64,000 bases of DNA from an uncultured Crocinitomix sp. (GCA_937136425.1 CAKZON010000040.1:1-64000), one strand, 5' to 3'; counted from the first letter of the stretch, positions 1 through 64,000 are shown. Program-made: numbers and translations. The notes: generated from the letters alone by a model not told the origin.

Positions 1-1075
1 ATACAATTTCGTTTTTTCGGTCGCCAAATGTTTTATCCCAACCTGATTCGATTAATTTTTGGTTTTCAACGAAGTCAACATACCTAATTCTATCTTCAAA
101 AGGCATGCTGCTCCACCAAACACCTGCACTGTCGGCGCGTAAAGATCCCCCGGCTTGACTCCATGATAGGGCTTGCCCAGGACGTGAGGCCAACCAAAAG
201 AGTCCTTTGCTTCTTATAACTGTTGTAGGAAATTTTTTAGCAATATATGTCCAGAATTTTTCGGGATCAAAAGGACTATTAGATCGATATACAAAAGATG
301 AAATGCCATATTCTTCAGTTTCTGGTGTGTGTTCTTCTTTATTCAATTCCTCTATCCAGCCAGCACTTTGTTCGGCTTCTTCAAAATTAAATAAACCTGT
401 ATTAAGTATTTCTTTTAGATCCACTTTGCTAAACGTAGACTCAATAATTTTAGCACTTGGGTTGAGTTTATTTATGGCTGACTTTAATACGCCTAAGTGT
501 TGCTCTGATACTAGGTCTGTTTTATTTAGGATGATCACATTCGCGAACTCAACCTGATCGGTTAGTAAATTTACAATTGTTCTAAAATCATCCTCCATAT
601 CCGTCATCTTGCGATCCATTAATGTTTCCGGACTTCCAAAATCTTTAAAGAAATTGTATGAGTCAACCACCGTTACCATAGTGTCAACATAACTAAACTG
701 TGAAAGATCAATTCCATTTTCATCATCTATAAAAGAAAATGTTTGTGCCACGGGTATTGGTTCGCTGATTCCTGTGCTTTCAATAAGTAAGTAATCAAAT
801 CGATTTTCTTTGGCCAAGCGTTCCACTTCAACCATTAAGTCTTCTCGAAGTGTACAGCAGATACATCCGTTGCTCATTTCAACTAATTTCTCTTCAGTAC
901 GGGATAGTGTGTTTTCACTTTTTACTAAATCGGCATCAACGTTCACTTCACTCATGTCATTTACTATAACAGCAACCTTTAGTCCTTGTTTGTTATGTAA
1001 AATATGATTTAAAAGGGTTGTCTTTCCAGCTCCAAGGAAGCCACTTAATACAGTAACGGGTAGTTTTTTGTTCAT
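1..1075 (-). CDS. COG0523/CobW-family GTPase metallochaperone, partial at left edge
   Basis: My translation of the reverse strand from the ATG at 1075-1073 gives a G3E-family GTPase. It has a Walker A (GFLGAGKTT), the family CxCC metal-binding motif in [11 protein letters not shown], and NKTD for guanine recognition. Such proteins deliver metal, often zinc, to apo-enzymes in the cytosol. The reading frame is still open at base 1, so the C-terminus lies outside the window. The late part ([12 protein letters not shown], then [10 protein letters not shown]) resembles the C-terminal CobW domain of ZigA/YciC-type members. The paired palindromes in its promoter make zinc (Zur) control likely; that regulator assignment is inferred. 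Family assignment is firm, metal specificity is not. Confidence 0.9.
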
Positions 1076-1107
1076 TTTAAATGATTGTTATATTAATTTA
1101 TGGTTAC

Positions 1108-1120
1108 GCAACAGTGTTGC
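1108..1120. promoter_or_regulatory. Palindromic operator 1 (Zur-like), next to -7 element
   Basis: Perfect palindrome GCAACAgTGTTGC. It shares base 1120 with the -7 element of the reverse-strand CobW-like gene. A second, near-identical palindrome lies 39 bp away centre to centre. Size, symmetry and the downstream COG0523 gene suggest a Fur-family (Zur) operator; the identity of the regulator is inferred. Confidence 0.65.
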
Positions 1121-1150
1121 AAATATAATGTAATTACGTTTGAATCGCAA
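1120..1150 (-). promoter_or_regulatory. Bacteroidota-type promoter of the CobW-like gene
   Basis: On the reverse strand, TTG (1150-1148), a 20-nt spacer and TATATTTG (1127-1120) match the Bacteroidota pattern TTG-N17-23-TAnnTTTG. The start codon is 45 nt downstream of the -7 element. Both promoter elements touch one of the two palindromes. Confidence 0.6.
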
Positions 1151-1159
1151 CATTGTTGC
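1147..1159. promoter_or_regulatory. Palindromic operator 2 (Zur-like), over -33 element
   Basis: Perfect palindrome GCAACAtTGTTGC, identical to operator 1 except for the central base. It covers the -33 TTG (reverse strand, 1150-1148) of the CobW-like gene promoter, so a bound dimer would block RNA polymerase. Confidence 0.65.
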
Positions 1160-1216
1160 ATTCTCGAGCGGGGACGCTTATAACAAATAGGAATTAAAGA
1201 GATCTTTTCTCGTTTG

Positions 1217-1241
1217 AATGATACCATCATTTTTTTTTTTT
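1217..1241. other. Short hairpin with T-run upstream of the lipoprotein gene
   Basis: AATGAT-acc-ATCATT followed by a run of about 12 T on the plus strand. It is terminator-shaped, but no plus-strand gene lies to its left. It may act in the leader of the lipoprotein transcript or be fortuitous. Confidence 0.3.
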
Positions 1242-1305
1242 CAATAAAAAGTAGGGTAGTCAATTTATAATGCGGTATATAACTGTAACAAATAATTTTA
1301 AAGAA

Positions 1306-1842
1306 ATGAAAAAAGGATTATTCAGCATGGCATTGATTGCTTCATTGACAATGGTTTCATGCTCAAAAGAAAAACAAGAAAACAATTTCCAACAAGAAGT
1401 GGTAGAGGAAAGCGAAACGCTAAGATTACCAGAGTCTGGTTTTGAAATAACAGAAGCCGTTCCTTTAAGTAACATAGTTGAAGATGTATACACAGAAGGT
1501 GTTTTAGAATACAAAAAGGATGGAGAACTTTTAGGAAGCTTTGATTATTCTAAAGGAGATAAAGACAAGGGAGAATGGGATAAGGATGGAGAGAAAAAGG
1601 AGTGTGATTTAAAGAAGAAAAAAGGCAAATATGTTGATTATAAAAAAGTTGTAGTTCGCCCATTGGTTAAAACTGATGACTGTGAATACATTGTAGCTGG
1701 TGTCATTAAGTATTTTGAGATGAAGTCTGGCAAATGGGTTGCAACAATTGACTTTGGTGATGGTGATTGTGATGATATTGCTGTAAAAACAACGAAAGAG
1801 GGAGATTATACTTTCTCTATCTCAGAATGGATGAGCAAATAA
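1306..1842 (+). CDS. Small lipoprotein upstream of ECF sigma cassette
   Basis: A 178-residue protein. I chose the ATG at 1306 because it directly starts a lipoprotein signal peptide (MKKGLFSMALIASLTMVSC, lipid-modified Cys at 19); the open frame extends 12 codons further up. The mature part is acidic at first, then has a Lys/Asp-rich stretch (residues about 85-110) and a beta-rich C-terminus with a Cys pair. I recognise no family. It lies immediately before an ECF sigma/FecR/TonB receptor cassette, separated by a stem-loop, so it may be a member or a target of that regulon. Sixteen bases of its 3' end recur at 6379. Confidence 0.75.
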   Translation: MKKGLFSMALIASLTMVSCSKEKQENNFQQEVVEESETLRLPESGFEITEAVPLSNIVEDVYTEGVLEYKKDGELLGSFDYSKGDKDKGEWDKDGEKKECDLKKKKGKYVDYKKVVVRPLVKTDDCEYIVAGVIKYFEMKSGKWVATIDFGDGDCDDIAVKTTKEGDYTFSISEWMSK

Positions 1843-1855
1843 TTAAGTTAACTTT

Positions 1856-1883
1856 GAGTGATGCCATTAATTTGGTATCACTC
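1856..1883 (+). other. Stem-loop between lipoprotein and sigma factor genes
   Basis: GAGTGATGCCA (1856-1866) pairs with TGGTATCACTC (1873-1883), 11 bp including one G-U, loop 6 nt, followed by a T-rich stretch. It starts 13 nt after the lipoprotein stop and contains the upstream GTG/ATG start candidates (1858, 1861) of the sigma gene. It may reduce read-through from lipoprotein to sigma gene, or stabilise the lipoprotein mRNA. Confidence 0.5.
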
Positions 1884-1896
1884 TCATATTATTCTC

Positions 1897-2382
1897 TTGA
1901 CAAAAGAACAATTTAAAATATGCTTTGATGAGTGGTTCGACGGAGTTCGTAATTACATCTTCTATAAATGTGGAGATAGTGAGAAGGCTACTGATATTAC
2001 ACAGGAAGCATTCATGAAGGTTTGGCAAAAGCAATTTAAATATCATGCCCAACAAACCAAAGGCTTATTATATAAAATTGCTAACGAATTGTGGATATCT
2101 GAATATAGAAAAATTCAGACAGCAAGAAAATTTGAATTGTCACTTACTGTTAAGACGGATGAAAATAGTCCTGAAGACAACTTGGAATATGAAGAGTTGA
2201 AATCAAAGTATGAGCAATCATTAGCTGATCTTCCTGAAAAGCAGAGGGAGGTTTTTTTGATGAGTAGAATGGAAGAATTGAGTTATAAAGAAATTTCTGA
2301 GCGAGTGGGGATAAGTGTTAAGGCGGTTGAGAAAAGAATGTCTCTAGCCTTGTCTGAGCTTAGAATTAAGTTGAAAAAATGA
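1897..2382 (+). CDS. ECF-type RNA polymerase sigma-70 factor (FecI-like)
   Basis: About 161 residues from the TTG at 1897 (LTKEQFKICFDEWFDG). Upstream GTG 1858 and ATG 1861 are in frame but sit in a hairpin and add a non-conserved stretch. Region 2 is visible (KCGDSEKATDITQEAFMKVW), and region 4 near the C-terminus has PEKQREVFLMSRMEELSYKEI and the helix-turn-helix ISVKAVEKRMSLALSEL. It should direct RNA polymerase to the promoters of its regulon after release by the FecR protein encoded next. The stop overlaps the fecR-like start (ATGA), so the two are translationally coupled. Function is confident; the start is less so. Confidence 0.9.
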   Translation: MTKEQFKICFDEWFDGVRNYIFYKCGDSEKATDITQEAFMKVWQKQFKYHAQQTKGLLYKIANELWISEYRKIQTARKFELSLTVKTDENSPEDNLEYEELKSKYEQSLADLPEKQREVFLMSRMEELSYKEISERVGISVKAVEKRMSLALSELRIKLKK

Positions 2383-3224
2383 GCAAATCTAATCACATAT
2401 CAAATGAAAAGGAAAAAGAGTTATTGCAGAACTTGGAAGTAAATTATTCCAAATCTAAAGATGCTATTTGGGCTGAAATGGAGGGTGCGATTGAAGAGGT
2501 GAAGGAATCTGATCAGTCAAAAATTATAAAAATGGGGTGGTTAAAATATGTAGCAGCCATTGCTGTTTTATTGGTTGGTTCAGTAGTGTTTATGCGTTTC
2601 TATTCTGTTGAATTTCATACTGAAAATGGAGAGTTTGCCACATATATTTTACCAGATGGTTCAGAAGTTGAGTTGAATGCTGGGTCTACAATATCTTATC
2701 AGCCTTATTGGTGGAGCTTTAGTAGAGGGGTTCAGTTGGATGGAGAAGCGTTTTTTAAGGTAGAGAAAGGTAGTCAATTTTCTGTTCATTCCGACTATGG
2801 CACTACACAAGTGTTGGGTACAAGCTTTAACATATATTCGCGTGATAACGTCTATAACGTTTATTGTAAAACCGGAAAGGTAAAAGTGATGGACTTAAAT
2901 AAGAATCAAGTTTACCTTGAGCCAGGTGATTTTGCTCAAACTACGAGTACCAATATTGTGAGTTTGGAAATCGCTGAGGCTGAAGTCTTATCATGGAAGC
3001 GTGGTGAATTTGTTTATAATACAACGCCATTAACCAAAGTTCTTGAGGATTTTGAAAGACAGTACAGCGTTAATATTGAAGTGTTGAATAAGGAGGTAGA
3101 AAAACTTAATTTTACCGGAATTTTTGAGCGATCGGTTATTGCAGAAGATGCAATTAAATTGGTTTGTTTAACTTTTGACCTTACTTTTGAAAAAACAGAT
3201 AAACTGACCTATACTATTTATTAA
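2379..3224 (+). CDS. FecR-family anti-sigma factor
   Basis: A 281-residue inner-membrane regulator. A cytosolic N-terminal part (about 1-60) is followed by one membrane helix (LKYVAAIAVLLVGSVVFM), then a periplasmic FecR domain with the typical ILPDGSEVELNAGSTISY and LDGEAFFKV motifs, and a C-terminal DUF4974-like part (LTKVLEDFERQYSVNIEV). In this family the protein holds the ECF sigma factor and releases it when the cognate TonB receptor binds its ligand. Gene order (sigma, FecR, receptor) and the 4-bp overlap with the sigma gene support the pairing. Confidence 0.92.
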   Translation: MSKSNHISNEKEKELLQNLEVNYSKSKDAIWAEMEGAIEEVKESDQSKIIKMGWLKYVAAIAVLLVGSVVFMRFYSVEFHTENGEFATYILPDGSEVELNAGSTISYQPYWWSFSRGVQLDGEAFFKVEKGSQFSVHSDYGTTQVLGTSFNIYSRDNVYNVYCKTGKVKVMDLNKNQVYLEPGDFAQTTSTNIVSLEIAEAEVLSWKRGEFVYNTTPLTKVLEDFERQYSVNIEVLNKEVEKLNFTGIFERSVIAEDAIKLVCLTFDLTFEKTDKLTYTIY

Positions 3225-3294
3225 GTTATAAAACGTCAAACAACTCTTATTCATATTCGCCTTTTTAGCTGCCTTTAATACTCAGGCGCAAAGA

Positions 3295-5694
3295 GTGAAC
3301 CTAGATTATTCCAGTTTATATCTCAATGAAATTTTAATTGATTTAAACCTGCGGTATGATCTTCAAATATCGATTGATTCTGAATTGTCATCTGTTTGCA
3401 GTGTTACAATCGAAAAAGACTACGCTTCTATTGATGAAGCAATGCAAGCCCTTGCAAACTATTGCGGCCTATCACTCTCTAAAGTAGCAAAGGTTTATGT
3501 ATTTAGTAAGGGGATACAAGTTGAGCAACAAATAGTTGATCCTATAATCAAACATGAATGGTTTCTATATCAAGGTACTGTTGTTGATTTTGAAACAAAA
3601 GAACCTTTGCCTTATGCTAAATTAATGGTTGGAAATGCACAGTTATTAACAGATGATTTAGGGCAGTTTAGTGTCAAGTCTAAAGAGAGTTCGGAAAATA
3701 TTCAGGTGAAGTATTTAGGTTATTATGTCTTAGATTCAATCATTCAACAAGCGTCACAAATAGAGATTGCATTAAGACCAAGTACTCTTGATTTGAATGT
3801 TGTTGAAGTACTTATGCAACATATTCCAAAAATTGAAAATCATAATTCAGGCGAAAGTGCAGGGCATTTGAAATTTAATGAGGTATCAACGAATGTAGTT
3901 CCTGGTGGTGGAAATAATATACTTTTTAATTATATCCGATTGTATCCAGGTGTTTTAGCAGCCGGAGAATCTCTTTCAGAATACAGTGTGTGGGGATCTT
4001 ATCAAGGGCAAAATCAAATTGTATTTGATGGGGTTACACTTTTTAATAGTGCTGGATTAAACGATAATGTTGGTAGAGTAAACCCTCTAATGATAAAAAA
4101 TATTGAAGTTTACAAGGCTGGTTATAATGTTGAAGTGGGTGATCGAGTAGGAGGTGTCATGTTGATTGATGGTAAACAAGGAACCCGGGATAGTTTAGTG
4201 GCTAAAATAAATGCAAGCACTCAAATTACGAATGGTTATATTGGCATTCCTTTATTCAATAACTCCTCAGCTTTGCAAATTGCTGGGCGTGTATCTTATT
4301 TTGAGTTTTTTGATCGTATTTTTTCTAAATCAATCTCCACAAATTATTTGAATACGGATTATAAGTATTCTGATTTGAACTTAAAGTTTTCAAGTAATTT
4401 AAAAAATGGCGATTACCTACAAATCAGTGCTATGTATAGCAATGATTCATATTTTGAAAATTTAAATCAAGCTAAGACTAGTGATAAAGAATTGGACGCT
4501 GTTGCTAAATCAAATCAATTTGGAAGTAGTTTGAAATATGTTCACCATTGGACTAAAGGAGGTTTCTCAACTGTTGCTATTTCAAACTCGAATTATAAAA
4601 ATGATTTGAATTCAAAACTTACTTATTTAGACAGTTTAAATAATGCAAAATATTCATTAGAGGATTGGCAAAATGGAATTACGGAAGTATCGTCAAAAGT
4701 TACACATCAATTTGCAACACAAAAAAACCACAAGTTTAAGTTGTCTTTAGGGTATGTTAGAAGTGAGAATAAATTTTTATCAAGTAATAATCTATTTGAG
4801 TTAAATGATAATTCAAATAGTCTGAATAGGTTATCCATGTTTACACAAGACAAAATACAATTTGGACAACGCTTCAACGCGCTACTAGGGTTTAAAGTAG
4901 ATCTGCCATTCAGCAGTAGTTTGAAGCCCTATTTTCAGCCTCGCATTAATACCCAGTTAAAAATTAACGATAAATTCAATTGGAACGTAGGTTGGGGGAT
5001 ATATAATCAGTTTATTGGGCAAACAATGACTGTGAATCAATACCGTAATATTAATACTGTTTGGCTTGTCTATGGTCAAGATGAATCCCCCGTTTTATCT
5101 TCAATACACAGTGTTACGGGGTTTTCATACTTGTCAGAAAAGGTTGATCTTGGAGTAGAAGGCTTCTATATAAATACAGATGGAATCAGTAGAATAATTG
5201 AAAAAAATGATACGACTGTATTATTTGATCAAGGAAAATCTCGTGCTTATGGTGGAGATTTTTATATTAAATATAGGAACAAAAAACATGAATTATGGGC
5301 TGCTTATACTTTGAGTAGGGTAGAAGAGCAATTTCCTGTTTTTACGCAAAACTACTACAAGTCTTCATTACACAATCAATTACATGAACTAAAACTGGCT
5401 GGAACTTTTAACTTTCATCCATTTTACATTTCAACTACTCATGTATTTGGATCAGGTTTTAATAATTCCTTTCAATCAGTAAAGAACAATAATAGTTATA
5501 ACCGCACGGATATTGCTTTTCAATATCGCTTTCGAACCAAGCGCAGTAAGTTTCAAACAGGATTTTCCATATTGAACCTCTTAAATAATAATAATTTTCG
5601 TCTCTATCAATTTGCCAATTTTCCAGATGGCGGAAGCAATTCCGTTATAGGAACACCATTTACTGCAACGATCTACTTTAACATTATTTTATAG
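3295..5694 (+). CDS. TonB-dependent receptor with N-terminal STN domain
   Basis: A 799-residue open frame from GTG 3295. Domains in order: STN signalling domain (about 1-75), carboxypeptidase-like beta-sandwich (about 92-160), plug (about 195-300, with QNQIVFDGVTLFN) and a C-terminal barrel. The STN domain normally contacts FecR, so this is the sensor of the cassette; the transported ligand cannot be told. Oddly, the same frame runs 20 codons further up and reads as a perfect signal peptide (KQLLFIFAFLAAFNTQAQ) but contains no ATG, GTG or TTG. From GTG 3295 the protein would have no signal peptide, which an outer-membrane receptor needs. The true start is therefore probably near 3232-3238. 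Confidence 0.88.
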   Translation: MNLDYSSLYLNEILIDLNLRYDLQISIDSELSSVCSVTIEKDYASIDEAMQALANYCGLSLSKVAKVYVFSKGIQVEQQIVDPIIKHEWFLYQGTVVDFETKEPLPYAKLMVGNAQLLTDDLGQFSVKSKESSENIQVKYLGYYVLDSIIQQASQIEIALRPSTLDLNVVEVLMQHIPKIENHNSGESAGHLKFNEVSTNVVPGGGNNILFNYIRLYPGVLAAGESLSEYSVWGSYQGQNQIVFDGVTLFNSAGLNDNVGRVNPLMIKNIEVYKAGYNVEVGDRVGGVMLIDGKQGTRDSLVAKINASTQITNGYIGIPLFNNSSALQIAGRVSYFEFFDRIFSKSISTNYLNTDYKYSDLNLKFSSNLKNGDYLQISAMYSNDSYFENLNQAKTSDKELDAVAKSNQFGSSLKYVHHWTKGGFSTVAISNSNYKNDLNSKLTYLDSLNNAKYSLEDWQNGITEVSSKVTHQFATQKNHKFKLSLGYVRSENKFLSSNNLFELNDNSNSLNRLSMFTQDKIQFGQRFNALLGFKVDLPFSSSLKPYFQPRINTQLKINDKFNWNVGWGIYNQFIGQTMTVNQYRNINTVWLVYGQDESPVLSSIHSVTGFSYLSEKVDLGVEGFYINTDGISRIIEKNDTTVLFDQGKSRAYGGDFYIKYRNKKHELWAAYTLSRVEEQFPVFTQNYYKSSLHNQLHELKLAGTFNFHPFYISTTHVFGSGFNNSFQSVKNNNSYNRTDIAFQYRFRTKRSKFQTGFSILNLLNNNNFRLYQFANFPDGGSNSVIGTPFTATIYFNIIL

Positions 5695-5718
5695 TTGAAA
5701 ATACATTTGGTTAGACGT

Positions 5719-5735
5719 TAATACAAAAAGTATTA
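5719..5735. terminator. Weak bidirectional hairpin between convergent genes
   Basis: TAATAC-aaaaa-GTATTA between the receptor stop and the stop of the convergent lipoprotein gene. Only 6 bp and AT-rich, so a weak candidate. Confidence 0.25.
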
Positions 5736-6284
5736 TTGATTCTTGTCCTTCTCAAATGTTAATTTGTAGTTATAGGTTCCGTCAGATTTATATTCGTTTT
5801 CAGGATCAATGCTTTTGTTGTAATAATCTCCAACTAAAATTAGCTCTTTATTTGATAGGCGATCAATTCTGTAAATTCCTCCCCACATGGTGATTCCTGT
5901 TTTCTTTTTGGTCCCATCACTCCACCACCAATAATCTTTAAATTCTTGTGTTAAATCATCTGTTTTTCTGTGGATAATTAAGGTTCCTTCTTTTGTGATT
6001 TCCATATCGTATGAGTACTCCCATGTATAGGTAGAATCATCCGTTTCAATAGTATAAATCCCATCATTAATGTCATATGAACCGTGTTGATTCTGCTCAT
6101 AGGTAGTTGTGTCATATGTATAACTAAATGTGTAGTCTAATTCCATTTCTGCTAACTTCCAATAGCCGGTTATTCTGCTATTTCTGGTTTTAAGAGATAG
6201 GAGCGGATCATTTTCGCTTTTTCTACATGAAATTATACTTGTTACAAATACTAATACGAGTAATGAAAGAATACTTTTTGTCAT
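5733..6284 (-). CDS. Lipocalin-like lipoprotein
   Basis: 183 residues from ATG 6284, which begins MTKSILSLLVLVFVTSIISC, a lipoprotein signal peptide with Cys at 20; the frame extends 10 codons further but those add nothing signal-like. The mature part starts with RITGYWKLAEMEL, the G-x-W start typical of lipocalin-like domains in Bacteroidota, and is rich in aromatic beta-strands (DSTYTWEYSYDMEI, DYWWWSDGTKKKTG). It is convergent with the TonB receptor. Probably an envelope protein that may bind a small hydrophobic ligand; the fold assignment is by pattern only. Confidence 0.7.
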   Translation of the reverse strand: MTKSILSLLVLVFVTSIISCRKSENDPLLSLKTRNSRITGYWKLAEMELDYTFSYTYDTTTYEQNQHGSYDINDGIYTIETDDSTYTWEYSYDMEITKEGTLIIHRKTDDLTQEFKDYWWWSDGTKKKTGITMWGGIYRIDRLSNKELILVGDYYNKSIDPENEYKSDGTYNYKLTFEKDKNQ

Positions 6285-6314
6285 TATAATAAGTTTTGTT
6301 GTTAATGTTATCAC

Positions 6315-6782
6315 CTAAGTTAATGGAATGTTTGCTTGGTTGTTAATGATTTAGGATAGAATAACTAAAATTTTATACATCTCAGAATGGATGACTAAAT
6401 TATGCTGCACATAATTTGTCCCTGTTTAATACGATATGATTTTTTTCATAACCAAGAATTGCTTATTAAATTGACCTGATTTTATTCCTGAAGTATGCAG
6501 CATTTTTTGAATGCAAGTTTTTGCTCTTGCTCGAAACTCACACTCAAAACTGATGTGTGAGTTGAGTGAGGTTACTCGCTGCTCTCATGATCCCAACGCA
6601 TTGCTTTTTACCCAAACATAAAGTCTAATTCCAATTGCATTGGAATTAGACTTTTTTTGTGGAGAGAAGGGGACTGTTATCGAACCCTCTTTTTGAGGAT
6701 TTAGTGAGGTTGGCGGAGTTGGAATTTTTGATTGAAGAGAATGTTAATTACTATTTAGAACAGGTTAATTGAATTAGAAATT
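6315..6782. other. Intergenic region with relics, left border of defence island
   Basis: No convincing full gene in about 470 bp. It holds a copy of the 3' end of the lipoprotein gene at 1306 (6379-6394), a 9-bp stem-loop (6535-6543 with 6555-6563, loop 11 nt), a strong terminator (6621-6658) and a short open frame from GTG 6659 to TGA 6772 (37 codons) that looks like a leftover C-terminus. The bases at 6659-6690 also resemble the reverse complement of a tRNA T-arm end (GGAGAGAAGGGGA...TCGAACCC). The mix suggests past insertion or deletion here. Confidence 0.5.
6621..6658. terminator. Strong intrinsic terminator
   Basis: Perfect 15-bp stem (AAGTCTAATTCCAAT with its complement), 3-nt loop TGC, then seven T on the plus strand. 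No annotated plus-strand gene ends just before it, so it is probably what remains of a lost gene or RNA gene; on the reverse strand the A-rich flank gives it some bidirectional potential. Confidence 0.7.
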
Positions 6783-7478
6783 TTATAAATAGATTTTACA
6801 AAATGCGGTAATAAGACCTATTGTAGCAACAATTCCATCCAAAATATGAATATCAATGTATTTCTCTAAAAATTTGATTAGTAAGGAAGTTAAAACGATT
6901 AATGTATACAACATTAAATAAATAGGAAATGCAATGATCATAGTTCCTAAATAGAATGAAATAGATAGAACAACAAACCAAATCAATTGAAAGTAGAAAA
7001 TCCCAATTTTATCAATTAATGACTTAAACGGATAAAAAACATTTGTAATATCAAAATTAATATCACCAAAATATTCTCCCATAAAAAATACAATTAAAGG
7101 AGTAAACAAAAGAAAAATAACGGGATAGCTAAGAAAAAACTCTTTCAACGTTTTATTGTGATAATGTATCCAAGATATTGAAACTTGTAGTAATATCGAA
7201 ATTACTAAAATAGGTGCAACAAGATTAACAAAGTAGTTTTGTATTCTGTCAGGGAATAAACGTATTATAACATAGCTAATTAAGCTATAAAGCATAACCT
7301 TTCTGCTAAGTTCTAATAAACTGTTTAATAATAATTTTGGTTTTTGATTTTTATATAGACTCAACCGAACATTAACTGAGCTAAGAAAAGATTCAATATT
7401 CCCTTTAAGAGGTTCATTTTTCACTGCTTTTCTGGCATAAAGATATATTGTAACTGTTATTCCTATTAAAATCATCAT
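6783..7478 (-). CDS. Polytopic membrane protein next to Gabija genes
   Basis: 231 residues with about six hydrophobic segments: an N-terminal helix (MMILIGITVTIYLYA), then around KVMLYSLISYVIIRLF, LVAPILVISILLQVSI, PVIFLLFTPLIVFF, a long stretch near LIWFVVLSISFYLGTMII continuing into a further helix, and a C-terminal one. I recognise no family and no catalytic motif. It starts 27 bp after gajB on the same strand, with a 10-bp hairpin at the gajB stop, so it is probably co-transcribed with the Gabija genes. A membrane effector or accessory role is only a guess from position. Confidence 0.7.
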   Translation of the reverse strand: MMILIGITVTIYLYARKAVKNEPLKGNIESFLSSVNVRLSLYKNQKPKLLLNSLLELSRKVMLYSLISYVIIRLFPDRIQNYFVNLVAPILVISILLQVSISWIHYHNKTLKEFFLSYPVIFLLFTPLIVFFMGEYFGDINFDITNVFYPFKSLIDKIGIFYFQLIWFVVLSISFYLGTMIIAFPIYLMLYTLIVLTSLLIKFLEKYIDIHILDGIVATIGLITAFCKIYL

Positions 7479-7490
7479 TTTTCATCAAAT

Positions 7491-7513
7491 TTGGATAAAA
7501 TATTTTTATCCAA
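7491..7513 (-). other. Hairpin at the gajB stop codon
   Basis: TTGGATAAAA (7491-7500) and TTTTATCCAA (7504-7513) form a perfect 10-bp stem with a 3-nt loop. It spans the gajB stop (7508-7506) and ends 12 bp before the membrane-protein start. It may be a weak terminator or a processing site setting expression of the downstream gene. Confidence 0.45.
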
Positions 7514-9038
7514 TTATTTGAACATTTAAGTTTGTTAATTTTGCTTTTGTTACCTCTGAAATATTTTCTAAACAAGAAATACACAATAATTGTCTTGCTC
7601 TACTAAAAGCAACATATCCTAGCCTTGGATAGTCTGTAGTTTCATTGTTTCTTTTAGCATCTCTTATTGTTTGATTCGTTTCTATCCATAATAGTAGTTC
7701 TTCCTCTGTTTTTGCAATAGCCAAAACTGCCTCAGATTCTAGACCTTTATAATTGTGGATATTAGAAACAACAATAGCATCTTTTTTTGATATTGTAGAT
7801 GCATTTATTCTTAGATTACCTAGTTTAATTGGAACTGTAGTTTTTACTTCTAGTTTTAGTTGCTCAGTAACGTAGTTAAAAAACGTATTTTCATTGTCAA
7901 TTGTACCAGCTTTTATTTCTTTTAATATTTGAATACATATTTTCCTTAATTCAAATATTGTTGAATTATATTTTTTTAAATATTCAGATTGATTTAGGCT
8001 CAGTGACGAAAGTAGAGTTGCCATAATCTCTTTAATTGGGCTTATATTATTACTTTTTGTTGGCGATATAATGTTATCATCTAAAGCAGCAGTAATTCTT
8101 TTTATGACATCATTTTTTTTAGAAATTATACATCTATCGTTATTGTGTATTTTTAGTTTATCACATTCGCTAAAGAACAATGGAATCATGTTAGAAATAT
8201 TCTCAAATTTGTCTAAAAACTTCACAGGTTCACTTTCACTCTCATTTATACAAATTTGACTGAAAGTATCCAAACCAAAATTTCTTCCATTAAATTTATT
8301 AAGGAAAGTTGTTATTGATTCTGTAGAACGGTGATTTGAGTTATTAATTTTCAATTCATAACTTTTTGATTTTGAAGCTTTTAAAATCGGTATATTATTG
8401 AATGCTTTGATTGTGGACGAAAAACTTTGGATATATTGTTCAGGATCACCAACACAATAAATTTCAGTTGTTTTTTCTTTTCGAATAGCATCTATTATAA
8501 AAAAAACATTATTTCCAGTGTCTTGAAATTCATCTACAAATAAGTATTGAATTCTATTAGATATTATTTTTTTTATCAACTTGTTTTCAAAACATTCTTT
8601 AGCTATTGATAGAGTCTGGTCATAAGTGATATATCCGTTTTTACTCATAGCAATTTTAATTTTTTTTTGAATAATTGCTGAATCTTTTGGACTATATTTT
8701 TTCTTTTTTTCTTTTCTGAATTTTTCAAAAATGTCTGATGTTTGACATTGGATGAACATTTTTTCTCCTTTTATTCGGTTATTGTGAAATGAAGAAAAAG
8801 GAATTACAATAAATCTATTGAGAAAGGAATGCATTGTACCAATAAACAAGTTTGGTGGAATTTGTATTCTTTTTGCCAATCTTTCCTTTATATTATTTGT
8901 TGCTGAATTAGTATAGGTTATTACAATTAAATATTTAGCAGGTGATAAATTCTTTAATGAATTAATAATTTCATTCACCATACCATAAGTTTTCCCAGCC
9001 CCAGGACCAGCAATAACAAGTTTAGGTTTATTTGCCAT
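7506..9038 (-). CDS. gajB: Gabija subunit GajB, UvrD-like helicase
   Basis: 510 residues with superfamily-1 helicase motifs in order: Walker A GPGAGKT (11-17), Ia (VITYTNSATNNIKERL), II VDEFQDT (168-174), III CVGDPEQYIQSF (195-206), IV around NNSNHRSTE, V (IHNYKGLESEAVLAIA) and VI (YVAFSRARQLL) near the C-terminus. The length matches GajB of known Gabija systems. The start overlaps the gajA stop by one base (TAATG), as expected for a coupled two-gene unit. In Gabija, GajB works with the GajA nuclease against phage. All helicase motifs are intact. Confidence 0.9.
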   Translation of the reverse strand: MANKPKLVIAGPGAGKTYGMVNEIINSLKNLSPAKYLIVITYTNSATNNIKERLAKRIQIPPNLFIGTMHSFLNRFIVIPFSSFHNNRIKGEKMFIQCQTSDIFEKFRKEKKKKYSPKDSAIIQKKIKIAMSKNGYITYDQTLSIAKECFENKLIKKIISNRIQYLFVDEFQDTGNNVFFIIDAIRKEKTTEIYCVGDPEQYIQSFSSTIKAFNNIPILKASKSKSYELKINNSNHRSTESITTFLNKFNGRNFGLDTFSQICINESESEPVKFLDKFENISNMIPLFFSECDKLKIHNNDRCIISKKNDVIKRITAALDDNIISPTKSNNISPIKEIMATLLSSLSLNQSEYLKKYNSTIFELRKICIQILKEIKAGTIDNENTFFNYVTEQLKLEVKTTVPIKLGNLRINASTISKKDAIVVSNIHNYKGLESEAVLAIAKTEEELLLWIETNQTIRDAKRNNETTDYPRLGYVAFSRARQLLCISCLENISEVTKAKLTNLNVQIIG

Positions 9039-10921
9039 TATCGTGTGGGATTAAGGAAAGTAATCCCTGATTTTATATATTCAGGAATAGTAAAACCAGT
9101 ATTGTTTTCTTGTAATTCTAATAATAGTTGAAAAGCAAAATCAGATTTAAAATCCTTAATGAGAGTAAAGTAATTTTCTATATCAATGTCACCTTCTCCT
9201 AGTTCTGTTTCATACGTTTTACCCGAAATTGGTCTGACTAATTTTAGAACTTTAATTAAAATACCTTTACCTAATCCGCTTGAATTAAACCGTATGATGT
9301 CTTTTTCAAAAGTAGACTCTGAACTTATACAAATTAAAACTTCATCAATTGTGGAGTATTCTTCTGCTAAGTTCTCGGCTCTATCTTCTGCTTTGGTATC
9401 TTTGTCACTGTCTGTTAAAACTAAGCATTTTGTATGATAGCCGTTTTTAATTAAGTCTAAAAAATTTTTAAACGCTAATCCATTAACATTAACTATGCAG
9501 GTACTCATTTTATCCATAGTTTCGGATTGTGCAATTTCAAAAAATGTTGGAAATAGGAGTTTCTCCGATATTCCTTCAACTAAAACAATTTTTCTTGAAT
9601 AGAAAAGGTTTACATTTTCAGAATCTAAATATTTTCTTAAATATTTAACACGTTTTTTATCTTCTGCATTAGTTGAAAATCCTTGTAGAACGTAGTGAGT
9701 TGCTAAATCTCCATTTTTTTGATATAACACAACAGTGTTATCAAAGTCAATTTTAGTTGTAATATGATTTGAGTGAGATGTCAATAGTAATTGAATGTCT
9801 TTTCTATATTCTGTTGAGCCTTCTAACTTAATTAACGATTCAATATTGTAAGCTAAGTGGTTTTGTAAATTTGCGTGTAAATGCGATTCTGGTTCTTCAA
9901 TTCCAACGACTCTAAAAAAATTACTTTGTGCTGAGTTTGGGTCTTCAATGTATGAAAGAATTAAAGACATAAAAAGTAAGTTATTTCGACCTGTTCCATT
10001 ATGCTCTATTTTTAGAGGGTTTTCTCCATAAATAAGGCTTAATTTTTTTAAAATATCTTCAACATTTGGTAATGAAAAAATTAAATCAATATCATTATTC
10101 GAATATTCAGTTGATAAAGATATTTTGTCTAATTGTGTCGAAATTCCTGTAACAATACTTTGAATAGCTTCATTTTCTTTAATGGAATTTTGCAATCCAA
10201 TAAGCTGTTTTTTTAAATCTTGATATTCATTTTCTTCTTTTGCGTTTAAAACTCTGAATAAAAGATTACCTCTATGGCTAGCAGATAATTCTGTTTTTGC
10301 ATCTCTCAAAGCATCTAATAATTCAAATTTTAATTGATTGAGGTGATATATATTTGCCTGTGTTTCATTTTGGTTGCCACCAATTATAGAATAATAATAT
10401 TTTGATATTGGAAAGTTAATTAAATCTAATAGGTCTTTTTCAGAGAGTTCAGCTAGTTTTTCAGAACTAAGTTCTGCTTTAAATGTGTTTATAAAATCTC
10501 TTTGATTTTGTAACTCTTCTAATTGATTGAATGAAGAAACAGGAGAGTAAATATAAGTTAATTTAGCCTCTGTTAATTCCTCATTTATATACCAATCTCC
10601 TATAACTGATTCTTGGTCATCATCCCAATCTACTAGAGTTGCTGAAATTTCAATTATTGGGAATTCAATATCCTCTATAAGTTTTTCAGTGTTGAGAATA
10701 TCTCTTTTGTATTGAATTATACAGTCGTAATTAAAATCAGAAATTTCTAAATTTCTTTTTTTGTAAATCGAGACATCTTGGCTGAAAATAAACCCTAAAG
10801 AATTTAAGAGGTTTGATTTCCCTATATTGTTTTCACCAATTATTAAAGTTAAGGGTTTCAATAACACCTCAAAGTCAACGAAATTTTTATAATTATTTAT
10901 TTCTAGTTTTGATATATACAT
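9038..10921 (-). CDS. gajA: Gabija subunit GajA, OLD-family ATPase/TOPRIM nuclease
   Basis: 627 residues. The N-terminal ABC-type ATPase has Walker A GENNIGKS (29-36), a signature-like NGTGRNNLL (308-316), Walker B IEEPESH (341-347) and switch His in TSHSNH (381-386). The C-terminal TOPRIM domain has the conserved Glu in VLVEGISEK (E449) and the Asp cluster LTDSDKD (D504, D506, D508). This is the class 2 OLD architecture, and with the adjacent UvrD-like helicase it defines Gabija, an anti-phage DNA-degrading complex. All catalytic residues appear present. It is somewhat longer than the best-known GajA (about 580 residues). Confidence 0.92.
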   Translation of the reverse strand: MYISKLEINNYKNFVDFEVLLKPLTLIIGENNIGKSNLLNSLGFIFSQDVSIYKKRNLEISDFNYDCIIQYKRDILNTEKLIEDIEFPIIEISATLVDWDDDQESVIGDWYINEELTEAKLTYIYSPVSSFNQLEELQNQRDFINTFKAELSSEKLAELSEKDLLDLINFPISKYYYSIIGGNQNETQANIYHLNQLKFELLDALRDAKTELSASHRGNLLFRVLNAKEENEYQDLKKQLIGLQNSIKENEAIQSIVTGISTQLDKISLSTEYSNNDIDLIFSLPNVEDILKKLSLIYGENPLKIEHNGTGRNNLLFMSLILSYIEDPNSAQSNFFRVVGIEEPESHLHANLQNHLAYNIESLIKLEGSTEYRKDIQLLLTSHSNHITTKIDFDNTVVLYQKNGDLATHYVLQGFSTNAEDKKRVKYLRKYLDSENVNLFYSRKIVLVEGISEKLLFPTFFEIAQSETMDKMSTCIVNVNGLAFKNFLDLIKNGYHTKCLVLTDSDKDTKAEDRAENLAEEYSTIDEVLICISSESTFEKDIIRFNSSGLGKGILIKVLKLVRPISGKTYETELGEGDIDIENYFTLIKDFKSDFAFQLLLELQENNTGFTIPEYIKSGITFLNPTR

Positions 10922-11045
10922 TTAAGTTTTGTTTTTGCATGATTGACAATTCGAATTATTTCATGATTTACTTGGTTGTGATATGCCAATAGGCTTTGAA
11001 AGAAATCGCAAATATTTGGAAAAGCCTTTTAGGTGTTTTTCGTTG

Positions 11046-11825
11046 TTACGTTTTGTAGACTTTTTTTATTTTATCTATTAATATTAAAGCATTTTTTTCT
11101 TCCATTCGAATAGCAATTTCATTTGCTATTTTCTCAATTTTCGATTCATTAAATTCATAGAGTTCATCATATATTTTTGAGGATAAATCTTTTAAAAATT
11201 TAATAGGAAAATTACTTAACCTTTCATAAGCCTCATTTAGCTCGATATAACTGATAGAGTCTTTTTTTTTTAACTCAGGAATTAGATTGATAATTTGTTT
11301 ATCTAAATCATCCGAATGTTTAAAAGAGTTATTTAGTTCCTTCAATTGAAAAACTTCCTTATATCCATTTATTTCTTTTGGATTGATGTTTTTATTCTTT
11401 AAAAATTGGGTTAATGATTCCCACCTAAAGAATTCTTTTATTGATGTTTCGGGGTATGAGCCTTTCAATAATTTTTTTATATTAATTTCAAAAAATTTAT
11501 AGAGGTAAATAATTTTCATTTCTAGTAATGCCCAAATCTCTTCTTCTCTAAAGAAATTTTCAATATCATATTCATTAATTTGCATTTCAAGATCAATATC
11601 GGCTATATCTGCTATATTTTCAAGCTCTTCATATCTTTGAGGCTTATACTTTTTGATTCGGATCCATTCATCACGTTCTTTTTCGTTGTTCTCTTTTTCT
11701 TCTATTAATTTTTTGATAACTAAATCAGCTGATGACTCAAACATATTTTGTTTGTTAAAAGTAAACGAGTCTAAATTCATTTGATTGAACTCTCTTATTT
11801 CATTAATTCCTAATTTATCTTCCAT
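11046..11825 (-). CDS. All-helical protein upstream of Gabija, HEPN-like candidate
   Basis: 259 residues, highly charged and predicted almost entirely helical, with no signal peptide or membrane segment. A coiled-coil-like Glu/Lys stretch lies at about 35-60. The segment LKELNNSFKHSDD (161-173) contains N-x4-H (N165, H170), similar to the R/N-x4-6-H motif of HEPN-fold proteins, many of which are RNases in defence loci. The resemblance is weak and the family unidentified. It is 124 bp upstream of gajA on the same strand, so it may belong to the same defence island. Confidence 0.65.
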   Translation of the reverse strand: MEDKLGINEIREFNQMNLDSFTFNKQNMFESSADLVIKKLIEEKENNEKERDEWIRIKKYKPQRYEELENIADIADIDLEMQINEYDIENFFREEEIWALLEMKIIYLYKFFEINIKKLLKGSYPETSIKEFFRWESLTQFLKNKNINPKEINGYKEVFQLKELNNSFKHSDDLDKQIINLIPELKKKDSISYIELNEAYERLSNFPIKFLKDLSSKIYDELYEFNESKIEKIANEIAIRMEEKNALILIDKIKKVYKT

Positions 11826-12113
11826 TATTAATTTCTCTTGATAGAATATTTGAATAAAACATCAATGCATTTAAGTTTATTTTTTTATAAATAAAGTAAT
11901 TATCGTGTTAAATAAAAACAGTATAAACACCTGTTTTTTATTGATAAAGTGCTTTTAAAATCACGATTACAAAAACAAACCTGCCAAAACACATAATAAA
12001 CTACCCAAACAAAAGAATATCCTACTCAAAACATCCCTACAAACCAAAAAAAAGCCCATCAAACAAAAGTTCAACGGACTTTAAAAACACAAAAAATGTG
12101 CTTTTAAAAACAA
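11826..12113. other. AT-rich intergenic stretch in the defence island
   Basis: About 290 bp with no gene. It contains a candidate reverse-strand terminator (12046-12082) for the small gene to its right; the rest is AT-rich and should hold the promoter of the gene starting at 11825, which I cannot place. Confidence 0.4.
12046..12082 (-). terminator. Candidate terminator of the small reverse-strand gene
   Basis: On the reverse strand, AAGTCCGTT pairs with TGATGGGCTT (about 9 bp including G-U pairs) and is followed by eight T (12053-12046). Confidence 0.4.
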
Positions 12114-12389
12114 TTACACACCAAAATAAAACTCATCCAATACAAAAACGAACTTTTGAATAGCATAAACACACTCATTTCGCCTCTTTTCGGGTTTTAA
12201 AACCAAAGTCAAGCCTTTTAACGTTTTTTGCATGATGTTTATATGCTCTAAACTTTCAACCCTAACAATTATATAAGGCGAATCATCCTCATAAAAAATA
12301 GGCACTAAAGACTCACCTGTTTCTTCTGCTCGTTTTATCTCTTCTAATTGCGCAAAATTATTTTGATTTTTTCTAGCATTCGGTTTCAA
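12114..12389 (-). CDS. Small hypothetical protein, possibly decayed
   Basis: 91 codons from a TTG at 12389 that directly follows an in-frame stop, so no upstream start is possible. The sequence is plausible for a small soluble alpha/beta protein (YIIVRVESLEHINIMQKTLKG, then IQKFVFVLDEFYFGV) but I recognise no family. It lies between the Gabija island and the tRNA genes and is followed by a candidate terminator. It could be a small island gene or the remnant of a longer one. Confidence 0.35.
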   Translation of the reverse strand: MKPNARKNQNNFAQLEEIKRAEETGESLVPIFYEDDSPYIIVRVESLEHINIMQKTLKGLTLVLKPEKRRNECVYAIQKFVFVLDEFYFGV

Positions 12390-12473
12390 TTAAACTTCGA
12401 CTTTTTCGTTGCGGAGAATGAGGGATTACTTTCATTGATTCCGTTCCGGTTTACCATCAAGGCATAGAAAACA

Positions 12474-12495
12474 AGATTCTGAATTTTCAGAATCT
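12474..12495. repeat. Perfect 10-bp inverted repeat
   Basis: AGATTCTGAA-TT-TTCAGAATCT, followed on the plus strand by a T-rich stretch. It lies in the non-coding gap between the small gene and the tRNA terminator; role unknown. Confidence 0.4.
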
Positions 12496-12545
12496 ATTGA
12501 TTTTTTCATTATCCTCAATTCGAAGTTTAACTTCGGTTGAATCCA

Positions 12546-12582
12546 ACAAAAAAAGCCAAGCATTTTATGCTTGGCTTTTTTC
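12546..12582 (-). terminator. Terminator of the tRNA unit
   Basis: Reverse-strand hairpin AAGCCAAGCA-taaaa-TGCTTGGCTT flanked by A and T runs, placed just after the tRNA-Asp-like gene. It is a typical intrinsic terminator and, being symmetrical, could work in both directions. Confidence 0.85.
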
Positions 12583-12670
12583 TGGCGGACCGAGTGGGAT
12601 TCGAACCCACTACTCAAGATTGACAGTCTCGCGTTTTTCCTCTGATTGAAATCAGTTAAACTACCGGCCC
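12583..12670 (-). tRNA. tRNA-Asp(GTC)-like gene with enlarged D-loop
   Basis: The reverse strand folds as a tRNA. The acceptor GGGCCGG pairs with TCGGTCC (two G-U), discriminator is G, and CCA is encoded. The T-arm is GTGGG-TTCGAAT-CCCAC. The anticodon arm is CGAGA-CTGTCAA-TCTTG with anticodon GTC (Asp). The D-arm is unusual: GTTT/AAAC closes a loop of about 21 nt containing its own inverted repeat (CTGATT/AATCAG), making the gene 88 nt instead of about 77. Position 38 is A where bacterial tRNA-Asp usually has C. It may be functional but atypical, or a decayed tRNA gene. Confidence 0.65.
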
Positions 12671-12699
12671 AATTTCTAACTATGTATTTTTAGTAAAAG

Positions 12700-12772
12700 T
12701 GAACTGGGTGCGATTCGAACGCACGGCCCCCCAATTGTAATTTGGGTGCTCTTCCAGCTGAGCTACCAGTTC
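12700..12772 (-). tRNA. tRNA-Val(TAC)
   Basis: The reverse strand reads GAACTGG-TA-GCTC...GAGC, anticodon arm CCCAA-ATTACAA-TTGGG with anticodon TAC (valine, codon GTA), T-arm GTGCG-TTCGAAT-CGCAC and acceptor CCAGTTC, discriminator A. All stems are fully paired; CCA is not encoded. It lies 29 bp upstream of the Asp-like tRNA and only 6 bp after the SDR stop on the same strand. Confidence 0.93.
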
Positions 12773-12778
12773 TTTGTT

Positions 12779-14155
12779 TTACCAATTATTTACTTTATAA
12801 TTCTTAAATAAACTACCATATATTTTTTCTCCCTGCATAACCGCATAAATAGGATCCATAATTCGACTCGCCCCATCAACAGAGTCTAGTGGCGGAACAT
12901 AGGCACGGTCAAATTGTTTTTTACGTAAAGTTTCTTTTGCACCTGTAGAAATCCAACCTACATCAACACTGTTCATGTAAATTTGATCCTTTTCAAAATC
13001 TGCACCAGAGGTTCTCGTCATCATATTTAAAGATGCCTTTGTCATATTGGTGTGTGGATGGAATTCTGTTTTGTTGCTATAACTGAAAATTCCTTCAGAA
13101 GATGTGACATTGATAATGTGCCGCTTTTTAATTTCTGAATTTAACATTAGAGGCTTAAGTGCCTTAATTAAATGATATGGTGCGATTTGATTGATTAAAT
13201 TCACTTCCAACAATTCCATTAAGCTAACTTCTTCTAGTTTCGAATTCCAACTTGTTTTATCTCTGTTATCAACAGGTTGGCCAAATCGTGTTAGCGGCAT
13301 ATCTGCTAATTCTGGAGCCGAATTTACTTCAAGCAACTTTACTTTACCAATAACTGCTGTAGCGTTTGGAACAATGGAGGCATTGGTATGCGACGCAAGC
13401 AGTTTAATCTCTTCGCTAACAAGTGGTAAATAATAGTTGTCAGGATAACGAATTGTTTGTGCGGCATTATTAATGAGAATTTCTAAGTGATTGAATTGGT
13501 CTTTAAAATGGTCTATGAATACATCAATTTGCTTTAAATCTCTTAAATCAAGACCATAAATATGCAATTGGTTTTGCCAATCATTATAATCTGTTTCTTT
13601 TTTAAATGCATTAAGTGCTAATCCGGGAAAACGGGTAGTTCCAATTACTGTTGCACCTGCGCGCAGCAGTTTTAAAGTGGTTGCATAACCAATTTTTACA
13701 CGACATCCAGTAATAATTGCAACATGGCCTGTTAAATCCATTTTTAGGTCGCGTTTTGCATAATTTAATTCTGCACAAGCTGGACAAATGCGGTTGTAAA
13801 AGAAATGTGCCGATTTGAAAGAGGTGTTACAACAGTAGCAATTCTTTGGAATGTTTAATTTCGAATAAGCTTCAAGCGGTTCTGTATTATTGTTGCTGCT
13901 ATACACTGAGTTGCCATCTAGTGCATTTGATACAACCACTGATTTTTTTAGCACGGCAATGTCTGCTGCTTTTTTGCTGCTATAAGAATCCTTTCGCAAT
14001 TGCTTGCGCGAATTCTTTTTGATTTTAGTAATCAACGCTTTAAATTGATCGTTGTCTGGGTTGTTGAACGGATCATCCTTTAAAAAGGAGAGGACTTTTA
14101 AGCAAGTATCCCATTCGGCAGAAGAAAAAGGGTAGATATTATTTTCAGTTTCCAT
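12779..14155 (-). CDS. SDR-fold oxidoreductase with N-terminal Cys-rich extension
   Basis: 458 residues. The first 135 form an extension with a zinc-ribbon-like set NCYCCN...CPAC (C106, C108, C109, C124, C127). A Rossmann fold follows: ITGCRVKIG (148-156) for the dinucleotide, NNAAQT in the middle, and NVTSSEG with the usual Ser. The place of the catalytic YxxxK reads HPHTNMTKA: Lys is kept but Tyr is replaced by Thr. From memory, an uncharacterised SDR subgroup shares this HPHTNM-K pattern, so it is probably a family trait, not decay. NAD(P)-dependent chemistry is likely but the substrate is unknown. The next gene upstream ends 7 bp before its start. Confidence 0.8.
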   Translation of the reverse strand: METENNIYPFSSAEWDTCLKVLSFLKDDPFNNPDNDQFKALITKIKKNSRKQLRKDSYSSKKAADIAVLKKSVVVSNALDGNSVYSSNNNTEPLEAYSKLNIPKNCYCCNTSFKSAHFFYNRICPACAELNYAKRDLKMDLTGHVAIITGCRVKIGYATTLKLLRAGATVIGTTRFPGLALNAFKKETDYNDWQNQLHIYGLDLRDLKQIDVFIDHFKDQFNHLEILINNAAQTIRYPDNYYLPLVSEEIKLLASHTNASIVPNATAVIGKVKLLEVNSAPELADMPLTRFGQPVDNRDKTSWNSKLEEVSLMELLEVNLINQIAPYHLIKALKPLMLNSEIKKRHIINVTSSEGIFSYSNKTEFHPHTNMTKASLNMMTRTSGADFEKDQIYMNSVDVGWISTGAKETLRKKQFDRAYVPPLDSVDGASRIMDPIYAVMQGEKIYGSLFKNYKVNNW

Positions 14156-14162
14156 AATTATG

Positions 14163-14879
14163 CTAAAAAGGTTCTACAAATCCAATGAATTTCTTATTAT
14201 CTAAAGACCAGCGCATGCCATGTCCATTTTTCTCTCTTATTTCGTATACATGACCATGTTTGAAATGCTCAAATACATTCCACCAGGTGTGTTTTTTTAT
14301 AATTTCATTTACTAGGTTTATCACGTGCTTTTCTTTTTGTTGCGGCGTCCCATCAATAACACCCCAAAATTCAGTGTCCGTTCGGCCTGCATGTTTTTCC
14401 CAGGCTCTAACGGCAATTTTTATTTCTTGATTATAAGGAGCAAAGGCTTGTTGAACCAATTGAGCAGATGCCGGAGGAATTGCTTTCTTATTTTGTACAC
14501 TGGCAGGTGTTATCCTTTGTCCCAAAACAATTAAAAATTCGCTAAAAGGTCGATCTGTAAAAAAGTTGCGTACAAAATCTTCAGCAGCTTTGCTGTTCAT
14601 TTGTGTTAAGTTTTCTATGAATTGATGATGGATTTGCCAAATTTCAACATAGGGTATGGGGATCTCTTCCTCAAAGCTAGGAAATGTATGATCCAAAATG
14701 AATTCAGTAAAATAATCCTGGTCCAATTTCCTGAAATATTCATTTAAAATGGGAGTGGTAAAAAAATGACCAAAGCGTAATAGTTCGCTTTCCGAGAAAA
14801 AATGATCTACATTGATCAAATATTTGTCGAATGCCTTTTGCTTATTCTTTCTATTTCGCTCTATTATTGGTGTCATCAT
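14163..14879 (-). CDS. Hypothetical protein upstream of SDR gene
   Basis: 238 residues, soluble, no signal peptide, rich in aromatic residues (FTEFILDHTFPSFEEE, WWNVFEHFKHGHVYEI, MRWSLDNKKFIGFVEPF at the C-terminus). I do not recognise a domain. The start ATG ATG at 14879 is the first possible. It ends 7 bp before the SDR start on the same strand, so the two are probably one transcript and may act together. Confidence 0.7.
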   Translation of the reverse strand: MMTPIIERNRKNKQKAFDKYLINVDHFFSESELLRFGHFFTTPILNEYFRKLDQDYFTEFILDHTFPSFEEEIPIPYVEIWQIHHQFIENLTQMNSKAAEDFVRNFFTDRPFSEFLIVLGQRITPASVQNKKAIPPASAQLVQQAFAPYNQEIKIAVRAWEKHAGRTDTEFWGVIDGTPQQKEKHVINLVNEIIKKHTWWNVFEHFKHGHVYEIREKNGHGMRWSLDNKKFIGFVEPF

Positions 14880-14951
14880 TAATTTTTAGACAAACTTAAA
14901 GGAAGATTGCGCATCCTTTTTGCGTAGTATAAATATAATTTATTTTAAACA

Positions 14952-16439
14952 TTATTGAATGGTTCCAACTAGTGTTAAAGTTGTTTCATATAAAGGTTTT
15001 TTTACCATTTTAGATTTTAGCCAAGCATAAAAACTGATTAAAAATAAATCTTCTTCTTCAGTAGGTTTCCATTCAAATGCTGCCTCAACTTTAGCCATAA
15101 ACTTTGTCGAACTTACTTCTTGCGGATTTTGATGATAAGATTTGATTAACGTTAGAAAAGTTAAACCTGCTGCCGTAACACCTTTGAAAAAGTCTGTTTT
15201 TTTTCGCAATAAACTATTTATTCTACTGTCTACATAATTAGTGTTGCCAAATTCAATGTGGAGCAATATTTCAATAAATTTCTTATTAAGCAGCCATTCA
15301 ATTCCAATGTTGTCAATATACCAATTATCACTGCGATTGAGTTCGCTTAGGTTTTTCTTGGCCAAATTGAGTTCTTGTTGTTGGAAATGAATCATAATTC
15401 GAGCTAATTTGGCTTGCAATTGTCCTCTTTTTAAAGCTCCTTTTGTAGTTGTCAAAATGGTATCTAAGATTTGTTTGGCTAGCGCAGAGTTACCTTTGAA
15501 ATTTTGGTTAAGAGCTAATAGTGTTTGATGTTTCGTTTGCCGAATATTGTAATAGCGTTTGTTATAACGGTTCATTAATTCGTCCATTCTTTCCAATTGA
15601 ACGAGGCTTTGGTCAAAATCCTTTTTTCTAAAGTAAATATGAGCGATTAAATAAATTAAGTCAATATGATAAATGAGCTGTTCTTCATTGTCTAAAGGTC
15701 CGTCTTTAATTTTTTCAATTTGTTGTTCGAAAAATAAGTCTACTCCAAAATAATTTTTCCTAAGGGCACCAGAAATATCAGTCATTTCAGCAATCTGATA
15801 TAATGATTTGAAATTATAACCCATATCTTTTTTTACTCCAAACTTCTTGAAGTTGTCATCTATTAATGTACTGAGGTTAAACGGAGCAGACTGTCGCTCG
15901 TATTCATGAAATTGTTTACGAATTACAGCATAGGCCATGTTTAAATTGGATTGATTTTCGAAAGCAATTTTGTTCGTTTGAAAATCATTTAATAATTGAT
16001 TCTGATCAGGTGCAAGCTCATGATAGGAATGCTCTATTAAGGTTTGATAAATGTCATTTAATAAGTGAAAGTGCTGAACTTTAATGGCTTTTTTCTCTGC
16101 TTGGCGTAGTAATTTGAAAGCAGCTTTATAAGCTTTAAAACTAAATAGTTTTCTACCTAATATAATTAGCTTTATTACATCAGTTTCAAGTGTGTTTTCT
16201 TTGTCTAAGAGGCGACTGGCAGTATAATCAATTAACCTGTCAGTTAACCTTTTGTTTAAAACATTAAAGGCATTTACACCAATTTCTTTTTGCAGCTTAA
16301 ATTCATTTCCTTTTTGTATTGCCTTGAATAGTTGGGTATTGCGTGTGTCATGCCTTTTGTTTCTGCTTTTTAAATGAAGAATAAAGGCTTGTCTTTCTGT
16401 TTCGCTTAAAATTGAAATTATTTCTTTAGTGATTTTCAC
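14952..16439 (-). CDS. Hypothetical helical-repeat protein
   Basis: 495 residues, no signal peptide or membrane span, predicted all-helical with irregular TPR-like pairs (for example DQSLVQLERMDELMNRYNKR and LAKKNLSELNRSDNWYIDNI). The N-terminus (MKITKEIISILSETERQAF) is amphipathic. I recognise no catalytic motif. Helical-repeat proteins of this kind usually scaffold other proteins. It is divergent from the YiaAB-like gene and probably transcribed separately from the genes to its left (72-bp gap). Confidence 0.65.
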   Translation of the reverse strand: MKITKEIISILSETERQAFILHLKSRNKRHDTRNTQLFKAIQKGNEFKLQKEIGVNAFNVLNKRLTDRLIDYTASRLLDKENTLETDVIKLIILGRKLFSFKAYKAAFKLLRQAEKKAIKVQHFHLLNDIYQTLIEHSYHELAPDQNQLLNDFQTNKIAFENQSNLNMAYAVIRKQFHEYERQSAPFNLSTLIDDNFKKFGVKKDMGYNFKSLYQIAEMTDISGALRKNYFGVDLFFEQQIEKIKDGPLDNEEQLIYHIDLIYLIAHIYFRKKDFDQSLVQLERMDELMNRYNKRYYNIRQTKHQTLLALNQNFKGNSALAKQILDTILTTTKGALKRGQLQAKLARIMIHFQQQELNLAKKNLSELNRSDNWYIDNIGIEWLLNKKFIEILLHIEFGNTNYVDSRINSLLRKKTDFFKGVTAAGLTFLTLIKSYHQNPQEVSSTKFMAKVEAAFEWKPTEEEDLFLISFYAWLKSKMVKKPLYETTLTLVGTIQ

Positions 16440-16591
16440 AATATATATTGTAATAATTGTTGTGTGTAATTTGTTGGTATTGAGTGTTCTATTTAAATAA
16501 TTTTGCTGTTAATATAGTAATATAAATCTAACTTTTATGTTTTTCTAGAGAGGATCAATCCGCAACTTTGACCCAAACAAATAAAACAATT

Positions 16592-17047
16592 ATGGAAACT
16601 CAAGTAAACACAGAAGAAATCATTCAAAAGAAACAAAAAAACAATTTTCATGGTGTAAGACCAACAGCCGCATTTATTGGTGCAGCATGGGCAGGTTTAG
16701 GAATAGGTGTGATTGCCTATTGCATAGGTTTGTGGAATGCACATATGGAGCTGAATGAAAAAGGGTACTATTTCGCCATTATACTATTCGGATTATTTTC
16801 TGCCATATCGGTTCAAAAATGTGTGAGAGATAGGGCTGAAGGGTTAGAGGTAACTGATATTTATTATGGTTTAAGCTGGGTAATGACCATTGCGTCTATT
16901 GTGCTGTTAGTAGTTGGTTTGCGCAATGCTGATATAAGTTTGAGCGAAAAGGGGTTCTATGGTATGTCATATACGCTTGGTTTGTTTGCAGCCATTGCAG
17001 TTCAAAAAAACACACGCGACATTAAAATTTTAGATCGAGAAGTTTAA
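16592..17047 (+). CDS. YiaAB-type membrane protein, two tandem two-helix domains
   Basis: 151 residues from ATG 16592 (METQVNTEEI); an earlier in-frame TTG at 16568 looks unlikely. Two similar halves each have two membrane helices: AAFIGAAWAGLGIGVIAYCIGLWNA followed by GYYFAIILFGLFSAISVQK, then a second pair ending GFYGMSYTLGLFAAIAVQK. Each half ends in VQK-x2-RD. This internal duplication is typical of the YiaA/YiaB inner-membrane family, whose function is not known. The next gene follows after 36 bp on the same strand. Confidence 0.8.
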   Translation: METQVNTEEIIQKKQKNNFHGVRPTAAFIGAAWAGLGIGVIAYCIGLWNAHMELNEKGYYFAIILFGLFSAISVQKCVRDRAEGLEVTDIYYGLSWVMTIASIVLLVVGLRNADISLSEKGFYGMSYTLGLFAAIAVQKNTRDIKILDREV

Positions 17048-17083
17048 TTCGCTCCAAAAAGGAACAACTCTAAACCATAAATC

Positions 17084-18199
17084 ATGAAATACAATAATAA
17101 ACGCCTCGTTCGCTTTTCAAAGTTCATTCATTACACAATCGCCACCGTTTTGTGTGGTTTTTTAATAGCGCTAACCAGCGTTTTAATGGATGATGCAAAT
17201 CAATGGAAAGATTATCCTTATAGAGAAAGCTACGAGAATACTGAATTGCTAAATAAGCAAGAGGGGTTAAAAGATTCTGTTGAATCAATTATAAATAATT
17301 TAGAGAAGGAGGAGGAGCGTTTGAATTTGCGTTTAAGCGCCGTGGAAACGGACCACGCAAACGCTAAAGAATCATTCGATACCTGGCTCGCTGCCAGAGG
17401 AACGATTGGTTCCTCTGCTCAAGATAAGGCTGTGCTTGAACGTGCCAGTGAGCTTGATCAATACTTTGTGAAAGAACGCCAAATTAACGCGAGTATTGAC
17501 TCCGTTGGGAGGTTAATTCATGTAAAGGAAGCGAAGCAACAAGAAATTCAAGATGTAATTAATTTGGAGGATGTCAGAACAGGCAAAGAGTATCATAAAG
17601 CTATTCGTTCTTATGAACTAGGTGTCTTCTTAATTCGCTTTTCCATTATTTTTCCCATTCTATTGCTAGGAATTTTCTTTGCCGTAAAGTTTAGAAAACA
17701 TAAATATTGGCCCATTTTTTTAGGATTCATTCTTTTCTCAATTTATGCCTTTTTTGTAGGGTTAGTGCCATATTTGCCAAGTTACGGTGGGTATATTCGT
17801 TATTCTGTTGGTATAATATTATGTCTTGTTTTTGGCGTCTATGCTATTAATCGAATTCGGGCATTTATAGAGCGTAAAAGAAATGAAATGCAGGTTTCGC
17901 AAAAAGAGCGGGCAACGAATGTGCAAACGGACATTGCCGAAAAGGCTTTAGAAGATCATATTTGCCCTTCTTGTGGTAAAGATTTTGTGATTCGCAGTTG
18001 GAGAAAGTTGTCTGGAAAAGATGCGAAGGTTCAAACAATTATTAAAAACACAAAGTATTGTCGCTTTTGTGGTTTGGTTTTGTTTCAAGATTGTGAATCT
18101 TGTGGAACAGAGAATTTTTCGCATTTACCGTTTTGCTCAAATTGTGGAGATGAAGTAAAGGTAGGAGAGAAGCTTGAATCAAATAAATCTATGAAATAA
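17084..18199 (+). CDS. Membrane protein with coiled coil and C-terminal zinc ribbons
   Basis: 371 residues: one N-terminal membrane helix (YTIATVLCGFLIALTSVLM), an extracytoplasmic coiled coil (about 55-165), three further hydrophobic segments (about 180-260), then two zinc ribbons at the C-terminus (CPSCG...CRFCG and CESCG...CSNCG). The ribbons should be cytosolic. No enzymatic motif is seen. It lies 36 bp after the YiaAB-like gene, so both probably form one operon of unknown function. Confidence 0.7.
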   Translation: MKYNNKRLVRFSKFIHYTIATVLCGFLIALTSVLMDDANQWKDYPYRESYENTELLNKQEGLKDSVESIINNLEKEEERLNLRLSAVETDHANAKESFDTWLAARGTIGSSAQDKAVLERASELDQYFVKERQINASIDSVGRLIHVKEAKQQEIQDVINLEDVRTGKEYHKAIRSYELGVFLIRFSIIFPILLLGIFFAVKFRKHKYWPIFLGFILFSIYAFFVGLVPYLPSYGGYIRYSVGIILCLVFGVYAINRIRAFIERKRNEMQVSQKERATNVQTDIAEKALEDHICPSCGKDFVIRSWRKLSGKDAKVQTIIKNTKYCRFCGLVLFQDCESCGTENFSHLPFCSNCGDEVKVGEKLESNKSMK

Positions 18200-18206
18200 A
18201 TCAATA

Positions 18207-18953
18207 TTACTCTGTTTTTCGTACTATTCTAACTCCCTGTTGGCAAGTGTTGTTTAAAAAGCAATCATTGTCATCAGGGGGATAGATTATGAAATGACCA
18301 AAGGTGTTTCGGCTAAGTATTGATTTTAGGTTAACACTTTCTTGAATCTTTAATTTAGATTTTGGTACACCTAGATCTGTAAGCAGGGCATACACTTTTA
18401 AAGCTCTTTGATTTGCAAGTTCTTCTGAGCAATTGTCCCATGTTATTCCTGTTAGCTCAACCGTAGAGTTTGATGACATAATTTCCGAATAAATAGAATC
18501 AATGTTATTGCAGGGTGAATCAACAATAGTTAATGAAGTGCTATCAAAATGTATGAAATTGGTATTAATGCCTTGAAAACATAGGTAGAAATCATATTTA
18601 ATTTCTATGTCAGTCGTTTGACCATAAGAATCAATATAAAATTGAGCAGAATCCATTCGGCCTAAATTATTATCTATAAATAAAACTTCGTAATATCCTG
18701 TATCTAGCATTAATCCAATACTTTTAAGGTTTAAGCGATCTTCAAATGTGCTGTGTTCATTGAAAGGGATCAGGGTTGTATCATTTGTTTTTAAATAACT
18801 ATTACCCGAACTCGTCTCACTTAATTCGGTTCCTGAACAAAAACCACCATGATAAGCTATAATATATGTAGGACCAGTATTCCATGATTTGTTTTGTCCA
18901 GTGGCATTAAATATTCCAATAAAAAAAAGGAGTAGAGTGATTTTAAATTTCAT
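18207..18953 (-). CDS. Secreted protein with OmpA-like C-terminal part
   Basis: 248 residues with a signal peptide (MKFKITLLLFFIGIFNATGQ). The C-terminal part (about 165-245) has the OmpA/MotB order: VELTGITWDNCSEELANQRA, then LLTDLGVPKSKLKIQES, which in this fold binds peptidoglycan. The usual G-HTD motif is altered to TGITWDNC, so binding is uncertain. Several Cys suggest disulfides. It starts 5 bp after the stop of the WG-repeat gene on the same strand, so the two are probably co-transcribed envelope proteins. Confidence 0.65.
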   Translation of the reverse strand: MKFKITLLLFFIGIFNATGQNKSWNTGPTYIIAYHGGFCSGTELSETSSGNSYLKTNDTTLIPFNEHSTFEDRLNLKSIGLMLDTGYYEVLFIDNNLGRMDSAQFYIDSYGQTTDIEIKYDFYLCFQGINTNFIHFDSTSLTIVDSPCNNIDSIYSEIMSSNSTVELTGITWDNCSEELANQRALKVYALLTDLGVPKSKLKIQESVNLKSILSRNTFGHFIIYPPDDNDCFLNNTCQQGVRIVRKTE

Positions 18954-18958
18954 AATTG

Positions 18959-20980
18959 TTAATTGATTGGAGTTACTACGCCAGTATTTGAAACTCGAAA
19001 TCTCATTTTGTTGCGTGTGTAATAATAGCCATCAACATCTTGTTTTAGTGCATATTTAGAATTGAAAATGACTTTGCCAGTATTGTCAATTAAACAATTG
19101 CTTACAACCGTTTTTTTACTACCATTGAAAGCGGTATTGCTACTGTCTATCACGACAATGTTATTGTCAATAACTCGTTTTAGATATCCATTTTGAATAA
19201 TCAAATGTGGATGAGAATTAACCCAAGAACAGCTGTCAGCAATGAGTTTCAAGTCAGCGTCGTACCAATCAATGTATTGCCCATGTTTTGTCATTAATGA
19301 TTGGTCGTGTAAAATCCCGAACGAATCATACTGAATGGGAAAGACTTCATTTCCGTTTAGGTCATAGAGTCCTTTCTTTTGTTTATTGCCCAGTACAAAA
19401 TAGACTAATTCATTACTTCGATCACTGTTTTTCTTAAATAGAAACTCTGCGTAGTCATACTTGGAACTAAATATTTGTTCACCAAATTCATTAAACCCTC
19501 CAAACTTTCCAGCTCTATTTTTGAAGATGTAAGGACCATCCCAATTTCTAACGTTGCGAGCAACATTTTCATCAAGAATTTTAGTTGATTTTATTTTTTT
19601 ATAGTTTTCGTTATAGATATCCCATTGAATACAAGTAGCTTCATTTTCATCATCATCAAAAGTGTATTTAAAAGCATAAAACAGAATTCTATTGTCAATT
19701 ACTCTCCAGTTTATTTGGTTGTATTGCGGAGGAATCATTTGTTTTGTCTTATAATTTAATAATCCAATTTTGCAGGCAATGTATTGAAGTTCATCAAATG
19801 ATTTTTCAGGTATTTCTTTCACCTTTTTGAATACATAAATAAATGGGTGTTTTTCGGTAATAGGGCTAGAGTTGTTCAAGACAGAAGTTTCCTCAAAATA
19901 GACACTGCGTAAAGGGGGATTGTTTGCTGTGGTAATCTTATAAAGATCAATATTAGCGTAATGATTTACAGATGGGAGGTAGGAATGACTCTCGTATATG
20001 ATTCTGAAATTTTTATTCATTATTTTCCAATTCCCTTTGTTAATTGCTACAATTTTGTCGAATAGAAAAGTTATTTCTTGGTATTTTTCCGTGTGCTGTT
20101 TCGTTTCTAAATTGTAAATAACTTTAGATTGATCTTTGTTAAAAACTAAAAGATAGGGACTAGCATTCTTATTACTTGAACTGGATAACTGATTGCTGAT
20201 GAAAACAACATGGCTTGTCGTTTCATTGGCTGTAAATACTAACTCTCCGTCAGAATTGAAGATGATGTCTTTATTTCCTTTTTTATTTTGAAAACGATAG
20301 TCGGCATCACTTGATGGATTAGTTTTAGAGTGAAACTTAATCACTAAATATGTGTCTATTATATGAGGTATAAATAAATCACGTTTTGCATCATAAATGC
20401 CTGTTAATCCATTTTCTGTTGCTTCAAACAGATGGTTTGAAAAAATGGTAGAACGATTTTCTCTTTGAGATATAGGGATTTCTTCTAGTTTACTAAATCG
20501 AGGTGTTGTAATTGGTTTAAACTTTAAATTCATTAAACCATATAAGCCATTCCTATTATAAATAACATTACTATCATTTTTCATACTTAATTCGTCATAC
20601 TCAGCTGGTGTTAATCTATTGTTGTTTCGATCAATCAATCCCCATTTATTATCAATTTGATATTGTATGAATGCGTTATTACCATACGCTAATGAATCAT
20701 AACCAAGTGGAATGATAACCTCGTTATAGCCATTAATCATTCCAACTTTATCATCCTTTTTCACGAAATAATATTTTGTATACCTTGCAGTGCCGGTGTC
20801 TCTTAATGGGCTTCTAGAAATATCATTGTAAATAATCGGTACAATTTGTTGATAACCGTCCGTTAACCCTATTTTAGAACTGTCTTTTGAATAATTAAGG
20901 TATAAATTGCGATCTTGAGAATGGCAATCATTGATAGCAACAATAATTAAAAGCGAAAAAAAGAATGTAATCAGCCTCAT
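18959..20980 (-). CDS. Secreted WG-repeat protein
   Basis: 673 residues with a signal peptide (MRLITFFFSLLIIVAINDCHS). It contains degenerate WG (KWG) repeats, such as KVGMINGYNEVIIPLGYDSL, KWGLIDRNNNRLTPAEYDEL, KFGGFNEFGEQIFSSKYDYA and KKGLYDLNGNEVFPIQYDSF. These beta-repeats occur in exported bacterial proteins of unknown role. It is the first gene of a pair with the OmpA-like protein. Confidence in the repeat family is high; no function can be given. Confidence 0.82.
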   Translation of the reverse strand: MRLITFFFSLLIIVAINDCHSQDRNLYLNYSKDSSKIGLTDGYQQIVPIIYNDISRSPLRDTGTARYTKYYFVKKDDKVGMINGYNEVIIPLGYDSLAYGNNAFIQYQIDNKWGLIDRNNNRLTPAEYDELSMKNDSNVIYNRNGLYGLMNLKFKPITTPRFSKLEEIPISQRENRSTIFSNHLFEATENGLTGIYDAKRDLFIPHIIDTYLVIKFHSKTNPSSDADYRFQNKKGNKDIIFNSDGELVFTANETTSHVVFISNQLSSSSNKNASPYLLVFNKDQSKVIYNLETKQHTEKYQEITFLFDKIVAINKGNWKIMNKNFRIIYESHSYLPSVNHYANIDLYKITTANNPPLRSVYFEETSVLNNSSPITEKHPFIYVFKKVKEIPEKSFDELQYIACKIGLLNYKTKQMIPPQYNQINWRVIDNRILFYAFKYTFDDDENEATCIQWDIYNENYKKIKSTKILDENVARNVRNWDGPYIFKNRAGKFGGFNEFGEQIFSSKYDYAEFLFKKNSDRSNELVYFVLGNKQKKGLYDLNGNEVFPIQYDSFGILHDQSLMTKHGQYIDWYDADLKLIADSCSWVNSHPHLIIQNGYLKRVIDNNIVVIDSSNTAFNGSKKTVVSNCLIDNTGKVIFNSKYALKQDVDGYYYTRNKMRFRVSNTGVVTPIN

Positions 20981-21308
20981 AAGTTATTTAACGCAGTTGC
21001 TTTAAATGGGTACAGCCTAAAGTTCTAAATTAATTTTTAGATGAAAGATTCTATCCTAGTTTTTTTTCATTTTTAATCAAGTTTATTTCAGTCAAGAAAC
21101 CATTGTTCACAAGTTATTGCTCAAAAATTATGGATTTCTGCGAATAAGAACGTATCTTTGTACCCGTCTTACGGGGTTAAGACACTAGCTAATTGTTCCA
21201 GGTTAATTCTAAATAGAAACGAAATCTCGTTTCATTCTCTGATTGTTTTTCCTTCTTCAATGGCTAAAACGCCTGAGTGCAATAAAAATTATTAACGAAT
21301 ACAAATTA
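20981..21308 (+). other. Intergenic region and structured leader of the cold-shock gene
   Basis: The gap between two genes transcribed apart. A -7 element TATCTTTG (21153-21160) predicts a start near 21167 and a leader of about 140 nt. The leader folds at its 5' end (GTCTTA-CGGGGT-TAAGAC, 21166-21183) and again at 21216-21233 (GAAACGA-AATC-TCGTTTC). Long structured leaders are common for cold-shock mRNAs. I see nothing else in the left half. Confidence 0.5.
21153..21160 (+). promoter_or_regulatory. -7 element for cold-shock-domain gene
   Basis: TATCTTTG matches TAnnTTTG. No TTG lies at the normal -33 distance (nearest is about 33 nt up), so strength depends on other features. Confidence 0.45.
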
Positions 21309-21758
21309 ATGGGAAGATCAAACGAAACCTTTAGTAAAAAAGAAAAAGAAAAGAAGAAAATTCAAAAGCGTAAAGAAAAGCAAGCCAAAAAAGAGGCTAG
21401 AAAAGAAAACGCTTCAGGTGGTGGATTAGACGCTATGATGGCGTATGTAGATGAAAACGGAATGTTAACAGATACTCCGCCGGATCCAACAAAAAAGAAA
21501 AAAGTAATTAAAGCTAGTTCAATTGAAATTGGCGTACCTAAACGTGAGGATATTGAAATTGATCCAGTTCACCAAGGTATTGTTTCGTTTTTTAATGACG
21601 ATAAGGGATACGGATTTATTAAAGATCTGAATTCTCAAGACAGTTACTTTGTTCATATTAACAATACAACGGAGCCTATTATCGAAGGAAATAAAGTTTC
21701 TTTTGAATTAGAGTCTGGACCAAAAGGACCAGTTGCCGTGAAAGTAAGTAAAGTTTAG
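21309..21758 (+). CDS. Cold-shock-domain protein with basic N-terminal extension
   Basis: 149 residues from ATG 21309 (MGRSNETFSKKEKEKKKIQK); the frame is open upstream but only over the leader. The first 45 residues are a very Lys-rich, disordered arm; the C-terminal 70 form a cold-shock domain with HQGIVSFFNDDKGYGFI and DSYFVHINN, the two RNA-binding motifs (RNP1/RNP2-like KGYGFI and YFVHI). Such proteins bind single-stranded RNA and melt structure. Monocistronic with a structured leader, consistent with post-transcriptional control at low temperature. Confidence 0.9.
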   Translation: MGRSNETFSKKEKEKKKIQKRKEKQAKKEARKENASGGGLDAMMAYVDENGMLTDTPPDPTKKKKVIKASSIEIGVPKREDIEIDPVHQGIVSFFNDDKGYGFIKDLNSQDSYFVHINNTTEPIIEGNKVSFELESGPKGPVAVKVSKV

Positions 21759-21811
21759 TACGTCTATTTGATAGCACTCGTACAAAATGGGTGTTTATCA
21801 AAAATATTGAC

Positions 21812-22570
21812 ATGCAACTAAAACTCTATCCCTTCATTTTATTGCTATTAATTTATGGCTGCAATAATAATGCACCCTTAAATGTAGAAGAAGAAAACAG
21901 TGTTGACCCAACTAGTAAACTAATGGAACAAGTTTATTTAGCTCACGGTGAATTGGGGAATTATTCATTCAAATTTAGAGGAAATGATTATTCATTCTCA
22001 TTTGATGGGGATGAATTTCAGTATAAAAAATCTACCTTGAAAGATTCTGTTTTTACTGAGGATTTGCTGACAAATGATCTGTTTGAGCGAAGAGTGGATT
22101 GGGTATTACAGGATCTTAGTCAAGAAGATTCTGATAAGTATTCAGAGTCGCTCAATTCTGTGGTTTATTTTACTTGCTTACCCTTGAATTTAAATGCGCC
22201 AGCTGTAAATCGAGCTTTAAAACCACAGATTTCAATCAACAATACACTGTATGATGTAATTGAGGTGACTTTTGATGAAGAAGGTGGGGGAAAGGATCAT
22301 GATGATGTTTTTTATTATTGGTTTAATAACGAAACACACATTATGGATTTTATGGCATATAGCTATAAAGTTAATGGTGGAGGAGTCCGTTTCCGTGAGG
22401 CCTATAATTCAAGAATGATTGATGGAATGCGTTTTCAAGACTATGTAAACTATAGCGCTCCTGCTGACACACCATTAGATAGTTTGCCCATTTTATTTGA
22501 GCAAAAAAAGTTGGAAGAACTTTCATTAATAGTTGCTGAACAGGTTGCTCCTTTTAATAAAACAAAGTAG
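21812..22570 (+). CDS. Lipoprotein, DUF6503-like
   Basis: 252 residues from ATG 21812, chosen because it starts the lipoprotein signal peptide MQLKLYPFILLLLIYGC (Cys 17). The mature part resembles the Bacteroidota DUF6503 family: AHGELGNYSFKFRGNDYSF, later DVIEVTFDEEGGGKDHDD and FYYWFNNETHIMDF. The fold should be a large curved beta-sheet like the lipoprotein carriers, but function is unknown. It probably has its own transcript. Confidence 0.7.
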   Translation: MQLKLYPFILLLLIYGCNNNAPLNVEEENSVDPTSKLMEQVYLAHGELGNYSFKFRGNDYSFSFDGDEFQYKKSTLKDSVFTEDLLTNDLFERRVDWVLQDLSQEDSDKYSESLNSVVYFTCLPLNLNAPAVNRALKPQISINNTLYDVIEVTFDEEGGGKDHDDVFYYWFNNETHIMDFMAYSYKVNGGGVRFREAYNSRMIDGMRFQDYVNYSAPADTPLDSLPILFEQKKLEELSLIVAEQVAPFNKTK

Positions 22571-22643
22571 GTGTTTTATTTGTTTATTGTTATGCGTGCA
22601 TAAAATAATGCAGCTAAAATATTCAATCCTCACTAATTTCCTT

Positions 22644-22651
22644 TATTTTTG
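22644..22651 (+). promoter_or_regulatory. -7 element for nitronate monooxygenase gene
   Basis: TATTTTTG matches TAnnTTTG and ends 19 nt before the start codon, giving a short leader. No TTG at -33. Confidence 0.5.
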
Positions 22652-22670
22652 TTAGAAACTGATAACATCA

Positions 22671-23624
22671 ATGGCTGAACGTAAATTATTATCTGATATT
22701 CTTAATATAGAGCATCCCATTATTATGGCTCCAATGTTTTTGGTGTCGAATTCGAAAATGTTAATAGCTGCAGGTAATAGTGGTATTACAGGTGCTGTTC
22801 CAGCATTAAACTATCGCACGGATGAAGCATTCAGGGCGGCGATTAAAGAAGTGCGTGCAAATACTAATGGGCCAATTGGTGTTAATTTAATCGTGAATAA
22901 ATCTAATCCAAAAGTGCCACAGCAGTTAAAAACATCAGTTGAACTTGGTGTTGATTATATTATTACTTCTTTAGGGAGTCCGGCTGAAGTGATTAAGCAA
23001 TGTAAACCTAAGGGAATTAAAGTGTTTTGTGATGTCGTTGATTTAAAGTTTGCTTTAAAGGTGCAGGAGCTAGGAGCAGATGCAGTTATTGCTGTGAATA
23101 AAGAAGCGGGAGGGCATGCAGGTCCTACTTCAAGAGAAGAGTTGATTCCTTTATTGGTAGAAAAATGTACCATTCCAGTAATTTCAGCAGGAGGTGTAGG
23201 AAGCTTTGAGGAATTGCAGAAAATACTAGACCTTGGAGCTTGCGGTGCGTCGATTGGAAGTGTTTTTATAGCAAGTGATGAATCTGATGTTTCTGAAGAA
23301 TACAAACAGGCCTGTGTAGATTATGGAGCAAAAGATATTGTAATGAGCACAAAAGTTTCTGGGACGCCGTGCACAGTTATAAACACTCCATACGTTCAAA
23401 AAATTGGAACAAAACAAAATTGGTTTGAACGAATTTTGAGCAAGAACAAAAAGCTAAAAAAGTGGGTTAAGATGTTGACTTTTGCCAAAGGAATGAAAGC
23501 CTTGGAGAAATCTGCTTTTAGTGCAACTTATAAAACAGTTTGGTGTGCAGGTCCAACAATTGAGCATGTAAAGGCTATTCGCCCAATTAGTGAAATTGTT
23601 GATGGGTTAACTAAGCCTAAATAA
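22671..23624 (+). CDS. Nitronate monooxygenase (2-nitropropane dioxygenase family)
   Basis: 317-residue TIM-barrel flavoprotein. The N-terminus ILNIEHPIIMAPMFLVSN is the usual family start; FMN-binding stretches KEAGGHAGP and SAGGVGSFEEL are present, followed by CGASIGSVFIASDES. The family oxidises alkyl nitronates, such as toxic propionate 3-nitronate, with FMN. The C-terminal 80 residues carry a basic stretch (KNKKLKKWVKM). FabK-type enoyl reductases share the fold, but the HAGP motif favours nitronate monooxygenase. Cytosolic and probably monocistronic. Confidence 0.87.
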   Translation: MAERKLLSDILNIEHPIIMAPMFLVSNSKMLIAAGNSGITGAVPALNYRTDEAFRAAIKEVRANTNGPIGVNLIVNKSNPKVPQQLKTSVELGVDYIITSLGSPAEVIKQCKPKGIKVFCDVVDLKFALKVQELGADAVIAVNKEAGGHAGPTSREELIPLLVEKCTIPVISAGGVGSFEELQKILDLGACGASIGSVFIASDESDVSEEYKQACVDYGAKDIVMSTKVSGTPCTVINTPYVQKIGTKQNWFERILSKNKKLKKWVKMLTFAKGMKALEKSAFSATYKTVWCAGPTIEHVKAIRPISEIVDGLTKPK

Positions 23625-23636
23625 GCCTTGTTGTTT

Positions 23637-24308
23637 TTAATCACAATTTTGATAATCGCGTACTTTTTCAAACTTACCCTCATTGAACTCGAAAAGAGTA
23701 ATAATTGGGGAGAAAAAGGGTGGGTTAGAACAATAACCTTCAGATTCTGCGATTAATTGCTGTGTTTCTTTATTGATTGAAAAATTGGAATATTCAACAA
23801 GTTCGTCATGAATAATTAACTCGTTGTTTGCTAGATTATATTCAATTAAATGACCACGAGACATGACGTAACCATTTGAAGCACTAGTGCGCATAAAAAT
23901 GTCATTGGTTCCGTCAAAATTAAAATCTAAAAAACTAATTTCATAAGAAAGACTACTAAATTCTAAATCCTGAATAGATGTGATTAGCTCCCAGTTACCA
24001 GCTTCTAGTTTATAGAGGTTCATATCACACAATGTGTCGTGCTCTTCAATGTAAACCGCATTAATTACGGTGTCATTTAGTAGATATCCAGATTGAAAAT
24101 CTTTAAATGGATTTATTTCATACCAATTGGCACTGTCTAATTCTACAGAATTGTCTAAACAAGTCGTTAAAAAATCCTTTTCTAATAATAGCGAATCTGA
24201 ATTAGATTTAATCTCACCTGATAGCTCATTAGAACTTGAGTTGTTGCATGAGAGAAATAAGGTGATTATTGCTAATGCAAAACCCTTTTTGGTAATTGAA
24301 AGAAACAT
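23637..24308 (-). CDS. Lipoprotein of unknown function
   Basis: 223 residues from ATG 24308 (MFLSITKKGFALAIITLFLSC, lipoprotein Cys 21); the frame is open 8 codons further. The mature part contains DFNFDGTNDIFMRTS, a Ca-binding-like FG-GAP/EF-type loop seen in beta-propeller and XAC2610-like proteins. No enzyme motif. It is convergent with the nitronate monooxygenase gene (12-bp gap) and follows the next lipoprotein gene by 10 bp, so the two lipoproteins are probably co-transcribed. Confidence 0.68.
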   Translation of the reverse strand: MFLSITKKGFALAIITLFLSCNNSSSNELSGEIKSNSDSLLLEKDFLTTCLDNSVELDSANWYEINPFKDFQSGYLLNDTVINAVYIEEHDTLCDMNLYKLEAGNWELITSIQDLEFSSLSYEISFLDFNFDGTNDIFMRTSASNGYVMSRGHLIEYNLANNELIIHDELVEYSNFSINKETQQLIAESEGYCSNPPFFSPIITLFEFNEGKFEKVRDYQNCD

Positions 24309-24318
24309 GAAATTGTGG

Positions 24319-24702
24319 TTATCTAACCCCAATAAACTCTGCAGTATTTATCCCCTTATTGTAGGTGAATTTGAGCTTGTTTTCATCAGAAATAAAGATG
24401 AAATCGTCTAAATACGGGTCAGCTTGAGAAACTGGTTCAACATTGATTCCGTTAGAAGTTACTAAAACCTCAAAGTTTTCAAAATCATTTCCAGCTACGC
24501 TTACTTTATTGTCATTAACAGATGTAACTAATACTTGATAGCCTGAAGAAGTCAATGTATCATGCTCATCAAACGATCCTTCAAATGATCCTACGTAAGT
24601 GCCAGACATTGTTACTGCAGGTTCTTTATCCTTGTTGCAACTTGTTAAAACGGTAAAGCCAAAAGCAAAAATGGCAAGGCTATAAATGATATTTTTTTTC
24701 AT
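24319..24702 (-). CDS. Small lipoprotein
   Basis: 127 residues with the lipoprotein signal MKKNIIYSLAIFAFGFTVLTSC (Cys 22). The mature part (about 105 residues) is beta-rich (MSGTYVGSFEGSFDEHD, then DNKLKFTYNKGINTAEFIG) like small lipocalin-like or DUF4840-type lipoproteins; I cannot name the family with certainty. It is 10 bp upstream of the other lipoprotein gene and 59 bp downstream of the TonB receptor, all on one strand. Confidence 0.65.
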   Translation of the reverse strand: MKKNIIYSLAIFAFGFTVLTSCNKDKEPAVTMSGTYVGSFEGSFDEHDTLTSSGYQVLVTSVNDNKVSVAGNDFENFEVLVTSNGINVEPVSQADPYLDDFIFISDENKLKFTYNKGINTAEFIGVR

Positions 24703-24761
24703 GATTCAAATTTTCTGTTTCTAAATGTAAGAAAAAGGGATGATTATTTCTAGAACTGTAC

Positions 24762-27425
24762 CTAAAATTTAACAATCAGACGAACATTGATTCTACGTCC
24801 TGTTAAATGATTTGGAATCGCATAGTAACGTCCTGCAATATCCTGCAACCATTGGTATGAAATAATATTATTAACTCCTAAGAGGTTGAAAGCATCCAAA
24901 CTCACAGTCATTTGATTAAAGTGTTTTAGCACTCTTTTTTCTGTATATAAATGTAAACTGTCAGGATTAATGATGTCATACATGAAACCTAAATCTAATC
25001 GTAAATATGATTTTGTACGCAATACATCTTTATAACGCTCATAGGTTGGTGGGCCGTAAGGTAGGGGAGTTCCCATAATTAAGTTGGCAGACACTTTTAG
25101 GTTTTCAAAACGTGGCATTTTATCTTGAAAGAAAACTGAAAACGTCATGCGTTGGTCAGATGGACGCGGCAACCAGCCTGGTTCATTGCGAGAAGAGTCA
25201 ACTGGTGTATCATCAAAAGTATAGCCAGGGAAAATAGTGTCACCGGCTTCGTTAAAATAAGTGTAGTAAAAATCATTTAAAATATCTTCTTTTGTATTTA
25301 AGTAACCAATTCTAAAGAAGGATTCAACGCCTTTTACAAATTCACCATTAATTTTTGCATCAGCTCCATATGAATAAGCTATCGCACTGTTTTCTCCGTA
25401 ATAACGAATTCGAACATTGTCAATTTCATACGGAACTACGTCCCACATGTATTTATAGTAGGCTTCTGAAATAAACTTGAAATCACGCCCCCAAAGTTGG
25501 AAATATACATCAGCTCCGACAACATTGTGCCATGATTTTTGCGAAATTATGTTTGGGTTTATTTCTCCAGTTATTCCGCGCATAGTTCTGTACAATGGTG
25601 GCTGATAATATAGGCCACTTGCCAATCTTAGTTTCATGTTACGGCGCAAAATGGTACTGTCATCTGCAACAAAGTATTTACGCGGAGTGTAAGTGATGCT
25701 AGCGCGTGGTGTTAACCACCATTCATCATTGTAAGAGCGGTAACCTGCTCGTGTCCCTAAATTAAAAGATAGTTTTGCTGGGCTCCTTGCAATTGTGTCT
25801 TGCACATAAAGGAATGACTTTCCAGAATCAGACTTGATTTTACGTTTTAAATTAAGGTAAACGGGCTTGTATTTTATTCTTCCACGATTAAACTGTACAT
25901 ATGAAGTTGCTCTAAAGCTTTCAACAAAATTATCTTGTTTGATAACCTCCTTTAGCTCTACAATGTCAGAGGATCCTTGAGGAATTGAATATCCTGCAGA
26001 ATCAATTAGGTGCCATTCACTTAAATGGTCAGTAAACTGCTCGTATTGTAATTTGGCTCCCCAAAATAAATTCCCAGTTTTCAAATTATTAGAGCTTGTG
26101 TCAACCTTACGTTTAAATGTATATTTCCCATCATGGTAGACATTTCCAATCCAAACGTTTAAGTTGTTTCTAGCATGGTCTAACAATCCTCCAACACCAA
26201 CATTACTTGTAGAATCACCGAAAGATTCTTTAGATGGATCGGTTTCTAATTCGTTAATCCAGTATTCCCCCAAAATATCGAAATATTCGCTTTCAACAGA
26301 GTGGAATACAGAAGTGGTAAAGTTTAGTTTTAAATTGTCGTTGTACATGTTTTCCAAACCAGTGGCTGCCGTAAAAGTTTGGAATTTAGTTTCTTCTTGT
26401 CCTTCAAAAAATACGCGTAATTGGTAGGCTTCATTTACCGTTCCCCAAGAAGTATTTCGCGTTTGCGGTTCAAATCTGTAATTGTTGGTCGAGAAATGCC
26501 CCAATGTATACCACTTCTTATATTCACCAGGGTTGTCATAGTCCAAGTAGTAATTGGTTAAAAATTGATAATCAAAAAACGTTGGATTATAATCTCCTTG
26601 GGTTGGTAGGCTATTTAATAAATATGAATTAGCTCTGTATCTAGCCCCTGTAATGTATGAGCCTCTTCTTCCTGCAAAACGTCCTTCAACATGAGCTTGA
26701 CCGCCCATTAAACTTAATTGCGCCGACCCACCAAATTCTGTTGGTTGCCGATAACGAATATCTAATACAGAACTTAGTTTGTCTCCATAATAAGAATCAA
26801 AACCACCTGCTGAGAAAAATATGTTATTAACAAATGCAGGATTTATAAAGCTAAGTCCTTCTTGCTGACCAGAGCGGGCTAAAAAAGGACGATAGATTTG
26901 AATACCATTTACATAGATAAGGTTTTCATCATAGTTTCCTCCACGTACATTATAGTTAGCAGTTAACTCATTATTAGAGTTTACACCTAAACCAACAACT
27001 TTAATTAAATCTTCAAAGTTTTGAGAGGGGGTGCTAATACGAGTTAGGTTTACCAAAGGAATTCCATCCATAAAATCACTAGGTCTAATTTCTTCAATAA
27101 CAACAGGGCCTAATGTTTTGTCTTTTATTGAAATTCTAATGCCTGAAATATTTGTTGTTTGAACAGAAATTCTTTTTTTAGTTGTTCGTCCAATATAAGC
27201 AAAGCGAAAGGTGTAACTTTTATTTCGTTCAATTGAAACTTTAAAGAATCCTTCACTTGTTGTACGGGTCAATTCTCCAAGTCCATCCACAGTTACAGCA
27301 ACACCTGGTAAAGGTTTGCCGTCCTCGTTTGAAACTGTTCCAGAAACGGTAACGTCTTGTGCCTGAGAAGATACGCAAGCGACAAAAAGACTAATGAGTA
27401 AGAGATATTTTTTAAGTAATTCCAA
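24762..27425 (-). CDS. TonB-dependent receptor with carboxypeptidase-like domain
   Basis: 887 residues from TTG 27425; MELLKKYLLLISLFVACVSS is a clear signal peptide, and no ATG is near. Domains: carboxypeptidase-regulatory-like beta-sandwich (24-110, TVSNEDGKPLPGVAVTVDG), plug (about 115-225, NVRGGNYDENLIYVNGIQIY), then a barrel ending in a typical C-terminal strand (LTGRRINVRLIVKF). It imports an unknown large or chelated nutrient across the outer membrane using TonB energy. There is no SusD or sigma/FecR gene beside it, so it is not a polysaccharide locus or a self-regulated receptor. Confidence 0.9.
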   Translation of the reverse strand: MELLKKYLLLISLFVACVSSQAQDVTVSGTVSNEDGKPLPGVAVTVDGLGELTRTTSEGFFKVSIERNKSYTFRFAYIGRTTKKRISVQTTNISGIRISIKDKTLGPVVIEEIRPSDFMDGIPLVNLTRISTPSQNFEDLIKVVGLGVNSNNELTANYNVRGGNYDENLIYVNGIQIYRPFLARSGQQEGLSFINPAFVNNIFFSAGGFDSYYGDKLSSVLDIRYRQPTEFGGSAQLSLMGGQAHVEGRFAGRRGSYITGARYRANSYLLNSLPTQGDYNPTFFDYQFLTNYYLDYDNPGEYKKWYTLGHFSTNNYRFEPQTRNTSWGTVNEAYQLRVFFEGQEETKFQTFTAATGLENMYNDNLKLNFTTSVFHSVESEYFDILGEYWINELETDPSKESFGDSTSNVGVGGLLDHARNNLNVWIGNVYHDGKYTFKRKVDTSSNNLKTGNLFWGAKLQYEQFTDHLSEWHLIDSAGYSIPQGSSDIVELKEVIKQDNFVESFRATSYVQFNRGRIKYKPVYLNLKRKIKSDSGKSFLYVQDTIARSPAKLSFNLGTRAGYRSYNDEWWLTPRASITYTPRKYFVADDSTILRRNMKLRLASGLYYQPPLYRTMRGITGEINPNIISQKSWHNVVGADVYFQLWGRDFKFISEAYYKYMWDVVPYEIDNVRIRYYGENSAIAYSYGADAKINGEFVKGVESFFRIGYLNTKEDILNDFYYTYFNEAGDTIFPGYTFDDTPVDSSRNEPGWLPRPSDQRMTFSVFFQDKMPRFENLKVSANLIMGTPLPYGPPTYERYKDVLRTKSYLRLDLGFMYDIINPDSLHLYTEKRVLKHFNQMTVSLDAFNLLGVNNIISYQWLQDIAGRYYAIPNHLTGRRINVRLIVKF

Positions 27426-27699
27426 TTCGGCCCAAAATTAAGCATTCGGTTCTAATTCAAAACGCATTTTATTCGATAATATTTTAGTAAAGATTATTTT
27501 ATGCTAGAAATTATAGCGCTGAATCTTACGAATTGGCAGCTAAACAATTGAAATAGCTAAAAAAGTAGATGAAATAATGGATAACTAACCGTGAAATGTT
27601 AATATCCTCTTGGTTTCTAATGCAATTCATATTGTCTTTACAATTATTTTTGTAGGTACTTGTATTGTATAATTTTCAACACGAAAAACGATTTTAAGC
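27426..27699. other. Divergent intergenic region (receptor / parE)
   Basis: About 270 AT-rich bases between the receptor start and parE. The only clear element is the -7 sequence before parE (27645-27652). I see no RNA gene or repeat. Confidence 0.4.
27645..27652 (+). promoter_or_regulatory. -7 element for parE
   Basis: TATTTTTG matches TAnnTTTG, 47 nt before the start codon. No well-spaced -33 TTG. Confidence 0.4.
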
Positions 27700-29547
27700 A
27701 TGGCAGAAGAGAAAGTGAATTATGATGAGGGGAATATTAAATCCTTAGAGTGGAATGAGCATATTCGCCATAGGCCTGGTATGTATATTGGGAAATTAGG
27801 TGATGGAGCATCCGCTGATGATGGGATATATGTTTTGATTAAAGAAATTGTCGATAACTGTATTGATGAGTTTGTGATGGGGAATGGTAGACGAATTGAC
27901 ATCAAAATTAAAGATGGTGTTGCTACAATTCGTGATTATGGTCGTGGAATTCCTCTTGGTGCTGTGGTTGATTGTGTTTCGAAAATGAATACAGGTGCTA
28001 AATATGATTCAAGAGCGTTTAAAAAATCAGTAGGACTTAATGGGGTTGGAACAAAAGCTGTAAATGCATTGAGTCAACGTTTTAAAGTAATGTCTGTCAG
28101 AGAAGGAAAACAAAAGACGGCATATTTTGAGCAAGGAAATTTGCTTGAAGATAACAAAGTAGAAACATCAACGGAAAGAAATGGTACGTATATTCATTTT
28201 ACACCAGATCCTACCATTTTTAAAAATTATAAGTTTAAAATTCCTTATTTGCAAAAGCTTTTTTGGAATTACTGTTACTTGAACAGAGGATTGGCCATTT
28301 ATTTTAATGGTGAGAAGTTTGTATCTGAAAATGGATTGAGAGATTTATTAGAGGACAATATGGAAAGTGATCCTTTATATCCAATTATTCATTTAGAAGG
28401 AAATGACATTGAGGTTGCAATTACGCACATTCGCTCTTATGGTGAAAATTACTATTCTTTTGTAAATGGACAACATACGACACAAGGTGGTACGCATTTA
28501 ACTGAGTTTAGGGCTGCAGTAGCAAAAGTTATAAGAGATTTTTACGGAAAAAATTATGATGCAATTGACATTCGTCAATCTATTGTTGCAGCAGTTGCAG
28601 TAAAGGTAATGGAACCTGTTTTTGAATCTCAAACAAAAACAAAACTAGGTTCGCAAGAAGTGGAGAAGGGTGGTAAGTCTATGCGCGCTTTCATGACGGA
28701 CTTTTTGAAAGAGAAGTTGGACAATTTTCTACATAAAAACCCAGAAACGGCTGAAGTTTTAGAGAAAAAAATTAAGCAGTCTGAAAAGGAGAGGAAAGAA
28801 CTTTCAGGTATACGAAAGTTAGCAAGAGATCGTGCTAAAAAAGCGAGCTTACACAATAAAAAATTGCGCGATTGTAGAGTGCATCTTAATGATAAAGGTA
28901 ATAATGAGAAGAAAGAGGAAACAACTCTTTTTATAACCGAGGGAGATTCTGCAAGTGGATCTATTACTAAGTCTCGCCGAGTGGATACGCAAGCCGTTTT
29001 TAGTTTGCGCGGAAAACCATTGAATAGTTTTGGGTTGACAAAAAAGATTGTTTATGAAAATGAAGAATTTAACTTGTTACAAGCCGCACTAAATATTGAA
29101 GACGGAATTGATGACTTGCGCTATAAAAATATTGTAATTGCAACGGATGCTGATGTTGATGGAATGCACATTCGATTGCTTTTATTGACTTTTTTCTTGC
29201 AGTTTTTTCCAGATTTGGTGCGGAAAGGACATGTGTTTATATTGCAAACTCCGTTATTTAGAGTGAGAAATAAAAAACATACCTTTTATTGCTATACCGA
29301 AGAAGAAAGAGTAAATGCCTTAGAAAAATGTGGGAAAACTGCCGAAATAACACGATTTAAAGGGTTGGGAGAAATCTCTCCTGATGAGTTTAAGAATTTT
29401 ATTGGTGAAGACATTAGGTTGGATCCTGTGTTGATTGGGAAGGATGCTAAAATTGAAGATGTTTTAACCTTTTACATGGGGAAAAACACGCCAGACAGAC
29501 AAGATTTCATCATTGACAACCTTAAGTTTGATGAGGCTGTTGCTTAG
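27700..29547 (+). CDS. parE: DNA topoisomerase IV subunit B
   Basis: 615-residue ATPase subunit. GHKL ATPase motifs: [10 protein letters not shown] and DYGRGIPLG, then [21 protein letters not shown] motifs: [23 protein letters not shown] and [12 protein letters not shown] with the metal-binding Asp cluster. Length and the RGKPLN form fit ParE of Bacteroidota better than GyrB, and parC follows 1.5 kb later. With ParC it decatenates daughter chromosomes. The partner gene is not adjacent: two envelope-protein genes lie between. Confidence 0.92.
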
Positions 29548-29605
29548 TGATTGAATTTTTAGTAAGCCGCTCTCCGCTAAAACGACTAACACAACAATAG
29601 AATCA

Positions 29606-29646
29606 ATCAAACGCCTGCTTGAACATTATTTAAGGGGGTGTTTGAT
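29606..29646 (+). other. Stem-loop after parE
   Basis: ATCAAACGCC (29606-29615) pairs with GGTGTTTGAT (29637-29646), 10 bp including one G-U, loop 21 nt. No T-run follows. It may mark the end of the parE transcript. Confidence 0.3.
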
Positions 29647-29710
29647 AGAATTTGCTGATATTAATACGATCAAACATTTTTTAGTGATAAATTAAAGTAA
29701 ATTAGAACAG

Positions 29711-30424
29711 GTGAAAGCATTTAAATTACTGATATTATCATCCTTGTTAACTCTTGCTGGTCAAGTGGGTTATTCTCAGGGTGACAACATGGGCACAGTA
29801 CGATTCTTTGTGAATGTTGATAATGGCTATTTCGAAATTGAAATTAACGATACCATGTTGCTCCGTCGATATAAAGATACGTTGCCTGCAGGTAATTATA
29901 AAGCGAAGGTTTGGTCTCCTGGTTATGTGCTAAACAGAATAGAGTTCACTGTAGTTGCTGGGCAGACTACTGAAAAGCATGTGAACATGGTTAAGAATAA
30001 TAATTACATGGAATATGAGAATGATTATAAAGCATACCGCATGCAGTTCCATAAACAATTTACAGCCCCCTTGTCATTGACACTTGCAAGTGCTATTACA
30101 TCAGGGGTATTTATGGTAAATGCCTACAACAGTAAAAAGAGAGTTACGGCTGATGTTGAACTCTATCATTTATCTTCAGTAACAAGTGAAATTGGTGATA
30201 TTAAGCTTCGTATAAGTGAAAATAATCGGAAATATAACCGTCAACGAACGGCGTTCTATATTAATACAGGTTTTACTTGTTTGTTTTTAGGAGGTACCAT
30301 TTGGTCTTATATGAATTTTAATAAAAACTATACCGAGCCTGACTATTCTAAGGATAGTCCATTTAAAGATAAATTCTCATTAAACTTAACACCTTACGGA
30401 TGCAGCTTAGCACTAAAACTTTAA
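29711..30424 (+). CDS. PEGA-like membrane/periplasmic protein between parE and parC
   Basis: 237 residues from GTG 29711; MKAFKLLILSSLLTLAGQVGYS is a signal peptide. The first domain (about 25-95) is PEGA-like: YFEIEINDTMLLRRYKDTLP, AGNYKAKVWSPGY. Two hydrophobic segments follow (SLTLASAITSGVFMVNAY and TGFTCLFLGGTIWSYM), so it is anchored in a membrane. The gene overlaps the next lipoprotein gene by 25 bp. Function unknown; its place between the topoisomerase IV genes is unexplained. Confidence 0.7.
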   Translation: MKAFKLLILSSLLTLAGQVGYSQGDNMGTVRFFVNVDNGYFEIEINDTMLLRRYKDTLPAGNYKAKVWSPGYVLNRIEFTVVAGQTTEKHVNMVKNNNYMEYENDYKAYRMQFHKQFTAPLSLTLASAITSGVFMVNAYNSKKRVTADVELYHLSSVTSEIGDIKLRISENNRKYNRQRTAFYINTGFTCLFLGGTIWSYMNFNKNYTEPDYSKDSPFKDKFSLNLTPYGCSLALKL

Positions 30425-30846
30425 AAATTAGCCTAATTCTTTTTGTATTGCTACCGTTGTTTTTAGGAAGTTGCTTAAAGAAAGTAGACGGCGTTGATGA
30501 AATTGATACTAATATTTTTGATCGTGAATACGCGGGGGATATTTGGTATGTTATAAAAGATGTTGAGCAGGTTACAAATGAGCTTGGACAGATTAAAGCA
30601 CGTTTAAATATCTGGATCCCTAAAGAAAATTTACCAGGTCTAGTTCCAAGCAATATTAAGATTCATACGCAAGGTGATGGTTTAGATGTAACTGTTTTGG
30701 ATTTTCCTTTAACTCCTGGAGGCGATTATGAGCGTTTTATTGACTTACCTTATACAGGTCCAGGTAATTATTGTATTACACTTGGAGTATATATTGAGGA
30801 AGATAATGCTGCAATCAATTTATTTGATGAGTGTGTAACTCTTTAG
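30400..30846 (+). CDS. Small lipoprotein between parE and parC
   Basis: 148 residues with lipoprotein signal peptide (KISLILFVLLPLFLGSC, Cys 25). The mature part ends with DYERFIDLPYTGPGNYCITL, compatible with a beta-sandwich fold; I recognise no family. Its start lies inside the end of the PEGA-like gene (25-bp overlap), so both are translated from one message and probably act together at the envelope. Confidence 0.68.
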   Translation: MQLSTKTLKISLILFVLLPLFLGSCLKKVDGVDEIDTNIFDREYAGDIWYVIKDVEQVTNELGQIKARLNIWIPKENLPGLVPSNIKIHTQGDGLDVTVLDFPLTPGGDYERFIDLPYTGPGNYCITLGVYIEEDNAAINLFDECVTL

Positions 30847-31030
30847 TTCTGTTTTACTTTTAATATTAAGGAGTTAAACACACTTTAATTCCTTAATTCG
30901 GCTTTCTAATTCTGAAAATTTCCAATGATTGATTTTACAGCTGTTAAAATCAACGATTCAACTGTGTAAACTAAAACTAAAATGTTGATAACTCAGGCAC
31001 TTACCCTGACTATTTTAAAGGACTTCTGGT

Positions 31031-31038
31031 TATTTTTG
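31031..31038 (+). promoter_or_regulatory. -7 element for parC
   Basis: TATTTTTG matches TAnnTTTG, 20 nt before the parC start codon. It suggests parC has its own promoter despite the genes upstream. Confidence 0.5.
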
Positions 31039-31058
31039 TTAGCTGCAGAAAAACAACT

Positions 31059-33797
31059 ATGTCAGAAGAGAATCAAGAACCGGAAGATGAACAAGAATTC
31101 GATCCACTAAACACTGACGGTGAGGAGATAGCTAATGAAGACGGCGGTGATCAAATTATTCCACTTTCTGGAATGTATAAGGATTGGTTTTTAGATTACG
31201 CTTCCTATGTAATTTTAGAAAGAGCTGTCCCTGCTTTAACGGATGGCTTCAAACCAGTACAACGACGTATTCTTCATTCAATGAAGGAAATGGATGATGG
31301 GCGCTATAATAAAGTAGCTAACATCATAGGTAACACAATGAAATATCATCCGCACGGTGATGCTTCAATTGGAGATGCGCTCGTTCAAATGGGACAGAAA
31401 GACTTGCTAATTGACATGCAAGGAAACTGGGGTAACACGCTAACCGGTGACCGTGCTGCAGCGCCTAGATATATTGAGGCGCGTTTGTCCAAGTTTGCAA
31501 ATCACGTAACGTTTAATGCAAAAACTACAGATTGGACTCCTTCTTATGATGGTAGAAATAATGAGCCGGTATTATTGCCTGTGAAATTTCCATTATTATT
31601 AGCCCAAGGTGCTGAAGGAATTGCTGTAGGTATGGCGTGTAAAATTTTACCCCATAACTTTATTGAATTGATTGACGCGTCTATTGACGTGTTAAGAGGG
31701 AAGAGAACAAACATTTTGCCTGATTTCCAAAATGGTGGAATGGCTGACTTTAGTGGCTATAATGATGGTCTTAGAGGAGGTAAAGTTAGAGTAAGAGCAA
31801 AAATTGAAAAGGTTGATTCTAAAACCTTAAGAATTATAGAAATTCCTTACGGAACAACAACATCTTCGTTAATTGACTCAATTCTTAAAGCCAATGATAA
31901 AGGCAAAATCAAAATTAAAAGAGTAGAGGACAATACGGCGGCAGAGGTTGAGATTATGATCTTTTTATCGCCTGGTGTTTCGCCTGACAAATCAATTGAT
32001 GCTTTATACGCATTCACAAATTGTGAAATGTCTATTTCGCCTAATAGTTCAGTGATTTTAGATAATAAGCCTTATTTCCTTGGGGTAAATGAAATTCTAA
32101 AAATTAACACTAACAATACTGTTAGGTTGCTTAAAAGAGAGTTGGAAATTCGTTTGGCTGAATTATTAGAATCTTGGCATTTTTCTTCTCTTGAAAAAAT
32201 CTTTATTGAGAATAAGATCTATATCGATTTTGATGGAAAAACATATGATGAAGCAATTGTAGTAACGCATAAATTGTTAAAGCCGCACATTAAGCATTTA
32301 AGACGTGCTGTTACTGATGATGATGTAAAAAGATTATTAGAAATAAAAATGCGCCGAATTACTAAGCATGATTCGGATAAGGCAGATAATTATATTGCTT
32401 CATTAGAAGATGAGATGGAGCGCATTAAGCATAACCTTGAAAATTTGACAGATTATGCTATTGATTATTATAAAGATCTGAAAAAGAGATTTTCTGAAGG
32501 GAAAGAAAGAAAAACGGAGATCAAAACATTTGACACAATTTCTGCTAAAAAAGTAATTGTTGCCAATAAGAAATTATATGTTGATAAAGCTGAAGGCTTT
32601 ATTGGTTGGGGATTGAAGAAAGAGGAATTTGTTGCTGAATGTAGTGATATTGATGATGTAATTGTCTTCTTTAAAACAGGTAAAATGATGGTAACTAAAA
32701 TCAGCGATAAAAAATTCGTTGGTAAGGGTGTTATTTATTGTGGTATTTGGAAAAAAGGAGATGTAAGAACAATTTATCATTTGATATATAGAGATGGCCC
32801 TGACGGAAACGCTACCTATATGAAGCGTTTTGCTGTTAAAAGTATTACGCGTGATAAAGAATATCCTATCACCAAAGGAACTAAAGGAAGTAAAATGTAT
32901 TACTTCTCGGTACACCCTAATGGTGAAAGAGAGATTGTGAATGTGCAATTACGACCAAGGCCGCACTTAAAAAGAATTCGTTTTGATATTGATTTCGGAG
33001 ATTTACTGATTAAAGGTAGAGGTGCTGCCGGAAATCGTGTTACAAAAGAAATCATTTCGAAAATTGTACAAAAAGAGGTTGGTGAATCTACACTTGCTGC
33101 CCGCAAAATTTGGTGGGATCCTGTTGTAAGTAGATTAAATGTGGATGATAGAGGAACTTTTTTAGGTGACTTTAAAGGAGATGATAAATTATTAACCTTG
33201 TATGCTTCTGGAGAATTAAGGTTAACCAATTTTGATATATCAAATCGTTTTTCAGATGACTTAGTACATATTGAAAAATGGCATCCAGATCATCCTTTAA
33301 GTGTTGTGTATTATGACGGAGGCAAAGACTTGTATTTTGTAAAGCGTTTCCTTATTGACATAAAGTCTGATAAAAAAACATTGTTTATTTCAGAATCTGA
33401 AAATTCACGATTAGAGGTTGTGTCCACGGCATTTGAACCGAAGATTAAAATAATCTATAACAAACGATTAAAGGAAACAAAAAATCTGCCTGATAAATTG
33501 ATAGAGCTCAATAGTTTTATTGATATAAAAGGAATGAAATCGCAAGGAAATCAATTAACCAAATTAAAGGTTAAGGAAATTGAATTAACACACCCTATAG
33601 AGGGAGATACTCCATGGCCAACACCTGAGGTTGAAGAGCCTGAAGTTGAAGATGCTGAAGGGGCGGACGGAGTTATAAAAGCTGTTGGTGATGATCAGCC
33701 AATTGAGATGGAGTGGGATGTGAGTAAGGAAAAAAAAGATAAGCCAAATCCGATAAAAGAAGAAGATGAAGACAAAAATCAAGGTAAACTCTTTTAA
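31059..33797 (+). CDS. parC: DNA topoisomerase IV subunit A
   Basis: 912 residues. The breakage-reunion domain has LTDGFKPVQRRILHSM, IIGNTMKYHPHGDASIGDAL and the catalytic tyrosine in AAAPRYIEARL; a C-terminal DNA-wrapping part follows. It is longer than usual by acidic arms: residues 1-40 (about half Asp/Glu) and a C-terminal tail of about 60 residues (PEVEEPEVEDAEGADG). Together with ParE it forms topoisomerase IV. The last 32 bp overlap the next gene in another frame. Confidence 0.92.
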   Translation: MSEENQEPEDEQEFDPLNTDGEEIANEDGGDQIIPLSGMYKDWFLDYASYVILERAVPALTDGFKPVQRRILHSMKEMDDGRYNKVANIIGNTMKYHPHGDASIGDALVQMGQKDLLIDMQGNWGNTLTGDRAAAPRYIEARLSKFANHVTFNAKTTDWTPSYDGRNNEPVLLPVKFPLLLAQGAEGIAVGMACKILPHNFIELIDASIDVLRGKRTNILPDFQNGGMADFSGYNDGLRGGKVRVRAKIEKVDSKTLRIIEIPYGTTTSSLIDSILKANDKGKIKIKRVEDNTAAEVEIMIFLSPGVSPDKSIDALYAFTNCEMSISPNSSVILDNKPYFLGVNEILKINTNNTVRLLKRELEIRLAELLESWHFSSLEKIFIENKIYIDFDGKTYDEAIVVTHKLLKPHIKHLRRAVTDDDVKRLLEIKMRRITKHDSDKADNYIASLEDEMERIKHNLENLTDYAIDYYKDLKKRFSEGKERKTEIKTFDTISAKKVIVANKKLYVDKAEGFIGWGLKKEEFVAECSDIDDVIVFFKTGKMMVTKISDKKFVGKGVIYCGIWKKGDVRTIYHLIYRDGPDGNATYMKRFAVKSITRDKEYPITKGTKGSKMYYFSVHPNGEREIVNVQLRPRPHLKRIRFDIDFGDLLIKGRGAAGNRVTKEIISKIVQKEVGESTLAARKIWWDPVVSRLNVDDRGTFLGDFKGDDKLLTLYASGELRLTNFDISNRFSDDLVHIEKWHPDHPLSVVYYDGGKDLYFVKRFLIDIKSDKKTLFISESENSRLEVVSTAFEPKIKIIYNKRLKETKNLPDKLIELNSFIDIKGMKSQGNQLTKLKVKEIELTHPIEGDTPWPTPEVEEPEVEDAEGADGVIKAVGDDQPIEMEWDVSKEKKDKPNPIKEEDEDKNQGKLF

Positions 33798-34839
33798 GCA
33801 TTTAGCAATATTAATTTTTGCTAGTGCTTTGTTTTCAGCTTGCGGGTCTTTAAATGTTTCTAATAAAACTATAACATATAAAACCCATTTTATTGGAAAG
33901 TCAGTAAATGGAGCACATAGCCGTGCGGTTTATATTACTGATATGTTTGTTGTCGCAGCAGGGCAAAAAGGAAATTTGGGTGTACATATAATGGATACAA
34001 CCAATAGAACGCCTCACATTCAAGATTCTATTCCAAATATAGAAGATTTTAGAGACATTTATCTAAATAATAGAGGCAATTGTATGCTCATGAACTCTGG
34101 TGAAAATGGAATTATTTATGGTGTTTCTCGTGGAACCCAAAAAATGGTTCTTTATGATACTGCAGGAGTCTTTTTAGATGGGATGTCGTTTTGGGAGGAT
34201 CAAACTGGAATTGTTTTTGGAGATCCGATTAATGGGAAGTTCTTTTTGGCTAAATCGACCAATCAAGGCTTAAAGTGGTCTGCTTTAACACCTAAAACAA
34301 TGCCCAACGTTTTAGAAAATGAAGCCGGATTTGCAGCAAGTGGAACTAGCATTCAAACATTAGAAGATTCAACAGTATATTTTGGAACCGGAATGGGATC
34401 AAAGGCGCGTTTGTTTTGTAGCTATGATCGAGGAGAAAATTGGATTGTAAAAGATACTCCAATGAGAGCAGGAGATTCTTATGGAATTTACACAATGTAT
34501 TTTTGGTCGAAAGACGAAGGTTTAATATTAGGAGGAAGTTATAAAGATTCAACCTATAAAAAAGGAATTTGTCAATTCACTAAAGATGGAGGAGACAGTT
34601 GGGAGGCTCGAACTAATGGTCTCTTAGGATATTGTTCTGGTGTGCATGGCACGGCAAACGGAGAACTAATTGTTGCCACAGGCAGAATGGGAACTTTTTA
34701 TACTACAACACAGGGACAAACTTGGGACGTTTTGGTTGAACGTGCTTATTATTCTTGTTTTGTAACTGAAAAAAGAATTGCATTAGTGGGTAGGAATGGA
34801 GCTACTGAGATCCTGAATTACACCTTGTCAGAGAAGTAG
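33766..34839 (+). CDS. Lipoprotein with BNR/YCF48-like beta-propeller
   Basis: 357 residues; the N-terminal lipoprotein signal (HLAILIFASALFSAC, Cys 26) supports the ATG at 33766, inside the end of parC. Propeller blades show BNR-like Asp-box turns: STNQGLKWSALTP, SYDRGENWIVKDT, TKDGGDSWEARTN and TTQGQTWDVL. The fold fits YCF48/BNR proteins of Bacteroidota, whose roles are mostly unknown. Overlap with parC indicates co-transcription. Confidence 0.78.
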   Translation: MKTKIKVNSFKHLAILIFASALFSACGSLNVSNKTITYKTHFIGKSVNGAHSRAVYITDMFVVAAGQKGNLGVHIMDTTNRTPHIQDSIPNIEDFRDIYLNNRGNCMLMNSGENGIIYGVSRGTQKMVLYDTAGVFLDGMSFWEDQTGIVFGDPINGKFFLAKSTNQGLKWSALTPKTMPNVLENEAGFAASGTSIQTLEDSTVYFGTGMGSKARLFCSYDRGENWIVKDTPMRAGDSYGIYTMYFWSKDEGLILGGSYKDSTYKKGICQFTKDGGDSWEARTNGLLGYCSGVHGTANGELIVATGRMGTFYTTTQGQTWDVLVERAYYSCFVTEKRIALVGRNGATEILNYTLSEK

Positions 34840-34888
34840 GCATGGAATTTGTCTTAATATAATTACAAAGAAATTTAAATAAATTAGC

Positions 34889-34896
34889 TAATTTCG
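34889..34896 (+). promoter_or_regulatory. Imperfect -7 element for T9SS protein 1
   Basis: TAATTTCG, one base off TAnnTTTG, 18 nt before the GTG start. Weak evidence. Confidence 0.25.
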
Positions 34897-34914
34897 GCGT
34901 TAATAGAGTATATC

Positions 34915-35658
34915 GTGTTTAAATCATTAAATATTAAAAGAGTTTCAGCATTGTTTTTAATGTTGTTTACAGGCGTTTTTTCTTACGGTCAAAATGATCT
35001 TGCTGTGAGTTGGAGTGCGCATACGACTGGCGATACAATTGAAGATGATCCTTTTAATGGAAGCTTTACAGTGAGTAATGTTGGAGAATCGGTGATTAAT
35101 GCTGGAGATACAATTTGGTATGGGTATTTTGTTGATGGGGTAAAATACGATATTGCATTAAGTCCGGAAGCTGTTTCAGGTGAAGTGTTAGAAGATGATC
35201 TAAACCCTGGAGAAGAATTTGTGGTTGTTAATAATTTTTATTGGCCGCTAATTGGTTCAGGAATAACTATTGAGTTTTGTGCCGTAGTTTATGGAGTGGG
35301 ATATGAATCTTATACAGACGATTTATATACCGGAGATGATGACACTTCAAATAATACAGATTGTGTGTACGCAATTTTACCTGAATATACAGTTGGATTA
35401 GAAGATGCAGAATCAAATGAAGAAGTGTCAATGAAATTCTCGAATCAAAAACTATTTATTAATAACAAGGATGATGCACTCAGTGAGTCTGCAAAAATTG
35501 AAATCTATAATATTGACGGAAGACTCGTTTACACACAGTCGGTTGTGCTTGGTCCTGGTGTTAACCAAGCTTCACTTCCAGAATTTGTGAGTGGAGCATA
35601 TATTGCACGTTTAACCTCTAATTCTTTTGAGGTTAGCGAAAAGTTTGTAGCTAATTAA
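34915..35658 (+). CDS. Secreted T9SS cargo protein with CARDB-like domain (copy 1)
   Basis: 247 residues from GTG 34915: signal peptide (VSALFLMLFTGVFSYGQ), then a CARDB-like beta-sandwich (LAVSWSAHTTGDTIEDDPFN; EDDLNPGEEF) and a C-terminal type A T9SS sorting domain (IEIYNIDGRLVYTQSV, ending VSGAYIARLTSNS...). It should be exported and anchored or released by type IX secretion. The next gene is a paralogue with the same plan. Function unknown. Confidence 0.82.
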   Translation: MFKSLNIKRVSALFLMLFTGVFSYGQNDLAVSWSAHTTGDTIEDDPFNGSFTVSNVGESVINAGDTIWYGYFVDGVKYDIALSPEAVSGEVLEDDLNPGEEFVVVNNFYWPLIGSGITIEFCAVVYGVGYESYTDDLYTGDDDTSNNTDCVYAILPEYTVGLEDAESNEEVSMKFSNQKLFINNKDDALSESAKIEIYNIDGRLVYTQSVVLGPGVNQASLPEFVSGAYIARLTSNSFEVSEKFVAN

Positions 35659-35821
35659 TTAGTGCTTTAGTACAAGAGTTTTCCCTTATTTCTCCTAATT
35701 CTACTTAACTAATGGATTATAAACAGGTTGTTGTGAAGAATTAAATCCATAATAAACCAGTTTTTAACAACTTAAGACCCTTTTTGTTGATTTACTATCA
35801 AAATCTTCGTGTTTTTTTTCT

Positions 35822-35829
35822 TACATTTG
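35822..35829 (+). promoter_or_regulatory. -7 element for T9SS protein 2
   Basis: TACATTTG matches TAnnTTTG, 18 nt before the start codon; no -33 TTG at the usual distance. Confidence 0.45.
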
Positions 35830-35847
35830 ACCATTATTAATTTATAA

Positions 35848-36588
35848 ATGAAAAATATGAAAAAAATTTACACTTTACTTGCCGTTATGGCTTTTGCTTT
35901 TAGTGCTTCTGCACAATTAGAGTATGACTTATCTGTTTCGTTTGAGGCACACACTGAAGGAGCTTCAGTTTCTGGTAGCCCAATGAATGGAGTAATCATT
36001 GTTAAAAATGAAGGACCAGTAATTCCTGCAGGTGACTCATTGTTTTTTAACTACAAAATTGATGGTGGTGATTATGATTTAGCGCTTAATGCTGGATTTG
36101 TTAACTTCTCAGTTTTAGAAGAAGATTTTGCAACTGGTGCTGAAATGCCATTTGGTAACGCTGAGTTAGCTTGGGCTGAACTTGGAATTACTGTTGAATT
36201 ATGTGCAAACGTATATGGTGTTGGGCAAGCGTCTTTCTTAGTAGAAAACTACTTAGGAGATACAGATACTACTAATAACATTTTATGTATTGATTACACT
36301 CTTCCTGATGCACCAATTGATGATGCTAGCATTGAAGATTTAAGCTTAGAATTATCTAACGTTTATGTTGCTGCTGGTCAATTAATGATCGTTAACGAAG
36401 GAGCTAATGATGACGTTCAAGCGAACTTAAACATTGTTAACATGAATGGACAAACTGTTCAAACTGAAAACTTTGCTTTAGTTACTGGAACTTCTATCGT
36501 TGAATTAAATAACCTTTCTTCTGGAATCTATATCGTTTCTATCGAAGTTGAAGGTGATTTTATCACTAGAAAAATTTCTATCCAATAA
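35848..36588 (+). CDS. Secreted T9SS cargo protein with CARDB-like domain (copy 2)
   Basis: 246 residues, start ATG 35848 (a second ATG at 35857 is equally possible). Signal peptide KKIYTLLAVMAFAFSASAQ, CARDB-like domain (LSVSFEAHTEGASVSGSPMN), and T9SS sorting domain (LNIVNMNGQTVQTENF, then LSSGIYIVSIEVEG). It parallels copy 1 motif by motif, e.g. GVGQASF versus GVGYESY, so the pair arose by tandem duplication. Codon use is strikingly regular and the gene ends at a strong terminator, which suggests high expression. Confidence 0.85.
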   Translation: MKNMKKIYTLLAVMAFAFSASAQLEYDLSVSFEAHTEGASVSGSPMNGVIIVKNEGPVIPAGDSLFFNYKIDGGDYDLALNAGFVNFSVLEEDFATGAEMPFGNAELAWAELGITVELCANVYGVGQASFLVENYLGDTDTTNNILCIDYTLPDAPIDDASIEDLSLELSNVYVAAGQLMIVNEGANDDVQANLNIVNMNGQTVQTENFALVTGTSIVELNNLSSGIYIVSIEVEGDFITRKISIQ

Positions 36589-36607
36589 TAACGGATAACT
36601 ACTTATT

Positions 36608-36649
36608 AAAGACCGCCTTGGAATATTCCAAGGCGGTCTTTTTTTTTGA
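36608..36649 (+). terminator. Strong intrinsic terminator after T9SS pair
   Basis: A perfect palindrome (36608-36641) with a GC-rich core GACCGCCTTGG and T-run (to 36648). It separates the T9SS genes from the his operon promoter 15 bp later. Confidence 0.92.
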
Positions 36650-36664
36650 TAAATATTTTTTTTC

Positions 36665-36696
36665 TTGTTTCTTTAATAAAAGTTCACTTATATTTG
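36665..36696 (+). promoter_or_regulatory. his operon promoter
   Basis: TTG (36665-36667), 21-nt spacer, TATATTTG (36689-36696): a full match to the Bacteroidota promoter pattern. Transcription should start near 36703, about 10 nt before the leader peptide. Confidence 0.7.
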
Positions 36697-36713
36697 TAGC
36701 TCGAAAAGAAAAA

Positions 36714-36776
36714 ATGAATTTTAATCAATTACATCATCATCATTTTCATACTTGCATAAAAGCGAGCGGAAAATGA
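36714..36776 (+). CDS. hisL: his operon leader peptide
   Basis: 20 codons, MNFNQLHHHHFHTCIKASGK. Five of six consecutive codons are His (HHHHFH). When charged tRNA-His is scarce the ribosome should stall here and control the terminator downstream, as in classical amino-acid attenuation. The placement between promoter, attenuator and hisG makes the call strong. Confidence 0.93.
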   Translation: MNFNQLHHHHFHTCIKASGK

Positions 36777-36777
36777 T
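36739..36777 (+). promoter_or_regulatory. Pause hairpin of the his attenuator
   Basis: ATCATTTTC (36739-36747), in the His codons, pairs perfectly with GAAAATGAT (36769-36777), at the leader stop codon. A ribosome stalled on His codons would open it, as for the 1:2 hairpin in classical attenuators. Confidence 0.6.
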
Positions 36778-36802
36778 ATGTCTGTAAATAAGGAATAATC
36801 TA

Positions 36803-36836
36803 AACCCGTCTTGGCTTTGCTGAGACGGGTTTTTTC
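36803..36836 (+). terminator. his attenuator terminator
   Basis: AACCCGTCT-(11 nt)-AGACGGGTT, 9-bp GC-rich stem followed by T-run, 26 nt after the leader stop and 50 nt before hisG. Confidence 0.88.
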
Positions 36837-36886
36837 TTTTCATCAATCCAATCTTTCTCAGTTTTGTCTAGGCATGAAAACAAAAA

Positions 36887-37744
36887 ATGAGAAAATTAAA
36901 AATTGCAATTCAAAAATCAGGTCGACTCAGGGAGGAATCCTTGAAATTGCTAAAACAAAGCGGAATTTCTGTTGATAATGGCCAAGATCAACTCAAGACA
37001 TGCGCTACAAATTTCCCTTTGGAAATTTATTATTTGAGAAATTCGGATATCTACCAATACCTTATTGATGGTGTTGTAGATATAGCCATTTTAGGTGAAA
37101 ACACCCTTTATGAAAATGGAAGCAACCTACCTGTTGTTTGTAAGCTAGGGTTCTCTAAATGCCGTGTTTCAATGGCCGTTCCTAAAGAGGTTAAAGTAGA
37201 GGGGGTGAGCTATTTTGAAGGGAAACAAATAGCTACTTCCTATCCAAAAACGCTTGAGAAATTTCTATCTTCTAACGAGATTTCAGCCTCAATTCATAAA
37301 ATTTCCGGATCGGTAGAAATTGCGCCAAACATTGGCCTTGCAGATGCTATAATGGATATTGTAAGTAGTGGAAATACGCTTTTCAAAAATGGGTTAAAAG
37401 AATCCACCGTAGTGTTAGAATCGGAGGCGGTATTGGTTAAAGGTGATAAACTTGATGCTGACCTAGTGGCGTTGATTGATCAGCTTAACTTTCGCATAAA
37501 TGCAGTTCTAGGAGCAAAACAGTCGCGCTATGTTTTGATGAATGTCCCAAATGATAAAATAGACGCCATTAGTCAATTATTACCTGTTTTAAAAAGTCCT
37601 ACAATTATGCCACTTGCAATGGAAGGCTGGAGCTCTTTACATACGGTAATTAGTGAAAATGAATTCTGGCCAGTAATTGATGGGCTAAAAGCGCAAGGTG
37701 CAGAAGGTATTTTAGTGTTGCCAATTGAAAAAATCATTCTTTAA
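36887..37744 (+). CDS. hisG: ATP phosphoribosyltransferase, long form
   Basis: 285 residues. First step of histidine synthesis: joins ATP and PRPP. Motifs: IAIQKSGRLREESLKLL at the N-terminus and the PRPP-binding IGLADAIMDIVSSGNTL (about 147-163). The C-terminal domain of about 75 residues (VLMNVPNDKIDAISQLLPVL) is the ACT-like allosteric part of the long form, which is inhibited by histidine and needs no HisZ. First gene of the operon, after the attenuator. Confidence 0.96.
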   Translation: MRKLKIAIQKSGRLREESLKLLKQSGISVDNGQDQLKTCATNFPLEIYYLRNSDIYQYLIDGVVDIAILGENTLYENGSNLPVVCKLGFSKCRVSMAVPKEVKVEGVSYFEGKQIATSYPKTLEKFLSSNEISASIHKISGSVEIAPNIGLADAIMDIVSSGNTLFKNGLKESTVVLESEAVLVKGDKLDADLVALIDQLNFRINAVLGAKQSRYVLMNVPNDKIDAISQLLPVLKSPTIMPLAMEGWSSLHTVISENEFWPVIDGLKAQGAEGILVLPIEKIIL

Positions 37745-37756
37745 AATAGTTGTAAA

Positions 37757-39049
37757 ATGAAAACATATATTAATCCAAGTCAAACAGGTTGGAAAGAGAT
37801 AAGTAAACGCCCATTAATAACTACAGAAAGCATAATGCCGTTAGTGCAAGAGGTGTTTAACAGAGTAGAAAAGGATGGTGATAAAGCAATTCGTGAATAC
37901 ACTGCTAAATTTGATAATGTAATGCTTTCTGATTTTCGAGTTTCTGAAAATGAGATTACTCAAGCATGTGAAAAGGTGGCCGATTCATTAAAAAGCGCCA
38001 TTAAAATTGCGGCCAATAATATTGAGACTTTTCATAAGATACAAATTGCGAATAAAGAGGTTGTGGAGACAACCAAAGGGGTTTTTTGTTGGCAAGAATC
38101 AAGACCAATTGAGCGCGTAGGTGTTTATATTCCTGGAGGAACAGCTCCTTTGTTTTCAACAGTATTGATGCTTGGCATTCCTGCGCGTATTGGAGGTTGT
38201 GAAAAAGTTGTGCTTTGTACTCCTCCAAATAAGGTTGGAGAAATTGACCCAGCTATACTGTACGCAGCTCAATTAGTTGGAATAACTGAAATATTTAAAG
38301 TGGGTGGGATTCAAGCAATCGCTTCATTAACATACGGAACCGCAACAATTCCAAAAGTATTTAAAATTTTTGGTCCCGGTAATCAATATGTTACGGCTGC
38401 TAAACAATTTGCTCAACAGTGCGGCATTGCAATAGATATGCCAGCAGGACCGTCAGAATTACTTGTAATGGCAGATGAAAAATCTAATTTAGATTTTGTT
38501 GCGGCAGACCTATTATCGCAAGCCGAGCATGGCGAAGACAGCCAGGTGATAGCTGTTTTATCAAATGAATCTATGCTTAAAAAACTTACGATAGCAATTC
38601 AAACGCAGGTAAACATTTTGGCAAGAAAAGAAACAGCTGCAGGAGCACTTCAAAACTCACGCATGATTGTTTTAAATGATTTAAACGAGCGAATCAATTT
38701 TGTTAATGAATATGCGCCGGAACATCTTATAATTGCTGAGCAAGAACCAGAAACTATACTTAACAAAATCACCAATGCAGGTTCTGTTTTTATTGGCCCA
38801 TATACTCCAGAAAGCGCTGGTGATTATGCTTCAGGAACGAATCATACTTTGCCAACAAATGGTTTTGCAACTACCTATAGTGGTGTGAATGTGGATGCTT
38901 TTGTGAAAAAAATCACAGTTCAAAAAATCACAAAAAATGGCATTAAAAACATTGGACAAACAATAGAAATTATGGCAGAAGCAGAACAGTTGCAAGCGCA
39001 TAAAAATGCCGTTACTATTCGCTTAAAAAACTTAAGAAATGAAAATTGA
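37757..39049 (+). CDS. hisD: Histidinol dehydrogenase
   Basis: 430 residues, full length. Oxidises histidinol to histidine in two NAD-dependent steps with zinc. Visible: VGVYIPGGTAPLFSTVLM, KIFGPGNQYVTAAKQFA, IDMPAGPSELLVMAD, LLSQAEHGEDSQ with Zn ligands, and NEYAPEHLI with the catalytic Glu-His. It starts 12 bp after hisG and overlaps hisC by 11 bp. Confidence 0.96.
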   Translation: MKTYINPSQTGWKEISKRPLITTESIMPLVQEVFNRVEKDGDKAIREYTAKFDNVMLSDFRVSENEITQACEKVADSLKSAIKIAANNIETFHKIQIANKEVVETTKGVFCWQESRPIERVGVYIPGGTAPLFSTVLMLGIPARIGGCEKVVLCTPPNKVGEIDPAILYAAQLVGITEIFKVGGIQAIASLTYGTATIPKVFKIFGPGNQYVTAAKQFAQQCGIAIDMPAGPSELLVMADEKSNLDFVAADLLSQAEHGEDSQVIAVLSNESMLKKLTIAIQTQVNILARKETAAGALQNSRMIVLNDLNERINFVNEYAPEHLIIAEQEPETILNKITNAGSVFIGPYTPESAGDYASGTNHTLPTNGFATTYSGVNVDAFVKKITVQKITKNGIKNIGQTIEIMAEAEQLQAHKNAVTIRLKNLRNEN

Positions 39050-40076
39050 AAACCTATTGCGGAATAATATAAAAACCTTAAAGCCATATAAGGCTGCAAG
39101 GCATGATTTGAATATTAAAGGAGTTCTGCTAGATGCGAATGAAAGTCCTTTTGAAAATGGATATAATCGTTATCCAGATCCTTATCAAAATCAGTTGAAA
39201 AAAGTGATTTCTAAATTAAAAGGAGTTGAACACAATCAAATTTTCATTGGTAACGGAAGTGATGAAACCTTGGATTTACTAATTCGTGCATTTTGCGAAC
39301 CAAAAATAGATAATATCATTATTATGCCACCAACCTATGGCATGTATGAGGTGTTGGCAAGTATTAATGCTGTTGAATGCGTTAAAGTCCCCTTGAATAA
39401 AGATTTTAGTTTGAATGCAGAGCAGGTTTTGGCAGCTGTAAATTCACAAACTAAAATCATATTTATTTGCTCACCGAATAACCCAACAGGCAATTTATTG
39501 TGCAAAAACGAAATAAATAAAGTGCTTGAAAACTTCAATGGAATTGTTGTTGTAGATGAAGCATACATTGATTTTTCTAAAGCCGAATCTACTATACGAT
39601 TGCTAAAACAATTTCCTAATTTATTTGTTAATCAAACACTTTCAAAAGCTCATGCAGGTGCTGGTCTACGCTTAGGGATGGGGTTTTCATCAGTTGAAAT
39701 GATTGATGTTCTAAATGCCATTAAACCGCCCTACAATATTAATGCACTTACACAAAGTGCTGGTATTGATTTATTGCAGCAAGAGTCAGAATTTCAATCA
39801 AATATCAACTTGATTAATCAAGAAAAACAAAGGCTTTATAATGAGCTGTCTAAATTGTCTTTCGTTTTAGAGATCTTTCCAAGCGAAGCCAATTTTTGGT
39901 TGGTACGCTTTAAAAATGCAATAACAATTCATAGAAACTTAATCAATAACGGAATCATTACAAGAAATCGGTCGCATGAGTTGTATTGCGGAAACACATT
40001 ACGAATAACAGTAGGCACTGCTGATGAAAACACCCAATTAATTAATTGCCTTAACCAAATTAAAAGCACACAATGA
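39039..40076 (+). CDS. hisC: Histidinol-phosphate aminotransferase
   Basis: 345-residue PLP enzyme (fold type I). It transaminates imidazole acetol phosphate. Motifs: [54 protein letters not shown] and the PLP lysine in [16 protein letters not shown]. Overlaps hisD at its start and hisB (ATGA, 4 bp) at its end. Confidence 0.96.
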
Positions 40077-41176
40077 AAAAAGTATTATTTATTGACAGAG
40101 ATGGAACTCTAGTGATTGAACCACCAGTAGATTATCAATTGGACAGTTTTGAAAAACTGGAGTATTATCCAGAAGTGTTTTATTTCCTGCGTAAAATTAC
40201 AATTGAGCTAGATTATGAATTGGTTATGGTAACTAATCAAGACGGTTTGGGAACGGCTTCGTTTCCATCAGAAACTTTTTGGCCAGTTCAAAACAGCATA
40301 ATTAAAACCTTTAAGAATGAAAAAATATCCTTTTCATCTGTACATGTAGATCCAAGTTTGCCAGAAGAAAACTCTCCTAATCGAAAGCCTAAAACAGGGA
40401 TGCTTCAGGAGTATTTTGGAGGAGGGTACGACCTTGAAAATAGTTTGGTTATTGGCGATCGTCTGTCTGATATGGAGTTGGCGAAAAATCTCGGATGTAA
40501 AGGGATCTTTCTGAATGATGAATTTATAGATGAATTAGACTATGTGGCGCTTCAAACTGTAAACTGGTCTGATATTTATTCCTTTTTAGCTAAAGGTAGT
40601 CGATCTGCCTCAATAGCCAGAAAAACCAATGAAACTGATATTTCAATACAATTGAACTTAAACGGAACAGGGCTTTCTAATATTGATACAGGCATTGCGT
40701 TTTTTGATCATATGCTCGCTCAAATTGCAAAACATGGATTGGTAGATTTATTCATTAATGTTGAAGGTGATTTGGAAGTTGATGAACACCATACAATTGA
40801 AGACACTGCCATTGCTCTTGGTGAAGTTTTTAGAAAAGCGTTAGGATCTAAATTAGGAATTGAACGCTATGGATTTATGTTGCCAATGGATGATTGTTTA
40901 GCACAGGTAGCAATTGACTTTGGAGGAAGGAATTGGATGGAGTGGAATGCAGAATTTAAGCGTGAGATGATTGGCAAAATGCCGACAGAAATGTTCTTTC
41001 ACTTCTTTAAATCATTTACTGACGGGGCACTTTGCAACCTTAATATTAAAGCCGAGGGAACCAATGAGCACCATAAAATAGAATCCATTTTTAAAGCCTT
41101 TGCTAAAGCAATAAAAATGGCTGTGCAACAAGATCCAGATCGGATGATTTTACCAACAACAAAAGGAGTGATATAA
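40073..41176 (+). CDS. hisB: Bifunctional histidinol-phosphatase / IGP dehydratase
   Basis: 367 residues, two enzymes fused. The N-terminal HAD phosphatase (1-165) has FIDRDGTLV with both catalytic Asp and [16 protein letters not shown]. The C-terminal imidazoleglycerol-phosphate dehydratase (about 180-367) has [28 protein letters not shown] and [15 protein letters not shown] with the metal-binding His. The fused form is found in E. coli and many Bacteroidota. Overlaps hisC; its stop shares one base with the hisH start. Confidence 0.96.
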
Positions 41177-41778
41177 TGAAAGTAGTTATTATAGATTATG
41201 GTGCAGGAAATACACAATCTGTATTGTATGCATTGAAAAGATTAAATATTGAAGGAGTAATTACTAATCAGGCGGATGAAATTCTTGATGCTGACAAAGT
41301 AATTCTGCCAGGAGTTGGTCATGCTAAACCTGCTTTAACAGCGCTTAAAAGTAATGGAATTGATAAAGTAATTAGTGGGCTGAATCAACCATTTTTAGGG
41401 ATTTGTTTAGGGATGCAATTACTCTGTAAAGAAATTGCAGAAGGAACTGTTGATGGTTTAGGGATTTTTGACAATAATGTATATCAATTCGAATCCAAAC
41501 AAGAGGATAGAACTAATAAAATAAAAGTTCCGCATATGGGATGGAACAATTTGCAATTGACTTCGTCCCCGTTATTTAAGGATTTAGCGGAGGATGCCTT
41601 TGTTTACTTTGTTCATAGTTATTATGCTGAAACGAATTGCGAAACTATTGCAACCTGTCATTACGAGAAATCATTCTCTGCTGCCATGCAAAAAGACAAT
41701 TTTTATGGGTGTCAATTCCATCCAGAAAAAAGTGGAGAAACAGGATTGAAAATTTTAAAAAACTTTATTGAATTATGA
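41176..41778 (+). CDS. hisH: Imidazole glycerol phosphate synthase, glutaminase subunit
   Basis: 200-residue class I amidotransferase with the catalytic Cys in [12 protein letters not shown] and His/Glu in CQFHPEKSG. It feeds ammonia to HisF. Overlaps hisB by one base and hisA by 4 bp. Confidence 0.96.
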
Positions 41779-42494
41779 AAATTATACCTGCTATTGATAT
41801 AATTGAAGGAAAGTGCGTAAGGCTTTCTCAGGGAGATTATAAACAAAAAAAAATATATAATGAATCACCAATAGAAGTTGCAAAGAGCTTTGAGAATCAC
41901 GGAATAAAGCAGCTTCATTTGGTAGATTTAGATGGTGCTAAATCAAATAAGATTGTGAATTGGCGAATATTGCGTGAAATAGCGACAAAGACTAATTTGG
42001 ACATTGATTTTGGTGGAGGTATTAAATCAACCAAGTCATTAAATATAGCATTTGAAAACGGTGCCAAACAAGTTACAGGCGGAACAATTGCAGCTAAAAA
42101 ACCTTTGTTATTCCAGTCCTGGTTAAAGGAGTATGGAGCGGATAAAATTATACTAGGCGCAGATGGTTATAACGGGAAAGTTGCTGTAGCCGGTTGGAAA
42201 GAGCAAACAGAACAGAATTTATTCGATTTTATTCGTAATTATCAGTTGAAAGGTGTTGAGAATGTGATTTGTACAGATATTTCAAAAGACGGAATGCTCA
42301 ATGGTGCAGCTAATCTTCTTTATCAGCAAATTTTGGAGGAACTACCCGACATAAACTTGATTGCAAGTGGTGGTGTAGCAACAATTCAGGATTTAGAAGA
42401 TTTACGTGCTATTGGTTGCAAAGGCGCGATAATAGGTAAAGCCATTTATGAGAATAAAATAACCTTAAAAGAATTAGAGCTTTATGTTGACTAA
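41775..42494 (+). CDS. hisA: ProFAR isomerase
   Basis: 239-residue TIM barrel that isomerises ProFAR to PRFAR. Motifs: [20 protein letters not shown] with catalytic Asp 8, [10 protein letters not shown], and [14 protein letters not shown] with the second Asp. Paralogous to HisF, which overlaps its end by 11 bp. Confidence 0.96.
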
Positions 42495-43236
42495 AAGAAT
42501 CATTCCTTGTTTAGATATAAAAAATGGAAAAACTGTTAAAGGAATCAATTTTAAGGAATTAAGAAATGCCGGAGATCCTATTGAATTGGCAAAAAAATAC
42601 TCTGATGAAGGAGCAGATGAAATTGTTTTCTTAGATATTTCAGCTACAGAAGAACGCCGAAAAACACAAGTGGCCTTAGTAAATGAAATTGCTAAAAACA
42701 TTAATATTCCCTTTACGGTTGGTGGTGGTATCTCATCTGTAGAAGAAGCACGACAAGTGTTGAGGGCTGGAGCAGATAAAATTGCAGTTAATTCTGCTGC
42801 ACTCAATCGTCCCAATTTAGTTGCAGAACTGTCTAGCCAATTTGGGCTTCAATGCATAGTCGTTGCTATTGATGCGCAGGAGATAGAAGGGGAGTGGTTA
42901 GTCTATAAAAATGGAGGAAAGATTAAAACAAAATGGAACCTTTTTGATTGGGCTGAAAAAGTGGTCACACTTGGCGCAGGCGAAATTTTATTCACCTCAA
43001 TGAATGGAGATGGCACTAAATCTGGATTTTCGAATTTGGCCTTGGCAAAATTGTCTAAAAAGGTTGATATTCCAATCATAGCTTCTGGAGGAGCAGGATC
43101 AATAGAGCACTTTACGGATGCATTTACTATTGGGCGTGCTGATGCGGCACTTGCAGCTTCTGTTTTTCACTTTAATGAAATCCAAATTCCAGAACTAAAA
43201 GAACAATTAAAAAAACAAAATATAGCAATAAGATGA
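42484..43236 (+). CDS. hisF: Imidazole glycerol phosphate synthase, cyclase subunit
   Basis: 250-residue TIM barrel. Motifs: [19 protein letters not shown] (catalytic Asp 11), [35 protein letters not shown] (second catalytic Asp) and [13 protein letters not shown]. Works with HisH to produce IGP and AICAR. Overlaps hisA and hisIE (4 bp). Confidence 0.96.
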
Positions 43237-43829
43237 AATCAATAAAATTTGTTAATGGTTTGGTTCCTGCAATTATTCAGGACAGCCAATCAAGAGAAGT
43301 ATTAATGCTTGGTTATATGAACCAAGATGCCCTGGATCAAACATTAGCATCCAAAAAAATAACTTTTTATAGTAGATCAAAACAACGTCTTTGGATGAAG
43401 GGGGAAGAAAGTGGGAATACACTGGAGTTAGTTTCGATAAAAAATGATTGTGATTCTGATGCTTTATTAATTCAAGCCAAGCCTGCTGGTCCTACTTGTC
43501 ATAAAGGAACTAAAACTTGTTGGGGAGAAGTTTCTAGAGTAAATTATTATGAAATTGAACGATTAGAGAACAGTATTCAAGATAGAATTGAGAATCCTAA
43601 AAATGGTTCATATGTTTCTGCGCTAATAAGTGAGGGTATAAATAAAGTGGCTCAAAAAGTGGGAGAGGAAGCAGTTGAAGTGGTGATTGAAGCAATGGAT
43701 AATAATGATGCTCTTTTTCTAGAAGAATCTGCTGATTTATTATTCCATTACCTCATACTCTTGCAAGCTAAAGGCTATTCGTTGAAAGAAGTGTTGGCAG
43801 TGTTAAAGCTAAGAAATTCAAATAATTAA
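43233..43829 (+). CDS. hisI: Bifunctional PR-AMP cyclohydrolase / PR-ATP pyrophosphatase
   Basis: 198 residues, the HisI and HisE activities fused. The N-terminal half has [32 protein letters not shown] and Zn ligands in CDSDALLI and CHKGTKTCW; the C-terminal half (about 110-198) has [17 protein letters not shown] and the Glu/Asp motif of the MazG-like pyrophosphatase. Steps 2 and 3 of the pathway. Last his gene. Confidence 0.96.
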
Positions 43830-43861
43830 TGATATATTAGTATTTACCCAAAATCAGATTT

Positions 43862-45031
43862 ATGTCAAAAAATAGAATAGAAAGAACTTATTGTAAAGAA
43901 AGTATTTATGGTGAGGCTAAGACACGAAAGCATATTATTTTATTGGACGGGACATGGAATGATGAAACTGGAATTAATTCTGATGGTAATGTTACTAATA
44001 TTGTACACCTAAAACGCATTCTAAAAAACGATAGTGAAAACCAAATTGTTACTTATCACCGTGGAATTGGAAATGACAATGAGAATAGTCGCATTAAAAA
44101 GGTGTTAAAAGGTGCTACCGGTGCAGATATTGACGATATAATTACAAATGCATACGCCAAATTTGTTCAAAATTGGCATAAAGGAGATCGAATTTATATT
44201 TTCGGTTTTAGCCGTGGTGCTGCAACAGCAAGACTTTTGGCATCTAAAATTCAGAAAGAAGGTATTCCTTATAAAATTAAAATATCATTTAGATCAAGCG
44301 TAAACAAGGAAACTAATGTGGTAGAGCAACGTGTCGAAAAATATCAGGTGGCTAGCAAGAAACCTCCTTTCAGCACCGATATTGAATTTTTAGGTGTTTG
44401 GGATACTGTTGCTGCTTTAGGAGCGTGGACTAATTTCATGAAATTTTTAGGAATTAATAAAACCAATATTTTTCAAGATTTTCATATTGCTCCAAACATT
44501 AAAAAAGCCGTGCATCTAGTCGCCATTGACGAAACTCGCTCAATTTTCTCGGCGGCTCTTATGAATTATAAGGAAAACGTCACTCATGAAGTATGGTTTC
44601 CTGGCGTTCATTCTGATATTGGTGGAAGTTATCCTGTGGATGAAATTGCACAGGTGTCTTTATACTATATGTTGAAAAATATGGAAGAATGGGCAGAAGA
44701 AAGAGAACTGGAACCTTTTTTGATTAACAAGGACATGCGCGCTATTTACACCAGTGAAAAAGTAGATCGAGCACATTTTCACTTTCACGGAGAAGGTTTG
44801 GGTAAATCAATGCGGAAAATAGGCGTGCAGGTTAATGGCAAAATTGATCCAAGTAGAGCGCCTAAATTCCACAAATTATTGAAGGATATTATTGATAATA
44901 ACTCTGCTTATGCCGTATTTACAATTGATGGCGATAATGACGCCAAAGAACAAAAGAAAACTGCTAATTTTGACTATAAACCGTTTCATATAGAAGAACT
45001 GCCAAATGATGAATCGGAATATTACTATTAA
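43862..45031 (+). CDS. DUF2235 alpha/beta-hydrolase
   Basis: 389 residues. N-terminal HIILLDGTWNDETG is the family signature; the nucleophile elbow GFSRGAA (G-x-S-x-G) and the later WFPGVHSDIGGSYP provide the Ser, Asp and His catalytic elements. DUF2235 includes Tle1-type phospholipases delivered by type VI secretion, but many members are cytosolic with unknown substrates; no toxin or immunity partner is evident here. It starts 32 bp after the last his gene on the same strand and may be read through from it. Confidence 0.85.
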   Translation: MSKNRIERTYCKESIYGEAKTRKHIILLDGTWNDETGINSDGNVTNIVHLKRILKNDSENQIVTYHRGIGNDNENSRIKKVLKGATGADIDDIITNAYAKFVQNWHKGDRIYIFGFSRGAATARLLASKIQKEGIPYKIKISFRSSVNKETNVVEQRVEKYQVASKKPPFSTDIEFLGVWDTVAALGAWTNFMKFLGINKTNIFQDFHIAPNIKKAVHLVAIDETRSIFSAALMNYKENVTHEVWFPGVHSDIGGSYPVDEIAQVSLYYMLKNMEEWAEERELEPFLINKDMRAIYTSEKVDRAHFHFHGEGLGKSMRKIGVQVNGKIDPSRAPKFHKLLKDIIDNNSAYAVFTIDGDNDAKEQKKTANFDYKPFHIEELPNDESEYYY

Positions 45032-45209
45032 AAGAGAATGCTTTAAATGAATATCAATCTAAAAGTTGTCAATAAAAGTCAAGTGAAAAGAAAATCTCGC
45101 ATTTATGCAGGTGCATTAATTCCTTTTTAGAGAAAAATACAAACAACACCATTGATTTCATAGAGTTTGGAAACCTTATTTAGAATAAATGTTCTCTGAA
45201 TAATTAGGT

Positions 45210-45217
45210 TAATTTTG
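45210..45217 (+). promoter_or_regulatory. -7 element almost touching the start codon (copy 1)
   Basis: TAATTTTG matches TAnnTTTG and ends 8 nt before the GTG start at 45226, leaving space for a leaderless or nearly leaderless mRNA. Confidence 0.5.
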
Positions 45218-45225
45218 TTTCAATT

Positions 45226-45693
45226 GTGATTGATAAACTAAATAAAATAACTTTTTTCGGATTTGCGCTTTGTGTTGTTATGCCAATAATGGAAGTGAAG
45301 TATCGCTATATCCATGATTACAGTAGTGAACCAAATGATAGTAGGGGGCTAATGAACATTTGGAATGCTTTGACAGAGCATTGGGATGGTATAAATTTTC
45401 TGTTTGGTTTTCATCCAGAGGTGATGGTTGTTCCGATAGCAGTAATTCTCCAAGGCATTATCCTTTTAAAGGATAAAAAACGATTTCAAAAAGCAGGTAA
45501 TGTACTTGATAGTTATCAAACCTATATGTTTTTATTAATTGCCATTGCTATTAACCTATTCCTAATTGATGATGCTTATAATAGTCACCGAACTAAGTTT
45601 TATTTTTGGTTTGGTGGGTACATTTTTATTGGTTTAATTCTAATGAATGGCATCATTAAAAGAGTGTGGCATATAAAAGCAAAAAAGCTATAG
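45226..45693 (+). CDS. Small membrane protein, paralogue 1
   Basis: 155 residues from GTG 45226, four predicted helices (KITFFGFALCVVMPI; VVPIAVILQGIILL; YMFLLIAIAINLFLI; FWFGGYIFIGLILM). No known family. Its twin follows 135 bp later with matching motifs (GFHPEVMVVPI / GFHKELLIIPI; LQGIILLKDKKRFQKAG / LQGIILLKNKKTFQKMG). The promoter -7 element lies right before the start codon. Confidence 0.7.
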   Translation: MIDKLNKITFFGFALCVVMPIMEVKYRYIHDYSSEPNDSRGLMNIWNALTEHWDGINFLFGFHPEVMVVPIAVILQGIILLKDKKRFQKAGNVLDSYQTYMFLLIAIAINLFLIDDAYNSHRTKFYFWFGGYIFIGLILMNGIIKRVWHIKAKKL

Positions 45694-45812
45694 CAATTCA
45701 TGTTAACCTCTTTGTTCTTTTTGTAGCTAACGCACAACAATTCCTATCACTTAAAGTTTGTTAAGAACTTACGTTAAACATTTACTAATGGTAATCTATT
45801 CCAGTACTTTCT

Positions 45813-45820
45813 TATTTTTG
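45813..45820 (+). promoter_or_regulatory. -7 element almost touching the start codon (copy 2)
   Basis: TATTTTTG matches TAnnTTTG and ends 8 nt before GTG 45829, the same geometry as in copy 1. Confidence 0.5.
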
Positions 45821-45828
45821 CCAGCGTT

Positions 45829-46317
45829 GTGATCCAAAAATTAAACATAATCACTTTCTGGGCATTTCTTGCAAGCATAGTATTGCCAGTGTTTGTTTTA
45901 GAATACCATTATATGCATGGTGAGGCTAAGCCATTTTTTGATGTTTCTCTTTTTCCAACAAACCATCTTTATGAAAGTTGGTATGGTCACAAGTTTCTAT
46001 CCGGATTTCATAAAGAATTGCTAATTATTCCAATATTCGTTGCCCTGCAAGGAATCATACTCCTGAAAAATAAAAAAACATTTCAAAAAATGGGGCAAGC
46101 CTTAGACCATTATAGAACCTACATTGTCATGTTGGTTGGAGTTGTTTTAACCTTTTTTATTTTGAGTCAGACCTATCCAATACATCACGTTACTTATTAT
46201 TTTCAAATAGGTGCTTATCTTTGTGTAGGTATAATTATTACAAATATTGTCTTAAGACTTTATCATAATCAAAGCATAAAAATAAGTAGCTCAACAACTA
46301 ATAAAATCAAAAAATGA
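45829..46317 (+). CDS. Small membrane protein, paralogue 2
   Basis: 162 residues from GTG 45829, same four-helix plan as the gene before it and clear sequence similarity through the second and third helices. Function unknown. The stop overlaps the start of the next lipoprotein gene (ATGA), so those two are coupled. Confidence 0.7.
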   Translation: MIQKLNIITFWAFLASIVLPVFVLEYHYMHGEAKPFFDVSLFPTNHLYESWYGHKFLSGFHKELLIIPIFVALQGIILLKNKKTFQKMGQALDHYRTYIVMLVGVVLTFFILSQTYPIHHVTYYFQIGAYLCVGIIITNIVLRLYHNQSIKISSSTTNKIKK

Positions 46318-46835
46318 AAACACTATCAAAAATTATTTTATTAATTATAACGGCTCTTGTTGTTTCATGCGGAGGGAATGATTTTAAAACCTTTACAGAT
46401 AAGGCTAATGGTTTTAAGATTGATTATCCGGCAGATTGGGATACAACAAATTTGGATGCTAGAATGGCTTTTATGGCGCGAGAATCGTTCGTCGATTCAA
46501 CGGATATGTTTGGCGAGGGATTTAGTGTGTCTGTTTTTGATAATCAAGGTATTTCATTACAATCAATAGTAGATGAAAATGTTAAAATGACTAATCTTTA
46601 CTTTGATACACCAGAAATTAAAGAAAACAAATTCACTACAGAGAAAGGAATAGACTGTATTGAAATTGACGTAACCTATGAAACTAGCGGTTTGAACTTA
46701 AATAATACCGCCGTGTTTTTGACGAGCGAAAACCTCTTATATACCATTACAATGAGCACCCAAGTTGAGCAGAAAGAAGCTTACGAAGCTACATTTGATG
46801 CAATAATCAATAGTTTTGATTGGGTTGAAGAATAG
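46314..46835 (+). CDS. PsbP/DUF1795-like lipoprotein
   Basis: 173 residues: lipoprotein signal MKTLSKIILLIITALVVSC (Cys 19), then a single PsbP/Mog1-like alpha-beta domain (FTDKANGFKIDYPADWDTTN; EAYEATFDAIINSFDWVEE). In other bacteria such proteins sit at the periplasmic face of the membrane; role unknown. It overlaps the membrane protein before it by 4 bp, and the cupin gene starts at its stop. Confidence 0.75.
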   Translation: MKTLSKIILLIITALVVSCGGNDFKTFTDKANGFKIDYPADWDTTNLDARMAFMARESFVDSTDMFGEGFSVSVFDNQGISLQSIVDENVKMTNLYFDTPEIKENKFTTEKGIDCIEIDVTYETSGLNLNNTAVFLTSENLLYTITMSTQVEQKEAYEATFDAIINSFDWVEE

Positions 46836-46840
46836 TGTTT

Positions 46841-47212
46841 ATGGAAATTAAAAAAATAAATCTGGCAGAAAAATTTTCATTGTTTACAGAGCATTGGAGT
46901 CCCAAAATTGTTGGAGAGTTAAATCAACAACAGGTTAAAATTGCTAAGCTAAAAGGCGAGTTTGTTATGCATAAGCATGACAATGAAGATGAGCTTTTTA
47001 TGGTGATTGAAGGAACGCTTTTTATTGAGTTAGAGGATAAAACGATTGAGCTTAATGAAGGTGAATTTGTCATTATTCCTAAAGGTGTCAACCATAAGCC
47101 ATTTGCCCCAGAAGAGGTTAAGGTGCTTTTGTTTGAACCCGCATCAACGCTAAATACAGGTGAATTAACCAATCACTTAACAACTAAAAATCTAGACCGT
47201 TTAGATAAATAA
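46841..47212 (+). CDS. Cupin-domain protein
   Basis: 123 residues from ATG 46841 (a GTG at 46835 is possible). Single-domain cupin with MHKHDNEDELFMVIEG (first metal motif with two His and Glu) and PKGVNHKPFAPEEVKVLLFEP (second motif with His). Cytosolic; substrate unknown, possibly a mannose-6-phosphate isomerase-like or dioxygenase-like cupin. Directly downstream of the PsbP-like lipoprotein gene. Confidence 0.85.
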   Translation: MEIKKINLAEKFSLFTEHWSPKIVGELNQQQVKIAKLKGEFVMHKHDNEDELFMVIEGTLFIELEDKTIELNEGEFVIIPKGVNHKPFAPEEVKVLLFEPASTLNTGELTNHLTTKNLDRLDK

Positions 47213-47271
47213 TAACTCCTTTTGTAATTGAATCATAAGGAAAACGTCTAAGAAAACAATTTAAATACATT

Positions 47272-48030
47272 ATGCAGATTAAGTCTTATACGTTTATTGT
47301 TTTACTTGGCGCTTTATTGATAACGGCTTGTAAAAAAGAATACAAAACAGATAATTTGGCCGAGTATTTGGCAGAAAATAGTGGTTTAGAAAGAGATGAT
47401 TTAATTGCTTGTGCGGCCGGAAGTGCCGAGGGGCTTGATGGAACAGGGAATTTCCCTACATCTGTTTTCTTTTATCCTGTAGCTGGAGCAACAGATTACC
47501 GATATTTTGAAGCTTATAATTTAGAGGACTCATTAGATTTTACAAAGTACACTCAGAAATTTATGACAGATAGCCCTGTGTTTAATGGTTATTTGTGGAA
47601 ATATAACAATACGGGATTTGTAAATGAGCGCATGGGGATTGTAACTTATAAAACAGATGGTAAATTGCATGTCTGCACTCCAATCCGTTTAAAAACAAAT
47701 ACTAAACCCACAGAAATAAATCCTGATTTACTAACTATTACAGAGAATGGTGTTAATCCTGAATTTGAATGGGAGGATGGAATGATTGATGAAAATGTCA
47801 TTTATTTCCAAGTAATTTCAGATTTGGAAGGGAATTTAATTTCTGGGACTTATACGTATGAAAAGAACTTTACATTTTATGATTTAAGTAATGTGGTTTT
47901 AAACATTAAAGATGTTGATCCTGCTCCAGCTTTATTACCCAACCAGCATTATCGCATTACAATGATGGCAGTAAGTGAAGACAATTGGGTGAACTTGATT
48001 TGTGAAAAAGGGTTTAGTACTGTCGAGTAA
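47272..48030 (+). CDS. Lipoprotein of unknown function
   Basis: 252 residues; lipoprotein signal peptide (KSYTFIVLLGALLITAC, Cys 20), then a beta-rich mature part (ACAAGSAEGLDGTGNFPTSV; NQHYRITMMAVSEDNWVNL). I recognise no family, though the sequence looks like those of Bacteroidota-specific envelope lipoproteins. It sits 59 bp after the cupin gene on the same strand. Confidence 0.68.
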   Translation: MQIKSYTFIVLLGALLITACKKEYKTDNLAEYLAENSGLERDDLIACAAGSAEGLDGTGNFPTSVFFYPVAGATDYRYFEAYNLEDSLDFTKYTQKFMTDSPVFNGYLWKYNNTGFVNERMGIVTYKTDGKLHVCTPIRLKTNTKPTEINPDLLTITENGVNPEFEWEDGMIDENVIYFQVISDLEGNLISGTYTYEKNFTFYDLSNVVLNIKDVDPAPALLPNQHYRITMMAVSEDNWVNLICEKGFSTVE

Positions 48031-48131
48031 AGAATTCTCCTCTATACAAAGCAATAAAGCACATTTATTGATAACTTTAAAGTGGTTCAATCAAATGAAC
48101 ACAATTGTTAGTTCATCAATAATCCAATTAA

Positions 48132-49007
48132 ATGAAGCAGGGCATAATTACACTTTTTATTATAAGCACTTTTGTTGCGTGTACCGCTACCGAAAATGAT
48201 GTAAACCAGGAAGAAGAAGATGTGCTAATGGTAGGCGACTATGAGTTTGTTGAGAATTTGACGAATGATTATGGCCTTATTTGGTCGTGGGAAGGTGAGT
48301 TTACCACTGGAGAACAAGAGAAAGTAAAAGATTGGATTACGGAGGTTAGCGAAGCAACAAATAATACCTTAGGTCAATATGGCTTTGATGTTTATGTTAA
48401 TATTATTCGTTCTAATTCTAAAAATCGACCTGTACCATTTGGTTTTGCACGAAGACGTGAAGGTAAGAATCAAGTTCATTTATACGTCAACCCCACAGCA
48501 ACGAAAGATGAGCTTTTAAGAGATTGGACAGCACAGCATGAGTTTAGTCATTTATCAATTCCTTTTTTAGGGAGTAAAAACAAGTGGTTTTCAGAAGGTT
48601 TTGCTACTTTTTTAAGTCGACAAACTATGATGGATCAAGGGCTTTATACGCAAGTTGAATTTGATTCGTTATATCATAGTAAAATAACCGAAGCAAAGGC
48701 TTATTACAATTCAAGTACAAAAACCTTTATAGAAGTGTCAGATAGTTTGTTAGATAATAATGTATATTCTCATATGTATTGGGGGAGTACTACTTTTCTT
48801 TTCACAATTGATAAACGTTTACGAAAAGAACGTGATATACGATTTGTAGACATAATGAAAGAGTATCAACCACTATTCAGAGACAGTGATAAAAGCATTA
48901 AAGACGTCATTCGATCATTTGATAAGGTTATTGGAGAGGATTGGTGCTGGGAGTTGATGGCAGTTTATAGAAATAATCCTTCTAATGTTATTATGGAGGA
49001 TTATTAA
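48132..49007 (+). CDS. Metallopeptidase-like lipoprotein
   Basis: 291 residues; lipoprotein signal MKQGIITLFIISTFVAC (Cys 17). The centre has the zinc-peptidase pattern QHEFSHLSIPFLGSKNKWFS followed by EGFATFL, i.e. HExxH with a downstream Glu as in gluzincins (MA clan, M1/M61-like). The rest is not similar to a family I know. The catalytic set appears complete, so it may be an active envelope protease. Its stop overlaps the start of the kelch gene (TAATG). Confidence 0.75.
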   Translation: MKQGIITLFIISTFVACTATENDVNQEEEDVLMVGDYEFVENLTNDYGLIWSWEGEFTTGEQEKVKDWITEVSEATNNTLGQYGFDVYVNIIRSNSKNRPVPFGFARRREGKNQVHLYVNPTATKDELLRDWTAQHEFSHLSIPFLGSKNKWFSEGFATFLSRQTMMDQGLYTQVEFDSLYHSKITEAKAYYNSSTKTFIEVSDSLLDNNVYSHMYWGSTTFLFTIDKRLRKERDIRFVDIMKEYQPLFRDSDKSIKDVIRSFDKVIGEDWCWELMAVYRNNPSNVIMEDY

Positions 49008-50188
49008 TGATATTTATAAGATACTTGATAGCAATAAGCTTATTAAGCTTTTCTTTAGATGGCGTGAGTCAATCTATTGATTGGGAGTGGAAAGCCGAAG
49101 TTGATTTTCCTGATTTGGGTCGTGATGATGCAATTGCATTTTCAATTGGTGATACAATTTATTTTGGGTCTGGTAACCATGGGGGCTTTGGTCAAAGCAA
49201 TGTTTTTTATAAATTCAGTACATCAACTAATGCTTGGGCGTTAATTACTCCATTTCCTGGAGTTGCACGTCAATATTCGATTGCTGCTACCATTGGTAAT
49301 AAAGGGTATTTATGTGGAGGAATTGATCTTTTTAATAATCCTTTAAATGATTTGTGGGAGTACAACCCTGCAAGCGATACTTGGACTGAATTAACAGAAT
49401 TACCTGCGGCACCTCGTTGGCAGGCAGCAAGTTTTGTTTTAAATAATGAGCTATATGTTGGTACTGGGCGTGGTTGGGATGAAATTTATAAAGATTTTTG
49501 GGCTTATAATATTCAGCAAGCTGAATGGAGGCAAGTAAGTGATTTGCCTAAATTGCCTTGTTATGAAACGGTGTCTTTTGAGTTGTTTGATAATGGTTAT
49601 TTAGGGTTGGGCAGAGATTGCACAGGTGTTTATTTGAGTGATTTATGGAGATATGATCCGTTGGAGGACGACTGGCTTCAAGAAGCAGACTTTCCATCAG
49701 ATGCTAGATATTATGCTAAAGCAGAAGCCTATAATGGATTTGGCATTGTAGGATCAGGGCAAAATGCAAGTGGACAAATGTTAAATGATTTTTGGGCATT
49801 TGATCCTATTCAAAAATCTTGGACAGAAATTCCTATTCCGCAAATGTCTAAACGTAAAGGTTTAGCTTCTGCGGCAATTCCTTTTCATGGTGTTTATTTT
49901 ATTGCGGGTATTGATGAGTCTTTTAACCGGAGGAATGAAATGTACCAATTAAAGGTGGTTGCAAGTGCTTCGTCAAATTTTCGTTTGGTTTATAATCAAC
50001 CAAATGCAATAATATATCTCACTGAAATAGCAATGCCCACCAATGTTCAAGTATTTGATATAAATGGCCGAATGGTCTATGAAAGCAAGGCGATAGATTC
50101 TTATTTATACATTGATATAAACAGTTGGACAAAAGGACTTTATTTGGTGCGTGTTAATGATGACGTAAAAAAAATCATCTTGTATTGA
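49007..50188 (+). CDS. Kelch-repeat protein with T9SS sorting domain
   Basis: 393 residues: signal peptide (YLIAISLLSFSLDGVSQS), about six kelch blades (for example ATIGNKGYLCGGIDLFNNPL, LNDLWEYNPASDTWTELTEL, DFWAYNIQQAEWRQVSDL, DLWRYDPLEDDWLQEADF, DFWAFDPIQKSWTEIPIP) forming a beta-propeller, then a type A T9SS domain (VQVFDINGRMVYESKAIDS). Exported by type IX secretion. The overlap with the metallopeptidase gene couples the two. Confidence 0.85.
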   Translation: MIFIRYLIAISLLSFSLDGVSQSIDWEWKAEVDFPDLGRDDAIAFSIGDTIYFGSGNHGGFGQSNVFYKFSTSTNAWALITPFPGVARQYSIAATIGNKGYLCGGIDLFNNPLNDLWEYNPASDTWTELTELPAAPRWQAASFVLNNELYVGTGRGWDEIYKDFWAYNIQQAEWRQVSDLPKLPCYETVSFELFDNGYLGLGRDCTGVYLSDLWRYDPLEDDWLQEADFPSDARYYAKAEAYNGFGIVGSGQNASGQMLNDFWAFDPIQKSWTEIPIPQMSKRKGLASAAIPFHGVYFIAGIDESFNRRNEMYQLKVVASASSNFRLVYNQPNAIIYLTEIAMPTNVQVFDINGRMVYESKAIDSYLYIDINSWTKGLYLVRVNDDVKKIILY

Positions 50189-50249
50189 GTGTTCAATTAA
50201 CACTATTTAACGTTCAAATTGGTCTAATTTTTGTTACTTCGTAGAACGA

Positions 50250-50969
50250 ATGAAAGTAATCTTTTTTATAGCCTTATTCATTTCCACTTTTACTTATGGT
50301 CAAAGTGTTAATTATAATGATTCACTTATTACCTTAAAAGGTAAAGTGTTAGATACCAATTATAGTGTTGGATTTTACAATGTGGTGGTATTAAATAAAA
50401 CCGTAGGTAAAGGCATTTTTGGTGATTATACAGGTAATTTTAGCATTACCGTAAAAAAAACAGATACAATTGGTATCTCTGTTCGTGGATACCAAACCAT
50501 TTACCTGTCATTTGCGGATAGTGCTTATCATAAAGTATATAATAACAAGTTTTATATTGAGGAATTATCAATCACTACTGAGGAGGTTGTCGTACGTCCA
50601 TTAAAAACTTTAGAAGAATTAAAAGAAGAGCGGGCAAACATTGCAAAACGTGAAGTTGCAACTGTTACAGTTGTAAATGCTATTGAGAGCCCTATAACGG
50701 CTTTATATCTAGCGTTTAGTAAACGGGAAAAAACAAAACGCTACGTTGCTGAAATGGAATACAAAGATCAGCAATATGATGTAGTAAAAGAAATATTACG
50801 TGTATATGTTCATAATGATATTTTTGAATTGTCAGAAGATGATTTCGACGAGTTTATTCGTTTTTTAAATTTGAATATCGAGTTTCTTAAGTCAGCTTCA
50901 GATTATGATTTGGTGACTTATATCAAAGCCAAATTTGAACATTTCCAAAAAATTAAAGAAGGTTTCTAA
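50250..50969 (+). CDS. Secreted carboxypeptidase-like-domain protein
   Basis: 239 residues; signal peptide MKVIFFIALFISTFTYGQ, then a carboxypeptidase-regulatory/transthyretin-like beta-sandwich (ITLKGKVLDTNYSVGFYNVV...GNFSITVKKTDTIGISV) and a charged helical C-terminal region (about 130-239). Families of this shape are common in Bacteroidota and their function is unknown. It is 72 bp upstream of the four-gene KPVIYLY array but lacks the array's C-terminal domain. Confidence 0.75.
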   Translation: MKVIFFIALFISTFTYGQSVNYNDSLITLKGKVLDTNYSVGFYNVVVLNKTVGKGIFGDYTGNFSITVKKTDTIGISVRGYQTIYLSFADSAYHKVYNNKFYIEELSITTEEVVVRPLKTLEELKEERANIAKREVATVTVVNAIESPITALYLAFSKREKTKRYVAEMEYKDQQYDVVKEILRVYVHNDIFELSEDDFDEFIRFLNLNIEFLKSASDYDLVTYIKAKFEHFQKIKEGF

Positions 50970-51041
50970 AGCTATTTATAAAGCATAGATATTTGTATTG
51001 AACCTTTTTTAATGTTAATTGTATCAACTAAAAAAGGAACT

Positions 51042-52013
51042 ATGAAACATCTATTATTAGGCTTATATATTGGCATTGCAGGAATTATACATGCGCATAG
51101 TTCTGAGATGTTAGGGCTGCCAGGTTGGACGATAGTTTCAGAAATAAAGAATGATTCTATTCCAGAAGGGGATGTTATTCTTGAAGGTAATGTGAAAATG
51201 TTTTCTAGCGCTTTGCCATTGTCAGATGTTAGGATAGGAACAAGTTCAAGTGAAACATTAACAGATAGTCTAGGGGATTTCACCTTGAATGCAAAAGCAA
51301 GTGATTCGCTATTTTTTTGTTACCGATCAGGATGGTCTGAAATTTATGAGATCAATCCTAATTTTAAAAGTCAGCATATAATTACAATTGATGTTTACTT
51401 ATTTCAGGAGCGTCAAATCATGAAAAAACCAATTATCTATCTTTATAATGACACTCCTATAAATGCGCAAATAAAAATTACTCCAAAAGGTGAGTTTACT
51501 TTTACTTATCCTAAATATGAAGATGGTTGGAATGTTTCTGTTCAGCCTAAAGGGGGAATTGTGGACTTAAAATCAAATAAGGAATTTCCTTACTTATTTT
51601 GGGAGGCAGAAACCGAAGGTTTATTCTTTGACTTTACTGAAAAACAAATGGAAGGATGGGTTATTAAAACAGACACTTGTATTTCTTTTTTAGAAAATCA
51701 ATTGACGGCTTTAGGATTAAATGAGGTTGAGCAAACGGATTTTATTACGTTTTGGGCCCCAATACTTTCAAAAGATGAATATGCAGTAATTCAGTTCTTG
51801 TTAGATGATGTCTACCAAAATAATATCGCTGAAATTGAAATTTCACCAAAGCCTGATGCCATTCGCAGAGTCTATTTACTTACGGCACCGTTAAATAATG
51901 CTTTTATTGGAATAAACATGGTGCCCCAAACCTTTGCACCCTTTCAACGAAATGGCTTTACAGTGTTAGAATGGGGCGGAACTGAATTGAATTTTTTGGA
52001 CCTTAAATTTTAA
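51042..52013 (+). CDS. KPVIYLY-array protein 1
   Basis: 323 residues from ATG 51042 (MKHLLLGLYIGIAGIIHAHS, signal peptide). A transthyretin-like domain (about 45-130; VILEGNVKMFSSALPLSDVR, TDSLGDFTLNAKASDSLFF) leads to the array domain: KKPIIYLYN, GEFTFTYPKYEDGWNV, FPYLFWE, TDFITFWAP, RRVYLL and GFTVLEWGG. First of four tandem paralogues, tightly spaced on one strand. KPVIYLY proteins occur in several phyla by my memory, without a known function. Confidence 0.85.
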   Translation: MKHLLLGLYIGIAGIIHAHSSEMLGLPGWTIVSEIKNDSIPEGDVILEGNVKMFSSALPLSDVRIGTSSSETLTDSLGDFTLNAKASDSLFFCYRSGWSEIYEINPNFKSQHIITIDVYLFQERQIMKKPIIYLYNDTPINAQIKITPKGEFTFTYPKYEDGWNVSVQPKGGIVDLKSNKEFPYLFWEAETEGLFFDFTEKQMEGWVIKTDTCISFLENQLTALGLNEVEQTDFITFWAPILSKDEYAVIQFLLDDVYQNNIAEIEISPKPDAIRRVYLLTAPLNNAFIGINMVPQTFAPFQRNGFTVLEWGGTELNFLDLKF

Positions 52014-52015
52014 AG

Positions 52016-52987
52016 ATGAAAGAACTCGTTACCATATTATTGCTCATGACAATTGGTAGTTTAACTGCCAAGTCTGAGTTAAGGTTAGTGGTGCCATACA
52101 CCGTGATTAGTGATTCTGTATCAGCCCAGGTTCCTGAAGGACATTGTAAAGTAAGAGGAAAAATAATTTTGGCTGATTCAAGTGTTGTTATAAAAGGATT
52201 TGTTGCGAATTATGGCATGACACGAAAAGCCAAAATTAAAGAGGGGGAATTTGATCTGTTAATTCCAGATTCTGATAGCATTGTGTTTTTCTATTCTCCA
52301 AATTATGGTGAAATAATTATGTCTCCTTATGATTTTAAAAGTGGGCATGAAGTGACGGTATATTTTTATCCCAGAAGTCCTCAAATTATGATGGAGGTTG
52401 ACAAGCCGGTCATTTATTGTTATTCTGAACAACCATTAACGGCGACAATAAATTTGAACTTCAATGGTGATTTCACGTTTTCTTATCCTGTTTATAATGA
52501 GGGGTGGAAAGTAGACGTTAATGCGTCAGGAAATTTAAAAACAGAGGAAGGTAATTCTTATCCTTATCTGTTTTGGGAGGGTAAAACATCATCTTTGAGT
52601 TTTCAGGAGAATGAAAATGGCGCTTTTGAAGGCTTTTTTGTTCAAACTGACACCATTGTAAGCTTTTTTGAAGATCAACTGACATCACTGAGTTTAAACC
52701 GTCAAGAACAAGCAGACTTTATAACTTATTGGGCGCCTCGTATCATTGAAAACGAACATGTGTTCATTCAATTTCTGGTTGATGAATCTTATGCTGAAAA
52801 CATTGCTGAAATTAATATAACTCCTAAGCCTGATCATTTACGCCGTGTTTATATGTTATTTACACCAGCATCAGAATCTCACAATTTAGAGATTAGTTCG
52901 CAGGTTTTTAAGCCAATTAAACGTACAGGTTTTGCGGTTATAGAATGGGGTGGTAGTGAAATGAACATTAATACAAATCAACTATGA
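52016..52987 (+). CDS. KPVIYLY-array protein 2
   Basis: 323 residues with signal peptide (MKELVTILLLMTIGSLTAKS). Same domain order as protein 1: a transthyretin-like part (CKVRGKIILADSSVVIKG; FDLLIPDSDSIVFFYS), then DKPVIYCYS, GDFTFSYPVYNEGWKV, YPYLFWEG, ADFITYWAP, RRVYMLF, GFAVIEWGG. It starts 2 bp after protein 1. The Tyr-Leu-Tyr of the motif is Tyr-Cys-Tyr here. Confidence 0.85.
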   Translation: MKELVTILLLMTIGSLTAKSELRLVVPYTVISDSVSAQVPEGHCKVRGKIILADSSVVIKGFVANYGMTRKAKIKEGEFDLLIPDSDSIVFFYSPNYGEIIMSPYDFKSGHEVTVYFYPRSPQIMMEVDKPVIYCYSEQPLTATINLNFNGDFTFSYPVYNEGWKVDVNASGNLKTEEGNSYPYLFWEGKTSSLSFQENENGAFEGFFVQTDTIVSFFEDQLTSLSLNRQEQADFITYWAPRIIENEHVFIQFLVDESYAENIAEINITPKPDHLRRVYMLFTPASESHNLEISSQVFKPIKRTGFAVIEWGGSEMNINTNQL

Positions 52988-53964
52988 GAGCAATTTTAAT
53001 CATTTTACTATTTGGCGCGTCAATTGGCGCTAGTGCTATAGACTCTTATAGAGCATTGCCAAATTATTACATAATAAAGTCAGACACATATACGAATGAC
53101 CTTTTAACAGGACAAGTAAGGGTTAAAGGACATGTATTAGACTATAAAGGCGAAGCGTTAGCAGGAACATTAGTGAGCACAATGGATGAAGAAACATCTG
53201 CCTTGACTGATGCTAACGGAGCTTTTGATATGATTGTACACGATTCTGATACCTCTATTTTTGCATTTAAAGAAGCCTATACCGAAATTGCAATAGCACG
53301 GTATGACTTTAGAGCTGGTCACACCGTTGAAATAGAATTTAGATTGCCTTTAAAAATTGAACAAGAACCAAAAACGCCGGTTGTATCCTTTAAACCAGTC
53401 ATTTATTTGTATTCTACCACCACGCTTAATGTTTCTTTGGCTTTAGATTATTTGGGTGAGTTAACTTTTACTTACCCTGAATATAATGAGGGGTGGAATG
53501 TTACAGTTGGTCCAAATGGAATTCAAGACGCTAAAAGAACTTATCCTTACTTGTTTTGGGAAGGTGAGATGGATCATTTAACATACGAAAGAAATGGATC
53601 AGAATTAGAAGGGCAATTGGTGGCTACGGACACTTTAGTTGAGTTTTTAGAAAAGCAATTGAGCGATATTGGTTTAAATAGAACTGAACAAGCTGATTTT
53701 ATTACGTTTTGGGCTCCAAAAATGTCCGTTGGCAACTATGTGTTTGTCCAATTTTTATTGGATGATTTATATACATCAAAAATTGCCGAACTAACAATGA
53801 GCCCTGAGCCAGAATCTTTAAAAAGGGTATACTTATTGTACACTACTTATCAAGAATTTCCGGACATTGATTATGCTCCGCAACAATTTGAACCTTTTGA
53901 TAGGAAAGGCTTTACCTTGATTGAATGGGGTGGGTCAGAATTAAAAACTTTAATCACTTTATAA
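52984..53964 (+). CDS. KPVIYLY-array protein 3
   Basis: 326 residues with signal peptide (MRAILIILLFGASIGASA). Has the standard transthyretin-like domain (VRVKGHVLDYKGEALAGTLV; TDANGAFDMIVHDSDTSIF), then FKPVIYLYS, GELTFTYPEYNEGWNV, YPYLFWEGE, ADFITFWAP, KRVYLLY, GFTLIEWGG. It overlaps protein 2 by 4 bp (ATGA). Its linker before KPVIYLY is longest in the array (KIEQEPKTPVVSF). Confidence 0.85.
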   Translation: MRAILIILLFGASIGASAIDSYRALPNYYIIKSDTYTNDLLTGQVRVKGHVLDYKGEALAGTLVSTMDEETSALTDANGAFDMIVHDSDTSIFAFKEAYTEIAIARYDFRAGHTVEIEFRLPLKIEQEPKTPVVSFKPVIYLYSTTTLNVSLALDYLGELTFTYPEYNEGWNVTVGPNGIQDAKRTYPYLFWEGEMDHLTYERNGSELEGQLVATDTLVEFLEKQLSDIGLNRTEQADFITFWAPKMSVGNYVFVQFLLDDLYTSKIAELTMSPEPESLKRVYLLYTTYQEFPDIDYAPQQFEPFDRKGFTLIEWGGSELKTLITL

Positions 53965-53966
53965 CT

Positions 53967-54956
53967 ATGAAATTAATAACTACAATACTTTTAAGCCTAG
54001 TTGTAATATCTAGCCTGTTTGCAGAAACTGAGCCCCCTGGATATTATAAGGTTATTTCAGATAAATATTCTGCCGACATTCCTGCTGGAACGTGTATTAT
54101 TCAAGGGAGGGTTTATGAGGACGGCACCAAAGTAGGAATTCCCGGCGCTGTAGTTGGAGAAACTAGCCGAACACGCTACATACTTACGGATAATGACGGA
54201 AAGTTTAAGTTGAAATTAAGCTCAAAAGACACCAGTTTCTATTGTTTTCATCAAGATTATGAAGAGGTCGTATGTTGGAATTATGATTTTAAAAGTCAGC
54301 ACATTATTACGGTTAATTTTTTTACAAAAAAACGTCTGATTATGGATGATAATTATCCCGTTGCTGAAAAACCGGTAATCTATCTTTATTCTGATGAAGA
54401 AGTTGATGCTACGATTAGCCTACAACCAAAAGGTGAATTTACTTTTACTTATCCAGCATATGAAGATGGTTGGAGTGTAAACGTGTCTTCAAATGGATTA
54501 AAAGTAAATGAGCAACAATATCCTTATCTGTTTTGGGAAGGTGAATGTGAGAATTTGAGCTTTAATAAGAATGGCGGACAATTCGCTGGTTATTTTATAA
54601 ATACAGATTCTACCATTCAATTTTTAGAAACAACATTGGAAGCTATTGGATTTAACAGTACCGAAAGAACCGATTTTATAACTTATTGGGGACCAAGATT
54701 AACAGCTCATAGCTATGCGTCTGTACAATTTTTAGTAGGAGAGCAGTATGATCAGAATGTTGCTTCCATTGATGTGTCTCCCCAACCTGATTCTCAGTTA
54801 CGGGTATACATGTTATTTCAGGGGACTGAATTTTCTTCAAGTCCGCACCGTTTAGTGGCGACAGAGTTTCCAAAGTTTAACCGTAAAGGATTTACTTTGG
54901 TAGAATGGGGTGGTAGTGAATTTAAAGCTGTTAAGCATACTATGGCAGCTCTTTAA
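53967..54956 (+). CDS. KPVIYLY-array protein 4
   Basis: 329 residues from ATG 53967, which opens a signal peptide (MKLITTILLSLVVISSLFAE); the frame is open 14 codons further, inside gene 3. It follows gene 3 by 2 bp. Domain order is unchanged: VYEDGTKVGIPGAVVGETSR, then EKPVIYLYS, GEFTFTYPAYEDGWSV, YPYLFWEGE, TDFITYWGP, LRVYMLF, GFTLVEWGG. Last gene of the array; no terminator is evident after it. Confidence 0.85.
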   Translation: MKLITTILLSLVVISSLFAETEPPGYYKVISDKYSADIPAGTCIIQGRVYEDGTKVGIPGAVVGETSRTRYILTDNDGKFKLKLSSKDTSFYCFHQDYEEVVCWNYDFKSQHIITVNFFTKKRLIMDDNYPVAEKPVIYLYSDEEVDATISLQPKGEFTFTYPAYEDGWSVNVSSNGLKVNEQQYPYLFWEGECENLSFNKNGGQFAGYFINTDSTIQFLETTLEAIGFNSTERTDFITYWGPRLTAHSYASVQFLVGEQYDQNVASIDVSPQPDSQLRVYMLFQGTEFSSSPHRLVATEFPKFNRKGFTLVEWGGSEFKAVKHTMAAL

Positions 54957-55126
54957 TTTCTTTTCAAAAGATAGTTTGGTTATTTAGTATATTGTGCGAA
55001 TTAAAATAATCCATTTTAATGAATCCGTATAAATTTCTTATTGCACTTATAGGCTTGATTTTAAGGTAGGCTTTTCTATTGCGGTATTTTAATAGTTTGT
55101 CTCGTTTAAAACAATAAATCAGTAGT

Positions 55127-55897
55127 ATGTATTATTTAATTCAGTCCAATATCTATTCCGATCCGGAGCACTTTAAGGTATTTGAGGTGTTGGAGGATTT
55201 AGGGCTTGAATATGAAACGATTGAATTAAGTTCAGACGCAACATCAGTTGAAATTAAAAGTGATAGAGAGGATGTGTTCGTTTATGGCTCCGTAAAATTA
55301 GCACGCTTAAGTAAAGCTAATACACATTGGAATCCTGGATCATTCTATGGTGGAAATCACAATTTTGAAATCATATCAAAACACTATAAATCACATTTGC
55401 TAAATGCAAATGCCGAAGTTTTTGAATTTGGACAAAGCATTAATTGGAAAGAAGGAGAGACAAAATTCATTAAACCATATCAAGATGCAAAAGTGTTTAC
55501 GGGTAAGGTGTTTACTCAATTAAAGTGGAATGATTTTGTGAATGAAGCATTGACTCATCCTAAAACCGAACGGTTAAATAGTAAAACTCTTGTTCAGGCT
55601 TCTGTTCCTCAAAAGCTTTACAAGGAGGCAAGGTTGTGGGTAGTTGGGCAACAAATTGTAGGTTCAGTTTATTACCGCTTTCATGGTGATGTGCCTTTTC
55701 ATACCAAGGTAGATGATGAAGGCATCTTGTTTGCAAATGAAATGATTGAAATTTTTAACGTGGCTGATGCATTTGTGATGGATATTGGCTTAACAAATGA
55801 TGGGTGGAAGATTGTAGAAGTAAACTGTATAAATAGTGCTGGTTTTTACAACCTTAATGTACGCACCTTGTTTCGCGCATTAGAAGCTTATTTTTGA
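55127..55897 (+). CDS. ATP-grasp protein (DUF4343-like)
   Basis: 256 residues, cytosolic. The C-terminal half has ATP-grasp features: YKEARLWVVGQQIVGSVYYR, then DAFVMDIGLTNDGWKIVEVN with the Mg-binding Glu/Asn (EVN). The N-terminus (MYYLIQSNIYSDPEHFKVFE) and the middle match DUF4343-type proteins, which are thought to ligate amino acids to acceptors, though the substrates are unknown. Monocistronic, convergent with the next gene. Confidence 0.8.
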   Translation: MYYLIQSNIYSDPEHFKVFEVLEDLGLEYETIELSSDATSVEIKSDREDVFVYGSVKLARLSKANTHWNPGSFYGGNHNFEIISKHYKSHLLNANAEVFEFGQSINWKEGETKFIKPYQDAKVFTGKVFTQLKWNDFVNEALTHPKTERLNSKTLVQASVPQKLYKEARLWVVGQQIVGSVYYRFHGDVPFHTKVDDEGILFANEMIEIFNVADAFVMDIGLTNDGWKIVEVNCINSAGFYNLNVRTLFRALEAYF

Positions 55898-55919
55898 TTT
55901 GTTGAGTGGAGAGATGAAC

Positions 55920-56489
55920 TTATTTAACTCCTAAATAAACAAACGCTGGGGGAATATTAACCGCTACAAATCCCATTTGTAATTTGCCAAATTTCATTTC
56001 TAACAGTTTTTTCGCATTCAAAGAGTATTGGTATTGTACATAAACACCGCCTTTTTTCAAAACATCATACGATTTAATGACAATTCGCTTACGAATCTGA
56101 TCTGGAATAACAGCTAGTGGAAGAGACGATAGGATTGCATCTGCTTCTTTAACTTCGTAGTTTTCAAGAATTGAATCAATGTTATCTGCACTTTCTCTTA
56201 AAAGAATTATGCGTGGATCTGTAAATTTGTTTGATAAAAAATGATAGAATTCTTCATTCAATTCAATTACAAAAATGCGACAATCTTTAGATGCGCGTTT
56301 TAATAATTCATCTGTAAAAACTCCGGTGCCAGGACCTAGTTCTACAATGTTTTTTGCAGTTGAAAAATCAATTTTATCGCACATTTTTTTTACTAGAAAT
56401 CTAGAGCTTGGGGCCAATGCGCCTACTTGTTTACGTTCTTTAAAAAACGTCTTTAGAAAATTCCCTTTATGCTTGTTTTCTTTCTTCAA
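55920..56489 (-). CDS. PmtA-like class I SAM methyltransferase
   Basis: 189 residues from TTG 56489, the only start near. Phospholipid N-methyltransferase-type N-terminus (RKQVGALAPSSRFLVKKMCD) and SAM motif I in NIVELGPGTGVFTDELL; later ADAILSSLPLAVIP with the family's S/N-LP motif. Members methylate phosphatidylethanolamine or other lipids, or rRNA in the KsgA-like branch; the APSSRFL motif favours the lipid branch. It starts one base after the stop of the dihydroorotase homologue, so they are one transcript. Confidence 0.8.
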   Translation of the reverse strand: MKKENKHKGNFLKTFFKERKQVGALAPSSRFLVKKMCDKIDFSTAKNIVELGPGTGVFTDELLKRASKDCRIFVIELNEEFYHFLSNKFTDPRIILLRESADNIDSILENYEVKEADAILSSLPLAVIPDQIRKRIVIKSYDVLKKGGVYVQYQYSLNAKKLLEMKFGKLQMGFVAVNIPPAFVYLGVK

Positions 56490-56490
56490 A

Positions 56491-57747
56491 CTATGCCTTT
56501 AGTGATAAAACTCCTTCACTTATTAATCCGTATACTTTTCCAGATAATGTTTGACCAATTAAAGGTGTGTTTTTTGACTTAGATAATAATACTTCGCTTT
56601 CAATCTCCATCTTTTCATCAGGATTAAAGAGCGTCAAATCAGCTATGTTTCCAACTTTAATTTCATTATCTACTAAACCAAATATTGTTCTTGGTTTACT
56701 GCTAATTAATGCAATCTTTTCTTTTAAATCTAATTCAGCAACTTCATTCAATAATGGAAATAAAGTTTGCACACCAATCATTCCAAATGCAGCACCGTCA
56801 AATTCTACATCTTTGCTTTCAATGTCTTCTGGTGTATGGTCAGAACAAACAAAATCAATCGTTCCATCTTTTAAACCTTGAATTAGTGCCGCACGATCTT
56901 CTTTAGCTCTTAATGGTGGTAACACCTTGTAAGTAGCGTCAAAGCCCATCAAATCATCTTCTGTGTATACTAAATTTTGCACGTACACATCTGCTGTAAC
57001 GTCCAATCCTTCTGCCTTTGCTTTTCTTATTAATTCAACACTTTCTTTGGTGGATATTCCTGTAAAGTGAATTCCACCTTCTGTATAACGCAATAAATTT
57101 AAATCACGCTCCACAGTCATGAACTCAGCCATTGATGGAATGGATTTAAGCCCAGTCATTACACTTAATGTTCCTTCATGCACAAATCCCTCACCAAAAA
57201 TGCTATTGTCCAATGGAAATGAAATTACTTTTCCGTTGAAATTTTTTGCATATAACAAGGCACGATATAAAATTCCTCCGCTAACTGGAGCATGCATATC
57301 TGTAAAACCAATTGCACCTGCATTCGAAAGATCATACATTTCTGCCAAATTCTTTCCTTCCATATTAGCAGTAAGCGTAGCATATGGATGAACTCGAACA
57401 GGGGAAATAGCTCCTTTCATTTTCAGATACTCAATCTGCGATTTATTAGAAACCGCAGGGTTCGTATTAGGTGTAATCCCAACAGCTGTCATTCCACCAG
57501 CCTCAGCTGATTTTAATCCAGAATACAAGTCTTCTTTAACCTCGTTTCCTGGGTCGCAAAAATTAACACGCGCATCAAACCAACCGGCAGATACATGTAA
57601 ATTTTCACGCTCAATAACCTGATCAGCCTCAGTTGTAATTGATGGGGCAATTTCCTCAATTGCTCCGTTTTCTATTAAAATATCTTGCTTACCGTCATAT
57701 TGAGTTGACGTTGATACGATTGTACATGATTTTAGAATTATCTTCAT
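56491..57747 (-). CDS. Dihydroorotase homologue lacking metal ligands
   Basis: 418 residues from ATG 57747 (a GTG 15 bp up is possible). The overall sequence is a dihydroorotase of the amidohydrolase superfamily: [40 protein letters not shown] and [12 protein letters not shown]. But the first metal motif D-x-H-x-H is D-A-R-V-N, the substrate Arg is Cys, the bridging Lys site reads GFTDM in place of GFK, and HVST is GIST. Only the Asp of SDHTPED remains. It should be inactive and may serve as a structural partner of aspartate carbamoyltransferase, like the PyrC' proteins. Confidence 0.85.
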
Positions 57748-57763
57748 AGTCAAATTGTGCACA

Positions 57764-59806
57764 TTAGCGTTTCCAAAGTTTTAAAAGAAGTATTTCTACT
57801 CCTACAAAAATCAAGGCCAAAATTAGTAGAATTCTCCAGTATTCTGTTGCTTTTAATTGATTAATTTGAACCTTTCCTTGCCCGTTTAATTCAAATGCCT
57901 TAGCGTTTGACCAACCAGCATTCAGAAACTGCTCCGCAACTTCTTCATTCGTAAACGGATCCACATAAGATTCTGCTCGGCTATAGTTTAGCCCAACCGT
58001 CTCATTAAATGTGTTTTGATCTGTTAATTCATAAAAACCAGAAGATGAAATTGTATTTTCTAAATGGCTAAATGAAATTGCTCGGGCATTGGCAACATTT
58101 ATTAATAATGGAATTACATCTACTTTTAATTCTTCATTTTTTAAATGAATTGGATCTTTTTCAGACACGGCAGTTTGCAATGGAAAATTATCCATTTCAC
58201 CAATTGTCATGTAAAGTGGTTTTTGAAATGATGCTGTTTCTGCCATTCTTAAAAATGTAGCAGCAAATAATGCGTGGTTTTGAAAATTGGTATAATCTGC
58301 ATTAAGCGGAGAGGAGAGGAGTACTATTTTTCCATTTCCTCTTTGTCCGTAAAGCATGTAAGGAGAGGTTGGGCTGGTGCCAAACAAAGTAATGAATTGT
58401 TGACTATTACTTAATCCCAACCTATATCTATTGAATAATCGAGGATGTTTGTAATTTTCTGGAGTGCTTTCAAATACTCCTGTGTATAAAGGATCGTCTG
58501 AGTTGAAATAAGATAATTCTAACGAAGTTGTGTCTTTGTTGTTTAATGTCGGTAACTGATGTCTCCCTAAAAAGGCATTCCAATTAGTTGCGTCAATGTT
58601 TTTTCCCGGAATCAATACAACAGTCCCACCATTTTTCATGGCTTGGTCCAGTAATTCCATAATTCCACTCGGAATATTGTCTATGTTTTGTAAAACAATT
58701 AATTCTTTATCTTCAAAATCATCAGGCACTAAACTTTCAACATTTACGCTTGTTGCATTATAATAATCTTCTAAACTGTATAATTGTTCTAAATTTTTGC
58801 TGCTTTCTTCCCGATTGTCAACCAATAAAATATTAACCGATTCTTTGATTGTGTATGTAAAAAAGAAATCATCATCAAAAAATAATTGTCCTGTTTCAAT
58901 GTGTAGTTTTGCCTCTTTAATTCCTGGCGTTCTATCCGTAAAAGTTATTTTATCCTCAATAAATGAATTGGCTGGTATTGAAAGGCGCTTAGGTCCAGGT
59001 TCGTTTCCGTTAATTGAAAGTCGAATGATTAAATCTGTCAAATCTTCAGATGAGTTGTTTTCAACTCTAAAATGAACATCAACTGGGCTATTTACTCTGT
59101 GCACAGGGCTTTCAAACCAAACACTATCAATAAAAATATTTTCTACATTAACGGCATTTGCTTTATAGTAATAAGCTTGTGTTTCGGGTAACTTTAGATC
59201 TTCAATACTGTTGGTCTTTTTCTGGAAATCACTTAATACAAATACGCGGCGGTTTCCTTTTTCCTTTGCGTTGTTCAAAATGTCGTGTTGCATTCTTAAA
59301 ACTGCTTTTAACTGAGTGGATTTGGCAGAATAATCAATTTCTTTAATTCTGTCTATAATCTCAGATTTAGAGTAAAAGCGTTGGTCTACAGAGTTTAAAT
59401 CACTTGTTAATAGATTAACTCTTTCATTTTCTGCCAATGATTTTACAATTTCAATTGCTTGATTTTTTACTTCGTTTAGTAAATCCCCGTCAGCCCCTTG
59501 AGACTGCATACTATAACTATTATCCAAATAAATAGATGTTAAGTTTTCAGTCATTTCACCTTCTTCTGCAGGAATGTATGGTTGAGCAAAAGCAAGAACT
59601 AAACAAGAAAGCATTAAAAGCCGAGAAAGCAATACGAGCAAGTGTTTTAATTTGGCTCCTGATTTTGAGTCCTCAACAACTTCTTGTAAAAATTTAACTC
59701 TAGAAAAATAAACGGTTTTGTAGCGCCGAAAATTGAACAAATGCACAATTATCGGAATCAATAAAATGAAAAATGCCCATAGGAAATTAGGGTAAACAAA
59801 ACTCAT
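57764..59806 (-). CDS. BatA/vWA-domain membrane protein
   Basis: 680 residues from ATG 59806. N-terminal BatA region: [20 protein letters not shown] with [16 protein letters not shown], then a second membrane helix ([20 protein letters not shown]). A von Willebrand A domain follows (about 90-225; [12 protein letters not shown], the MIDAS start), then beta-sandwich parts and a C-terminal helix ([20 protein letters not shown]). Widespread in Bacteroidota; function unknown. It lies upstream of the dihydroorotase homologue on the same strand (16-bp gap). Confidence 0.87.
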
Positions 59807-59887
59807 AACACAAATATGCAAAATCAGATTCGATTTACCTCAGAATGCAGCTCAGAAATCCTCTAATCAATTGTTAAATATTATTAT

Positions 59888-60784
59888 TTAGTCATAATAA
59901 CTAATTACTCTCAACTTATAGGATACTATTCTGCCCTTTTTAATCTTGTTTTTACGTATCCAATTTCCGTGAGCATCATAAGTGTATTGATAAATGGTTT
60001 CCTCTTTTATTTTACCATTATCAATATGTTGTTTAGTTTCTTTTAAAAGAAAACCTAAGCTATCATAGGTGTAAATTGTTTGGTTACTAAAACGCCAATC
60101 TAGCCATGGTCGATAAATAGTTTTAATAAGTTGGTTATTGCTGTTGTAAGTGTTGGCTTGATAATATGTTCTAGTACCTTTGTCATCATAGTGAGATAAT
60201 TCTATTAAATTACCTAATGTGTCATAACTCATGGAATCTGATAGATAACTATGGTTGTATCTATTGTTATAAATCATTTGAATTTTTCCAAATTCATTGT
60301 ATACATACGATTCTGTTTCGCTTATCTGTCTGGAAGATCGAATATTGATGACATTTGCTGATTTACCATTAGATTGCTGAATAATTTCGGTTCCGCTTTC
60401 AAAATTAGATTGAGCATCTAGCGTTCTCCAGGAGATAATTTCTCGCTTTTCATTAATCATATATATGTCGGTAGTAATTAGATTGTATCTGTTCCAATTA
60501 CAAATTAGAAATTTACCTTTTTCGTAAAAATTATATTCGGCGGTGTAAAAAGGCTTATTATTCTTCTCTTTTGCCACCATTTGTTTGACTTGTCCTAACG
60601 TGTCAAATTGTATTGATCGTTGAAAAGTTGTATCGCTATAATTATTAATTTGATAGGTTTTTAACTCAGACACATTGTCTGCCAAGTCAAAATCAGTCGT
60701 GTAAAATTCATGAAATAATCGAAGTCCTTTTTCTTGCGCAATAAGAATGTTAGAAAACAATAGAAATAGAAGCGTAATTCTCAT
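59888..60784 (-). CDS. Secreted YD/RHS-like repeat protein
   Basis: 298 residues with signal peptide (MRITLLFLLFSNILIAQEKG). Several YD-type repeats: QFDTLGQVKQMVAKEKNNK, SYDTLGNLIELSHYDDKGTR, TYDSLGFLLKETKQHIDNGK, TYDAHGNWIRKNKIKKGR. These resemble single RHS repeats and form beta-strands; there is no toxin C-terminus. Probably an exported protein of unknown role, with its own transcript. Confidence 0.72.
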   Translation of the reverse strand: MRITLLFLLFSNILIAQEKGLRLFHEFYTTDFDLADNVSELKTYQINNYSDTTFQRSIQFDTLGQVKQMVAKEKNNKPFYTAEYNFYEKGKFLICNWNRYNLITTDIYMINEKREIISWRTLDAQSNFESGTEIIQQSNGKSANVINIRSSRQISETESYVYNEFGKIQMIYNNRYNHSYLSDSMSYDTLGNLIELSHYDDKGTRTYYQANTYNSNNQLIKTIYRPWLDWRFSNQTIYTYDSLGFLLKETKQHIDNGKIKEETIYQYTYDAHGNWIRKNKIKKGRIVSYKLRVISYYD

Positions 60785-60826
60785 AGGGTTGCTGTATACG
60801 AACTATAACAAAATTGAAATGAGAAG

Positions 60827-61585
60827 TTACTTTAATTCTCCAGTAACTCCTAAGCCAAAGAGGGCATAATCATATTTGCACGGGTCAATTGGGTCAAATT
60901 TTCTAAGATGAACCATTAACTCTTCTAGTGCTTTCCAATCGTTAGCTTTGCGTTTAATCAAGCCTAATTTTCGAGCAACATTACCAGTGTGCACGTCCAA
61001 AGGGATGTATAGTTCTGAAGGTTTTATTGAGTTCCATATTCCAAAATCAACTCCTTTATTATCTTGTCTAACCATCCACCTTAAAAACATGTTAAGGCGT
61101 TTAGAGGCAGAGCCACTTAAAGGGTTTGATACATGCTTTTCACTCCTTTTCTCATGCGTTGTATTCAGCAGGGCTTGTCTAAATCCATAAATTCTATCTG
61201 CCATAGTTGGTCCATTACCAAAAGCTTTTTCTAATCCATTTTCATCTTTTTGATAGATTGCTCGTAACCCTAGTATAAAAAAGCGCAAATCATCTGCATT
61301 AAATGTTCTATGAACAAACTCAATTGTTTTCAAATCTTGAGAACTGGCGTTCATAATAAAATCATGTGGAGAATGTCCCATAATTTCCATGAGTTGATGC
61401 CCATTCTTAATTATCGTTTTGCGTTGCCCCCAAGAAATAGTAGCCATTATTAACCCAATACTCTCTATATCTCTTGGGTGTGTGAAAAGATGTGGAATTG
61501 AAATAGGATCATCTGCAATGAATGCAGTATTATTAAACTCTTCACTCTTAAAGTCAAGATATTCTATCAGTTCTTTTTTATTCAT
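60827..61585 (-). CDS. TIGR02757-family protein (DUF2400)
   Basis: 252 residues, cytosolic, nearly full-length family member. The conserved core SGSASKRLNMFLRWMVRQD and ELYIPLDVHTGNVARKLGLI is visible, with KYDYALFGLGVTGE at the C-terminus. The fold is related to HhH-type DNA glycosylases, but activity is unknown. ATG at 61585 is the natural start. Confidence 0.88.
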   Translation of the reverse strand: MNKKELIEYLDFKSEEFNNTAFIADDPISIPHLFTHPRDIESIGLIMATISWGQRKTIIKNGHQLMEIMGHSPHDFIMNASSQDLKTIEFVHRTFNADDLRFFILGLRAIYQKDENGLEKAFGNGPTMADRIYGFRQALLNTTHEKRSEKHVSNPLSGSASKRLNMFLRWMVRQDNKGVDFGIWNSIKPSELYIPLDVHTGNVARKLGLIKRKANDWKALEELMVHLRKFDPIDPCKYDYALFGLGVTGELK

Positions 61586-61641
61586 ATTCAGAAAGGGGAG
61601 TGGTTGCTTTACTAAAGACTAAAATTTATAAATAAAAACCG

Positions 61642-62301
61642 CTAAATATTATTGACAATTATTCCATCCCGCATTTCTAAAGTTCTGTCAGACATTTCAG
61701 CTAGTTCTCGGTTATGTGTTACAATTACAAAGGTTTGCTCCATTTCATCTTTTAACTTAAAAAATAGTTCATGTAACTCTCGAGAGCTCACAGAATCTAA
61801 ATTTCCAGAAGGTTCGTCCGCAAAAATTATATCAGGATCATTAATCAAGGCTCTTGCTACCGCAACTCTTTGTTGCTCTCCGCCAGATAATTCAGAAGGC
61901 TTGTGTTTTAGTCGATCTGCAAGGCCTAAAAAAGACAATAATTCGCTTCCTTTTTCAATGGCAGCACTTTTAGATCGGTTTCCTAATAGTGCAGGAATTA
62001 TAACATTTTCCAAGGCTGTAAACTCAGGTAGTAATTGATGAAACTGGAAAATAAAACCAAGCCTGTCATTTCTAAATCTAGCTAAGTTATTTCCTCTTAA
62101 TCCAATTACGTCCTGACCAGCAATTATCAGCTCACCGCTATCTGGTGTGTCCAATGTTCCTAGTATTTGTAATAAGGTGGTTTTTCCAGCACCAGAAGCC
62201 CCAACTATTGAAACAACCTCTTGTTTGGCAATGGTTAAATCTATTCCTTTTAAAATTGGTAATTCACCATAATTTTTATATATTCCTTTTGCTGTCAACA
62301 T
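61642..62301 (-). CDS. lolD: ABC transporter ATPase, LolD-like
   Basis: 219 residues. Walker A GASGAGKTT (about 34-42), Q-loop in GFIFQFHQLLPEFTALEN, signature LSGGEQQRVAVARAL, Walker B IIFADEPSGNLD, switch His in VIVTHNRE. This is the LolD/MacB ATPase class; the FQFHQLLPEFTALEN stretch is typical of LolD, which powers release of outer-membrane lipoproteins. The membrane partner (LolC/E) is not adjacent. Confidence 0.88.
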   Translation of the reverse strand: MLTAKGIYKNYGELPILKGIDLTIAKQEVVSIVGASGAGKTTLLQILGTLDTPDSGELIIAGQDVIGLRGNNLARFRNDRLGFIFQFHQLLPEFTALENVIIPALLGNRSKSAAIEKGSELLSFLGLADRLKHKPSELSGGEQQRVAVARALINDPDIIFADEPSGNLDSVSSRELHELFFKLKDEMEQTFVIVTHNRELAEMSDRTLEMRDGIIVNNI

Positions 62302-62352
62302 AGGTCGATAAAAATAAGTAGTTTTGACTGTTAAAACAGCATTTTTGTAAAA

Positions 62353-63318
62353 GTGTTTGAAGAAAGCGAAAATATTTATCCAGTAAAACCTGAATTGTTA
62401 GCAGGGTCTGCGGCTAAAAACCGAAATGGAATCATACTCTTTGGTCTTGTTCTGCTTTTTATTGCAACAAATTATTTGTCAGAGTCATACATTATTCTAG
62501 TTGAAGTATTACTTATATTGGCTTTGCATGAATTAGGTCATTTTTTAATGATGCGAATTTATGGAGTAAAAGCACAAGGCATGTTTGTCATGTCTTATTT
62601 TGGCAATTCTACAAAACGCCTAAATTTCAGTGATTCGCAACGGCAACAAACCTTTATTAATCTAATGGGACCCTTACCAGGTGTCGTTTTAGGCTCAGGA
62701 ATATTTATTTATGCTCTTTATAACGAGCCTAATATTTATGTTATTGAGGTAGCCGTGCTTATGTTGGCCGTTAATATTCTCAATTTAGTGCCAATTGACC
62801 CATTTGATGGTGGTAGAATTGTAGGTGGATTCTTTTTTAATAAAAATGATCAGTTAAAGATGATATTTACACTCATATCATCTGTTGTAATGATAGGTGT
62901 AGGTGTTTACTTTAGCTTTATTCCGCTCACTGTATTTGGGTTTTTAATGGGGTTAAAAGTTCGTGCTTTTCAAAAAAGTAAAGATTTACATGAGCAGCTT
63001 GATGAGACTAATGTAAACTATAAAAAAGAATATAAAGACCTTACTGATAAAGAGTATTGGAAAATTCGTAGCATCTTTCTTTTGAATAATCCAAAATTAA
63101 AAGAGATGATTCCTTCTGGTTATACTCTTTGGGATAATGAGCGTTTATTAGTTGAACAGGTTCGTCAGGTGCTTCGCATTGATATGAAACCAGATTTGAG
63201 CCTTGCAAGCAAAATAGCAATCTTATTATTGATTGTTGCGCTTGTTGTTAGCCCAATTCTGTTGGTGTTTTCGAATTTTGAGTTGATTGAATGGTATTTA
63301 GAAAATGCAAACATTTAG
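62353..63318 (+). CDS. M50-family membrane metalloprotease
   Basis: 321 residues from GTG 62353 (a start 5 nt after a -7-like CATTTTTG). Three to five membrane helices; the catalytic zinc motif HELGHF (about 61-66) lies in one, the second part NLVPIDPFDGGRIVGG in another, as in site-2 proteases. The family cuts membrane proteins within the bilayer or has housekeeping roles. A soluble C-terminal region of about 110 residues precedes a last helix. The stop overlaps the Smr gene by 14 bp, so both are coupled. Confidence 0.85.
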   Translation: MFEESENIYPVKPELLAGSAAKNRNGIILFGLVLLFIATNYLSESYIILVEVLLILALHELGHFLMMRIYGVKAQGMFVMSYFGNSTKRLNFSDSQRQQTFINLMGPLPGVVLGSGIFIYALYNEPNIYVIEVAVLMLAVNILNLVPIDPFDGGRIVGGFFFNKNDQLKMIFTLISSVVMIGVGVYFSFIPLTVFGFLMGLKVRAFQKSKDLHEQLDETNVNYKKEYKDLTDKEYWKIRSIFLLNNPKLKEMIPSGYTLWDNERLLVEQVRQVLRIDMKPDLSLASKIAILLLIVALVVSPILLVFSNFELIEWYLENANI

Positions 63319-63856
63319 GATAGGGGATTCGGTAGCGGTTTTGCACGACACAATTAAGGGGAAAGTAGTTGAGTTGAGTTCATCTTCAGTTAGAATTGAA
63401 GATGAGGATGGATTTCTTAGATCTTATCCTTTGAATAAAGTTGTGTTGCAACAATCCAAAGAAGATTATAAAATAGAAAGCAAAATTGTAGCAAAAGATC
63501 GTGTGGTTGCTAAGCAAGTGTTGTCCAAAAACACTATGGTTAAAAACATTGTTAAAACTCCAGCTGAAATTGATTTGCATATTGAAGAATTAAGAGAATA
63601 CACAACGCATTTAACCAATTTCGAAATTGTTCAAATTCAGATGACTGCATGCCGTGCCTTTGTTCAGGATGCGCTAGCTGCAAGATTAAAAAAGATTGTA
63701 GTCATACACGGCAAAGGAGAAGGCGTGTTAAAATCTGAAATCCATCAATATTTGGATCGCTTGGCAAATGGCAGTGGCATTCAGCTGGATTATTATGACG
63801 CACCATACAACGAATATGGGATGGGTGGGGCTACGACAATTTCATTTAATAATTAA
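63305..63856 (+). CDS. Smr-domain protein (DUF2027/MutS2-like)
   Basis: 183 residues. The N-terminal 50 form a small beta domain as at the end of MutS2 (IGDSVAVLHDTIKGKVVELS). The C-terminal Smr domain has EIDLHIEELREYTTHLT and VVIHGKGEGVLKSEIHQYL (motifs LDxH- and HGxG-like; here DLH and HGKGEG). Smr domains nick DNA or RNA; these short proteins are found throughout Bacteroidota. Overlaps the M50 gene. Confidence 0.88.
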   Translation: MQTFRIGDSVAVLHDTIKGKVVELSSSSVRIEDEDGFLRSYPLNKVVLQQSKEDYKIESKIVAKDRVVAKQVLSKNTMVKNIVKTPAEIDLHIEELREYTTHLTNFEIVQIQMTACRAFVQDALAARLKKIVVIHGKGEGVLKSEIHQYLDRLANGSGIQLDYYDAPYNEYGMGGATTISFNN

Positions 63857-63929
63857 TCGTTTTAACAGTTGGAAGTTTGATCTCAAATGCTGGTTTTTAT
63901 CAGAATAAAAGCTAGTATCAATCTACAGA

Positions 63930-63937
63930 TAAATTTG
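63930..63937 (+). promoter_or_regulatory. -7 element before the right-edge gene
   Basis: TAAATTTG matches TAnnTTTG, 45 nt before the ATG at 63983; no clear -33 element. Confidence 0.3.
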
Positions 63938-63982
63938 AATCGCTAGACATTAAAAGGAGGGTTGCAATAATACAATCAATTT

Positions 63983-64000
63983 ATGAAGCGGTTATTGAAA
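63983..64000 (+). CDS. Start of a gene cut by the window edge
   Basis: ATG followed by five open codons (MKRLLK), preceded by a -7-like element and an AGGAGG stretch 22 nt upstream. It reads like the start of a signal peptide. Too little to identify. Confidence 0.35.

Follow-up and report, generated by a model that had tools for sequence, protein, structure and literature searches.

A tandem array of four exported proteins in an uncultured Crocinitomix and the candidate new C-terminal domain that they share with proteins of several bacterial phyla

In a marine Bacteroidota (an uncultured Crocinitomix sp.), four adjacent genes each encode an exported protein with the same C-terminal domain of about 190 residues, here called KP, which raises the question of what this domain is and why its gene stands in four side-by-side versions. 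The locus was brought forward by an earlier note on a 64,000-nucleotide stretch of DNA, the window of this study, and its account of four tandem genes, their lengths and their close spacing (+2, -4 and +2 bp) was reproduced in full (Table 1). A signal-peptide-like stretch opens each of the four proteins, followed by a transthyretin (TTR)-like domain and the KP domain, and all of the motifs quoted in the note (KP-IY-Y and others) are present in all four. Its "near absence of variation" in the core was an overstatement, as the KP domains of the paralogues are 45-49% identical; the core is nevertheless more constrained than the flanks, with 24-36% identity in the N-domain when the first 20 residues are left out, and 69 columns are invariant among the four proteins. 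No further KP copy was found in the 6.1-Mb source genome, and scans of the array for promoters and terminators gave signals no more than chance.

Table 1. Features of the window at and around the array, in positions counted from its first nucleotide
Feature	Position	Strand	Length (aa)	Description
DUF2235-like gene	43862-45031			product resembles DUF2235-type alpha/beta hydrolases, judged by eye
Two paralogous membrane proteins	45226-46317			after the DUF2235-like gene
Kelch protein gene	49007-50188			product with a T9SS sorting domain
Upstream BamP-like gene	50250-50969	+	239	directly 5' of the array; periplasmic protein gene
Array gene 1	51042-52013	+	323	signal peptide, TTR-like domain, KP domain from ~51417
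Array gene 2	52016-52987	+	323	KP domain from ~52397
Array gene 3	52984-53964	+	326	4-bp overlap with gene 2 (ATGA); KP domain from ~53377
Array gene 4	53967-54956	+	329	KP domain 54357-54932; starting instead at the in-frame ATG at 53925 would make it overlap gene 3
ATP-grasp gene	55127-55897			just 3' of the array; R2K-clade ATP-grasp protein (PF14243, 75 bits)

In regard to the identity of KP, no Pfam or NCBIfam match above the curated cut-offs was obtained for this region with the window proteins, a 144-member alignment or ten distant homologues, and nothing significant was found in PHROGs. Likewise, PADLOC-DB gave zero matches, placing the domain outside the anti-phage defence families of that collection, and profile searches of PDB sequences returned TTR/SusC or chance matches only, none of them for KP. 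Sub-threshold matches to PF25297 (DUF7878) lie on one diagonal, with 21 bits in L091 and 14.5 bits in L099 at a cut-off of 25; literature searches found no paper on DUF7878 and no relevant paper by KP motif strings. The opinion of the earlier note that the domain belongs to no characterised family was thus borne out by all of these profile checks. Judged by sequence comparison, KP appears to be an undescribed domain family outside every catalogue searched, the newness being claimed for the family and not for its mechanism.

Structure prediction, which the earlier note had suggested for the monomers, gave confident models, with an AlphaFold2 pLDDT of 94 for the mature gene 4 protein and of 96.2 (pTM 0.91) for KP alone, modelled from a 141-sequence alignment. 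The KP model is beta-rich, with a neighbouring pair of helices, at residues 83-97 and 101-116, inserted between its strands. Compared on its own with the PDB, it reached a best Foldseek E of 0.59 and a best VIA Z of 2.8 over 115 residues, where Z of 7-8 is the tool's stated typical value for models without a clear match, and this suggests that the domain may have a new fold. The whole two-domain model matches a Terrestrivirus protein (BFVD A0A3G4ZNZ8) with an E of 9e-14 and 20% identity across 271 columns, a hint that the family may also have reached eukaryotic hosts or viruses that infect them.

As for the part ahead of KP, CarboxypepD_reg profiles (PF13620/PF13715) score 18-24 bits in genes 3 and 4, below the Pfam gathering cut-off of 32.2-32.3, and give no match in genes 1 and 2, while in the homologue L095 the CarboxypepD_reg domain passes the Pfam cut-off with 43.9 bits. 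In the gene 4 model, this N-domain of about 90 residues superimposes on carboxypeptidase D and SusC N-terminal domains, with a Z of 11.9 and an rmsd of 1.6 A over 82 residues for 5aq0_B and a Z of 11.0 for 9hfj. The domain is accordingly modelled with the transthyretin-like fold that the earlier note had proposed, and a fold search with the whole gene 4 protein gave PDB matches confined to this part.

The scan of a genome collection gave 305 stretches encoding a KP domain, of which 72 loci, from Bacteroidota, Clostridia, Patescibacteria and one Pseudobdellovibrionaceae genome, were kept. KP occurs in at least four phyla, namely Bacteroidota, Patescibacteria, Bacillota and Bdellovibrionota. It was found in 20 of 59 genomes of close relatives, 24 of 395 Bacteroidota, 49 of 287 genomes in the Patescibacteria sample, 5 of 299 in the Clostridia sample and 9 of 144 in the Bdellovibrio-group sample, these samples being small and the locus-derived groups named only by the loci leading to them. 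Arrays of two to eight KP genes are a property of Crocinitomicaceae and their relatives; elsewhere there is mostly one copy per genome. A phage origin was considered and rejected, as PHROGs gave no match and the sole match in a phage collection (L090, MT835506.1) looks bacterial: this entry is labelled bacteriophage, and its KP protein lies among carboxylase genes in what looks like a bacterial chromosome. None of 67 KP candidates on viral contigs was confirmed. Spread by plasmids was likewise rejected, with a single match, on Ruminococcus albus plasmid pRUMAL02.

Conservation was counted over 261 near-complete sequences, with residues numbered according to the KP domain model. The domain has about eleven residues, polar or aromatic, that show almost no variation: P33, W39 and E103 are present in all 261 sequences, R149, W111 and W184 each in 260, R176 in 259 and K5 in 256, while position 183 holds E in 254 sequences and Asp in 6, and position 61 E in 239 and Asp in 20. 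No His, Cys or Ser is invariant in the domain. In the most distant members, which belong to the Bdellovibrio group and stand outside the 261 count, inspection by eye indicated that K5, W39, D/E at 61, D106, W111, R149 and E183-W184 are kept, that E103 is replaced in one, and that R176 seems lost. Such a pattern would be expected of a shared site; a buried structural network is also compatible with it, and, against a ligand site, the conserved residues may constitute a buried salt-bridge and aromatic core only.

The position of KP within proteins is constant. The domain is C-terminal in 263 of 263 distinct proteins, with at most 18 residues after it (median 6), and the parts that precede it differ: SLH domains in L047, L060 and L077, a dockerin in L066 (Ruminococcus), a BspA-type leucine-rich repeat (LRR) region in the protein of pRUMAL02, the CarboxypepD_reg domain of L095 and, judged by eye, a plug-like and TTR segment in L104, L106 and L107 or a membrane helix alone in L062, L071, L113 and L116. 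In L098, a second KP domain stands before the terminal one. Since KP always lies at the free end behind differing anchors, it is best read as the working part, although the always-C-terminal rule could also be a folding constraint. Because proteins that are unrelated apart from this C-terminal part carry it in four or more phyla, KP probably does one shared job outside the cytoplasm. The most likely reading, which we put forward tentatively, is that KP is a terminal ligand-binding or ligand-processing module of envelope proteins. It is drawn from the C-terminal rule, the SLH, dockerin and LRR neighbours, the near-invariant residues and the association with exported Memo/PGA_cap proteins seen in Patescibacteria, and, for the arrays, from purifying selection, positional orthology and tight co-directional organization.

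In Patescibacteria, 32 of 47 KP genes adjoin, in line with it, a gene of the Memo cluster, coding for Memo alone or Memo-PGA_cap (L058, L063, L067, L072, L074, L075 and 26 more loci between L125 and L164), with gaps of mostly a few bp or slight overlaps and in both gene orders. These partners, Memo (PF01875) or a fusion of Memo with PGA_cap (PF09587), are exported proteins. Within the Patescibacteria sample, Memo occurs in 31 of the 49 genomes with KP and in 38 of the 238 without it (Fisher p 7e-11, uncorrected for ancestry). No Memo gene was seen beside Bacteroidota arrays in the flanks examined, and the link is limited to Patescibacteria, which counts against the terminal-module reading. PGA_cap proteins are annotated with capsule synthesis. 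Human MEMO1 is reported to bind iron and copper (PMC11081632, PMC9477392). A role in redox chemistry or with an envelope polymer is on these grounds a reasonable guess and no more, yet the pairing offers the first functional handle on KP in Patescibacteria.

Related to this, KP could be an enzyme whose substrate is a glycan or peptide polymer of the envelope, with E103 and E61 or E183 as acid residues. We regard this as unlikely, yet as a serious rival that partly overlaps with the reading of KP as a terminal module. E103 has no exception among the 261 sequences, an acidic residue is found at position 61 in 259 and at position 183 in 260, and polymer chemistry would fit both the Memo/PGA_cap pairing and the dockerin fusion in Ruminococcus, where cellulosomes hold both enzymes and binding modules. 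However, the KP model matches no enzyme fold, invariant His, Cys and Ser are all absent, and tandem paralogues sharing an identical signature would be unusual within one pathway.

In the arrays, KP genes are co-directional (43 of 43 arrays on one strand), with a median gap of 2 bp and with 97 of the 109 gaps falling in the range from -60 to +30 bp. Trees were built separately for both domains, and, although many of their deeper forks are weak, in both each window gene groups with the same-position gene of L009, L010, L011 or L017. Orthologues of gene 1 were found in L009, L010 and L011 (100/100 support in the core tree), with gene 1 of L012-L014 as sister; those of gene 2 are the second genes of L009, L010 and L011, and those of gene 3 the third gene of L009, the third and fourth of L010 and the first of L017. 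First array genes cluster across genera in both trees, and last genes do so most clearly in the N-domain tree, while duplications of a lineage's own are seen in L019, L022 and L013 (g3/g4). Comparison with the L009 orthologues gave dN/dS values of 0.05-0.09 for the KP domain and 0.06-0.14 for the N-domain, which are rough since some dS exceed 1 and which indicate purifying selection in all four paralogues. Positional orthology together with strong purifying selection argues that the paralogues are specialised and maintained as distinct genes that have not undergone diversification, and are not interchangeable copies. A second group of arrays, in Fluviicola and relatives, lies in a different chromosomal setting (L025, L033, L036, L038, L041, L043, L048, L050, L051, L056 and L069); most come after an alanyl-tRNA synthetase-like gene, and in most a conserved exported protein of 160-200 aa (cluster c6) comes next.

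The earlier note had gone further, seeing in the four proteins possible subunits of one surface assembly. In a hetero-oligomeric complex of this kind, moved to the periplasm, KP would be the common interface and the TTR domains would contact differing partners. The positional orthology, in which first and last genes are retained across genera, purifying selection on each paralogue separately, the tight co-directional genes and the greater divergence of the N-domains all agree with this, and the part of the claim concerning distinct members fares well, as they keep their array place between species. On the other hand, KP is mostly single-copy outside Crocinitomicaceae and relatives, so that KP cannot work in general as part of a multi-paralogue assembly, and array size varies from two to eight, with the lineage-own duplications mentioned above. 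Of two outcomes that the note had counted against its own idea, membership of the domain in a characterised family did not emerge, whereas genes found singly are the rule outside this group. We consider the hetero-oligomer improbable, though it too is a serious rival with partial overlap. Alternatively, the arrays could be inhibitor- or immunity-like sets against secreted enzymes or toxins of neighbours, as tandem paralogues with a constant fold, varied N-domains and an inferred periplasmic or surface location might suggest; strong purifying selection and fixed positions instead of turnover, the lack of PADLOC matches and of any recognised toxin gene beside the arrays make this highly improbable.

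The earlier note had also tentatively placed the array proteins at the surface, which the data do not support. No T9SS sorting domain (Por_Secre_tail or other) was detected in them with Pfam and NCBIfam, whereas the kelch protein upstream does have one; a lipobox is absent by pattern test in 147 of 152 array proteins, the window signal peptides being without Cys, and no membrane helix beyond the signal peptide was noted. With no T9SS tail, nearly no lipobox and no extra helix, a soluble periplasmic protein is the simplest reading here, and these features make a periplasmic location of the window proteins likelier than a surface one.

Directly upstream of the array lies the BamP-like gene. The NCBIfam BamP model matches 11 of 11 orthologues of this gene (best E 9e-9), and the window copy, matched end to end with 22 bits where the equivalog cut-off of NF053692 is 230, is predicted to be a divergent BamP homologue. 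Its orthologues are 64-95% identical, much more conserved than the array, and the gene stands directly 5' of the array in ten related loci. The BamP of Flavobacterium johnsoniae, which has several homologues, partners with BamA in the periplasm (PMC12611786). The array could then be an accessory of outer-membrane protein assembly, with BamP-like and TTR-KP proteins acting at the BAM machinery, but we hold this to be very unlikely: the bit scores are far under the BamP cut-off, KP is also present in phyla without an outer membrane, and no BamP-like gene lies in the flanks examined of L018, L019, L022 and of most arrays from L023 to L057, which is therefore not a general part of KP arrays.

Returning to the terminal-module reading, KP would be an extracytoplasmic beta-rich module with a two-helix insertion, forming the functional end of envelope proteins, whether tethered or free. 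Where it is placed would depend on the varying region ahead of it: a periplasmic TTR spacer here, and SLH, dockerin, LRR, lipid or a membrane helix elsewhere. We infer a pocket in which K5, W39, E61, E103, D106, W111, R149, R176, E183 and W184 would bind, or bind and process, a single conserved ligand, for which a polymer of the envelope or the extracellular space is the most likely candidate. The KP gene would have been multiplied in Crocinitomicaceae into an operon-like array whose members hold fixed and specialised roles and would act together in the periplasm. Read more broadly, KP would be a new fold, present in one or more giant viruses as well as in several bacterial phyla, and would be the mark of an envelope system so far undescribed, in which a terminal module that binds or processes one conserved ligand is paired with exported Memo/PGA_cap proteins in Patescibacteria and multiplied into specialised periplasmic sets in Crocinitomicaceae; in this full form, the proposal is rather doubtful. 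That about eleven near-invariant residues persist both in Bacteroidota and in the reduced genomes of Patescibacteria, in a domain that Pfam, NCBIfam and the PDB lack, points to a common function outside the cytoplasm that annotation misses, and the Crocinitomicaceae arrays provide a genetic test of joint paralogue function.

Several known systems bear comparison with these proteins. In relation to the F. johnsoniae BAM complex, the upstream gene matches the BamP model over its whole length, though far below the equivalog level, while the array proteins have only the TTR fold in common with BamP. Memo and PGA_cap proteins are conserved neighbours of KP in Patescibacteria and are not homologous to it. 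In the SLH- and dockerin-anchored surface modules of Clostridia, KP sits behind the anchor as binding and catalytic modules do, yet it has no match among known families of either kind. Finally, the N-domain resembles the carboxypeptidase regulatory-like/transthyretin-like domains, including the SusC N-terminal extension, in its fold and in weak, sub-cut-off sequence matches, and differs from them in that the TTR-like part of the array proteins would serve as a spacer ahead of a new C-terminal domain.
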